Positions 1 through 36,938 of a DNA stretch of 36,938 nucleotides are shown here, piece after piece (position 1 is the stretch's first letter; every line of letters starts with the position of its first letter). The translations under genes were made by a program, and so were the position numbers. The stretch comes from a virus, in IMG/VR virus record IMGVR_UViG_3300020200_000073, positions 1 through 36,938 of that record; one strand, written 5' to 3'. The notes beneath the pieces were generated by a model. The model made no database searches, was not told the origin of the DNA, and saw nothing but the letters and a program-made list of their open reading frames with translations.

Positions 1-150
1 CCAACAACAAAACAACGTCAAAAAATAAACGCTAAAAATAGGGGCCTATTTCGTCATCAAATAGCGCAAACAGGGCCAACGCAACAGCGACCCGGCCAAA
101 AAAAACGCAAACAGCGACAAAGTAAGACCCGCGCAAAATTGAATAAGTAA
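1..150 (+). CDS. Possible 3' end of a basic protein, cut by the window edge
   Basis: Frame 1 is open from the first base to a TAA at 148-150, giving 49 codons. The predicted tail is very rich in Lys, Arg and Gln (for example the stretch GQKKRKQRQSKTRAK) and has no recognisable fold. It could be the basic C-terminus of a protein that starts outside the window. It could equally be a chance opening, because A-rich DNA readily yields Lys, Asn and Gln codons without stops. It ends where the repeat-containing non-coding region begins. I assign no function. Confidence 0.25.
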   Translation, partial: PTTKQRQKINAKNRGLFRHQIAQTGPTQQRPGQKKRKQRQSKTRAKLNK

Positions 151-197
151 ACACATTCTCCCCCACTCCCACTCCAACTCACCCCTTAACACATTCT
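150..197. repeat. Direct 10-mer repeat flanking a C-rich tract
   Basis: The decamer AACACATTCT occurs at 150-159 and again at 188-197. Between the copies is a pyrimidine tract made of CCCACTCCCACTCC-like units. It lies about 350 bp upstream of the small terminase gene. Packaging recognition sites (cos or pac) often lie in such a place, but nothing in the sequence proves that role. Confidence 0.5.
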
Positions 198-217
198 GAC
201 AAACTGAAATTTAGGCA

Positions 218-325
218 TCTCTAAACTTGGTTGTCTGAATTGGATGGATTTAGAGAATTTTTGATAGCCAAAATGTGTATCAAAAAAAAGTAAATTGAGC
301 GAATAAGATATTATTTATCTCTAAA
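218..325. repeat. Three copies of octamer TCTCTAAA (two direct, one inverted)
   Basis: TCTCTAAA is found at 218-225 and 318-325, exactly 100 bp apart, and its reverse complement TTTAGAGA at 249-256. The 218/249 pair can form an 8-bp stem with a 23-nt loop followed by ATTTTT. The stretch from about 290 to 430 is extremely AT-rich. Possible roles are regulator binding sites, an origin element or a weak terminator for whatever enters from the left. The sequence does not decide between them. Confidence 0.45.
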
Positions 326-509
326 TATAGATTACTATATATACAGTTATCTATATATACAATTAATAGTATGTATAATTAATTATATATATAGTATAGG
401 TAAGAAAAAAGAAAAAAGTCTTTTTGTTGAAAAAAAGCCTATTGCAAAAAATTGAGTTTTTGGAATAAAAGGGTACACCCCCCATTTTTTTTGGCGATTT
501 CAAACTGAC

Positions 510-542
510 TTTGGCTGAGTGCTTGATTTATCCCTACTTTTG
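510..542 (+). promoter_or_regulatory. Bacteroidetes-type promoter of the terminase operon
   Basis: A -33-like TTTG (510-513) is followed after 21 bp by TACTTTTG (535-542), which matches the Bacteroidetes -7 consensus TAnnTTTG. The ATG of the small terminase gene begins only 4 nt after this element. A start site at the usual distance would give a leaderless or nearly leaderless mRNA. The element also argues for the start at 547 over the upstream in-frame ATG at 511, which would lie before the promoter. Confidence 0.6.
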
Positions 543-546
543 TGCA

Positions 547-963
547 ATGCCGACAAATACGTTTGTAAAGCGTAAGATGAGAGAGTCTGCAAAGGCTGAG
601 GTTGTGGAAGACGGCACGGAGATAGCCCATCCTGCGCAGTCAGATATCATTCAAGAGGTATTTCCCGTACTTTTGAAGAATGGTAGTCGTACACCGAAGA
701 ATGTAACGAGAAAAGACATCAGGGATCTTTTGGATGCCGACTTGGATAGGAGTATTGGCGGTGTTCGTAGGATGGATGCTTTGATTGCGAGATTGGTGAC
801 TGAGGCGATTAGGGGCAATATGAGGGCGATGGAATTGACTTTGGCTTACTTGTATGGCAAACCAGGTCAGCAGCAGACTGCGCCCGACACAGGGCCGTTT
901 GTACTTGAATTAAGCGAACCGACAACGGATGAAGCTAACAGCGAGGCAGACGAAGGCGTATAA
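547..963 (+). CDS. Probable terminase small subunit
   Basis: This 138-aa protein probably recognises the phage DNA end during packaging together with the large terminase, which it overlaps by 35 bp. The call rests mainly on position. The central part (IRDLLDADLDRS to LAYLYGKPG) resembles small DNA-binding phage proteins of the TerS/DUF5681 kind, and the Asp/Glu-rich tail is typical of proteins that bind a packaging motor. I chose the ATG at 547 and not the longer frame from 511, because a TAnnTTTG promoter element ends 4 nt before it and the extra 12 residues look non-coding. I see no catalytic motif. A generic DNA-binding protein is the alternative. Confidence 0.6.
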   Translation: MPTNTFVKRKMRESAKAEVVEDGTEIAHPAQSDIIQEVFPVLLKNGSRTPKNVTRKDIRDLLDADLDRSIGGVRRMDALIARLVTEAIRGNMRAMELTLAYLYGKPGQQQTAPDTGPFVLELSEPTTDEANSEADEGV

Positions 964-2278
964 ACTTGCTATCTCAGGCGAGAAGCAGTTTATCTTGTTT
1001 GGTGGAGCAATCAGGGGAGGAAAGACTTATTGCCTCTTGCTGACTTTCATTTCGCTTTGTTCTAAATACCCACGATCTCGGTGGGTGATTATCAGGCAGA
1101 GTATGCCCACGCTCCAACGAACAACCTTGGTGACTTTCACCTCTTTGATGAACCAAGGTCTTGGAACGCACATCGCGGGGTGGGATAAGCAAGCGCAGAT
1201 TGTGACTTTTAAGAACGGCTCGGAACTGCTCTTTATGGGCGAGAACTACGACACCGACAAAGACTTTGACAGGTTCAAAGGTCTTGAAATCAACGGTGCA
1301 GGGATTGACGAGATTAACGAGTGTCAGGAAGGCCTGCTTTACAAAGTCCTTGAGCGTGCGGGTTCGTGGCTCAATGCCGAGGGCAGACCACCGATTGTGG
1401 TGATGGGTACTTGCAATCCGAGCAATAATTGGGTGAAGGAACTCGTTTATGACAAATGGAAAGAATCAAACCTTCCCCCCACCTGGGCGTACATCCCCTC
1501 CAAGATTACCGACAACCCCCACATTCCTGAAGATTACCTCAAATCCCTGCGAGACAATATGCCCGAATACGAATATAAAAGATTCGTGGAAGGCGATTGG
1601 GAGGTGCAGGAAAAGCCAGAAAACCCTTTCTTTGTATCCTATGACTCCAAACGACACGAATCCTTCCAACCCACCTTCCGCACCAACCTCCCCATCTACA
1701 TCTCTTTGGACTTCAACTTGCAGCCATTCTGCGGAATCGTTGCCCAAATGTGGACCGATGACCAAGGAGATCACCTCCATATCGTGGACGAGTTCAACGT
1801 GGTGGATGGCTCCATCCCTAAAATGGTGGATACGATAAAGGCCAAGTACGCTCCGTTTTTGTTCTCCTGCCTGATTACGGGGGATGCAATGGGCAAGCGT
1901 GGTGATTTATCGCAAAGGGACAACGCAAACTATTACGAGCAACTTGCACGGGGCTTGGGACTGAGCCAAAAGCAAATCCGTGTTGTTCCCAACCCAAAGC
2001 ATGAGAATAGCCGAGCGCAATGCAATTACCTTTTGCAATTCCACCCCGATATTAAGATTAACCTACGCACCTGCCCTGGGATGGCAAGGGATATGAAAAT
2101 GGTGGCCTGCGATGCCGCAGGAACAATTATCAAAAGAAACCGCTTTATTATCAGCCAACAGTCCGACTTTGCCGACTGCTTTCGGTATCTTTGCAACAGC
2201 TTCCTGAGCGAATGGTACATTAAGCACCTCAAACGGAGCGGGTACAACAAGTTCGGGCCTAACTTTATCCCTTCCTGA
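929..2278 (+). CDS. terL: Terminase large subunit (packaging ATPase-nuclease)
   Basis: This 449-aa protein is the DNA-packaging motor: an N-terminal ATPase translocates DNA into the prohead and a C-terminal nuclease cuts the concatemer. Walker A is GGAIRGGKT at residues 25-33. Walker B with the catalytic Glu is AGIDE at 124-128, followed by the coupling motif GTCNPSNNW at 160-168. The RNase H-like nuclease shows acidic residues at D261 (SLDFN), D319 (TGDA) and D413/D416 (SDFAD). The length is normal for a TerL. It starts inside the end of the small subunit gene, which suggests translational coupling. This is one of the safest calls in the window. Confidence 0.95.
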   Translation: MKLTARQTKAYKLAISGEKQFILFGGAIRGGKTYCLLLTFISLCSKYPRSRWVIIRQSMPTLQRTTLVTFTSLMNQGLGTHIAGWDKQAQIVTFKNGSELLFMGENYDTDKDFDRFKGLEINGAGIDEINECQEGLLYKVLERAGSWLNAEGRPPIVVMGTCNPSNNWVKELVYDKWKESNLPPTWAYIPSKITDNPHIPEDYLKSLRDNMPEYEYKRFVEGDWEVQEKPENPFFVSYDSKRHESFQPTFRTNLPIYISLDFNLQPFCGIVAQMWTDDQGDHLHIVDEFNVVDGSIPKMVDTIKAKYAPFLFSCLITGDAMGKRGDLSQRDNANYYEQLARGLGLSQKQIRVVPNPKHENSRAQCNYLLQFHPDIKINLRTCPGMARDMKMVACDAAGTIIKRNRFIISQQSDFADCFRYLCNSFLSEWYIKHLKRSGYNKFGPNFIPS

Positions 2279-2290
2279 AATAATCCAACT

Positions 2291-2626
2291 ATGAGCTGCC
2301 TTGAATGCACCGACTGCCTAAGCATAGGAACTTTTGACCTTTGCTGCGAGACCATTACCCTCGCCCAAGCCGATCCAACCACCACCTACCGCGTGGTCAT
2401 TACCGATGTTACTATTGACAAAAGGACATCTTACGACTTAACCACTAATGCGAATGGCGATGTCACGCTCACGCCAGACGAAGCCCTCTACACCACGGGC
2501 CGTACTTACGAGGTGCGTATCTACCCCGAAGACGCTTGCGATTTCAACGACCCCCAAGAAATGACAAACGACCTCCACGAGGACGCACAAACCTGCTTTT
2601 CTTTTGAATTTGAACGATTAACATAA
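2291..2626 (+). CDS. Small Cys-rich hypothetical protein
   Basis: This 111-aa acidic protein has an N-terminal cluster of cysteines (CLECTDC, then LCCETI) and a beta-rich composition with many Thr and Asp residues (TTTYRVVITDVT). It has no signal peptide or membrane segment. It lies 12 bp after the terminase gene, and its stop overlaps the next start. The same Cys-rich opening style (MSC..) appears in the connector protein at 20228. A virion or tail-accessory role is possible but not shown. I do not recognise the family. Confidence 0.7.
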   Translation: MSCLECTDCLSIGTFDLCCETITLAQADPTTTYRVVITDVTIDKRTSYDLTTNANGDVTLTPDEALYTTGRTYEVRIYPEDACDFNDPQEMTNDLHEDAQTCFSFEFERLT

Positions 2627-2931
2627 TGTACACCATTGAAACCTTCTACCGCGCCTTGATTGTGAGCCTGATGGTCGTGTCGCTCTCCATTTCTATGGAG
2701 GATGAGCAACTGCTAAACGGCCTGCAAAAGCGATTGAGACACCTTCTACCCCCCGACAAATACCCATCGCTTCACAAACCCTTGTACGGCTGTGTGGGGT
2801 GTATGGCATCCTTTTGGGGAGGCATCTTTTACCTGCTAACCGTCCCAATCTTCGGCTTTCACCCCCTTGAAATGGGTGTCGTAATGATTATGGGCGTTGC
2901 ACTCAACTTCATCTTTATCAAAATATCGTGA
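2626..2931 (+). CDS. Small membrane protein with CxxC motif
   Basis: This 101-aa protein has an N-terminal hydrophobic stretch (residues about 8-22) and two C-terminal ones (about 62-78 and 82-98). Between them lies the motif KPLYGCVGCMASFWG. A similar hydrophobic protein with a KPL-C-x-x-C-M-A-S-x-W-G motif is, as I recall, common just before the tail-chaperone genes of Bacteroidetes phages, but its function is unknown. Its start overlaps the previous stop by 1 bp, and its TGA overlaps the GTG start of the next gene (GTGA). That indicates one tightly coupled operon. Confidence 0.75.
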   Translation: MYTIETFYRALIVSLMVVSLSISMEDEQLLNGLQKRLRHLLPPDKYPSLHKPLYGCVGCMASFWGGIFYLLTVPIFGFHPLEMGVVMIMGVALNFIFIKIS

Positions 2932-3572
2932 TACACAAACTTGTTTACAAGCTCTTCAAAAAAGAGCTGACCCAAATGGTATGGGATGAAACCTACAAGC
3001 CCGATAGGATGAAAGGCCTGAAATTCGCCTTGGTCTGCGAGGGGCATAAGTATTACATCTATTCCAACATCTTTGACATCCCCATTGAGCGAATGGGCAG
3101 GGTTCAAGACCTTGTGATCCAACTTCAAAGAATGGTAAGCCGTGAGGAGTTGGACGTGTTCTTGGAGAATATGGAGAACGCCTTGAACGCCTCAGTTTCG
3201 GGCGCAGCCGTGAAAAACTTGGCGCAAATTGGCTTTTTGGTGGGAGAAATGAGAAAGAGGAAGGAAATGCTGATCCATCCCGATGTGATGATGGAACTTG
3301 CAGGGGCGGTTTTGATTCGTGAGGACCAAAACCCAGGCGAGTGGAATGCCGAGTTTGAGCAGAAAAAGGTGGAGGCTTTCCGAAATGCGTACAAAGAGAA
3401 GGCGTTGTATGATTTTTTCGTTTTAGCCGGGCTGAGTCAATACTTTCCCAATATGGAGTATTTAGAAGAAGATTGGATAATCTTCTGGGAGATGGCCTCC
3501 TCCCGGCTGCAAGCGACACAGGAACTCCTGAAATCCGAGCTATCGGCTCAGAACTCTACTTCAACGACCTAA
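2928..3572 (+). CDS. Putative tail assembly chaperone
   Basis: This 214-aa protein lies directly upstream of the tape measure gene, where siphoviruses encode the chaperones (lambda G-like) that coat the tape measure during tail assembly. The body is helical and charged, with blocks such as WDETYKPDRMKGLKFAL near the N-terminus and IGFLVGEMRKRKEML, MELAGAVLIREDQNP and EKALYDFF further on. The start is a GTG overlapping the previous stop (GTGA). An ATG at 2976 would lose about 16 residues. Within its last third lies the slippery heptamer T TTT TTC (3413-3419), and the -1 frame is open from exactly there. A longer fusion protein is therefore possible. The chaperone role rests on context and general resemblance. 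Confidence 0.7.
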   Translation: MIHKLVYKLFKKELTQMVWDETYKPDRMKGLKFALVCEGHKYYIYSNIFDIPIERMGRVQDLVIQLQRMVSREELDVFLENMENALNASVSGAAVKNLAQIGFLVGEMRKRKEMLIHPDVMMELAGAVLIREDQNPGEWNAEFEQKKVEAFRNAYKEKALYDFFVLAGLSQYFPNMEYLEEDWIIFWEMASSRLQATQELLKSELSAQNSTSTT

Positions 3573-3721
3573 ATTGGCGTGAGTTCTTCGTCTTCCTTGC
3601 GGATGGCGATATCTTTCTGTACAAGGAGTATATGAAAACATCCGTTGAGGATGTCTTAACTTTGCTCAAGCACTTCCAAGAGGAAAGGCAACGCAAAGCT
3701 AAACAAAACAAAGATGGCTGA
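3473..3721 (+). CDS. Overlapping second chaperone ORF without an ATG start
   Basis: This frame overlaps the upstream chaperone gene by 100 bp and runs into the tape measure start. Its C-terminal part (from about GSELYFNDLNW to KHFQEERQRK) looks like real protein. The first ATG is at 3631, after most of that sequence. Expression therefore needs either a non-AUG start (TTG at 3473, just after AGAAGAAG) or a -1 frameshift from the upstream gene. The frame is -1 relative to 2928-3572 and is open from 3413 to the stop. By analogy with lambda G/GT, it could be the T-like extension that binds the tape measure. The start given here is only one option. Confidence 0.55.
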   Translation: MDNLLGDGLLPAASDTGTPEIRAIGSELYFNDLNWREFFVFLADGDIFLYKEYMKTSVEDVLTLLKHFQEERQRKAKQNKDG

Positions 3722-6700
3722 TAGAATATCCGTACAATACGATGCGAACGTAGATGACCTCAAGAGAAAGCTTGATGACCTGATCGCAAAGAACACGCAA
3801 CTTGCCAACGCAGCCAATACGGCTCAAAGGGCGATGGCGGGTCTTAATTCAACGGTTGGATCAACGAATAACGCCCTCAATCAGTCCACGACTGTCATAA
3901 ACAACTACAACAACTCTGTTAATACGACCAACAACAGCGTTAATAATTTGAACAACTCTATCAATAATACGAGAGGACAACTCGGATTGTTTGATGGGTT
4001 CCTTCAAAGGATTGCGGCAAGAATGGCCGCTGTCTTTGCGATTGACTCAATCATAAACTTTGGTAAAGCCGTTGTTGATGTAACGCGAAAGACTGAACTC
4101 CTGCAAAATAGATTGAATTTTATATTTGAAAATACTGAAAGTGGCCGTGCTGCATTTGATAGGCTTTATGAAATAGCACAAAGACTCGGTATAGAATTTG
4201 AAAATCTCTTACAAGGCTTTTCAGGGTTTGGTATTGCCGCAAGGGCAGCGGGATTTTCTGCAAAAACCACGGAAACTATTTTCGTTAAAGTCGCTACCTC
4301 TTTAAGAGCCGCAGGAGCTTCATCCTTGCAGACTCAAAGAGCCTTTTATGCCTTGCAACAAATGCTCTCCAAGGGCGTGGTCGCTGCCGAGGAATTGAGA
4401 AGGCAGTTGGGTGAAGCCTTGCCTGGAGCTTCCGATAAAATGACTAAAGCCTACAACAGGCTTCATCCCGCGCAACAGCTTACCAATAGACAATTTACAA
4501 AGTTGCTTGAAGATGGTAAAATCCTTTCCGCTGAAATACTACCCGAATTTGCAAATGTATTAGAAGAAGACTTTGGCCCTGCACTTGCGGGGAAACAAAA
4601 CTCTTTGGATGCTACGCTCATAAGGGCCGGTAATGCCTTTGAGAGATTTAAGCTTCAAATTGGTGAAACTAATTTTGAACAAATATCGGGTACTTTCAAG
4701 TGGCTTGAGGGAAGATTAAACAATATCAACATTCTTTTGAAAAATTCAAAGGGATTTTGGGAATCTTATTCTAATGTTGTTAATGAGTTCTTTTTGGGGG
4801 ATAGCAATGTCGGGTTAGGTAGAACTTGGCTGGGCAGATGGTGGCAGGAACGTCGGGAGGAGGAGAAATGGGTACAAGGTATGAATGAAAAAAACTTTAA
4901 CGACCAAGCAATGAATTATGCGAAGGGGAGGGGTCAAAAAAAGGAGTTGGACAAAATGACCAAAGAGGAACTTCTAACCAGGCGAAAGATATTGCAAGAA
5001 GAGATAGAAGCAAACAAATTAACTTCTACCTCAACCGAAACCCAAGTCAGTAACCAAAAAGCAAGAATACGTGGTCTTGGCCTTATCATAGAAAAGTTAC
5101 AGGTTATTTACGAACGAGAAAACGAAAACCTTCAAGCAGCTAATGAGGCAGAAATAGAGAAAGCCGAGCAAAGAAGAAAGGCGTTGAAACTTTTGGAAGA
5201 GGAGATGGAAAAGCAGAAAAAACTTTATGAGGATTCTTTGAAAGACGGCAAGTCAACAAGAGAACAGCAGTTAAAACTTCAAAAGGATTATGTAGATGCC
5301 TATGTGAATTACGAGGTCAAACAACAAGAGGCAGGGGTGAATCAGGCGGCAGCAATTAGGCTTAAAAAGCAAGAAGAGGTTAATCTTGAAATCCTCAATA
5401 TGGATTTGGATGCCTTGCAAACTCAATTAATTAATTACAAAAAATTAGGACTTGATACAATCGCAATAGACAGACAAATCAAAGACAAGAGAATTGAAAT
5501 AATTAAATTAACCGGCAAAACAAAAGAAGAAATAGATTTAAAAATCGCTCAACTTGAGGACAAAGAAAGAGAAGAAACGTCCAAAAAAGATATTGCAGCG
5601 GTTGAAAAAGAACTCAATGCTTTCAAAGAAGCGCAACAAGAAAAAATCTCAAAAACTAAAGAAGGATCTAAAGAAAGGCTTGATTTAGAAAATGAGCTTC
5701 TAAACAAAGAAGAGGAGCTTATGAAGAAAATGGTGGATTTAAGCATAGGGCTTACGGAAGAAAAGGAATCAAAGAAAAGCGAAATAACAGCCACATATAC
5801 TAAAAAAAGAAGAGCATTAAATGAAAAGACAGACAACCAAGAAGAAAATCACGCAGAAAGAATACTTAAAATTCTGCAAGAATCTCAAGACTTGATTGAA
5901 AGAAGCGAGGGCGATTCCTTTTCAAGAAGGCTTGCAAGGTCAAACCAGACCTTTGAAAAGATGAGGAGGAAGATTGAGGAAGAAATTAAAAGGATAGGGG
6001 CAATTCTAGCGAAGACACCTGAAGAGTCAGCGTTTCTGAAGGGATTAGAAGAACAACTGCAGAGGGTTACAAATGCGGGAAAAGAGGCCGCATCTGCAAT
6101 TACCGTAGAGCAATTTGGCGAAGTTGTTGGCAGGTTTGGAGATTTATATGATGAAGTGTTGAGGAAACAATCAATTCTTTACGAAAACGAACAGAACAAC
6201 CTCAAAAGAATGCTTGACCAAAAGCTGATAAGCGAAGAGGAATACGAAGCAAAATCGCTTGTGTTGAAAAAGAAGCAATTTGAACAAGAGAAGCAAGCTG
6301 CAATCGTAGGGGCAATAATTGATGGAGCAGCAGCGATTGTGAGGGCGTTGAAGAACCCTTTAGAGGTGGCCTTTGTCGCTGCTATGGTTACGGCTCAAAT
6401 AGCCACCATTCAATCCCAAAAATTCCCCGGTTTCAAGGAAGGGGTGATTGATTTACAGGGCGCAGGCACGGCAACTTCCGACAGTATTCCTGCGAGGCTA
6501 TCAAGAGGCGAGTCGGTGATGACTGCGGCTGAAACAGCTAAATACAAACCCGTTCTTCAGGCTATTCGTGATGGTGAATTTGAGGCGTTTGTAGCGAAGC
6601 GATATACTGACGCAATGCGTAAGCAAGACGGTTCGGGTAAATCAAAAGAATCTTTTGCCGAAAACATTGTGAATGCTTTTGACCTACAATCTGCCGAAAT

Positions 6701-6815
6701 CATAAATGCTATTGGTAAGAACAAGAGAGTTAAAATTGATAACGTAAAAGAACTTGCAGGAGCAATCTTTCCAAATACCATTCGGCATAGGGCCACAAGT
6801 AAAAAACTCAACTAA
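3714..6815 (+). CDS. Tail tape measure protein
   Basis: This 1033-aa protein sets tail length and is ejected with the DNA. By the usual rule of about 1.5 angstrom per residue it implies a tail of about 150 nm. An Asn/Thr-rich stretch (about 45-85) precedes a region matching the tape-measure N-terminal domain (about 125-265, with FENTESGRAAFDRLYEIAQ and GVVAAEELRRQLGEALPGAS). A long charged coiled-coil follows (about 380-820), then a hydrophobic Ala/Ile segment (about 865-905) and the ending FKEGVIDLQGAGTATSDSIP typical of these proteins. No peptidoglycan-hydrolase domain is visible. It overlaps the previous frame by 8 bp and the next gene by 1 bp (TAATG). Confidence 0.9.
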   Translation: MADRISVQYDANVDDLKRKLDDLIAKNTQLANAANTAQRAMAGLNSTVGSTNNALNQSTTVINNYNNSVNTTNNSVNNLNNSINNTRGQLGLFDGFLQRIAARMAAVFAIDSIINFGKAVVDVTRKTELLQNRLNFIFENTESGRAAFDRLYEIAQRLGIEFENLLQGFSGFGIAARAAGFSAKTTETIFVKVATSLRAAGASSLQTQRAFYALQQMLSKGVVAAEELRRQLGEALPGASDKMTKAYNRLHPAQQLTNRQFTKLLEDGKILSAEILPEFANVLEEDFGPALAGKQNSLDATLIRAGNAFERFKLQIGETNFEQISGTFKWLEGRLNNINILLKNSKGFWESYSNVVNEFFLGDSNVGLGRTWLGRWWQERREEEKWVQGMNEKNFNDQAMNYAKGRGQKKELDKMTKEELLTRRKILQEEIEANKLTSTSTETQVSNQKARIRGLGLIIEKLQVIYERENENLQAANEAEIEKAEQRRKALKLLEEEMEKQKKLYEDSLKDGKSTREQQLKLQKDYVDAYVNYEVKQQEAGVNQAAAIRLKKQEEVNLEILNMDLDALQTQLINYKKLGLDTIAIDRQIKDKRIEIIKLTGKTKEEIDLKIAQLEDKEREETSKKDIAAVEKELNAFKEAQQEKISKTKEGSKERLDLENELLNKEEELMKKMVDLSIGLTEEKESKKSEITATYTKKRRALNEKTDNQEENHAERILKILQESQDLIERSEGDSFSRRLARSNQTFEKMRRKIEEEIKRIGAILAKTPEESAFLKGLEEQLQRVTNAGKEAASAITVEQFGEVVGRFGDLYDEVLRKQSILYENEQNNLKRMLDQKLISEEEYEAKSLVLKKKQFEQEKQAAIVGAIIDGAAAIVRALKNPLEVAFVAAMVTAQIATIQSQKFPGFKEGVIDLQGAGTATSDSIPARLSRGESVMTAAETAKYKPVLQAIRDGEFEAFVAKRYTDAMRKQDGSGKSKESFAENIVNAFDLQSAEIINAIGKNKRVKIDNVKELAGAIFPNTIRHRATSKKLN

Positions 6816-8755
6816 TGGCCGCATTTAAGTTTTACCTCAATGGAACTGAGGTTGAGGAGCCGATGAATTGGATGGACTCCAAGTTTGAATACAGGAGGGA
6901 TCCCGACCTTCCTGGACTTATCACCACATTCGTTGCCGATGTTGAGTTTTATGGAAATGCTTACGAAATCATAAAGACGCAATTTGAATCAGGATTCGGA
7001 TGTGGCGAGATTCTCGTTAAAATTGAAGAGCAATGTAACGGTGGATTAAACCGAGAGGGAATCATATTCTTGTCCGAAATAGACTTGGACTTATATCGTT
7101 GCGTTGCCAAATGCAACATTGAGGATAATACGATATACGGCAAGTTGAGCCGATTGAAAGACGTGAAAATTGAGGTTAATTGCAAAAAAACTGTCAATGG
7201 ACAAGTTTTAGCAGATATACCGACATATCCTATGCCATTTAGGGACATAAATTACTCTTTGGGGGGCAGACACAGTACATCCATTAATCAGCCTAATAGT
7301 ATGTACAGAATGTTTCGTGCAGCTCAGGTTTTACAGCAATTTCTTAACTATATAACCGACAATGATGCGACAATAGTCTCTTCGTTTTTTTCAGCCCAAA
7401 CGTATAATGAGCAGATTTGTGGGATGATTGTTGATTGGCCAGGAGCGCTTCCAATTCCACCTGGAGACACACACATAAAGGCCTTTGTTTCTTGGACCGA
7501 TGTTTATGGAAACAGTCAAACGCTTGAAGTTACTTTATTTTCTCTTTTAAATCATGATGTGATTGATTCTATTGCCTCTGCAATACAATGGCAAAGCACA
7601 CCCACAACCAATGAGGTTGATCTTTATCAGGGCATTCAGCCAAGGGCTGTTGATTATATAACTATAGGCAATGCAGACCCAACATATTCTGGGAAGGATA
7701 TGATTCGTTTTCGTTTTTTCCAACAAACAAGCGTATCTATAACGATAAGAGCTTACCCTTCTGACACGCTTGTTTATACGGCTGTTGACTACTATCAAAT
7801 ACCGGGAAGAAAGCTTCAGACTTCTGGGGGATTAAATATGAATGGAACTTATGGCGGTTTCAATTTATTTTTGAACTACGGTGGAGCATTTAAGCCATCA
7901 GACACAGCAAACCAAGCCAATAGAAAAAGGACGAACACAATGTATGCCTCCTTTCAAGACATATTTAGCTCTTTATCCTCTTTATATAATTTAAGTATGT
8001 ATCCCTATTTTGATGGGAATGCTCAATATGTACGAATAGAACAAGAGCTTTATTTCTTTCCAACAACTGCGCCAACCATAACTATTGACAACGCAAGGCT
8101 TGTTTCAAAAAGAAAAGACACAGAATTTGTCATATCAAAATTCAATTATTCTCAAATGAATGCAAACATTTGGTCGTATTTGCAATCTGAAGTTGGGTAT
8201 ATTTCAGATGATTGTGGTGACACGGATGCAAGCATTAATACTTCATTGTCTTTTCCCCAAGATGGATTTTTTACAAATACAGACCTAATTGACTCGGATG
8301 CGATTTATATGGTTGATTATGGGGGATATGTCTCGCTTAATGCCGCTCAACCGCAGTTGCTTTGGGGAGCTTTTGTGTTTCCAGGCCCGCTTCCTGTAAA
8401 CGAATATCCCGGTAGCGTTTCTTATATAAATGATTTCAATACCACAACAGGACCGCCCTATTATGGTAGATTCCTTATGTATGTGGGTTCTGCGATTCAT
8501 CCTTTGGTTGCCAAAAATTATGCAATAAGAACATCCAGCGGTCTCAAGGTTAAAGGCATTACAGTTGATAACCCATCCTCTTTACACATCAAATATCTTT
8601 ATAGCATTGAGGTTCCATTAACGAGAGACGAATTGAACTTGATTTTAGCCGATCCTCCTGCCCCCATTGTCTTTAATGGCATAACGGGGTGGATTTTGAA
8701 TATGGCTCACGACATTAAAACAGGAATGACTACCTTTGAACTTCTAACGGAATGA
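6815..8755 (+). CDS. Putative distal tail / baseplate protein
   Basis: This 646-aa protein follows the tape measure gene directly, where siphoviruses encode the distal-tail and tail-tip proteins. The N-terminus (FYLNGTEVEEPMNWMDSKFE) and the beta-rich, aromatic, Asn/Thr/Ser-rich body fit a structural tail protein. There is no enzyme motif, signal peptide or membrane segment. It overlaps its neighbours at both ends (TAATG before, ATGA after), so it belongs to the same transcript. Its AT content looks somewhat higher than that of the following gene. I recognise the type but cannot give a verified family, so receptor binding or baseplate hub are both open. Confidence 0.65.
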   Translation: MAAFKFYLNGTEVEEPMNWMDSKFEYRRDPDLPGLITTFVADVEFYGNAYEIIKTQFESGFGCGEILVKIEEQCNGGLNREGIIFLSEIDLDLYRCVAKCNIEDNTIYGKLSRLKDVKIEVNCKKTVNGQVLADIPTYPMPFRDINYSLGGRHSTSINQPNSMYRMFRAAQVLQQFLNYITDNDATIVSSFFSAQTYNEQICGMIVDWPGALPIPPGDTHIKAFVSWTDVYGNSQTLEVTLFSLLNHDVIDSIASAIQWQSTPTTNEVDLYQGIQPRAVDYITIGNADPTYSGKDMIRFRFFQQTSVSITIRAYPSDTLVYTAVDYYQIPGRKLQTSGGLNMNGTYGGFNLFLNYGGAFKPSDTANQANRKRTNTMYASFQDIFSSLSSLYNLSMYPYFDGNAQYVRIEQELYFFPTTAPTITIDNARLVSKRKDTEFVISKFNYSQMNANIWSYLQSEVGYISDDCGDTDASINTSLSFPQDGFFTNTDLIDSDAIYMVDYGGYVSLNAAQPQLLWGAFVFPGPLPVNEYPGSVSYINDFNTTTGPPYYGRFLMYVGSAIHPLVAKNYAIRTSSGLKVKGITVDNPSSLHIKYLYSIEVPLTRDELNLILADPPAPIVFNGITGWILNMAHDIKTGMTTFELLTE

Positions 8756-10482
8756 TTACTCCAAACCAACCTATTGTCTGCGTAGATAGCACTCTTGGAA
8801 GCGTAAACCAAGTTCCTTCCGATTGGCGTAGTAGGATAGATTATTATTCGGGCAATTTTGCTTTTGTACCGGGAGGCGTTCAAATAGGAGGGCCAGATAA
8901 GACAACGGTCAATTTCTATAAAGCTCCCTGCAAGAACGCTATCCTGCGAATCTATGTGGACACGCTAGCTCTTACAATGGGCTCTACGGCAACGCTTGCA
9001 GGGCTGAACAACCTGAACATTGATTCTGTTGGTTGGTGGCAAATTCCTATCACAGCCTGCGTATTTGACATTATTCTCGGAGACCCGTCCGACTTTATCG
9101 TTATCACCGATATGGAACTTTATTGCTTTTCGGTGGACGAGGAAGAATGTGCCAACTGTAAGACGGGGGATTACTCTCAACCCATCCTGATTAACCGCTC
9201 ACCGCTTCCAACCAGCACGGATTCATTGTCTTTACAAATGGACGGCATCTTCTGCCCGACAAGCATTGTTTTGAACTTCTGCGAAAGCCCAATTTCTTGG
9301 ACCTTGGCAACGAGTGAGCCTTATGAGAGCCAAACTTGGATTGTGTTCTCGGTAAGTCCTTGCTTTTTGTTTGTTTTTGGTGGATGCGACCCTGTACAAG
9401 CAACATCCCCTTGGGAGGCAACTGCTGAAACAAGCATTGACCTTATAGCGGGAGGGCATTATTCTATTACATTAACCCTTGGAGAATTTCCTGATGGGGA
9501 GTTTTGTGGGAATGTTGACATTCTCCTTGATGGGGCTATCGTAAGCAACGCGGAGAACATCGCTTGCCCTGGCGAGCATACCTTTTACTTCACTTGGGCA
9601 GGAGATTCGGCGGGTAGTTTCCCATTAGTCATCCGCGTTCAAGCTCAAAATGTTGATGGCGTTTACAAAGCGAAGATGCAGCTTGTTGGAATTGCGATAA
9701 ACAGGGCATCCGGGGCAACCGTAACGATTCTGCCATCCAATTCTTTGACGAGCGTTGATTACATCAACAACTTCAAGACCGTTTATGTCTTCGGGGTATT
9801 TACCGCAGCGCAGCCCGACCAAGGCCATTTCTTCTACCAATTCGGATTCACCTCCGACACCTTGGCTCCCTATTCGCAGTACGACTGCTTTAGGATGATT
9901 ATCACGCAGGATTATGGTTGCAGTTCGGCTATGCAATACTGCATTACCGAAACCTACAAATGGGTTACGGACACTTGCAACACCATCCGTGTACTTGCGT
10001 CACAAGATGTCACAGACGAGAAGGGGGCCTGTGCCTTTGGCTTTCAGTATCCTCCTTCGGGAGTGTTTACCGGGGGATTCTTCCACCGAACCCGCATCTA
10101 TGGCGAACTAAGAAATCCGCAGTTTGATGGCGAGATGGTATCCTATCAGGATAGCGCAGGGAGGAAGCGGGTGGTGTACGCTGAGAGCAGGGAGTTTATG
10201 GAGATGGCGGTGAACCTATCGCCTAAGTATGTCCACAATTTTCTACGCTTGGCTTGTCGGCACGACATATTCAATTTGAATGATAGCGTTCTGCCCCAGG
10301 CTGATTACTTCACTCGGTCGGAGACTTATTCACCGACTTGGATTCGCACCAAAACCGTTGCCCCTGCATTCTTAGAGATTGAGGTGAAGGAGCAGAACTT
10401 GAGGAAGGATCCTTGTTGCGATGGCCTTCCTGTGAATCCAACCAACTGTGAAACCACTTGTGAGCCTTGCGGAGAGGGATAA
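8752..10482 (+). CDS. Putative tail-tip / host-recognition structural protein
   Basis: This 576-aa, beta-rich protein overlaps the preceding distal-tail gene by 4 bp. It contains many Cys residues, including EECANC near residue 132 and a Cys-rich end (CCDGLPVNPTNCETTCEPC). It also has long hydrophobic-aromatic stretches such as SQTWIVFSVSPCFLFVF. The cysteines in the tail suggest metal binding or disulfides, which could stabilise an exposed tail tip. No catalytic motif is seen. Position after the tape measure and distal-tail genes supports a tail-tip role. The family is not recognised. This gene ends the first tail transcript, and a new promoter element follows within 20 bp. Confidence 0.6.
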   Translation: MITPNQPIVCVDSTLGSVNQVPSDWRSRIDYYSGNFAFVPGGVQIGGPDKTTVNFYKAPCKNAILRIYVDTLALTMGSTATLAGLNNLNIDSVGWWQIPITACVFDIILGDPSDFIVITDMELYCFSVDEEECANCKTGDYSQPILINRSPLPTSTDSLSLQMDGIFCPTSIVLNFCESPISWTLATSEPYESQTWIVFSVSPCFLFVFGGCDPVQATSPWEATAETSIDLIAGGHYSITLTLGEFPDGEFCGNVDILLDGAIVSNAENIACPGEHTFYFTWAGDSAGSFPLVIRVQAQNVDGVYKAKMQLVGIAINRASGATVTILPSNSLTSVDYINNFKTVYVFGVFTAAQPDQGHFFYQFGFTSDTLAPYSQYDCFRMIITQDYGCSSAMQYCITETYKWVTDTCNTIRVLASQDVTDEKGACAFGFQYPPSGVFTGGFFHRTRIYGELRNPQFDGEMVSYQDSAGRKRVVYAESREFMEMAVNLSPKYVHNFLRLACRHDIFNLNDSVLPQADYFTRSETYSPTWIRTKTVAPAFLEIEVKEQNLRKDPCCDGLPVNPTNCETTCEPCGEG

Positions 10483-10501
10483 TAATTGCCTTCCGACTTG
10501 C

Positions 10502-10509
10502 TATCTTTG
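10502..10509 (+). promoter_or_regulatory. TAnnTTTG promoter element before the probable major tail protein
   Basis: TATCTTTG matches the Bacteroidetes -7 consensus. It lies in a 97-bp intergenic gap, 70 nt before the ATG at 10580. No convincing -33 TTTG is found at the expected distance. With the terminator at 11181-11211 it would define a single-gene transcript, as expected for a protein made in many copies. Confidence 0.5.
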
Positions 10510-10524
10510 TCCTACAATCGTGCG

Positions 10525-10575
10525 ATGTGGCCTGTCTGCCATACAATGACAAACCAAAAATCCTTTCAATTTTAA
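10525..10575 (+). CDS. 16-codon leader mini-ORF
   Basis: An ATG-initiated frame (MWPVCHTMTNQKSFQF) lies between the promoter element and the probable tail-protein gene and ends 4 nt before that gene's ATG. It could be a leader that couples ribosomes to the main gene, or simply chance. A similar arrangement precedes the portal gene. Confidence 0.2.
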   Translation: MWPVCHTMTNQKSFQF

Positions 10576-10579
10576 TAAA

Positions 10580-11158
10580 ATGGCTTATTTAGAATATGGC
10601 TGTTCCGCTTTACCAAACCACGAACTCGTACTTTGTGGGAATTATCTTCGGGGTGGCATTTCTGCAATAGGTATTCTTGAAGAGGACGCTTTCGGTACAG
10701 GTGCAACTTTCGTTACTGCTGCCGATTGGAGCAATGGGGCGAAGTACGCTACTGCCATTGCAGCCAATGACCTCAAGATTATCAAAAATGTTCGCGGAAC
10801 TGTTCCTGACGCATCTCCCGTAGATGTGGACAATCCTGTTGGCTGTGGCCCACAAAGCCTCTTGGCCGGGTTTGATTTCACCGCTACTTGGATGGATGCC
10901 AACACTACTGATGGTGCTATTGACTTCTATAACGCTCTGAACAAGCGCGTAACGGGGTTGGTTCTCTATCTGTGTGGCTCCAACGAGGTTATGGTGATTA
11001 CCCAACCCGTGAACTACGTCTGCCTGCCCGTGAATGTCCCTGCTTCTAACAAGGAGTTGCAGATGTTCAACTGCACGGCTCGTGCTTCGCTTGGTCCAGA
11101 CCAACTGCCTCAGAAATTCCCTGCGCCTTCCAACGCAGACGCTATCTTCGGAGCGTAA
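10580..11158 (+). CDS. Probable major tail tube protein
   Basis: This 192-aa protein is the only gene between a promoter element (10502) and a strong terminator (11181), which fits a very abundant virion protein. Its size suits a siphovirus tail tube protein. The sequence is soluble, beta-rich and Gly/Ala-rich, with segments such as GISAIGILEEDAFGTGATF and NKRVTGLVLYLCGSNEVM. It sits after the tape measure and tip genes instead of before them, so the usual gene order does not confirm the call. The alternatives are a head decoration protein or another tail-surface protein. I see no specific motif. Confidence 0.55.
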   Translation: MAYLEYGCSALPNHELVLCGNYLRGGISAIGILEEDAFGTGATFVTAADWSNGAKYATAIAANDLKIIKNVRGTVPDASPVDVDNPVGCGPQSLLAGFDFTATWMDANTTDGAIDFYNALNKRVTGLVLYLCGSNEVMVITQPVNYVCLPVNVPASNKELQMFNCTARASLGPDQLPQKFPAPSNADAIFGA

Positions 11159-11180
11159 GTTAACCTTCGGTAAACGAAAG

Positions 11181-11211
11181 AATCCTCGGCTGATAGTCGG
11201 GGATTTTTTTT
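11181..11211 (+). terminator. Rho-independent terminator
   Basis: The stem AATCCTCGGC (11181-11190) pairs with GTCGGGGATT (11196-11205), with two G-U pairs and a 5-nt loop. A run of eight T (11204-11211) follows. It separates the probable major tail protein gene from the glycosylation cassette. Confidence 0.85.
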
Positions 11212-11220
11212 GGAATAACC

Positions 11221-11228
11221 TATATTTG
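11221..11228 (+). promoter_or_regulatory. TATATTTG promoter element of the glycan cassette
   Basis: TATATTTG, a full match to the Bacteroidetes -7 consensus TAnnTTTG, starts 10 bp after the preceding terminator's T-run. The ATG at 11234 follows after only 5 nt, so the transcript is predicted to be leaderless or nearly so. The cassette thus has its own promoter. Confidence 0.6.
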
Positions 11229-11233
11229 CACAA

Positions 11234-12184
11234 ATGAGTGAACAAACCACAGGCATAGTGATAATGGCTTTTGGAAAGCCTGCCTATCACGAAATGGCAT
11301 ACAACTTCGCCTTATCGGTCAAGCACTTTGACAACGACATACCAATACAGTTTATTTGCGATAGCAAGGATGTGCTTTTGGGGCATAAGTATTGGGTTTT
11401 CAATCGGGTTGATTTGATTGAGCGAGATGACCTCTATATTGATGGGAGGATATTCAGCCCTGGCAGAGCCAAGACCCGCATTGACAAATATATGGCCTTT
11501 GACAACAATCTGTACTTTGACACGGATGGCATTGCTCTCAAGTCCATAAAGCCATTGATTGAGAAGATGTTGGCTTTGCCGAAGGAGGGTTATTTCTTTT
11601 CGCAGACCGCAAGTTGGACGGATCCTGAGGGTAAAACTCCGATGGCGAACCTAAAGGAGAACGGCCCTGATTTTGTGGAAATGCAATGGGCAACCCTTGA
11701 CACAATTTGGGAATATCACGAACTTCCTGACAATGCGAAGGTTACGGCCATAAACAGTTCGTTTATGTTCTTGCGGAAGGGAGAGAAATTGACCGAGTTC
11801 TTTGAGCAGGTGAGGGATAACATTGACAATGGTATTCCTATAAGCAGATTGAAGATGCCTTGGGGAGGCACATATCCCGATGAACTTGCGTTCAATATCG
11901 CCTGCGCCCAATACCGAATTGACCCTTGGTGCGGATTAAACCCTGTTTATTTTCAGTTCAAAAACTCAATGACAGGCAAAATTGTCAAATGGGTTTATGA
12001 GAACTATTATGTCTTGGGTCTTTACGGAGGTGAAGGATTTACGCATAATTCGGTTTGGGAGATGTCTTGCAATCTTTTAGGTCAATATCACGCTAATATG
12101 GGATTGACCCACGAGTACAAATGGCATACCCTTGTAAAGCAAAAGCACGCAGGAAAGCAAAAGCAACTGATACGATGGAATTAG
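11234..12184 (+). CDS. Putative glycosyltransferase (GT-A, GT8-like)
   Basis: This 316-aa protein probably transfers a sugar from a nucleotide-sugar donor to a virion or host acceptor. The N-terminal strand (TTGIVIMAFGKPAYHEMAYN) resembles the nucleotide-binding start of GT-A enzymes. NNLYFDTDGIAL (residues 91-102) supplies a DxD metal-binding motif (D96-T-D98), and a later segment, PWGGTYPDELAFNIA, resembles the acceptor-side region of GT8-type enzymes. It is the first gene of a five-gene cassette and its 3' end overlaps the next start by 10 bp. No membrane segment is present, so it should act in the cytoplasm. The exact family is uncertain, but the glycosyltransferase class is fairly clear. 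Confidence 0.7.
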   Translation: MSEQTTGIVIMAFGKPAYHEMAYNFALSVKHFDNDIPIQFICDSKDVLLGHKYWVFNRVDLIERDDLYIDGRIFSPGRAKTRIDKYMAFDNNLYFDTDGIALKSIKPLIEKMLALPKEGYFFSQTASWTDPEGKTPMANLKENGPDFVEMQWATLDTIWEYHELPDNAKVTAINSSFMFLRKGEKLTEFFEQVRDNIDNGIPISRLKMPWGGTYPDELAFNIACAQYRIDPWCGLNPVYFQFKNSMTGKIVKWVYENYYVLGLYGGEGFTHNSVWEMSCNLLGQYHANMGLTHEYKWHTLVKQKHAGKQKQLIRWN

Positions 12185-12831
12185 AAGGCTTTGTTTCAAT
12201 CATAACGACCTGTAAGGGCAGGATGCACCATTTGGAGGAGGCGTTGCCTACTTGGACAACTCAAGTTGGAGATAATTACGAGATTATTGTGGTGGATTAT
12301 GGGGATCCCGACAAGAGCGCGGATTACGTTGAAAAGTTGAACGACCCAAGGGTTCGGGCGGTAAGGCACGATGCCGAAGGCTTTAACTTGAGCCACGCAA
12401 GGAACCTTGGAGCGTTAGCGGCCTCACCTAAAGCTGACACCTTCCTTTTTATGGATGCAGACGCATTGATGACCAACGATTCGTTTGTGAACTACCACAG
12501 GCAGAAGGTTATGGAAGGAGGCACGTTTGTAACCGGTTGGGGATTTGGCGATGGCACGGGATGTTGTATGGTATGGCGAGAATTGTTCAGCCGAGTTCGT
12601 GGTTACAACGAGGTAGTGGATGGATGGGGATTTGACGATGTGGATTTCTATTGGCGCATTGAGGCTCAGGGCTTTGAGCAAAGGGCATTCCACAATGGCA
12701 TAAAGACCATTAAGCACGATGACGAGGACAGGGTTCGTTTCTATGCTAATAAGGATTTGGTGAATACAAACAGGCGAAACCACAAACTGATTAAGAGAGC
12801 TTTTGTGAGTTGCATCCCTGAAAGCTTTTGA
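12175..12831 (+). CDS. Family 2 glycosyltransferase
   Basis: This 218-aa GT-A enzyme starts with VSIITTCKGR (residues 7-16) followed by the nucleotide-binding segment YEIIVVDYGDPD (35-46). The DxD motif is FMDADAL (92-98). A region like the Glyco_transf_7C domain, GYNEVVDGWGFDDVDF (143-158), carries the likely catalytic acid residues. I use the ATG at 12175 and not the track-like upstream start at 12121, because the upstream part overlaps the previous gene by 64 bp and is Lys-rich noise, while 12175 gives a normal GT2 N-terminus. A single base separates it from the next gene. Donor and acceptor are unknown. No membrane segment is seen. Confidence 0.85.
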   Translation: MELEGFVSIITTCKGRMHHLEEALPTWTTQVGDNYEIIVVDYGDPDKSADYVEKLNDPRVRAVRHDAEGFNLSHARNLGALAASPKADTFLFMDADALMTNDSFVNYHRQKVMEGGTFVTGWGFGDGTGCCMVWRELFSRVRGYNEVVDGWGFDDVDFYWRIEAQGFEQRAFHNGIKTIKHDDEDRVRFYANKDLVNTNRRNHKLIKRAFVSCIPESF

Positions 12832-12832
12832 T

Positions 12833-13699
12833 ATGAGCGTTAAGGTCAGAGCGATATGTAATTGGACTGATTCCACGGGGTTGAATCAAAGAATTATGGA
12901 ACAATCGCTTTGGAAAGAATCCGATGGCATTGAGTTTGTGGATGATGATTCCTACGATTGGCTTGTGGTCTTTAACGATAAGAGAGGCGCAGAGCCAAGA
13001 GTGCCAAAGGAGAGAGTTATCGGATTCATCCAAGAGCCACCTGACCACGATTTTTTTGACAGGAATATCGGAGCGTACTGCTCCACCGTTTACACTTGCA
13101 CGCATCCATCCATCTACGGCATTAAGGGCAACCTTGTGGGCTTTCCCTGTGGGATGTTCTACCATACGGACGGCCCTTTGAGGGACTACCTCAAGGACTC
13201 CATTGCCGACTGCAAGACAAGGATATTGAGTATGGTGACGAGCGGTATTTCCCACGGCTTCTACCTGAACCGCGTTAAATTAGCCAGAGAACTTGCACAA
13301 ACGTCTTATGCTGATGTTTATGGGCGTGGCCTTGGTCTTGGCAAGGGAGAGCTGAAAAACAAGGCTGATGGCCTTATTCCGTACCGTTATTCGGTATGTA
13401 TGGAGAACGGCATTTGGCAGGGCTATATCTCCGACAAGATTATTGATGCGATTCTATGCCGAGCCATCCCGATTTATGTAGGCGCACCCGATGTGCTTGA
13501 GCATATCCCTTTTGCCTTCAACATAAAGCATTACACGAAGTCTGCGTTGGCTAAAGAGGAGATAGGCGGTATTATTGCATCGGCATCGCCTCAACTGATT
13601 CTTGAGCAGATGAATGCGTGGGTTCACAAGTATGCCGAGGAGTACACGATATATTCAAAAATCAAAAGTCATATCCAAAATGAAAAAGGTATTTCTTGA
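12833..13699 (+). CDS. Fucosyltransferase-like glycosyltransferase (GT10)
   Basis: This 288-aa protein carries the C-terminal signature of family 10 alpha-(1,3)-fucosyltransferases. YRYSVCMENG (184-193) corresponds to the family's Y-x-F-S-x-x-x-E-N-S block, followed by GYISDKIIDAILCRAIPI (197-214) and YVGAPDV (215-221). These bind GDP-fucose in known members. The N-terminal half is the more variable acceptor domain. It is soluble and has no transmembrane anchor, like bacterial GT10 enzymes. The window has no GDP-fucose synthesis genes, so the donor would have to come from the host. The actual donor could differ. It overlaps the next gene by 20 bp. Confidence 0.85.
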   Translation: MSVKVRAICNWTDSTGLNQRIMEQSLWKESDGIEFVDDDSYDWLVVFNDKRGAEPRVPKERVIGFIQEPPDHDFFDRNIGAYCSTVYTCTHPSIYGIKGNLVGFPCGMFYHTDGPLRDYLKDSIADCKTRILSMVTSGISHGFYLNRVKLARELAQTSYADVYGRGLGLGKGELKNKADGLIPYRYSVCMENGIWQGYISDKIIDAILCRAIPIYVGAPDVLEHIPFAFNIKHYTKSALAKEEIGGIIASASPQLILEQMNAWVHKYAEEYTIYSKIKSHIQNEKGIS

Positions 13700-14261
13700 T
13701 TGCGGGACGCACCTGTGCGAGGGCTTAAATCATTTTGTTGGAAATGGTCTTTTGGATGATTCTTTTGAGATTCACGCCTTTGAGGCAAACCCCACCTGCG
13801 ACATAGAAAACCGAGTGAAGGCGTTGCCATTGCCTATCAAGTGCCACAATGTTGCCGTTTGGATAAAGAATGGGTATGTTGAGTTCAATCAAGAGAACCA
13901 CAAGAAAAGCGGGAGCAATTCCCCCAACGATGGGCTTTCAGACATTGATGGATGGGGGTCTTCCGTAAAGGAAACGGGATTTGTTCACGCAGGATACGAA
14001 ACGTCCGTGAAGGTTAAAAGCATTGATTTTAGCAAATTTCTGGACAAATTCCCTAAAGACGCTATGATTTATTGCAAGATGGACATTGAAGGGAGCGAGT
14101 TTTTTGTGCTAAGACACTTGCTTGAAACGGGAAACATATCAAAAATTCACACCCTTTTCGTTGAGTTTCACCCAACAAACATTGAAGGAGAATCTACGCA
14201 GACCGTTTCTGAGTTGGTTAAACGGGTGTCGGATAAAGGCGTTGTCGTAAAAATGTGGTGA
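13680..14261 (+). CDS. FkbM family methyltransferase (1)
   Basis: This 193-aa S-adenosylmethionine-dependent methyltransferase has the FkbM layout: a SAM-binding start VFLDCGTHLCEG (4-15), the strand IHAFEANP (31-38), and the signature MDIEGSEFFVL (134-144) followed by LFVEFHP. FkbM-type enzymes usually methylate hydroxyl groups of sugars or polyketides. Next to three glycosyltransferases, sugar O-methylation is the natural reading. I start at the ATG at 13680 because the 22 extra upstream residues fully overlap the fucosyltransferase gene and lack methyltransferase character. It sits 17 bp before a second FkbM gene. Confidence 0.85.
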   Translation: MKKVFLDCGTHLCEGLNHFVGNGLLDDSFEIHAFEANPTCDIENRVKALPLPIKCHNVAVWIKNGYVEFNQENHKKSGSNSPNDGLSDIDGWGSSVKETGFVHAGYETSVKVKSIDFSKFLDKFPKDAMIYCKMDIEGSEFFVLRHLLETGNISKIHTLFVEFHPTNIEGESTQTVSELVKRVSDKGVVVKMW

Positions 14262-14278
14262 TAAATTAAAGTATTGAT

Positions 14279-14932
14279 ATGAACGAAACTGATTTTCTAA
14301 AAAAGGCTTTTGGCACTAAATATGGCGAAATCATCATATTTGACATAGGGGCTGCCGATTTTGGTCATACTATTGCCTTCAAAGAGGCTTTCCCAAATGC
14401 GATGATTTACGCATTTGAAGCCGATGCTGAGAACATAAAGAAGTATTCGCATCGTGTTTCTAATGCGTCCAATGTGATTGTTACGCCTTGCGCAATTTCG
14501 GATAAGAAAGGCTATGCCACATTTTTTCCAAGCGAGAACTACAACGGCCAACCTTGGCGGTATTCTGGGTCATTGATAAAGCCTATCGTTGTGCCTGGAA
14601 CAAGCGAAGAAATTGTTCACCCAAGCCTTCACTACGATATGAAAGGCGTAAAGGTCAAGACCATTCGCTTGGATGATTTTTGCAGGAAGAATCGTATAAA
14701 AAGCATTGACTACATACATATTGATGTGCAGGGAGCGGAGTACAAGGCTATTGTTGGCTTGGGAGATTTACGTCCTTCTTACATTTTTGCTGAAACCTGC
14801 GAGTTTGAAACCTATGATACGGGAGTTACTCTTGCTGACTTTGATGAATTGATGAAGAAAAAGGGTTACAAGATTGTGCAGAGGCACGATTATGACACGC
14901 TCTATGTTCACAATGCAGAGCCGATTACATAG
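14279..14932 (+). CDS. FkbM family methyltransferase (2)
   Basis: This 217-aa second FkbM protein shows motif I as FDIGAADFGHT (21-31), the acidic strand YAFEADAENIKKY (44-56) and the signature YIHIDVQGAEYKAI (145-158). It is clearly a distinct paralog of the preceding gene, with a longer central part (about 80-125) and D-V-Q-G in place of D-I-E-G. Two methyltransferases could modify different hydroxyls or different sugars of one glycan. It is the last gene of the cassette, and a new promoter element follows 10 bp downstream, before the portal gene. Confidence 0.87.
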   Translation: MNETDFLKKAFGTKYGEIIIFDIGAADFGHTIAFKEAFPNAMIYAFEADAENIKKYSHRVSNASNVIVTPCAISDKKGYATFFPSENYNGQPWRYSGSLIKPIVVPGTSEEIVHPSLHYDMKGVKVKTIRLDDFCRKNRIKSIDYIHIDVQGAEYKAIVGLGDLRPSYIFAETCEFETYDTGVTLADFDELMKKKGYKIVQRHDYDTLYVHNAEPIT

Positions 14933-14942
14933 GTTTTTCTTG

Positions 14943-14950
14943 TAATTTTG
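14943..14950 (+). promoter_or_regulatory. TAATTTTG promoter element before the portal gene
   Basis: TAATTTTG matches the TAnnTTTG -7 consensus and lies 53 nt before the portal ATG at 15004. It would let the head module be transcribed independently of the glycan cassette. No clear -33 element is visible. Confidence 0.4.
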
Positions 14951-14968
14951 AGTATAAATTCCATCCCA

Positions 14969-15001
14969 ATGTGCAAGTGCAGAGGCGGTAAAAAGCGATA
15001 G
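14969..15001 (+). CDS. 10-codon mini-ORF MCKCRGGKKR
   Basis: A short ATG frame begins just after the promoter element and ends 2 nt before the portal start. The peptide is strikingly Cys/Lys/Arg-rich for its size. It may be a leader that couples translation to the portal gene, or it may be chance. Confidence 0.25.
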   Translation: MCKCRGGKKR

Positions 15002-15003
15002 TT

Positions 15004-16854
15004 ATGACAAATGAACAGGTCAAACCCTTGTTGGGACATATCATTGCCGAGTACAAGAAGTACGAGGTGAAGAAGAAGTCCGATAAATTCTACATTCCTG
15101 ACTTCTACCCGACCTACAAGGCGTGTGTGGAAATGGAGATGCGACTTCGGATCCACTCCGATTACGATGCTTTCCCAGAAAGACTGTTCAAGGAGAAGGC
15201 TCCTAACGAGCTTCCCCACGAGTTCAACTACCGCAAGAGCATCTACAAGCCCATTACCGTGCCTTACTTCCACAAGGCTGTGAACATTGCGGGGCGTGTA
15301 TGGAATCGGCAGAACTACGAGCTTCGTTTTGACAATGTGCAAGAGGAGAGATACTTCACGCAAGAGTACCCTCGGTTCACTTCGCTTGAGAACTACTTTC
15401 AGCAGATCGTGAGTTTTATGACGCTTACTGACCCGAATGCGGTCTTAGCGGTGATGCCTGACAACCTGCAATACTTTGAGGATGGCACGTTCAACGACAC
15501 CGTTGAAACAACGCCTGTGGCTCATTGCTTTCACTCCAAAAGGGTGTGGGCGTGGAAGGAGAAAGAATATGCGATTATTAAGGCTGATTATGGCTCGGAG
15601 GTTGAAAACGGCAGGGCAAAGTCGGAGGATGGTTTGGTGTTCTTCATCTTTGATAAGAACGAGATTCAGATAGCCAAGCAGGTCGGTAAGAAGGCTGATT
15701 ACGAGTTTGAGGTTGAGCTGTACTATCGCCACAATATGAACCAATTACCTTGTACTCGTTTGGGCGGTATTTCGGTTCAGGAGCAAGGCGATTACTACTT
15801 CCAATCTTTCTACACCCCCGCTATTCCTGCGTTAGACCAGGCGGTATGCGATTTCAGCACCTTGCAGATGTCCAAGTACAGCCACGCCTTCTTGCAGAAG
15901 TGGGAGTATGTGGATGAGTGCGACAAGTGCAACGGTACAGGGCAAGTTGAAGAGGCTTTAGGCTTTGAGGAGAAGGTTGCGATTGCGTGTTCCAACTGCG
16001 GTGGTTCGGGTACAAAGCGGATGTTCGGGCCGATGTCGGTCTATCAGGTGCAGACCCCGAATCGCTTTACAACCGAGGTGGAGACGAAGGTGAACATTCC
16101 TCCTGCCGGGTTCATTGACTTGGATCCGCAAATCCTTGACTTCCTAAACAAGCAGGTCATTACGAACATTCAGATGGGCTTTGAGCTTTTGTCCATTGAT
16201 GTAATGAACAACGAGAAGATTTCGGGGAGGGAAACTGCCACAGGTAAGGCCATTGACCGAGAGGAGCTATATTCTTTCCTGCTTCGCTTTGCCAATACGG
16301 TCTTTCACGACTTTGAGTTTGCTATCAATACGATAGGGGTGATGCGTTATGGCGAAGGCTTTATGATGCCTGCCGTGAGGTATCCGCAGAACTTTGAAAT
16401 GCGTACCGATGCGGAGTTGACTGCGGAGATTAAAGATGCTCCGACTTTCAGCAAGGCGATGTTGGCACAGCAGTATTTGGAGACCCGATTCCCCATTCAA
16501 GAGGAGAAATCAGCGATTATGAAGCTGTCGGTTCAGGCTGACCCCTTGTTCAACCTTGACACCAAAGATGTTTTGGCGTTGGTTAGCACGGGCCTTGTTC
16601 CGAAATGGAAGGCGGTTATGCACTTTGAGTTGGAGTCTTTGATTCGCTCTGCGATTGACCAAAACGAGCAGTTCTTGACGATGACCTTGGAGGAACAGAG
16701 GCAAATCCTTGAAGCTTTCGCAAAGGTCCTCGTCCCCGAAGAAACCCCTCGGACAATGACTCCGCAGAGCGTTATGAATGCGCGTGATGCTATGCCTCCT
16801 GCCCCTGAAGAAGAAGAAGAGGAAAAAGAAGAGCCTGAACAAACTCAACAATGA
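15004..16854 (+). CDS. Putative portal protein with a zinc-binding insertion
   Basis: This 616-aa protein has the size and place expected of the dodecameric portal, the DNA entry channel at one capsid vertex: it heads the head module and is followed by a Mu F-like protein, scaffold and capsid. The long helical C-terminal half (about 375-450, with ITNIQMGFELLSIDVMNNEK) suits a portal stem and wing. Residues 306-313 (CDKCNGTG) and 329-336 (CSNCGGSG) form two DnaJ-type CxxCxGxG knuckles, probably one zinc site, inserted in the middle. The C-terminus is a poly-Glu tail. It overlaps the next small ORF (ATGA). The portal call is strong by context but not motif-proven. Confidence 0.75.
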   Translation: MTNEQVKPLLGHIIAEYKKYEVKKKSDKFYIPDFYPTYKACVEMEMRLRIHSDYDAFPERLFKEKAPNELPHEFNYRKSIYKPITVPYFHKAVNIAGRVWNRQNYELRFDNVQEERYFTQEYPRFTSLENYFQQIVSFMTLTDPNAVLAVMPDNLQYFEDGTFNDTVETTPVAHCFHSKRVWAWKEKEYAIIKADYGSEVENGRAKSEDGLVFFIFDKNEIQIAKQVGKKADYEFEVELYYRHNMNQLPCTRLGGISVQEQGDYYFQSFYTPAIPALDQAVCDFSTLQMSKYSHAFLQKWEYVDECDKCNGTGQVEEALGFEEKVAIACSNCGGSGTKRMFGPMSVYQVQTPNRFTTEVETKVNIPPAGFIDLDPQILDFLNKQVITNIQMGFELLSIDVMNNEKISGRETATGKAIDREELYSFLLRFANTVFHDFEFAINTIGVMRYGEGFMMPAVRYPQNFEMRTDAELTAEIKDAPTFSKAMLAQQYLETRFPIQEEKSAIMKLSVQADPLFNLDTKDVLALVSTGLVPKWKAVMHFELESLIRSAIDQNEQFLTMTLEEQRQILEAFAKVLVPEETPRTMTPQSVMNARDAMPPAPEEEEEEKEEPEQTQQ

Positions 16855-16976
16855 AAAAATACCGAATGGATTGCCCTGTTGGATTTTATGAGTCCGACAG
16901 CTTTATTGGCCTTGGTTGGGCGATTTTATCCCACCGCTTGTGGCATTTCTTTCAAGGCCACGGCTTTGTTGACTAA
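16851..16976 (+). CDS. Small aromatic hypothetical protein
   Basis: This 41-aa ORF (MKKYRMDCPVGFYESDSFIG...) overlaps the portal stop by 4 bp (ATGA) and ends 9 bp before the next gene, filling the gap exactly. It is rich in aromatic residues and His (LSHRLWHFFQGHGF). The perfect coupling suggests it is translated. I do not recognise a function. Confidence 0.5.
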   Translation: MKKYRMDCPVGFYESDSFIGLGWAILSHRLWHFFQGHGFVD

Positions 16977-16985
16977 CTTCGTTTT

Positions 16986-17795
16986 ATGACTTTAGAGCAG
17001 ATTGCGTCCTCTAAGCAGGAAGGCTTGGACACGATTGGCGAGGATTTTGGGAAGAAGGTTGACAAGTCCCAAGATGAATTGCTTGTATTACTGCTTTTAC
17101 TGCTCTCTCGGCTCTCCTATGACGAAGGGGGCAATCTCATATCATCCACCGACAATTACGCCCGTGTAGAGACTTTAATGACCGAATTTAAGGGGGCGGT
17201 ATCTCGGAGCAGTTATTACGATGCGTTGGTGTTTTTGGCTAAAAAGATTGATAAACAGGCTGACCTGACCAAAGAGTATTACAAGAAATTAGGGTTTGAC
17301 CCAAGCTTGGCCTTAGAAATTGGTTATGAGGAGCAGATGGCTTCAATGTTTGATGATTTGACCAATCTTGAGACGAATCTATACTCTTATATACGAAACT
17401 TCATTTTTGCCTCCATTGCTTCGGGTTCATCTCGGTCGCTTTTGGAGGGAGGGTTGCAGGACATAATGGTAGGTGGTGGTACTGACAAAAGGGGAAAGCT
17501 TTTTAATATGGCCGTTTTTACGGCAGATACGATGTTTGCGGTGATTGATCGCTCGTTTACCTACGCTTTGGGCAACGCTTTGGGTATTAAGAAGTTCAGA
17601 TACACAGGGGGATTGATAAACGATTCAAGGCCGTTTTGTGTGGCAAGGGATGGCAGGGTCTTTGATGAGGGGGAAATACGCTCGTGGGGTAGGTTGGGAG
17701 ATTGGAAGGGAAAGATACCTGGCACGGACGAGGCAACAATTTTTATCTATTTAGGAGGCTATCGGTGCAGACATTGGCTTGTGCCGCAACTATGA
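16986..17795 (+). CDS. Phage head morphogenesis protein (Mu F-like minor head protein)
   Basis: This 269-aa protein ends with the hallmark of Mu gpF-like minor capsid proteins: a segment with an Asp-Arg-x-x-Cys pattern (NDSRPFCVARDGRVFDEGEI) and, near the C-terminus, GGYRCRHWLVPQ, equivalent to the family's CRC motif. Members sit next to the portal and are packed in the prohead in few copies, possibly to be ejected with DNA. The N-terminal two thirds are helical with a Leu-rich run (ELLVLLLLLLSRL, residues 31-43) that may be amphipathic and not a membrane segment. Its neighbours, portal and scaffold, agree with the call. Confidence 0.8.
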   Translation: MTLEQIASSKQEGLDTIGEDFGKKVDKSQDELLVLLLLLLSRLSYDEGGNLISSTDNYARVETLMTEFKGAVSRSSYYDALVFLAKKIDKQADLTKEYYKKLGFDPSLALEIGYEEQMASMFDDLTNLETNLYSYIRNFIFASIASGSSRSLLEGGLQDIMVGGGTDKRGKLFNMAVFTADTMFAVIDRSFTYALGNALGIKKFRYTGGLINDSRPFCVARDGRVFDEGEIRSWGRLGDWKGKIPGTDEATIFIYLGGYRCRHWLVPQL

Positions 17796-17811
17796 TATTA
17801 CCATTTTTGTT

Positions 17812-17819
17812 TATATTTG
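17812..17819 (+). promoter_or_regulatory. TATATTTG promoter element before the scaffold/capsid genes
   Basis: TATATTTG matches TAnnTTTG and lies 23 nt before the ATG at 17843, in the 47-bp gap after the minor head gene. It could raise expression of the scaffold and capsid genes above that of the portal. Confidence 0.45.
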
Positions 17820-17842
17820 CACCATAAAACCGTTCATTTACT

Positions 17843-18172
17843 ATGGAAATAAGTCCAAATCAAGTCAAAGTTCGTTGCATAAAACCCAATGGACAAGTCG
17901 TTATGTTGAGCAAAACAACAGCAAGGGACGCTGCGTTCCTCAAAAAGTATGGCATCCGCATTGAGGATGAAGCCTACTTGAATCCACAAGGGCAAGTCTT
18001 TGAACCAATCCAAGAAGCCCCTAAGCGCAGGAGAATGATTGTCGCTCAAGAACCCGAAATCGTTGTTTCGCAAAATTCTGAGGCGATGATGGAGCAAACC
18101 CCAGAAGTTAATGATGAATCTGAAGAAGAGCAAACCGAAGAAACCCAAACCACCAAAACTCGTAAAAAATGA
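17843..18172 (+). CDS. Hypothetical head-module protein
   Basis: This 109-aa protein has a short folded N-terminal part (residues 1-60: VKVRCIKPNGQVVMLSK, then FLKKYGIRIEDEAYL) and a disordered, Glu/Thr-rich C-terminal half (EESEEEQTEETQTT-like). It overlaps the scaffold gene by 4 bp. Acidic, disordered small proteins at this spot could be head accessory or scaffold-binding proteins. The family is not recognised, and the function is open. Confidence 0.65.
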   Translation: MEISPNQVKVRCIKPNGQVVMLSKTTARDAAFLKKYGIRIEDEAYLNPQGQVFEPIQEAPKRRRMIVAQEPEIVVSQNSEAMMEQTPEVNDESEEEQTEETQTTKTRKK

Positions 18173-18984
18173 GCATAGACCACAAAGAGATGGCCAAATG
18201 GCTATTTGACCAAGAAAAAGAATTTACTTCCCTTGAAGATTTCAAGGACGAACTTGCCAAGAAATATGTTTCTCGCGAAGTTGCCGTTGATGATGAGGAT
18301 ATTCGTAATCGTGTAACAGGCAAGACTCTTGGAAGCCTTGAAACCAAGTTTAAGAGGGCTTTCAATCTGACCGAGGACGATGTAAAGGGCAAGAAACTGT
18401 CTGACCTGTTTGAGGTTGCCCAACAGCGTATCAATACGCAGATTGAGGATTTGAAAGAGCAAGCCAAAAACACGGGCAAAGACGATGAGAGCTACAAATC
18501 CCAACTTACTGAGCTTAAAAAGCAGAAAGGTGAGTACGAAACCTTGGCGGGGGAGTTGACGCAAAAATTGGAGCAGAAAGAGATTGAATCGCAGAAAGCC
18601 ATTGATAATTACATCATTAACCAAGAGGTGATGAAGATTAAGGGCAACCTTGCGTGGAGTGATTCGGTCAACCAATTCGCAAGAAAGGGGTTTGACTTAG
18701 AACTCAACGAGCGTTATATCTTTGCATTGTCGGATGGGAAGTTGGTGGTGACAGATAAGAACGGAAACCAAATCAAGAACGATAAGGGGACCGGTTATTT
18801 AACACCCGAAGAATTGGTGCGCTCGGAGGCTGATAAGGCTCAAATGCTGAAAAAGGCAGGAGATGCAGGAAGGCAAGAGAGAGAGCCTGTTCGGACAACT
18901 ACTTCTGGCACAAAAGAAGGAACTCGTGAGCGGTACTTGCATCCAAGAGCCGCAAGACATAGAGAAGAATTAAACGCACGATGA
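18169..18984 (+). CDS. Probable capsid scaffolding protein
   Basis: This 271-aa, highly charged protein lies directly before the major capsid gene. Residues about 85-150 are a predicted coiled coil rich in Glu, Lys and Gln (VAQQRINTQIEDLKEQ, TELKKQKGEYETLAGEL). A small folded part (about 150-215, with NLAWSDSVNQFARKGFD and YIFALSDGKLVV) and a basic C-terminus (REREPVR to RAARHREELNAR) follow. Coiled coil plus basic capsid-binding tail is the usual scaffold design. No protease motif is visible here, and none elsewhere in the head module, so the scaffold may leave the prohead without cleavage. The structured leader of the capsid gene begins 2 nt after its stop. Confidence 0.75.
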   Translation: MSIDHKEMAKWLFDQEKEFTSLEDFKDELAKKYVSREVAVDDEDIRNRVTGKTLGSLETKFKRAFNLTEDDVKGKKLSDLFEVAQQRINTQIEDLKEQAKNTGKDDESYKSQLTELKKQKGEYETLAGELTQKLEQKEIESQKAIDNYIINQEVMKIKGNLAWSDSVNQFARKGFDLELNERYIFALSDGKLVVTDKNGNQIKNDKGTGYLTPEELVRSEADKAQMLKKAGDAGRQEREPVRTTTSGTKEGTRERYLHPRAARHREELNAR

Positions 18985-18986
18985 TG

Positions 18987-19043
18987 TGTCGGGTGGGGGA
19001 CAATAAACCCCATAGTGCCTGGCTTGGCAAGAAATAGCCGACA
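18987..19043 (+). ncRNA. Three-helix structured leader of the capsid gene (candidate)
   Basis: TGTCGG (18987-18992) pairs with CCGACA (19038-19043). Inside are two further helices: TGGGG/CCCCA (18994-18998 with 19008-19012, 9-nt loop) and TGCC/GGCA (19016-19019 with 19026-19029, 6-nt loop). The layout is that of a three-way junction. It ends 21 nt before the capsid ATG and is followed by AAACCTTTTT. It could regulate translation or stability of the capsid mRNA, or act as an attenuator. The folding was done by eye. Confidence 0.45.
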
Positions 19044-19064
19044 AACCTTTTTCATTTCAAAAAA

Positions 19065-20135
19065 ATGTCATACGCTTTTTCATCTTTTGTATCGTGTCCC
19101 GATATACAAGGTCGTTTAGATGAGGGTTACTTCAATGCCGACCCAACGATGTTTCCTGGACACATTAACACTCTTCGGGCGATTACTTCCCCGATGAACG
19201 AATCTGGCATCATCCAAAACCAGATTGACACCAAGAACGGCCACTACCGCCAGGTTGAGGTCGTGTATCAGCCTCGGATGACCTCTACCGATACTTCAAG
19301 CTCTGCGGAGCTGAATTGTACCGCAGGCCCGACCTATGGTGAAACCTCTACCGTTTACAACATTAATCCCGCCACAGGTGCTTCTCGCAGGTGGTCGGTC
19401 AGCCTTGACGATTTGGCTCCTCGTTGTGAGAATGACGAGAACTATGTTGCAAGGCAGTTGGCGATGCATCTCCAAGCCCTCAAGCGTTATATGAATAACG
19501 AGGCCGTTAGCTACATTTCAGCCAACTTCGGTAAGTTCCCTGTTCAGCCCACCGGTTCAGGATCGGGCCAAGTAAATGCCGCTCGTACAGAGTTGCTTAC
19601 CAAAACAAAGAACACTTCCACAGGTGTTTTCTTGGATGACTTCTTGTCCGATGTAACCTATCAGTATCAACTTGCTGAAGGTTGGGACCGCCCCATCATC
19701 ATCGGTGGCGAGCTTTCGCACAAGTATATGACGGCTCTCAAGTCGCATTGCTGTGCTACCGTGAATGTTGACCTTCAGTCAATGATGAACTCAGACGCTC
19801 AGTCTTACTTCTTCTTTGAGCCAAAGGCCGATAGTGTTTTCGGTACAGGTGAGTTCGCAATGATTGCTCCAGGTGGCGTTCAGTTGATCCGCTATAATGC
19901 TTTCCGTGGTGTTTCTGGCATCCGTGTAATTGATGATCAATCCATCAAAAAGGGTACGATTTCTGACCCTGAGACCGGACTTGAGTTTGACTATTACGCT
20001 CAGTTGGATTGCAACACTTGGAAGTTCTTCTTGGGTCTTTCCTATAAATATGTTGACCTCCCTTCTGACTTGTTCTTCGCAACCGATGACTTGTCTGGAG
20101 TGAACTATGTCTTTAACGGAAAAGTGAACAATTAA
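19065..20135 (+). CDS. Probable major capsid protein
   Basis: This 356-aa protein is the best candidate for the major head protein: it follows the scaffold gene, is preceded by a structured leader and followed by a strong terminator (20162-20191), consistent with very high expression. The body has the mixed alpha/beta character of an HK97-type fold, with a spine-like helix (ENDENYVARQLAMHLQALKR, about 126-145) and a C-terminal beta-rich part (FAMIAPGGVQLIRYN, GLEFDYYAQLDCNTW). No catalytic motif or signal peptide is seen. I cannot name a family with certainty, so the call is by context and shape. Confidence 0.8.
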   Translation: MSYAFSSFVSCPDIQGRLDEGYFNADPTMFPGHINTLRAITSPMNESGIIQNQIDTKNGHYRQVEVVYQPRMTSTDTSSSAELNCTAGPTYGETSTVYNINPATGASRRWSVSLDDLAPRCENDENYVARQLAMHLQALKRYMNNEAVSYISANFGKFPVQPTGSGSGQVNAARTELLTKTKNTSTGVFLDDFLSDVTYQYQLAEGWDRPIIIGGELSHKYMTALKSHCCATVNVDLQSMMNSDAQSYFFFEPKADSVFGTGEFAMIAPGGVQLIRYNAFRGVSGIRVIDDQSIKKGTISDPETGLEFDYYAQLDCNTWKFFLGLSYKYVDLPSDLFFATDDLSGVNYVFNGKVNN

Positions 20136-20161
20136 TCCTTGTTTGGGGTTTAGTGAAGAGA

Positions 20162-20191
20162 GGGGGTGCGAAAGCATCCCCTTTTCTTTTT
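20162..20191 (+). terminator. Rho-independent terminator after the capsid gene
   Basis: GGGGGTGC (20162-20169) pairs with GCATCCCC (20174-20181) around a GAAA tetraloop, with one G-U pair. TTTTCTTTTT follows. This is a textbook terminator closing the capsid transcript. Confidence 0.9.
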
Positions 20192-20215
20192 GTATCTTTC
20201 GCCATTGATTTTTAG

Positions 20216-20223
20216 TAACTTTG
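20216..20223 (+). promoter_or_regulatory. TAACTTTG promoter element 4 nt before the connector ATG
   Basis: TAACTTTG fits the TAnnTTTG consensus, and the ATG at 20228 comes after just CCCT. A weak TTTG (20189-20192) lies 23 bp upstream. Transcription should start at or near the ATG itself. The module TAACTTTGCCCTATGA is almost identical to the one on the other strand before the gene at 30665. Confidence 0.6.
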
Positions 20224-20227
20224 CCCT

Positions 20228-21232
20228 ATGAGTTGTTGGAATAATGTAATCGGAATCCGTGGCTTATGCGAGCCTGGCTTGGATCCTATAAGCGGCCTCT
20301 ATATCAATGATTTGACAGGAATCAGCCTTGCCGACCTTGATTCGGGGGTGAACGAAGAGGATAAGACCGCTTACACGCTTATTCAGCGCAAGATTGACCA
20401 AGCCGCCAATATGCTCAAGGCCGAGTCTTTGGCCTATATGCAGAGCCGTTGGAATTACACGACCTCTGCGTTCAATGGCGATTTGGGATATTATGCGGAG
20501 AGCGTTGAGGCTCTTCCTGCTGCTGCGGTATGGAGGGGCATTGGAATGAGGTATCGGCAGGTAGATTACATTTCGGTAACGATTTCTTCTATCAGCCTTC
20601 TTCTTCCAAGTTCAGGCGTTGTGCCTGTGAGGGTTGTTGATTTGAGGACAGGAGCGACTTTGGATACTTTTAATGTAACCTCGGTGGCGAATGCGGTGAC
20701 GAGGCTTGTGGTGAATAAGACCTATCAATCCAATGGTCAGATGTTGAACCTTGCTGTGCTTTACAATGCGACTTCGGTGGCCTCGTTTCAAACAGGTTTG
20801 TATCCAACTTATGGATGCGGTGGGTGTGGAAGGGGTTATGGATGGACTGAGAATATGCTTGAAAGGGCGATTGAAATCCCCACGAGCAAACCATTACTTG
20901 ACTTGAACATTAGCGGTGGAGCGTTTACCGGGGGTTTGAGCGTTCAGTACAACGTGGCTTGCAGCTTTGAATCGCTTATTTGCGCTCACGTTGCTCAGTT
21001 GGGTTATCCCTTGCTTTACAAGGTCGGTATGCTGTTGCTCAAAGAGATGCAGTTCTCCAAGAGACTGAATGGTGTGATTGTGTTCAACAGGGATATGAAT
21101 GAGGAATTGGCCAATTACTATCAGGCTCAATACGACCAATATATGCAACGCTATTTTGAGCAAGCGAACCTGCCAGAAAACGGTTGCTTTTCTTGCAGAC
21201 AAAAGGTTAGGCAAGCCTCTCGCATACCGTGA
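20228..21232 (+). CDS. Conserved head-tail connector-region protein
   Basis: This 334-aa protein opens with MSCWNNVIGIRGLCEP, a Cys/Trp-rich start that I recall from a conserved but unnamed protein family of Bacteroidetes phages and elements. It also has a Gly/Cys patch (TYGCGGCGRGYGW, about residue 198) and a C-terminal CFSCRQK. The middle is beta-rich, and the end (about 275-315) is a charged aromatic helix (NEELANYYQAQYDQYMQRYF). It follows the capsid gene with its own promoter and overlaps the next gene (GTGA). A connector or neck role is inferred from position only. Confidence 0.6.
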   Translation: MSCWNNVIGIRGLCEPGLDPISGLYINDLTGISLADLDSGVNEEDKTAYTLIQRKIDQAANMLKAESLAYMQSRWNYTTSAFNGDLGYYAESVEALPAAAVWRGIGMRYRQVDYISVTISSISLLLPSSGVVPVRVVDLRTGATLDTFNVTSVANAVTRLVVNKTYQSNGQMLNLAVLYNATSVASFQTGLYPTYGCGGCGRGYGWTENMLERAIEIPTSKPLLDLNISGGAFTGGLSVQYNVACSFESLICAHVAQLGYPLLYKVGMLLLKEMQFSKRLNGVIVFNRDMNEELANYYQAQYDQYMQRYFEQANLPENGCFSCRQKVRQASRIP

Positions 21233-21678
21233 CGCTTAATGATTACATAAGCAAATTACAAGGGCAGAGTTCTTCTCTGAAAGCGAATTTGGTCGCTGCA
21301 TTGGACGAATCTGCTCCAAACACCCACGACACCCAAGTATTGCCCAGGATCTTTGAGAAAGGCTTGAAGCCTGATTCATTACAGATTGGCAATTACGCAA
21401 GCGACAATTACAAGGAAAAGAGGCGTAAGAAAGGTTTGCAGGTAGCTTACATTGATATGAAGTTCACGGGGGACTTGAAAAGAGAGTTCAGCCAACCCAA
21501 ACGGAAGGTCGGAGGCAAGACCCCATCCATTTCCTTCAATGTGTTGAGTTCTGAAAATAAGGAGAAAGCTGTTGAGAATGAGAAGCGTAGAGGCACTATC
21601 TTTGGGTTGTCCGTACCAGAAAAGCAGTATTTCGTTGATTTATTGACTCGTAAATTCTTTGAAAAGGTATTCCGATGA
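21229..21678 (+). CDS. Putative neck / tail-completion protein
   Basis: This 149-aa basic protein follows the connector gene. Its layout, with GNYASDNYKEKRRKKGLQV at about 65-83 followed by FTGDLKREF, resembles phage neck or tail-completion proteins of the gp10 or virion-morphogenesis type, in which a G-x-L-x-x-S/E-F strand is typical. The start is GTG, fixed by overlap with the upstream stop (GTGA). An ATG start would remove a large part. Its stop overlaps the next ATG (ATGA). It probably seals or completes the head-tail joint. Confidence 0.55.
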   Translation: MTLNDYISKLQGQSSSLKANLVAALDESAPNTHDTQVLPRIFEKGLKPDSLQIGNYASDNYKEKRRKKGLQVAYIDMKFTGDLKREFSQPKRKVGGKTPSISFNVLSSENKEKAVENEKRRGTIFGLSVPEKQYFVDLLTRKFFEKVFR

Positions 21679-22289
21679 TAGTCACCCAGGTCATTGACGA
21701 GATATTCGCTCGGCTGAACGCTTACAAATTAGTTCGGCATACAGGCTTTGCGGAGTTATTGCCCGATAAAGACGCAAAGATTATCCCTGCGATTTATTGC
21801 TCCAATGGAGATTACAGGCACGTTGTGGACGAGTATGATTGGAGCGAAGGAGTTGCCTACATTCGGTACAACGGCAGGGAGCGGTCAGAGGTTACGGAGG
21901 AGAAAAACTTTATTGGATGCCAAGACCTGCTTAGAACCATTTATCCGCTTCGTCTTGTGATTATCGGCAAGAGGAAGGCCAAGAGACCCTACGAGGTCGC
22001 ATCGCTCGTCCAGAGCAAGATTACGGGCCTCTACGAGGCTTTAGCGCAGAGCGTTGGCGCGGTGAGTGTGGATGTGTTGGGTGTGAGTGCAGGATATTCC
22101 ATTAAGGACAACTTGGAGAGCGAGTTTGAGGGGGCAAAGATTATTTGGGATACGAATTTGTATATCATTACTTTGGATATGGAGGTGGAGGTTATCGGGG
22201 ATGCTTCTTGTTTGAACACCGAAGAGCCTTGTATTCCTGTTCCTGTTGGTGGTATTTTTGATTTTACCTTTGACCAAACCTATAATTAA
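21675..22289 (+). CDS. Putative tail terminator / head-tail joining protein
   Basis: This 204-aa protein overlaps the neck gene by 4 bp. It has an N-terminal helix (VIDEIFARLNAYKLVRHTGF), a beta-rich middle, and a long strand near the end (IIWDTNLYIITLDMEVEVIG). Size and position between neck gene and fibre-type genes fit a tail terminator or head-tail joining protein. I see no motif that proves it. Its last 20 bp carry the first copy of a 16-bp direct repeat that recurs just before the next gene. Confidence 0.5.
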   Translation: MIVTQVIDEIFARLNAYKLVRHTGFAELLPDKDAKIIPAIYCSNGDYRHVVDEYDWSEGVAYIRYNGRERSEVTEEKNFIGCQDLLRTIYPLRLVIIGKRKAKRPYEVASLVQSKITGLYEALAQSVGAVSVDVLGVSAGYSIKDNLESEFEGAKIIWDTNLYIITLDMEVEVIGDASCLNTEEPCIPVPVGGIFDFTFDQTYN

Positions 22290-22325
22290 GCCTATAACTA
22301 AAACCATTATTGACCAAACCTATAA
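22270..22325. repeat. 16-bp direct repeat around the gene end
   Basis: TTGACCAAACCTATAA occurs at 22270-22285 (end of the upstream gene) and 22310-22325 (just before the next ATG). A related CCTATAACTAAA lies between them. The 40-bp spacing looks like a small tandem duplication, possibly from slippage, and could also carry a binding site. Confidence 0.6.
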
Positions 22326-22336
22326 ATAAAACTATT

Positions 22337-22891
22337 ATGGCTATTGAAACAAGAGCAAATTTAGATTCGGCTTCGCTTGTGGTGAAGAACGAAACGGTCA
22401 TTGCACAGAACACGGCAAACAGGGTTGGTACTTTGTTTGAGAACTTGGCTGATTCTACTGCGTTGTTAAAGGAGAGGGGATGCGTGAGTTTGTCCACGAG
22501 TTCGGCTTATTTTTTCACCGTTGCTGCCGCTGACACCCCTGAGAAACTGACTTACTCAATGAGTGCGGTTGTTTCTACGGCCTACAATGTTGCCGAGGAA
22601 TCAAGTCCAAGAGTTGGTTGGACAGGAGCGGATCCGCTTCCCTATCGTGTAAGCGCGTTGCTAAATTTTAGTGGCACAAACAATCGTGAGTATTATTTCT
22701 ACATTGCGAGGAATGGCGTTGTTGATGATACCACGAAGGTGTCGGTTCACCTGCATTCTTCCGATCCCCATTCGGCTTACCTTGAGTTGTATGCGGAGGG
22801 AGCAGGGCAGTATGAGATTTGGATTGAGCAGAAGGGTAGCACGGACCAAATTGATTTCATTAACGGACAACTTAGCTTAATGAGCGTCTAA
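22337..22891 (+). CDS. Hypothetical structural protein
   Basis: This 184-aa protein starts with MAIETRANLDSASLVVKNE, which suggests a helical oligomerisation part, followed by a beta-sandwich-like domain (YFFTVAAADTPEKLTYS, REYYFYIARNGVVDDTTKVS, HSAYLELYAEGAGQYEIWI) reminiscent of fibre or appendage proteins that bind carbohydrate or pack as trimers. I chose the ATG at 22337; a TTG at 22310 would start inside a repeat. It overlaps the next gene by 1 bp (TAATG). No family is recognised. A virion-surface or fibre-accessory role fits the neighbours. Confidence 0.6.
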   Translation: MAIETRANLDSASLVVKNETVIAQNTANRVGTLFENLADSTALLKERGCVSLSTSSAYFFTVAAADTPEKLTYSMSAVVSTAYNVAEESSPRVGWTGADPLPYRVSALLNFSGTNNREYYFYIARNGVVDDTTKVSVHLHSSDPHSAYLELYAEGAGQYEIWIEQKGSTDQIDFINGQLSLMSV

Positions 22892-23412
22892 TGGCACTTC
22901 AAAGACTGACTTCCTTCACCTTTGGCACGAGGTTTCTTACGCTTGTTTACGGCAGTACGCAGACCTTTAATGTGTCGTATGCCCATTTGATTGGCTTTGA
23001 ATCCGACCCTCGCTCTGGTGACTTGACGATATGGATTTACACGGCAGGCGAGGTGAGTGAAACCTTGTCGGTGAGGAATAGCGATTTGGTTGCGATAGGG
23101 AGTAGCGCTTCTGCGTTCTTGGCTTCGTTGCAGAGCGTGTTGGTGAACCAACTCTTTTGGTTTGAAATATGGGATAACTTTTTGGCTCGTGCGAAAGCAG
23201 GTGGAGCGTTTGCTCCTGAGTTGGAGAGTTCTTGTGGTCGGGAGTTTCGTTATGAGATGTCTGGCCCTCCGCTTGTACCGACTGCTAACGAGGACTACGC
23301 TGACTTTTGGTACTTCAACTTGCGTTGCGATACTGATTTAGCAACTGTGAAAGAGGTTAGTTCATATAATTGCATCCTTGAGAGATTTTCACCTTTGAAC
23401 CCGAACACCTAA
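22891..23412 (+). CDS. Fibre-region protein, long paralog
   Basis: Residues 1-84 of this 173-aa protein match the whole 84-aa product encoded at 25997: both start MAL..LT..FG...LTL.Y, and both have DLVAIG..A.AFL..L.S near residue 67-82. The remaining 90 residues (from about NQLFWFEIWDNF to CILERFSPLNPNT) are unique to this copy. The shared part looks like a small beta domain. The gene lies just upstream of the first fibre-like gene, as its short paralog lies just downstream of the second, so both may serve fibre assembly or attachment. The function is unknown. Confidence 0.65.
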   Translation: MALQRLTSFTFGTRFLTLVYGSTQTFNVSYAHLIGFESDPRSGDLTIWIYTAGEVSETLSVRNSDLVAIGSSASAFLASLQSVLVNQLFWFEIWDNFLARAKAGGAFAPELESSCGREFRYEMSGPPLVPTANEDYADFWYFNLRCDTDLATVKEVSSYNCILERFSPLNPNT

Positions 23413-24698
23413 TGTCTAATCCATCGCTTCTTTGCGTTCCTTATCGCTTTAAGACGAGTAAGCTATATTCTCAAATACCTGATTCTGCTTTGGGTGATTT
23501 TACCGTTACTCGTGCTACCACTCCGGTTGCGGCTAAATCCACGAGGGTCAATGCTTCGGGTCTTATTGAACTCGTTCCTGACAATGTGCCTCGCTTGGAC
23601 TACTTTGCCAGCGGTGGCGTTACGAGCTGCCCTGCTTTGCTTGTTGAGCCGAGTGCGGCAAACGGAATCTTAAACTCTACCGACACCACAACAGGTTGGG
23701 CAGTTGGGGCAAACCTTTCGGGAACTACGATTGATGTCATTGGCGTTTCGGGGATAAACATTGGCATTGTGAATGGGGGTAGTTTTATTACTTCAACGAT
23801 TGGCAGGTGTTTAAGTGCAAATAATAATGTTAGCCTTGCAAGTGGAAGCACTTACACTTTTAGTTTTTTAATGAAAAAAACAGGAGCGCACACGATTGGA
23901 GGGTATCGTTTTTCAATGTCATCGGGAGCTATTGGTGCGGGATTTGACGTTAGTGGCTCTTTTGCAAGTGGAGAAATTGCAAACTCACCACTAATTACAA
24001 ACCGAATCCGCAGGGTAGAGCAATACGGAACGGACGTTTACCGATGTTCGGAAACCTTTACAATGACAGCGGCCGCAACAGCGACAAGTGTGGCATTTGC
24101 ACCATTAAGTGGAGTTACGCTTACAAATAACTCTGAAGTTGGTACTTCAATCGGCTTTGCTGCTCCGCAGTTAGAACTCGGTTCAGTTCCCACAAGTTTC
24201 ATCCCCACCACAACCGCAGCAATCACCCGCAACGCCGATGTGATTTCGGTCAGCGGAGCGGTCAGCGGTGCGATAGGGCAGACGGAGGGAACGATTTATG
24301 CGGAGGTGGATGTTCGCAATATGGCAAAAGAAACGCACATCATAAGGATAGATGATGCCGCAAGTACAAATGTAATTACTTTAAGAACATTGACAAGCAA
24401 TGTCGTAAGAACCGCAATAACCGCTCCAACAACATCAGGAACGCTAAACGTATCAAGTGCGGCATTTACTTCTGGAATTATTAAAATTGCTTTTGCATAC
24501 AAAACAGGAGATATTGCTTTGAGCGTAAATGGAGCAACCGCTTTGACTGCAAATGGAACTTTTACTTTTGGTGCGGCATTAAACAGAGCAATACTTGGTA
24601 GCAACGATGGCGCCTCTTTCTTCAACGACCGCATCCGTGCCGCCGCACTCTACACCACAAGGCTCACTAACGCTCAACTCCAATCTCTCACGCAATAA
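23412..24698 (+). CDS. Tail-fibre-like protein, copy A
   Basis: This 428-aa, Ser/Thr/Ala-rich beta protein resembles the lectin-like or carbohydrate-binding-fold proteins common in phage tails. Residues 1-90 (with KLYSQIP, GLIELVPDNVPRLDY, CPALLVEPSA) and the stretch around QLELGSVPTSFIPTTTAAIT (about 254-273) plus IGQTEGTIYAE are shared with the next gene. The middle (about 95-245) is quite different. This pattern of constant ends and a variable centre is usual for receptor-binding proteins that diverge for host range. It starts on the previous stop (TAATG). No enzymatic motif is seen. Confidence 0.7.
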   Translation: MSNPSLLCVPYRFKTSKLYSQIPDSALGDFTVTRATTPVAAKSTRVNASGLIELVPDNVPRLDYFASGGVTSCPALLVEPSAANGILNSTDTTTGWAVGANLSGTTIDVIGVSGINIGIVNGGSFITSTIGRCLSANNNVSLASGSTYTFSFLMKKTGAHTIGGYRFSMSSGAIGAGFDVSGSFASGEIANSPLITNRIRRVEQYGTDVYRCSETFTMTAAATATSVAFAPLSGVTLTNNSEVGTSIGFAAPQLELGSVPTSFIPTTTAAITRNADVISVSGAVSGAIGQTEGTIYAEVDVRNMAKETHIIRIDDAASTNVITLRTLTSNVVRTAITAPTTSGTLNVSSAAFTSGIIKIAFAYKTGDIALSVNGATALTANGTFTFGAALNRAILGSNDGASFFNDRIRAAALYTTRLTNAQLQSLTQ

Positions 24699-24700
24699 CT

Positions 24701-25966
24701 ATGTCCACCCCATCGCTCTTAAACATCCCTTACCTCTACAAGGCAGGGACGCTATACTCCCAAATCCCCGAAAGCGGTGCAGGTGATTTCACCGTACAAC
24801 GCACCACTTCGCCTGCGGGTTTTACGAATCGCTCTACGAGGATTAACAAGGATGGGTTGATTGAACTTGTGAACGACAACATCCCTCGCCTTGACTATCC
24901 GTTGGGGGGAGCGGTGAATGGTTGTCCTGCGTTGCTTGTAGAGCCGAGTGCGCAGAATTTAACCCTTAATAGCGAAGTCATATCGGGTACTCCCACGGGA
25001 GCGTCTATTGACGCAAATGTAGCCGTATCTCCCGATGGCGCAACAACTGCCGATAAACTCAAAGAAGATTCAAGTTTAGGCAACCACAATCTTGCAGGCA
25101 TAGTTGGAGGCTCTCTTGGCGGAACCGTTGATTCAAGTGCTTATAGGATAAGCATTTTTGCAAAGGCAGATGGGAGAAATCAGTTTACATTTTTTGATAA
25201 TAACCAAACAGGAGCTGGCGCTGGTTTTTCCACTTTTAATTTATCAAATGGAACTGCCACAGGAACGGGTGTTATTCAAAATTACGGCAACGGATGGTAT
25301 CGTTGCGTAATTAGTTGCGCAAAAACATCTACAACAAGCGCAAACGCTCTTATTCGTTTATTGGACGCGGGAGGAAATCAATCCTATCAAGGGAATGGAA
25401 CGAGCGGTATCTTATTTTGGGGAAAACAACTTGAAACAGGCTCGGTCGCAACCTCCTACATCCCCACCACCACCGCAGCAGTCACGCGGAGTGAGGAAAT
25501 AGTCCAAAGACAAAGCGTTCCATTTTTAATCGGACAAACCGAAGGCACATTCTATTTTGAGGGCGAAGCGGATTTTGCGGGTTCTGATTTGCCTATGATA
25601 AATCGCAGCAGCCAAAACTCGGTTTTATTTACAAAAAATTCAACAAACCGACTCATTGGTTATGTGTATTATGGGGGTACTTTTTTTACATTTACAACCA
25701 CAAACCCAATAACGGGGCCATTTAAGGCTGCCATTGCTTACAAGACAGGTAATACTGCGTTTTATGTTAATGGAAGTCAAGTTGGCACAACAAATACAAC
25801 GAGTTGGGCTTTTACAGCACCATTGACCGAGGTCGTTGCTCGTAGTAGCTTTTGGATAGGTGGACTAAAACCATACAAAGTTCGCGCTCTTGGAGTTTAC
25901 CCCAACCGCATCCCCAACACGGCAGCACCCGGAGTTCTCTCCCTCGCCACCCTCACCGCACCATAA
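24701..25966 (+). CDS. Tail-fibre-like protein, copy B
   Basis: This 421-aa paralog of the preceding protein has the same N-terminal frame (TLYSQIPESGAGDFTVQR, GLIELVNDNIPRLDY, CPALLVEPSAQN) and the same QLETGSVATSYIPTTTAAVT and IGQTEGTFYFE blocks (about 248-287). The centre contains a carbohydrate-binding-module-like segment (YRISIFAKADGRNQFTFFD, then NYGNGWYRCVISCAKT) that occurs in many phage appendage proteins. The last ~130 residues look like a second jelly-roll. Both copies may be made, forming mixed or alternative fibres. Two base pairs separate the genes. Confidence 0.7.
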   Translation: MSTPSLLNIPYLYKAGTLYSQIPESGAGDFTVQRTTSPAGFTNRSTRINKDGLIELVNDNIPRLDYPLGGAVNGCPALLVEPSAQNLTLNSEVISGTPTGASIDANVAVSPDGATTADKLKEDSSLGNHNLAGIVGGSLGGTVDSSAYRISIFAKADGRNQFTFFDNNQTGAGAGFSTFNLSNGTATGTGVIQNYGNGWYRCVISCAKTSTTSANALIRLLDAGGNQSYQGNGTSGILFWGKQLETGSVATSYIPTTTAAVTRSEEIVQRQSVPFLIGQTEGTFYFEGEADFAGSDLPMINRSSQNSVLFTKNSTNRLIGYVYYGGTFFTFTTTNPITGPFKAAIAYKTGNTAFYVNGSQVGTTNTTSWAFTAPLTEVVARSSFWIGGLKPYKVRALGVYPNRIPNTAAPGVLSLATLTAP

Positions 25967-25981
25967 TCCACCAACCTTTAT

Positions 25982-25989
25982 TAAATTTG
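25982..25989 (+). promoter_or_regulatory. TAAATTTG promoter element before the lysis region
   Basis: TAAATTTG matches TAnnTTTG and ends 7 nt before the ATG at 25997. It could drive the small paralog, holin and endolysin genes. A leaderless or very short leader is predicted. No -33 element is seen. Confidence 0.45.
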
Positions 25990-25996
25990 TCGCACT

Positions 25997-26251
25997 ATGG
26001 CACTCGCAACACTCACAGCACGAACCTTCGGGGCAACCCAACTAACCTTGACCTATTCCGATGGCAGGGTGTATTACCTCAATTACAGGGATATTAACGC
26101 CACCGAATTGGATGGCACATCGGGCATTACAAAGGTTCGTATCTACCTCTCAGGAGGTTTGGACGAGTCTATGTTCGTTTCAGGGCCAGACCTCGTAGCT
26201 ATCGGCACGACTGCGCCCGCATTCCTTTCAACTCTCAATTCCTACTTGTAA
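25997..26251 (+). CDS. Fibre-region protein, short paralog
   Basis: This 84-aa protein aligns end to end with the first 84 residues of the protein at 22891. Shared features are the start MAL..LTA.TFG and the ending DLVAIG..APAFLS.LNSYL; I count roughly a third of positions identical. It is either a shortened duplicate or the ancestral single-domain form. It lies right after the second fibre-like gene, mirroring its paralog before the first. Its stop overlaps the holin start (TAATG). Confidence 0.7.
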   Translation: MALATLTARTFGATQLTLTYSDGRVYYLNYRDINATELDGTSGITKVRIYLSGGLDESMFVSGPDLVAIGTTAPAFLSTLNSYL

Positions 26252-26550
26252 TGTCTATCAAGCAGATAATGATGGAACTCGGCATTAATGTCGGGATGTC
26301 AATCGGTGGATTCTTCGGAAGCCTCCTCCTCGTTGGAAAACAAACAGGTGCGTCTATCCGTACCCAACTCTTCTCCATCCTCGCAGGAACATTGTCTGCT
26401 AATTACGTTACTCCGTTGGCGGTGAATTTCCTTGGCGTAGAACTTGAATCAGCCAAGTTTGCAATGGCTTTTATCGTTGGGTTTAGCGGTCTAAGGCTCG
26501 TGGAAACGATAAGCGACCGCCTCCATAAGAAGGTGGACGATGAATCTTGA
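26251..26550 (+). CDS. Putative holin
   Basis: This 99-aa protein has two or three hydrophobic segments (about 12-30, 42-60 and 66-82), a charged C-terminus (SDRLHKKVDDES), and overlaps the endolysin gene by 11 bp. Small multi-span membrane proteins next to an endolysin are usually holins, which open the inner membrane to release the lysin at a set time. The glycines in the first segment (GINVGMSIGGFFGSLLL) would suit helix packing in an oligomer. The sequence is not diagnostic, and the call rests on topology and context. Confidence 0.65.
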   Translation: MSIKQIMMELGINVGMSIGGFFGSLLLVGKQTGASIRTQLFSILAGTLSANYVTPLAVNFLGVELESAKFAMAFIVGFSGLRLVETISDRLHKKVDDES

Positions 26551-27139
26551 AGCGTTATTCCCTGCCATTCCAAGGCACGTCCTTGATGACCTCCCTGACA
26601 CGATAGGGAAGTTCAGCATTAACACCCCCCTTCGCCTCGCTCATTTCCTCGCTCAATGCGCCCACGAATCGGGCGATTTTGTGTTTACAAGGGAGAACCT
26701 TAATTACTCCGCCTCAAGGCTTGAGCAAATCTTTCCAAAGCATTTCAACAAGCACAACTCCAAGCTCTACGCAAGAAACCAAGAAGCCATTGCCAACAAG
26801 GTCTATGGCAATCGGATGGGCAATACCGAGGTTACGGATGGATGGAAGTTTAGGGGCAGGGGATATATTCAGTTGACCGGGAAGGCGAACTACGCAGAAC
26901 TTGACAAGCACGTTGAGGAGAACTTGATTGAAAACCCAGAACTCGTTGCCTCTCAATACGCCCTGCTGAGTGCAGGATTTTATTGGAATAGCAGAAAGAT
27001 TAACGCAGTCGCAGACAAGGGCGCAGACAAGGAAACCGTAAGGCTTGTAACGCTGAAAATCAACGGAGGAACGCACGGTTTGGAGGACAGGGAAAAGCGA
27101 TTCTTTAATCTTTTCAAAATCTTAAATACCAAACCATAA
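26540..27139 (+). CDS. Endolysin, glycoside hydrolase family 19
   Basis: This 199-aa enzyme has the GH19 (chitinase/lysozyme-like) catalytic domain over its whole length. AHFLAQCAHESGDF (34-47) carries the likely general acid Glu43. NLNYSA (54-59) and FRGRGYIQLTGKANY (104-118) are hallmark blocks, and VYGNRMGN (88-95) is typical of phage members. It should cleave the peptidoglycan sugar backbone at the end of infection. There is no signal peptide, so it depends on the overlapping upstream holin. No separate cell-wall-binding domain is present, as expected for phages of Gram-negative hosts. Confidence 0.93.
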   Translation: MNLEALFPAIPRHVLDDLPDTIGKFSINTPLRLAHFLAQCAHESGDFVFTRENLNYSASRLEQIFPKHFNKHNSKLYARNQEAIANKVYGNRMGNTEVTDGWKFRGRGYIQLTGKANYAELDKHVEENLIENPELVASQYALLSAGFYWNSRKINAVADKGADKETVRLVTLKINGGTHGLEDREKRFFNLFKILNTKP

Positions 27140-27141
27140 TC

Positions 27142-27149
27142 TATCTTTG
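27142..27149 (+). promoter_or_regulatory. TATCTTTG promoter element
   Basis: TATCTTTG (TAnnTTTG consensus) begins 2 nt after the endolysin stop and ends 18 nt before the small basic gene at 27168, giving a possible separate transcript for the last three + strand genes. Confidence 0.45.
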
Positions 27150-27167
27150 AATCATTAAATCACCACT

Positions 27168-27329
27168 ATGCCACTCACTAAAGCCAAAGGTTATGGGAAA
27201 AAAGCAATGTCCACAGCCGTCTCCAAAAACGTCTCCGAACTCACCAAAGCGAACAAAGCCAAGCCAAAAGGTAAAAAGCGGTCCAAAAAGCAAATTGCCG
27301 CTATTGCCTATTCTGCTGCAAAGTCATAA
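27168..27329 (+). CDS. Small basic protein (DUF6496-like)
   Basis: This 53-aa, Lys-rich protein begins MPLTKAKGYGKKAMSTAVSK and ends KQIAAIAYSAAKS. The pattern of basic residues, then K-x-x-x-Q/K-x-x-A-I-A-Y/L-S at the C-terminus, matches small proteins I recall as DUF6496-like from many phage and bacterial genomes. Their function is unknown; nucleic-acid binding is plausible given the charge. A promoter element lies 18 nt upstream. Its stop is 12 bp before the next start. Confidence 0.7.
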   Translation: MPLTKAKGYGKKAMSTAVSKNVSELTKANKAKPKGKKRSKKQIAAIAYSAAKS

Positions 27330-27341
27330 CCACTCCTGCTG

Positions 27342-27575
27342 ATGTCACCGAAAATCAATCTTTCCATTGAAATCTCCCAGAGCTTACACAAGGCTTTGGA
27401 GGAAATGAGCAAAGAATCGGGAAAGACGATTGACACACTTGTTGAAGAGGCTATCACCGACCTTGCGGACTTGTTTGAAGAATACACCGACATTGATCTT
27501 GAAGCCTACCTCACCGAAGAAATCAAAGAGGACGATGAAGTAACAAGGGTGTTCCCCGAAGATGATGGCTGCTAA
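27342..27575 (+). CDS. Small RHH-like acidic protein
   Basis: This 77-aa protein has an N-terminal segment with the strand-helix-helix look of ribbon-helix-helix DNA-binding proteins (INLSIEISQSLHKALEEMSK then TIDTLVEEAITDL). The second half is strongly acidic (LTEEIKEDDE). It might be a small regulator or an antitoxin-like protein, but no partner gene is adjacent. The fold is inferred from the pattern only. It overlaps the next gene by 14 bp. Confidence 0.55.
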   Translation: MSPKINLSIEISQSLHKALEEMSKESGKTIDTLVEEAITDLADLFEEYTDIDLEAYLTEEIKEDDEVTRVFPEDDGC

Positions 27576-28095
27576 TAAAAGCGGATACACGCCTTACGGA
27601 GGCATATCTCTTATCATAATTCTTATTGTGATAGGCGTTGCCTATCTCATTTACCTCATAAAAGACAAGCCCGCCCAGGTCATTGAGTCAAGGGACAAAA
27701 CCATTGATTCTTTGGCCTACGAAATAAGCCATTTAGAGCCTCTTAGAGACACGATAGTTCAAGAGGTGATACGCACTCAGGTAAAATGGAAAGAAAGGCT
27801 TGTAGAGGTTTACACAAAGCCCGAAACAATCCTTGTTCCTTCCTATATCCCTGTTCGGTTGGATTCGTGTTTGGAAATGGGAATGATGCTAAATGCCCAA
27901 ATCTCTATAACGGATTCGTTGCTGCTCGTGTACCGAGTGAAAGACACGGCTATGGTTAGGGCCATTGCCACCAAGGATTCGCTTGTATTGGTCGCACAGG
28001 GGGAGAAAGTGAGAGCAGAGCGTTTAGAGCGCGTCTATAAATTCGCAACCGTTGCAGGAATTGCATTGCTTGGTGGATTAATTATTGGTAAATAA
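27562..28095 (+). CDS. Membrane coiled-coil protein, possible spanin
   Basis: This 177-aa protein has an N-terminal membrane segment (residues about 14-33: GGISLIIILIVIGVAYLIYL), a long charged, coiled-coil-like middle (about 40-160) and a short hydrophobic C-terminus (FATVAGIALLGGLIIGK). At the end of the lysis region such a design suggests a spanin, which fuses inner and outer membrane after endolysin action. Most two-part spanins lack the second hydrophobic end, and single-chain u-spanins have a lipoprotein signal, which is absent here. Its class is therefore unclear. ATG codons at 27562 and 27565 both work. Confidence 0.55.
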   Translation: MMAANKSGYTPYGGISLIIILIVIGVAYLIYLIKDKPAQVIESRDKTIDSLAYEISHLEPLRDTIVQEVIRTQVKWKERLVEVYTKPETILVPSYIPVRLDSCLEMGMMLNAQISITDSLLLVYRVKDTAMVRAIATKDSLVLVAQGEKVRAERLERVYKFATVAGIALLGGLIIGK

Positions 28096-28099
28096 ACCC

Positions 28100-28107
28100 T
28101 ATCTTTG
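28100..28107 (+). promoter_or_regulatory. Orphan TATCTTTG promoter element
   Basis: TATCTTTG (TAnnTTTG) lies in the gap between the convergent gene blocks, with no gene behind it on this strand; only hairpins and a terminator follow. It is the possible promoter of a short RNA. Confidence 0.35.
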
Positions 28108-28112
28108 ATGTG

Positions 28113-28183
28113 CCGTTAAGGGGTTAGCGGTTGTGTTTCATTGGTTAAGCCCACGAGTAGGTCGCTCCGAAAGTGGGCTTTTT
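28113..28183 (+). ncRNA. Candidate small RNA between the convergent blocks
   Basis: Downstream of the orphan promoter element lies a hairpin CCGTTAA-GGGG-TTAGCGG (28113-28130, one G-U pair), a single-stranded linker, and then the terminator hairpin. The predicted transcript is about 70 nt and has no meaningful ORF. Promoter, fold and terminator in order suggest a small RNA, but all were judged by eye, and the promoter match alone is weak evidence. Confidence 0.35.
28147..28183 (+). terminator. Rho-independent terminator for the + strand block
   Basis: AAGCCCAC (28147-28154) pairs with GTGGGCTT (28173-28180) and TTT follows. The 18-nt loop may itself pair GAG with CTC. It ends the + strand transcripts before the convergent - strand genes. 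On the opposite strand the hairpin lacks a good T-run. Confidence 0.8.
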
Positions 28184-28225
28184 CATATCACCCCTGCAAG
28201 GACAAAGCTGACCACATTGATACCA

Positions 28226-29110
28226 TTAATACATCTGCGTACAATGCGAGAAATCGGCCACAATCTCGCGTATATCGCTTCCATGTTCGTTGCATCTTCT
28301 GCCGAGTTTGAGCTTCATCCAATAACCGCCTAATGGCTTTGGTGGCCTTCCCTTTTCAACGTGGAAGCCCCCGATACCTCCGTCCCATTCTTCTTTGTAG
28401 GTCGCAGTTCGCAGTTGGTGGATGTCCTTCTGCGTGATGGTCTTTGTGATGCGGTCATAGCGATGCACCCGGTTGATGTGGTGGTACAGTTCGTGAACGT
28501 GACCCATCCAAGTACAATCGTATCCCTCCATCGCCATCATAAGCCTTGAGTCTTGAAGGACTCCCTTGGTAACCACCCCACCCCCTCCAAAACCATGCGC
28601 GTAATGTGTTACGAAGGACAATGAGCCTCTTGCCTTTCCCGACCCCCAACCGATGCGAAACTCAATAACGCCCGTGTATCCACCGACTTGAACGTGCGAG
28701 CCGCATTCCCTGTTGATGACCGAACTGAATCGTTGCAGAAGGTCAATCTCGTTGAACTTGATGATGCTCGTTTCGTGATTGCCATACCCCACCAAAAGAA
28801 TGTTCTTTGCGTAGGGAGCAAACCATTCCACCGAGGTGTCAACGATGGAGTCAAAGTAGTACGGAGTGTTGTGCTCAGGGCGTACATCCCCCTTATTCCT
28901 GCGACCATCGGCACGGCCATTCATAACACAGTAGAAGTCTCCGTTGATGATAATTCCTGCATTTCTGCGCAGGGCTTCATCCAGATGGTTCTTGAGGAGT
29001 TCCCTATCGCAATGCGGATTATCCCAATGCAAGTCCGATATGAGCAAGAACTCGGTCTCGGATTCGCAGTCAATGACATGGACATTCTTGGAGATTCGGT
29101 CTGCTCTCAT
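28226..29110 (-). CDS. Calcineurin-like metallophosphoesterase
   Basis: This 294-aa enzyme has all the core motifs of the two-metal phosphoesterase fold: SDLHWDN (25-31), INGDF (55-59), YGNHET (109-114), VTHYAHG (167-173) and MGHVHEL (202-208). Members act as nucleases, phosphatases or cyclic-nucleotide phosphodiesterases. The closest known role in phages is unclear, so I do not assign a substrate. The insert between motifs (about 62-90, NGRADGRRNKGDVRPEHNTP) is Arg-rich and could contact nucleic acid. It is the last gene of the - strand block, 16 bp after the preceding gene. Confidence 0.85.
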   Translation of the reverse strand: MRADRISKNVHVIDCESETEFLLISDLHWDNPHCDRELLKNHLDEALRRNAGIIINGDFYCVMNGRADGRRNKGDVRPEHNTPYYFDSIVDTSVEWFAPYAKNILLVGYGNHETSIIKFNEIDLLQRFSSVINRECGSHVQVGGYTGVIEFRIGWGSGKARGSLSFVTHYAHGFGGGGVVTKGVLQDSRLMMAMEGYDCTWMGHVHELYHHINRVHRYDRITKTITQKDIHQLRTATYKEEWDGGIGGFHVEKGRPPKPLGGYWMKLKLGRRCNEHGSDIREIVADFSHCTQMY

Positions 29111-29126
29111 GATTGTTTTTTAAGGG

Positions 29127-29342
29127 TTAAGTGAGAAGTGGATCATTGTAAAGATCATCTATTTCAATCTTGAAATCGGCCAAGGTTTCTTCCACCCTCT
29201 CCTGCATATCGGGGGCATCGTGGAAGGCGTGGTTTCGTAACTCTGCGAGTGCTAAGTACATAGAAGGAGCAAGAATGGCCTTCTTATAGTTCACCATATC
29301 CTCCTCATTCTCTGTATCAAACTCAATCGTTATCTTTGCCAT
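29127..29342 (-). CDS. Small acidic hypothetical protein
   Basis: This 71-aa protein (MAKITIEFDTENEEDMVNYK..., then SMYLALAELRNHAF) resembles a small family I recall from Bacteroidetes phages: a beta strand, then a helix with a conserved ALAL/WALAV-type core. The function is unknown. It overlaps the ParB-like gene by 20 bp. A TATCTTTG on this strand (29389-29396) lies 46 nt upstream inside that gene, possibly by chance. Confidence 0.65.
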   Translation of the reverse strand: MAKITIEFDTENEEDMVNYKKAILAPSMYLALAELRNHAFHDAPDMQERVEETLADFKIEIDDLYNDPLLT

Positions 29343-29913
29343 TGTGATGCTTTAGGAGGTAAACTACCGCTTCTTCAAATGTTTCGCCCAAAGATAACAA
29401 CGCATCCCTCACATATAGGAACTCTTTTTTGTTAAATCTTAGGATAATCTTTTGAGCCTTAGCGTTATCCTTCCTTTCTTCCTCTTCTTCAAGCTCTTTT
29501 TCAATCTCTTCGGGCAACTGCCAGACCTCAATACCGCAATCGGTAAGGAGTTGAGCATCCCATTCGTTGGCGAGGGCATCGTAATCGTACTCCCCAAAAG
29601 ACGAGTTGTCTTTGAGGGCAATCGCTTTGAGTTTAGCGATGGGCGTGTCAATGTCAAGGACTTTGCAGGGAGCCTCCGAATAGCCAAGTTCTTTCATCGC
29701 CCTGAACCGCATATTACCACCTATGACCACGAAGGTGTCTCCGTGTGGATACACGATTAACTCACGCAGGTTAAGCATCTCAGGGTCATCCTGAATGCTT
29801 TTAACGAGGGATGCGAACCTATCGTCCTTGATGAGGCGTGGGTTCTTTGGCAAGCCTTCAATCTGCCCTCCGTTGATACGCAGTTGATATAGCTTGAGTT
29901 TTTGTGCGTTCAT
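29323..29913 (-). CDS. ParB-like nuclease domain protein
   Basis: This 196-aa protein has the ParB/sulfiredoxin N-terminal fold: LPKNPRLIKDDRFASLVKSI (21-40), ELIVYPHGDTFVVIGGNMRF (51-70) with the phosphate-binding GGNMRFRAM, and IDTPIAKLKAIALKDN. The C-terminal half is acidic and coiled (EEIEKELEEEEERKD) and ends in a small helical part. Known members act as CTPases, kinases or DNA-binding modules, and phages often carry them near methyltransferase genes. No partition system is visible, so plasmid-style segregation is unlikely. It follows the next upstream gene without a gap. Confidence 0.8.
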   Translation of the reverse strand: MNAQKLKLYQLRINGGQIEGLPKNPRLIKDDRFASLVKSIQDDPEMLNLRELIVYPHGDTFVVIGGNMRFRAMKELGYSEAPCKVLDIDTPIAKLKAIALKDNSSFGEYDYDALANEWDAQLLTDCGIEVWQLPEEIEKELEEEEERKDNAKAQKIILRFNKKEFLYVRDALLSLGETFEEAVVYLLKHHNGKDND

Positions 29914-30183
29914 CTATGGAAGGTCTATCTCCCCGAAGAACGGCCTTTTGTCCGTGCTTTTCGCTCCCTTGCAAGACCACAATGCCCTTGCAAACCAATT
30001 CGGTGAGTGCGTTTCCGACTTGATACCGTTGGAGCGAGAGCAGTAGTTGTCTCCCTTCGGAGTGCCTGGGGATATCGTATATCCTGATGCACCGAACTGA
30101 ACAGTCTTGCCATCTTTGGTGGCGGTGTATTTCTTTCCTTTTGCGGATGACTTGGTGATCATCCAACCCCTGAACTCTGGCAT
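29914..30183 (-). CDS. Conserved small phage protein
   Basis: This 89-aa basic protein has the layout K-x-Y-x-A, then DGKTVQFGASGYTI (24-37), GDNYCSRSNGI (44-54) and NWFARALWSCKGAKS (61-75). The order 'FG..GY - R/C-S block - W-x-C' resembles a family of small phage proteins with Arg/Cys/Trp motifs of unknown role. No zinc-ligand set is complete, with only two Cys residues. It sits between the jelly-roll-like gene upstream and the ParB-like gene downstream. Confidence 0.65.
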   Translation of the reverse strand: MPEFRGWMITKSSAKGKKYTATKDGKTVQFGASGYTISPGTPKGDNYCSRSNGIKSETHSPNWFARALWSCKGAKSTDKRPFFGEIDLP

Positions 30184-30188
30184 AGCGT

Positions 30189-30665
30189 TTATTTTAAGCG
30201 AATGATGGTCATATCGTGTGGAGCGGGAGGAATGCCTCCGAAGTATGCAGGGAGCGTGTAGGTAAGCAAAGGAATGCGAACCTTGAAGGTGGTGGACTGC
30301 GTGTTAATCCATACCGAAGCGTTGTTGCCTTGGTTGGAAATCAAACACACAACCTTCTGCCCCACCTGAACCGAGGACAAATACCGAATCTCCCTGCGTC
30401 CGTTGATGTACGCAGTTGCGTACATTTTAATGTACTGCCCTTCTTCGTGAGGCATCCACCCTATGCGTACCGAATTACGCTTGTGGTAGGGAAAGCCTGA
30501 TATGCCCCACAGTTTGTTTATGCCATAACCTTCCATACCTGTGTTCTTGTAAAGGCAGGATTCGGTGAATCTGTACTCTCTCTGCCAGACAGTTCCCACG
30601 GTGGGAAGCATCGGATCATTCTCGGCCCAATTCTCGCCTTGCTTGATAATGATTTTCTTGTTCAT
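30189..30665 (-). CDS. Jelly-roll-like hypothetical protein
   Basis: This 158-aa, beta-rich and aromatic protein has a typical ending (LPAYFGGIPPAPHDMTIIRL) and core (ESCLYKNTGMEGYGINKLWG, SVRIGWMPHEEGQYIKMYAT). I recall a family of similar length in Flavobacterium-type phages with the closing Y-F-G-G-x-x-x-A-P-H-D-x-x-I. A beta-sandwich fold is likely, with carbohydrate or cell-surface binding as one option. It has its own promoter element 4 nt before the ATG, so it can be expressed separately from the replication operon, an arrangement otherwise seen here before terminase and connector genes. Confidence 0.65.
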   Translation of the reverse strand: MNKKIIIKQGENWAENDPMLPTVGTVWQREYRFTESCLYKNTGMEGYGINKLWGISGFPYHKRNSVRIGWMPHEEGQYIKMYATAYINGRREIRYLSSVQVGQKVVCLISNQGNNASVWINTQSTTFKVRIPLLTYTLPAYFGGIPPAPHDMTIIRLK

Positions 30666-30669
30666 AGAG

Positions 30670-30677
30670 CAAAGTTA
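30670..30677 (-). promoter_or_regulatory. TAACTTTG promoter element 4 nt before an ATG (- strand)
   Basis: On the - strand the sequence reads TAACTTTGCTCTATGA, with the element at 30677-30670 and the ATG at 30665. It is almost identical to the + strand module at 20216-20231. Transcription from it would start at about the ATG. Confidence 0.6.
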
Positions 30678-30682
30678 CTTAT

Positions 30683-31096
30683 TTATGGATAGAGATACGA
30701 GTCAATAATGACCTTCGCAGTTTCAAAGGTATTGCAATGCGCGGCAAGGTAGCCTTTGGATAGTAAGCGGTTAATCATCTCCCATTGCTCAGCATAGTGT
30801 TCGGTTGCAGGGGTGATGCCGTCTTTCTTGAAGAACGACACATTAGGTCGCTTGAGTTCAATGAACAATCCGTGATAACCGTGCCTCGGCTCAAAGATGA
30901 GCAGGTCGGGGATGGCTCGTGACGAGCGAAGCTTGGCGGTCTTAACGGCAAGCCCCATTGGTAGGCGTATGCCCGACAAATCGGAAGTGAATATCAGGTC
31001 CGGGTATTGGATTCGGATATATTGGCAGATGTCCTTTTGGAGGTCGTATTCGTATTGTGCGGGGACCTTTGGGTTTTGACATTTCTTTATAGGCAT
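30683..31096 (-). CDS. VRR-NUC domain nuclease
   Basis: This 137-aa protein is a stand-alone VRR-NUC domain of the PD-(D/E)xK superfamily: an N-terminal E-x-x-L-Q helix (YEYDLQKDICQYIR), the catalytic stretch RAIPDLLIFEPR (80-91) with the active Asp, and GLFIELKRP (96-104) with the E-x-K pair, followed by EQWEMINRLLSKGY. Phage members are thought to act as structure-specific (Holliday-junction-like) nucleases in replication or recombination. The place in the replication block fits. The gene lies 35 bp downstream of a small membrane protein gene. Confidence 0.88.
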   Translation of the reverse strand: MPIKKCQNPKVPAQYEYDLQKDICQYIRIQYPDLIFTSDLSGIRLPMGLAVKTAKLRSSRAIPDLLIFEPRHGYHGLFIELKRPNVSFFKKDGITPATEHYAEQWEMINRLLSKGYLAAHCNTFETAKVIIDSYLYP

Positions 31097-31131
31097 TTTA
31101 CATCGTCTTACTGTTCGGTTTTTCCGAAACG

Positions 31132-31341
31132 TTAGTAATCATCGCTTCGGGGATTGGTTAAGTGTTTTGGCTTGATGAAGAACGTGGTGAGCAGGATGAC
31201 GATGAACATAACAAGAATCAACGCCATCGTAATCCATAACGGAGCGAAGCACCAACCCCACGATATAATCGCAGGGCTGATGAGCTTCACTATGCACAAC
31301 AATCCGCTAAGAATCGTTGGCCATTTGAGTAGATCCACCAT
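31132..31341 (-). CDS. Small two-span membrane protein
   Basis: This 69-aa protein has two hydrophobic helices (about 9-28 and 33-57) separated by a Trp/Gly turn (SWGWCFAPLW), with a basic tail (IKPKHLTNPRSDDY). Its start overlaps the stop of the SSB-tail gene (TAATG), so it belongs to the replication operon. No function is recognised. Possibilities include a superinfection or membrane-anchor protein, but nothing in the sequence favours one. Confidence 0.6.
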   Translation of the reverse strand: MVDLLKWPTILSGLLCIVKLISPAIISWGWCFAPLWITMALILVMFIVILLTTFFIKPKHLTNPRSDDY

Positions 31342-31616
31342 TAGAACGGTAAATCTTCTTTTTCTTCCTGAACAGGAGCAACCTTGGGCGTTGGCCTCCA
31401 GGTGTTCAGCTCAGCGTTGTGAGTGCCGTACTTGTCGGCTTCGCGCTTGGGCCAAGACGCGATACGGACATAGCCCTTTTCATCGCGATGCTCTTGAAGG
31501 AATGCAACGAACTTGTCCACGTTGTAAGCGATTTCAATCAGCTCCTTGCCGTTGATGTCTTTCTTGTTAACGTAAATCCCGTTTGCGAAAACTTTTGGGG
31601 GGTTTGTGTTTGCCAT
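31341..31616 (-). CDS. Putative single-strand DNA-binding protein with SSB-like tail
   Basis: This 91-aa protein ends in EEKEDLPF, close to the DDDIPF tip with which bacterial SSB recruits partner proteins. The body (KVFANGIYVNKKD, VDKFVAFLQEH, YVRIASWPKREADKYGTHNA, LNTWRPTP) resembles small phage SSB-like proteins that replace the usual OB-fold SSB in some Bacteroidetes phages. It lies among helicase, initiator and nuclease genes. It lacks a clear OB-fold signature, so it could instead be an adaptor that imitates the host SSB tail. It overlaps the upstream gene by 50 bp. Confidence 0.55.
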   Translation of the reverse strand: MANTNPPKVFANGIYVNKKDINGKELIEIAYNVDKFVAFLQEHRDEKGYVRIASWPKREADKYGTHNAELNTWRPTPKVAPVQEEKEDLPF

Positions 31617-31953
31617 TTTCGTAGATTTTAATGACTTTTTTTCTTTGGCGGTATCCGATTTTTTCTACCCGTTTATACATCTGACGATACCAATCAGTTG
31701 ATGAACGGTCATAATTCTTTGGATGCGAGTATGAATCGTATCCCTCCTGGTAAGCACGCATAAGCCCTTTGCTCTCTACATCACGCAGAGATTCAACTCT
31801 TTTGACCACAGCTCTCTTGACGAGGAGATCAGGTTGGTTGGATAGCCAATCCAAAAATAGCTCTATTGGGGTTGAACGATATTTAGGTTTCTCCGGTTCA
31901 ATCTTATCCACGGTGTATTTGATGTCGTTACCATTGCTCTTGCCTTCACTCAT
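31567..31953 (-). CDS. Hypothetical basic protein
   Basis: This 128-aa protein starts at an ATG (MSEGKSNGNDIKYTVDKIEP) that overlaps the DnaA-like gene by 8 bp; a longer frame to 32079 would lie inside that gene and is rejected. The middle is helical (PIELFLDWLSNQPDLLVKRA), and the end is strongly basic (YRQRKKVIKIYENGKHK, then SFRKRDLR), which suggests nucleic-acid binding. I do not recognise it. The overlap of about 50 bp with the next gene is long for this operon but leaves both frames intact. Confidence 0.6.
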   Translation of the reverse strand: MSEGKSNGNDIKYTVDKIEPEKPKYRSTPIELFLDWLSNQPDLLVKRAVVKRVESLRDVESKGLMRAYQEGYDSYSHPKNYDRSSTDWYRQMYKRVEKIGYRQRKKVIKIYENGKHKPPKSFRKRDLR

Positions 31954-32464
31954 TGTTGATTGCTTTAATCTTAATGACGGACGATTGAGTGCAGCGTTTG
32001 TCTTTGATGATGGATTTGACTTGGTATTGCAGAACGGTATTCGCTTCATCGGTAGTGTCCCAGAATCCGTAAAACTCATCCTTCATCCCTGAGCATTTGA
32101 CGTGCAATCCGTATTTAGTCTTGAACTTTCGTGGAACTATGGCGACTTTGCCTTCAATGATGTTGGATAGATTTTGTATGTCAAACTTCGTTCCTCTTGC
32201 GTTGGTCTTGATTTCTTTCTCCACCACATTGCAGGAATGGATGACGGTGGAATGGTCTTGCGAAAAGAACACCCTGCCAATGGCAAGTTTGCTGACCTCG
32301 GTGTATTTGCGGATGAGGTAGCAAGATAGCTGACGAGCGTGAACGATGTCCCTGCTTCGCTTTTTGGTTGGCATTAACGCAGGGTCAAGTTCGTAGTAAT
32401 CGCATACCGTGTTGATGATATTCTGCACGATGCCGTATTCCAATTTACCTACTTTGTGTTTCAT
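31946..32464 (-). CDS. Stand-alone DnaA domain IV-like DNA-binding protein
   Basis: Residues 10-85 of this 172-aa protein match the DNA-binding domain IV of the replication initiator DnaA: VCDYYELDPALMPTKKRSRD (20-39), VHARQLSCYLIRKYTE (41-56), then the signature FSQDHSTVIHSC (67-78), equivalent to DnaA's GG-R-DHTTV-H-A. The AAA+ ATPase domain is missing. The C-terminal 85 residues are basic and unique. It probably recognises DnaA-box-like sites, either as part of phage origin firing or to interfere with host initiation. It sits in the replication operon and overlaps a Zn-ribbon gene by 4 bp. Confidence 0.85.
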   Translation of the reverse strand: MKHKVGKLEYGIVQNIINTVCDYYELDPALMPTKKRSRDIVHARQLSCYLIRKYTEVSKLAIGRVFFSQDHSTVIHSCNVVEKEIKTNARGTKFDIQNLSNIIEGKVAIVPRKFKTKYGLHVKCSGMKDEFYGFWDTTDEANTVLQYQVKSIIKDKRCTQSSVIKIKAINNE

Positions 32465-32613
32465 TTCTCTTTATGGTTCTTTTTCGTTGTTTTTAGGACT
32501 GTAACGAGTTTGCCACAGTAAGGGCAGTATGGTCCTGTCTTAATGTCAAGCATTGCCTTTGACGCATCGTGGACGATTAAACCGTGGTCTGGACACATTC
32601 CTGCGTATTTCAT
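32461..32613 (-). CDS. Small zinc-ribbon protein
   Basis: This 50-aa protein (MKYAGMCPDHGLIVHDASKA...) has a CPxH pair near residue 7-10 and CPYCGK at 30-35, enough for one zinc site, and a basic tail (VLKTTKKNHKEK). It overlaps both neighbours by 4 bp (ATGA style), strong evidence that it is translated. It is too short to assign a role; nucleic-acid binding is plausible. Confidence 0.65.
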   Translation of the reverse strand: MKYAGMCPDHGLIVHDASKAMLDIKTGPYCPYCGKLVTVLKTTKKNHKEK

Positions 32614-32855
32614 AGTTCAAAATTATCTGCACACCAAATAGGGGTCTTTTCCCCAACATAAGCCCCACGAACATTGTAGCTGAAATACTCGCAAGCATCT
32701 TTAAGGCTCATATCGTTGCAAAGAATATCAATGCACTTGCTTACTGAATAAATCAGCCTCATCGTGGATTCTTCCACGCCAATAATGGCTTCATCAAACC
32801 CATCCGCTTTTAAAAAGGTTTCTTCGGGGTAAATTTCAATTAGGTCTTGTATCAT
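32610..32855 (-). CDS. Conserved small phage protein
   Basis: This 81-aa acidic protein (MIQDLIEIYPEETFLKADGF, then EAIIGVEESTMRLIYSVSK and RGAYVGEKTPIWCADNFEL) is of a type I recall often next to phage methyltransferase genes, ending with G-A-Y-V/F-G-E-x-T-P-I-W. The function is unknown. Both ends overlap neighbouring genes by 4 bp. Expression together with the methyltransferase is thus almost certain. Confidence 0.72.
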   Translation of the reverse strand: MIQDLIEIYPEETFLKADGFDEAIIGVEESTMRLIYSVSKCIDILCNDMSLKDACEYFSYNVRGAYVGEKTPIWCADNFEL

Positions 32856-33805
32856 ATCGCAAACATTCCAAGGGTTTTAGTTAATCTTTTTTCTGCAATC
32901 TTTTTGTATTCTTCGTTGAGTTCAAAGCCAACATAATTCCTTCCAAGTTTCTTGCTGACCAAAGCGGTTGTACCTGCTCCCATAAATGGGTCAAGAACCA
33001 ATCCTCCTTCGGGGCATCCTGCCAAGATACAAGGAACAATCAAATCTTCAGGGTAGGTGGCAAAGTGTGCGTCTTTGAATGGCTTGGTGGTTACTGTCCA
33101 AACGGAGCGTTTGTTGCGGGTTTCGTTAATAGTTACGAATGATTCTTGTCCGTTTTTGCCCGATTTGTCAATGGTTCGTTTGCCTTCGTATCGTATGTTG
33201 CCTGCGCCAGCCCTCTTGTCCGTTGCATAATGCTTTGCGTCCTCTTGTATTGCCTCCGAATCAAAGTAATATCTTGGCGATTTGGATAGCAGGAAGATAT
33301 ACTCGTGCGCCTTTGTACATCGGTTGGTCACACTTTCGGGCATCGGGTTTGGCTTGTGCCAAATGATGTCTTGACGCAGATACCAACCATCTGCTTGAAG
33401 GGCAAAGGCCACACGCCACGGGATGCCAACAAGGTCTTTGGGTTTGAGGCCAGATGTTTGTGGAGTGCCAACTAAAGTGGCTATTGGAATGTGGTTGTTT
33501 GATTGTAATTGCGATGTTTTAGGATTTTTACAATAATTCTCTCCTTTGTACCCACAATAACTATCCCCCAAATTCAACCACAGCGTTCCATCATCCCGAA
33601 GCAATCGCTTGACCTCACGAAACACCTCCACCATCTGCGAAACAAAGGCTTCGGGCGTTTCTTCCAACCCAATCTGCCCTTCGTGTCCGTAATCCCTTAA
33701 CCCCCAATATGGAGGCGAAGTAACGCAGGTATTGACGGATCCATCAGGCAAAGACCGCATTCCTTGAATGCAATCCTGATTAAAGATTTGGTCAACGAAG
33801 TTCAT
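32852..33805 (-). CDS. Site-specific DNA methyltransferase
   Basis: This 317-aa enzyme has catalytic motif IV TSPPYWGLRDYG (29-40) before the SAM-binding motif I DPFMGAGTTAL (about 271-281), an order typical of beta-class DNA methyltransferases. The SPPY motif occurs in both N4-cytosine and N6-adenine enzymes, so the target base is open. No matching restriction enzyme is encoded nearby, so the likely job is to protect phage DNA from host restriction. The recognition site cannot be read from the sequence. It overlaps the helicase gene by 1 bp. Confidence 0.92.
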   Translation of the reverse strand: MNFVDQIFNQDCIQGMRSLPDGSVNTCVTSPPYWGLRDYGHEGQIGLEETPEAFVSQMVEVFREVKRLLRDDGTLWLNLGDSYCGYKGENYCKNPKTSQLQSNNHIPIATLVGTPQTSGLKPKDLVGIPWRVAFALQADGWYLRQDIIWHKPNPMPESVTNRCTKAHEYIFLLSKSPRYYFDSEAIQEDAKHYATDKRAGAGNIRYEGKRTIDKSGKNGQESFVTINETRNKRSVWTVTTKPFKDAHFATYPEDLIVPCILAGCPEGGLVLDPFMGAGTTALVSKKLGRNYVGFELNEEYKKIAEKRLTKTLGMFAI

Positions 33806-35172
33806 TAGAATGGGGCTTTATTGTTTGCGATTCTTTCCTCAAAGGTAGGGATTTCTCCGTTAAATTCCAACACTTTTGTGTATTCTAATTTAATTCTTGC
33901 CATTGCAGTACCAACCTTACCGTTGCGATTCTTCCTGACCAAGATCTCCATCACCTCCAACATTTCGTGCTTGTTGGGGTCGCTCTCCTCCATATACTCG
34001 GCAGGTCGGAACACAAACAAGATTTTGTCTGCATCAAATTCTAACTGCCCTGTCTCCCTTAAATCGCTCATCTTCGGTCTCTTGGTTTCCCTTTGCTCAA
34101 CATTTCTTGACAAAGACGAAACCACGCAAAGCCATATGTTCAGCCTCTTGCATATCATTTTCAGGTACTTGGAGATGTTGGTAACTTGCTCAATCCTTTG
34201 CTTACTACGGTCTTCAGGGAGAGCAGAAATAAGTTGCAGGTAGTCTATGTACGCTCCTTCAATCTTGTGCGTCCTGATGAGCTTGATGAGTTCAAGTTCA
34301 ATGCGCGTGGGGTCTGCCCCAGGGATGTCCACGATGTGCAACGGAGCGTTCTTTACCCTATCCACCGCAATGCCCATTTGGGTGTATTGATCTCGGCTGA
34401 TCCGTGAGGTAACATCCAAAAACGCTTCGCCATCCACTTCGCAGAGGTTGGAAACAAGACGAGTCATTAACTGTTGCGTACTCATTTCAAGTGTGAAAAA
34501 GGCCACAGGTTTGCCGTTGATGGCTTGGTTGAGAGCGAATTGCACTCCAAGCGTGGTCTTACCCATACCGGGTCTGCCACCAAGCAGAACGAACTCCGAA
34601 GGCTTAAAGCCTGTAATCAGAGAGTCGGTGTTGGAATGGTAGGTCGGGGTGATACGGTTATCCCTTCTTCCTGACATAATGTCTGCCATTTCAACCATAT
34701 AACTGACAAGTAATTGGTGAACATCGGTGGCGATTGGGTCAGGGTCAAGCATCCGAATCTCCTGCATCTCATTGTAGAGCTTGTCTATATCCTGATGCTT
34801 GAGAAAATCAGCCTTGCACTCTTTGATTCGCTCACCCACATACCGCAGGTGGAGTTCGTGGCGATAATGCTTCCACCCATCGCAATGGTAGATCCCGTTG
34901 TCTATGTTGGCGAGATATACTGCGTCTATGGGCGTTTTAAGTTCAACGAGCTTACCATAAACCGTAACGGTATTGATAGGCTTTTCTTCCCTTCGCAGTT
35001 CTCGGATCGCACGAAAGATATTCCTACGCACCCCAGATTCAAAGTATTCCTCCCGAAGTTGGAGGACAATATCGCCAGGACGTATGGATTCGGTAATTAG
35101 GATGCCAAGCATCCTGTCCTGATACTCATCGTACAATACCTGGCTCTGGAGTATAGTTTCGGAGTGATTCAT
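33805..35172 (-). CDS. dnaB: Replicative DNA helicase, DnaB family
   Basis: This 455-aa hexameric helicase unwinds DNA at the phage fork. The N-terminal primase-interaction domain (residues 1-130) is followed by the RecA-like motor: Walker A GGRPGMGKTT (198-207), FFTLEMS, Walker B-like YIDYLQL and the late DLRETGQLEFDADKILFVF region with the arginine-finger area. I start at the ATG at 35172 because the 15 extra residues of the longer frame lie inside the upstream initiator gene. It still overlaps that gene by 47 bp. It presumably needs the upstream protein as loader. Confidence 0.93.
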   Translation of the reverse strand: MNHSETILQSQVLYDEYQDRMLGILITESIRPGDIVLQLREEYFESGVRRNIFRAIRELRREEKPINTVTVYGKLVELKTPIDAVYLANIDNGIYHCDGWKHYRHELHLRYVGERIKECKADFLKHQDIDKLYNEMQEIRMLDPDPIATDVHQLLVSYMVEMADIMSGRRDNRITPTYHSNTDSLITGFKPSEFVLLGGRPGMGKTTLGVQFALNQAINGKPVAFFTLEMSTQQLMTRLVSNLCEVDGEAFLDVTSRISRDQYTQMGIAVDRVKNAPLHIVDIPGADPTRIELELIKLIRTHKIEGAYIDYLQLISALPEDRSKQRIEQVTNISKYLKMICKRLNIWLCVVSSLSRNVEQRETKRPKMSDLRETGQLEFDADKILFVFRPAEYMEESDPNKHEMLEVMEILVRKNRNGKVGTAMARIKLEYTKVLEFNGEIPTFEERIANNKAPF

Positions 35173-35869
35173 CGGTTTGTTTTGAGGGTTTATTTTGGGT
35201 ATGCCTCTCTGACGCATTTAGAGGCTCATCATTGAACGCTTTATGCGTAAGGTATCTCACAGGGTCTTTGCGGTACTTACGCTCGTAGAAGGCTTCTAAA
35301 TAAGCGGGAAGGGTATTCCTGATTTTCTCCACCTCTTCGTCTGTGAGCTTGAACCAAGCGACCATTGCTTTGTCCTTGCCAACCTTCTTGTCGTAGAAGT
35401 TCCAAAAGCCTTCAAACATCTCGGTCATCTGCTCGTGGGAGTAGATTGAATTTCGTCTTAATCTTTCAAAAACCCTCCCCTTCTCTTTTCCTTCCTCCCC
35501 TTCTTTCTCCCCCACACCCCCTCTATTATCCCTACCTTCCTTATCTCTACCCCTCAGAGATATATAATTACTTATATCTTTATTATTATCTAATATAAAT
35601 CTTATTCGTTCAATTTTAGTTTTTTTCTGCGAATCAAGGTAGGGAATGCGGATATTTTCGCTATCCAACACGAGCGTTTCGTTGGCGATCAGGGCTTCCA
35701 AAACGGGTTGTCCGAGCAGGGTCAGAGCCTCGTTCACGGTCATATTGCCTTCGTAGGCGATGTAATCGCAGAAGAAATCCAGAGCAGCAAGTCGTATCAC
35801 ACTTGGCTCTTTGCCAAGCCTTGACAATCTCCACCAAGTCGGGGAGAAGATAAATTCGGGGTTAAGCAT
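35126..35869 (-). CDS. Replication initiator / helicase loader-like protein
   Basis: This 247-aa protein has an N-terminal winged-helix-like part (residues 1-95, with WWRLSRLGKEPSVIRLAALD). A highly charged low-complexity linker (about 103-133, Glu/Lys/Gly/Arg-rich) separates it from a C-terminal domain with FWNFYDKKVGKDKAMVAWFK (about 152-171) and YRKDPVRYLTHKAF, a pattern common in phage replication proteins of the lambda O or loader type. It directly precedes DnaB, so origin recognition or helicase loading is the likely job. An origin in its own coding sequence, as in lambda O, cannot be ruled out. Confidence 0.75.
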   Translation of the reverse strand: MLNPEFIFSPTWWRLSRLGKEPSVIRLAALDFFCDYIAYEGNMTVNEALTLLGQPVLEALIANETLVLDSENIRIPYLDSQKKTKIERIRFILDNNKDISNYISLRGRDKEGRDNRGGVGEKEGEEGKEKGRVFERLRRNSIYSHEQMTEMFEGFWNFYDKKVGKDKAMVAWFKLTDEEVEKIRNTLPAYLEAFYERKYRKDPVRYLTHKAFNDEPLNASERHTQNKPSKQTDESLRNYTPEPGIVR

Positions 35870-35937
35870 TGGTTTGGGGTTGGATTTTTGATGGATATGT
35901 GCTTCAATAGGTTTGGTTTTTTGGGTTAGTGAATGAT

Positions 35938-36138
35938 TTATTCAGCACCCGATGGCTCGGTCTCGGAGCAATCTTGCAGACCCCTGTGGTAAGCCTCGTG
36001 GGTTTGTTCTTGCTCCATCACGAGACCCCTCTCAAGGGTTTCGGTCAGTACGGTAAAGCCTTTGCTGATTTCTTCTTGCTCAAGTTCACGGAGGCGTAAT
36101 TCCTGGATTAACCACTCCATTGCAGTCATCTTGCTCAT
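35938..36138 (-). CDS. Small conserved phage protein
   Basis: This 66-aa protein begins MSKMTAMEWLIQELRLRELE, then an acidic helical middle, and ends with a 'E-Q-T-H-E-A-Y-H-R-G' segment. Similar MTAMxxLI...ExEQIxxAYxxG proteins are, as I recall, common in Bacteroidetes phages, with unknown function. It overlaps the upstream gene by 4 bp. The 68 bp after its stop, up to the initiator gene, show no motif. Confidence 0.65.
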   Translation of the reverse strand: MSKMTAMEWLIQELRLRELEQEEISKGFTVLTETLERGLVMEQEQTHEAYHRGLQDCSETEPSGAE

Positions 36139-36581
36139 TTGAAAGTAATTGCAATGCTTCCTTTTGTGCCTTTCGCTTCGCAGATGGGAATTTCCTCGCC
36201 TGTGGTTGGATCCGTAATCATCGCCTTCCCTGCTTGCTTAAACGCAAGTTTCAGCAGTTCCTCACGGTCTTTCAGTTGAGCCTTGATTTGAGCGTACACC
36301 GAATCGGTGTCGCAGTTCGGACCGATAGAACCTTCCTTAATTTGGATATTTGCACCAAAGACATCAAAGCTCTTGCCTGGGTATTTACCTGCCTCATCGC
36401 TCACCGCTTCTTCGGTAGCCTTAATGACCGCCTCAATCGCCTTGACCATTGCCTTGAGCTTGATGTGCGCTTCAAGGGCATTGACGTGGCCTTCGTTGAT
36501 TTGCTCAATCAATGTGAGCGAGAAGGTCTGAATATCAGCCCTGCTGACATTGGACCGAGGGATGGTGATTAGGTTTTCCAT
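36135..36581 (-). CDS. Hypothetical helical protein, recombination-linked
   Basis: This 148-aa protein is mainly helical (VSRADIQTFSLTLIEQINEG, ALEAHIKLKAMVKAIEAVIK, then SVYAQIKAQLKDREELLKLA) with a short beta end (MITDPTTGEEIPICEAKGT). It starts on the stop of the annealing-protein gene and overlaps the next by 4 bp. The coiled-coil-like design and place resemble phage proteins that protect DNA ends or assist an annealing protein, such as the Gam type, but no motif proves it. Confidence 0.6.
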   Translation of the reverse strand: MENLITIPRSNVSRADIQTFSLTLIEQINEGHVNALEAHIKLKAMVKAIEAVIKATEEAVSDEAGKYPGKSFDVFGANIQIKEGSIGPNCDTDSVYAQIKAQLKDREELLKLAFKQAGKAMITDPTTGEEIPICEAKGTKGSIAITFK

Positions 36582-36938
36582 TATTTCTTGTTGTTAAAGT
36601 AGTTAATGCCATTCTTGTACTTCTCTTCATCCCACTCGTTAGGGATGAATCTTATGTCAAGTTTCTCTGCGTCAGAGCCTTTGACTGCCTTTGCGATGAT
36701 GTACTCTTGATGCAGTTTCTTCAATGCCTCTGGCACAACCACAGGCTCGGTGGTGCGAGTTTTGGTTGCAGGGGCAGTCGTGGTGGTAGGCTTGGAAACC
36801 TTGCTTTCTACGGGTTTTACAGGAGTGTCCTGCTCACCTTTGAATACTGCAATACCAATGCCGATCCAAGAGGCAATCTTCGTAATCGCATCGGTGGTCG
36901 CACCTTTGGCGGCATCGCCCATATCATCGTTGGTGGAC
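36581..36938 (-). CDS. C-terminal part of a single-strand annealing protein (truncated by window)
   Basis: The frame stays open to the window edge, so the ATG at 36922 is probably internal. The upstream residues STNDD join directly to MGDAAKGATTDAITKIAS and WIGIGIAVFKGE. This is the K-G-A-x-T-D-A-x-x-K-x-x-S-x-x-G-I-G-x-D-V-Y/F motif of ERF/Rad52/DUF1071-like annealing proteins. A Pro/Thr-rich linker (SKPTTTTAPATKTRTTEP) and a C-terminal helix follow. Such proteins pair complementary single strands during recombination and replication. The N-terminal half lies outside the window, so the exact family is uncertain. Confidence 0.7.
   Translation of the reverse strand, partial: STNDDMGDAAKGATTDAITKIASWIGIGIAVFKGEQDTPVKPVESKVSKPTTTTAPATKTRTTEPVVVPEALKKLHQEYIIAKAVKGSDAEKLDIRFIPNEWDEEKYKNGINYFNNKK

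Follow-up and report, generated by a model that had tools for sequence, protein, structure and literature searches.

In phage lambda, the G/GT tail-assembly gene pair stands directly upstream of the tape measure gene and carries a phased -1 heptamer (G GGA AAG) that leaves 5 frame-0 codons behind the slip; the stop of T overlaps the ATG of the tape measure gene, H, by 8 nt. In P2, whose tail is contractile, the E/E+E' pair occupies the same position before its tape measure gene, T, with T TTT TTG phased at the annotated E/E' frameshift, 6 frame-0 codons left after the slip, and an overlap of 8 nt between E' and T. At the same gene position in Lactococcus phage TP901-1, upstream of the tape measure gene, a phased -1 GGGAAAG opens a long extension; 8 codons are left after the slip and the two parts are annotated as separate genes. 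According to one account, G-T frameshifting is conserved widely even though sequence similarity is low, and the two lambda products stand in a molar ratio of 30:1, a low efficiency (PMC5009743). For a cluster of HK97-like chaperone genes, another reports frameshifting of 6% and 7%, as measured for two genes (PMC3711429).

We analysed one stretch of DNA, a virus record of 36,938 bases (the window), in which a frame-0/-1 gene pair immediately precedes the tape measure gene on the same strand. The features concerned are listed below.

2928 to 3572, + strand: frame-0 ORF with a GTG start, 214 aa; short product, by position a G-like tail assembly chaperone
3413 to 3419, + strand: candidate slippery heptamer T TTT TTC, with the frame-0 reading GAT TTT TTC GTT
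3413 to 3572, + strand: predicted dual-coded overlap, with selection on both frames (synonymous-change deficit and null tests)
3419 to 3721, + strand: -1-frame extension, 100 aa after the slip plus the stop; T-like C-terminal part of the predicted 264-aa fusion
3473 to 3475, + strand: TTG, the alternative start inside the -1 ORF, which we do not take as the main one (TTG in 47/58, CTG in 11/58)
3714 to 6815, + strand: tail tape measure gene (PHROG tape measure families, best E 2.1e-46)

From comparison of this locus with its relatives, the gene at 2928-3721 very probably yields two tail-assembly proteins, of 214 and 264 aa, by -1 programmed ribosomal frameshifting. Most ribosomes would stay in frame 0 as far as 3572, ending at the TAA at 3570-3572, and make the 214-aa protein. 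A minority, with two Phe-tRNAs on TTT TTC, would slip back one base at 3413-3419 onto TTT TTT, resume reading at CGT (3419-3421) in the -1 frame and continue to 3721. The predicted product would have 164 + 100 = 264 aa, the length that a preliminary description of this DNA had already calculated for a fusion via 3419: its first 164 residues would be common to the short form and would be followed by a different, conserved 100-aa part, with ...YDFF-RFSRAES... as the expected junction. The two proteins would form a pair of tape-measure chaperones of the lambda G/GT type, and the long form would contact the tail-tube protein as well.

The tape measure ATG overlaps the stop of the -1 ORF by 8 nt in the window, as in lambda and P2; in some relatives, L063 and L066 among them, the -1 ORF and the tape measure gene share ~38 nt. 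The U-rich heptamer is near-identical to that of P2 and differs from the GGGAAAG of lambda. After the slip, 50 frame-0 codons are left in the window and 41, 50 or 55, themselves conserved, in its family, in contrast to the 5 to 8 of the three phages. Judged from the sequences, and compared with lambda, P2 and TP901-1 only, this long dual-coded overlap is the distinguishing trait of the locus. The likeness to the lambda and P2 genes lies in the arrangement and the phased slip site. HK97, D29, Che8 and Giles were left out of the overlap comparison; in the first three, no canonical heptamer was found near the relevant end. Two further candidates were rejected: in Polaribacter phage P12002S the gene before the tape measure has one canonical heptamer, which opens just 4 more -1 codons, and E. 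coli pheL was dropped as a precedent for slips on Phe codons because its site is CCC_UGA. The gene order over window 511-6815 seems unusual: the terminase gene (929-2278) is followed by one for a 111-aa protein, one for a small membrane-like protein (2626-2931), the chaperone-like gene and the tape measure gene.

The gene family and its identity

Relatives were sought with the frame-0, -1 and tape measure proteins and with alignments, and the outcome was one metagenomic contig family. Two of the sets of relatives are the best 80 of 89 and the best 80 of 87 matches; because the searches rest on short peptide patterns and on such sets, remoter members may have escaped. Frame-0 matches of full length came to 115 loci including the window, which we reduced to 58 rows, 57 of them distinct because one (L033) is a truncated copy of another. 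Retrieved loci are often overlapping views of a single contig, and 87 of the 90 contigs initially collected cover the slip site. Nucleotide identity between rows (over 588 nt) is as low as 61%, the frame-0 protein of the window shares 57-95% of its amino acids with 12 representative relatives, and identity to the -1 part of the window goes down to 41% (13 representatives).

For the frame-0 protein, neither PHROGs nor Pfam gave a match better than E 0.0098 in any of the 13 representatives. That value belongs to the best Pfam match, a family of unknown function; the best PHROG match has an E of 0.016-0.02, and the sole match to a 'tail protein' (E 0.09) was obtained with 1/13 members. The fold model of the frame-0 protein (mean pLDDT 58) found no Foldseek match at E <= 0.001 in BFVD or the PDB, and the model of the -1 protein is weak as well (mean pLDDT 59). 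The chaperone label used in the preliminary description finds support in the position before the tape measure gene and none in these matches; on position, a tail-assembly-chaperone role for the gene at 2928-3721 is probable. No relative of the frame-0 protein appeared in phage records when two family members were used as query, pattern scans confirmed none in genomes of cultured species, and no description of the gene family was found in the papers searched, judging by titles and abstract openings. Among the cultured terminases listed, that of Flavobacterium phage 11b matches best (31% over 68% of the query). The proposed reading would extend a conserved phage tail-assembly frameshift to a metagenomic family lacking convincing PHROG or Pfam matches, and gene calls that lack the 264-aa protein would be put right.

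An invariant heptamer in phase with the upstream frame

The preliminary description had proposed a -1 frameshift like that of lambda G-GT, on a T TTT TTC phased in the upstream frame, and had suggested conservation of the heptamer as a check. The phasing is confirmed (GAT TTT TTC GTT), and the site proved invariant. T TTT TTC is single and phased in 58/58 full-length rows (57 distinct) and always takes up the third base of codon 162 together with codons 163-164. Codons 162-165 show zero variation across the rows, and GATTTTTTCGTT is present in 255/255 retrieved loci covering the site, two of which are views of the window itself; its carriers include 87 distinct contigs as well as relatives with only 57-68% protein identity. 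The rest of the gene offers an internal control. Within codons 2-160, each of the five other invariant Phe columns (49, 78, 103, 143 and 151) and each of the three other invariant Asp columns (20, 61 and 133) uses both of its codons. By this comparison, the conservation of the heptamer is not due to chance.

A scan for canonical X XXY YYZ heptamers showed none in frame-0 phase downstream of the slip site in any of the 58 rows. Upstream of it, AAACCCN is phased at 3329 in 29/58 rows and other heptamers occur in three rows at most. In the window the -1 frame is open from 3413, directly after the TGA at 3410-3412, to 3721, as first described. The exact opening at the heptamer holds for the window and fails as a conserved trait: a TGA immediately 5' of the heptamer is found in just 33/58 sequences, and the coincidence is therefore fortuitous. 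Between the heptamer and 3547, where the scan ended, -1 stops are absent in 58/58 rows. In one relative, L049 (IMGVR_UViG_3300012666_001148), frame 0 terminates (FFV*) right after an intact heptamer at 3541 and the usual frame-0 protein continues in the -1 reading, as though a base had been lost downstream; this may be an assembly error.

Coding in both frames across the overlap

We compared four sequence pairs (the window with L045, L131-L051, L057-L066 and L137-L142) and observed a deficit of frame-0 synonymous changes at the start of the overlap. Where the amino acid is unchanged, 7/78 codons in 3411-3473 carry a synonymous change vs 200/485 upstream (Fisher 4e-9, four pairs). In the pair formed by the window and L045, the -1-only region from 3575 is slow too (4/26 synonymous changes vs about 40% upstream), and part of the low synonymous rate of that pair is therefore regional. 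This region is not slowed in L057-L066 (11/23), L137-L142 (7/20) or L131-L051 (12/31). With these three pairs, the overlap start still has 5/60 changes vs 149/364 upstream (p 2e-7), and with L057-L066 and L137-L142 alone, 3/40 vs 104/243 (p 6e-6). As a separate observation, the slow -1-only region between the window and L045 hints that the tail module of that clade has undergone recombination.

We then used a null model in which the frame-0 protein is fixed, its synonymous codons are redrawn at the upstream rate, and the BLOSUM score of the -1 frame is compared. Over 3420-3473, the observed -1 score was matched by 0/3000 draws (four pairs pooled), and 2952 of the 3000 draws contain a -1 stop; in four more distant single pairs, 0, 16, 0 and 0 of 3000 draws were as good. 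Over 3474-3515 the pooled test again gave 0/3000, and the distant single pairs gave 921, 1223, 115 and 2075 of 3000, i.e.: three of the four do not exceed the null, which indicates that this segment is less constrained between clades. The reverse test, with the -1 protein fixed and frame 0 scored, gave 0/3000 in each of two segments of 3419-3517, and both directions over about 3516-3569 gave 0/2000 (three pairs). Because the tests exceed their nulls in both directions, we take both frames to be coding across the overlap; on the evidence of these substitution patterns, the short and the extended product are both under purifying selection.

In the alignment of the 13 representatives, invariant residues fill 12 of the first 21 positions of the -1 reading (F1, F2, R3, R6, E8, L11, S12, Q13, F17, R18, R20 and L21) and 15 of the remaining 81. 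Since the first block is dual-coded, its conservation alone is not proof, a circumstance that the null test allows for. The preliminary description had suggested locating the point at which similarity passes from one frame to the other. We found no single switch point: the -1 frame is conserved right after the heptamer and frame 0 is conserved to near its stop. Its caveat that the upstream frame still looks coding past the heptamer holds, and the shift nearer the stop that it drew from this resolves as dual coding, because frame 0 is also conserved across the overlap.

After the slip, the C-termini measure 41-55 aa in frame 0 and 94-119 aa in the -1 frame (one row truncated by a contig end was left out). 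As both are encoded partly on the same DNA and both appear selected, the tails of the short and long chaperones would differ, as would their partners. We are evenly divided on the broader proposal that, in an uncharacterised family of tail chaperones, the frameshift exchanges one C-terminal domain for another instead of adding one, on a U_UUU_UUC slip site with no evident stimulator. The long overlap is in any case a natural setting in which to ask why a short product needs a C-terminus of its own.

Alternative readings and candidate stimulators

Comparison across the family establishes that the phased slip site is present and invariant, that both frames code, and that -1 coding sets in directly after the heptamer. 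The invariant heptamer and the -1 conservation that follows it without delay support the G-GT-like frameshift first put forward, and the case for a -1 shift at 3413-3419 in particular is, on this comparative evidence, strong. We infer that ribosomes rather than RNA polymerase would slip, that slipping would be the minority outcome, and how efficient it would be.

The downstream protein could instead be a separate gene, started at TTG 3473 and translationally coupled to the upstream gene, as the preliminary description had also considered. This TTG is the earliest ATG, GTG or TTG of the -1 frame in the window (the earliest ATG is at 3632, one base further than first given), the Leu codon at 3473 is TTG in 47/58 sequences, and a TTG, GTG or ATG is found at 3485 in 29/58. 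However, the 3473 codon is CTG in 11/58, and where a T is kept it may be held by frame-0 Asp-Trp together with -1 Leu. Moreover, this position is preceded by the invariant -1 residues R3 to R20, and just L21 corresponds to the 3473 codon. A start at TTG 3473 cannot account for conserved residues that precede it, and it leaves the -1 conservation over 3420-3473 and the invariant heptamer unexplained. As for homologs with a separate start, which the preliminary description had named as refuting the frameshift, 0/58 rows have a -1-frame ATG, GTG or TTG between 3413 and 3472. We consider a separate gene started at this TTG very unlikely, and it does not stand as a rival main start; it may give a minor additional internal product beside the frameshift product.

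The same -1 protein would be obtained if RNA polymerase slipped on the six Ts and added a U, and the six-T run is always present, with a protein outcome identical to that of a ribosomal slip. Against this, the run is exactly six, and never longer, in 255/255 covering loci, and transcriptional slippage in bacteria usually takes place on runs longer than six. The X XXY YYZ phasing is, in addition, a requirement of tandem tRNA slippage. We give polymerase slippage a very low probability. A shift nearer the frame-0 stop, or a fixed indel or annotation artefact, is hardly credible at all: frame 0 is conserved to near its stop and the slips of lambda, P2 and TP901-1 leave 5-8 codons to the end, but here the -1 frame is conserved already from 3420, canonical phased heptamers downstream of 3413-3419 number 0/58, and the arrangement is identical in 58/58 full-length rows.

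Under the preferred reading, a ribosomal slip at 3413-3419, a stimulator could be expected, since a 3' structure or an upstream SD-like element is common, though not universal, in -1 programmed frameshifting. In pseudoknot-free folding, no downstream RNA structure stood out in seven stretches from five sequences compared with shuffles (z-scores +0.5 to -0.9), and in a 13-sequence consensus 0/16 pairs showed double changes. Upstream, an SD-like AAGG(A/G)G occurs in 10/13 representatives; in the window it reads AAGGCG, and the motif is missing from L131 and L051. SD-like pairing did not exceed that of synonymous shuffles, of which a fraction of 0.08 to 0.86 paired at least as strongly, and the match in the window is weak. 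In E. coli, two heptamers close to U_UUU_UUC, namely U_UUU_UUA and U_UUU_UUU, are reported to shift far less than A_AAA_AAG (PMC5009743). The locus also raises the question of whether, in its host, a U-rich slip sequence is enough with no stimulator.

Elsewhere in the window, a PHROG scan of 29 proteins recognised neither a portal nor a major capsid protein. The region 21229-21678 gave a weak match to a tail PHROG, a glycosyltransferase-like protein is encoded at 12121-12831, and two nearly adjacent proteins (13614-14261 and 14279-14932) match one methyltransferase PHROG. Over 23412-25966 there are two consecutive proteins (428 and 421 aa) that both match one tail PHROG, phrog_5939, which points to a tandem duplication.
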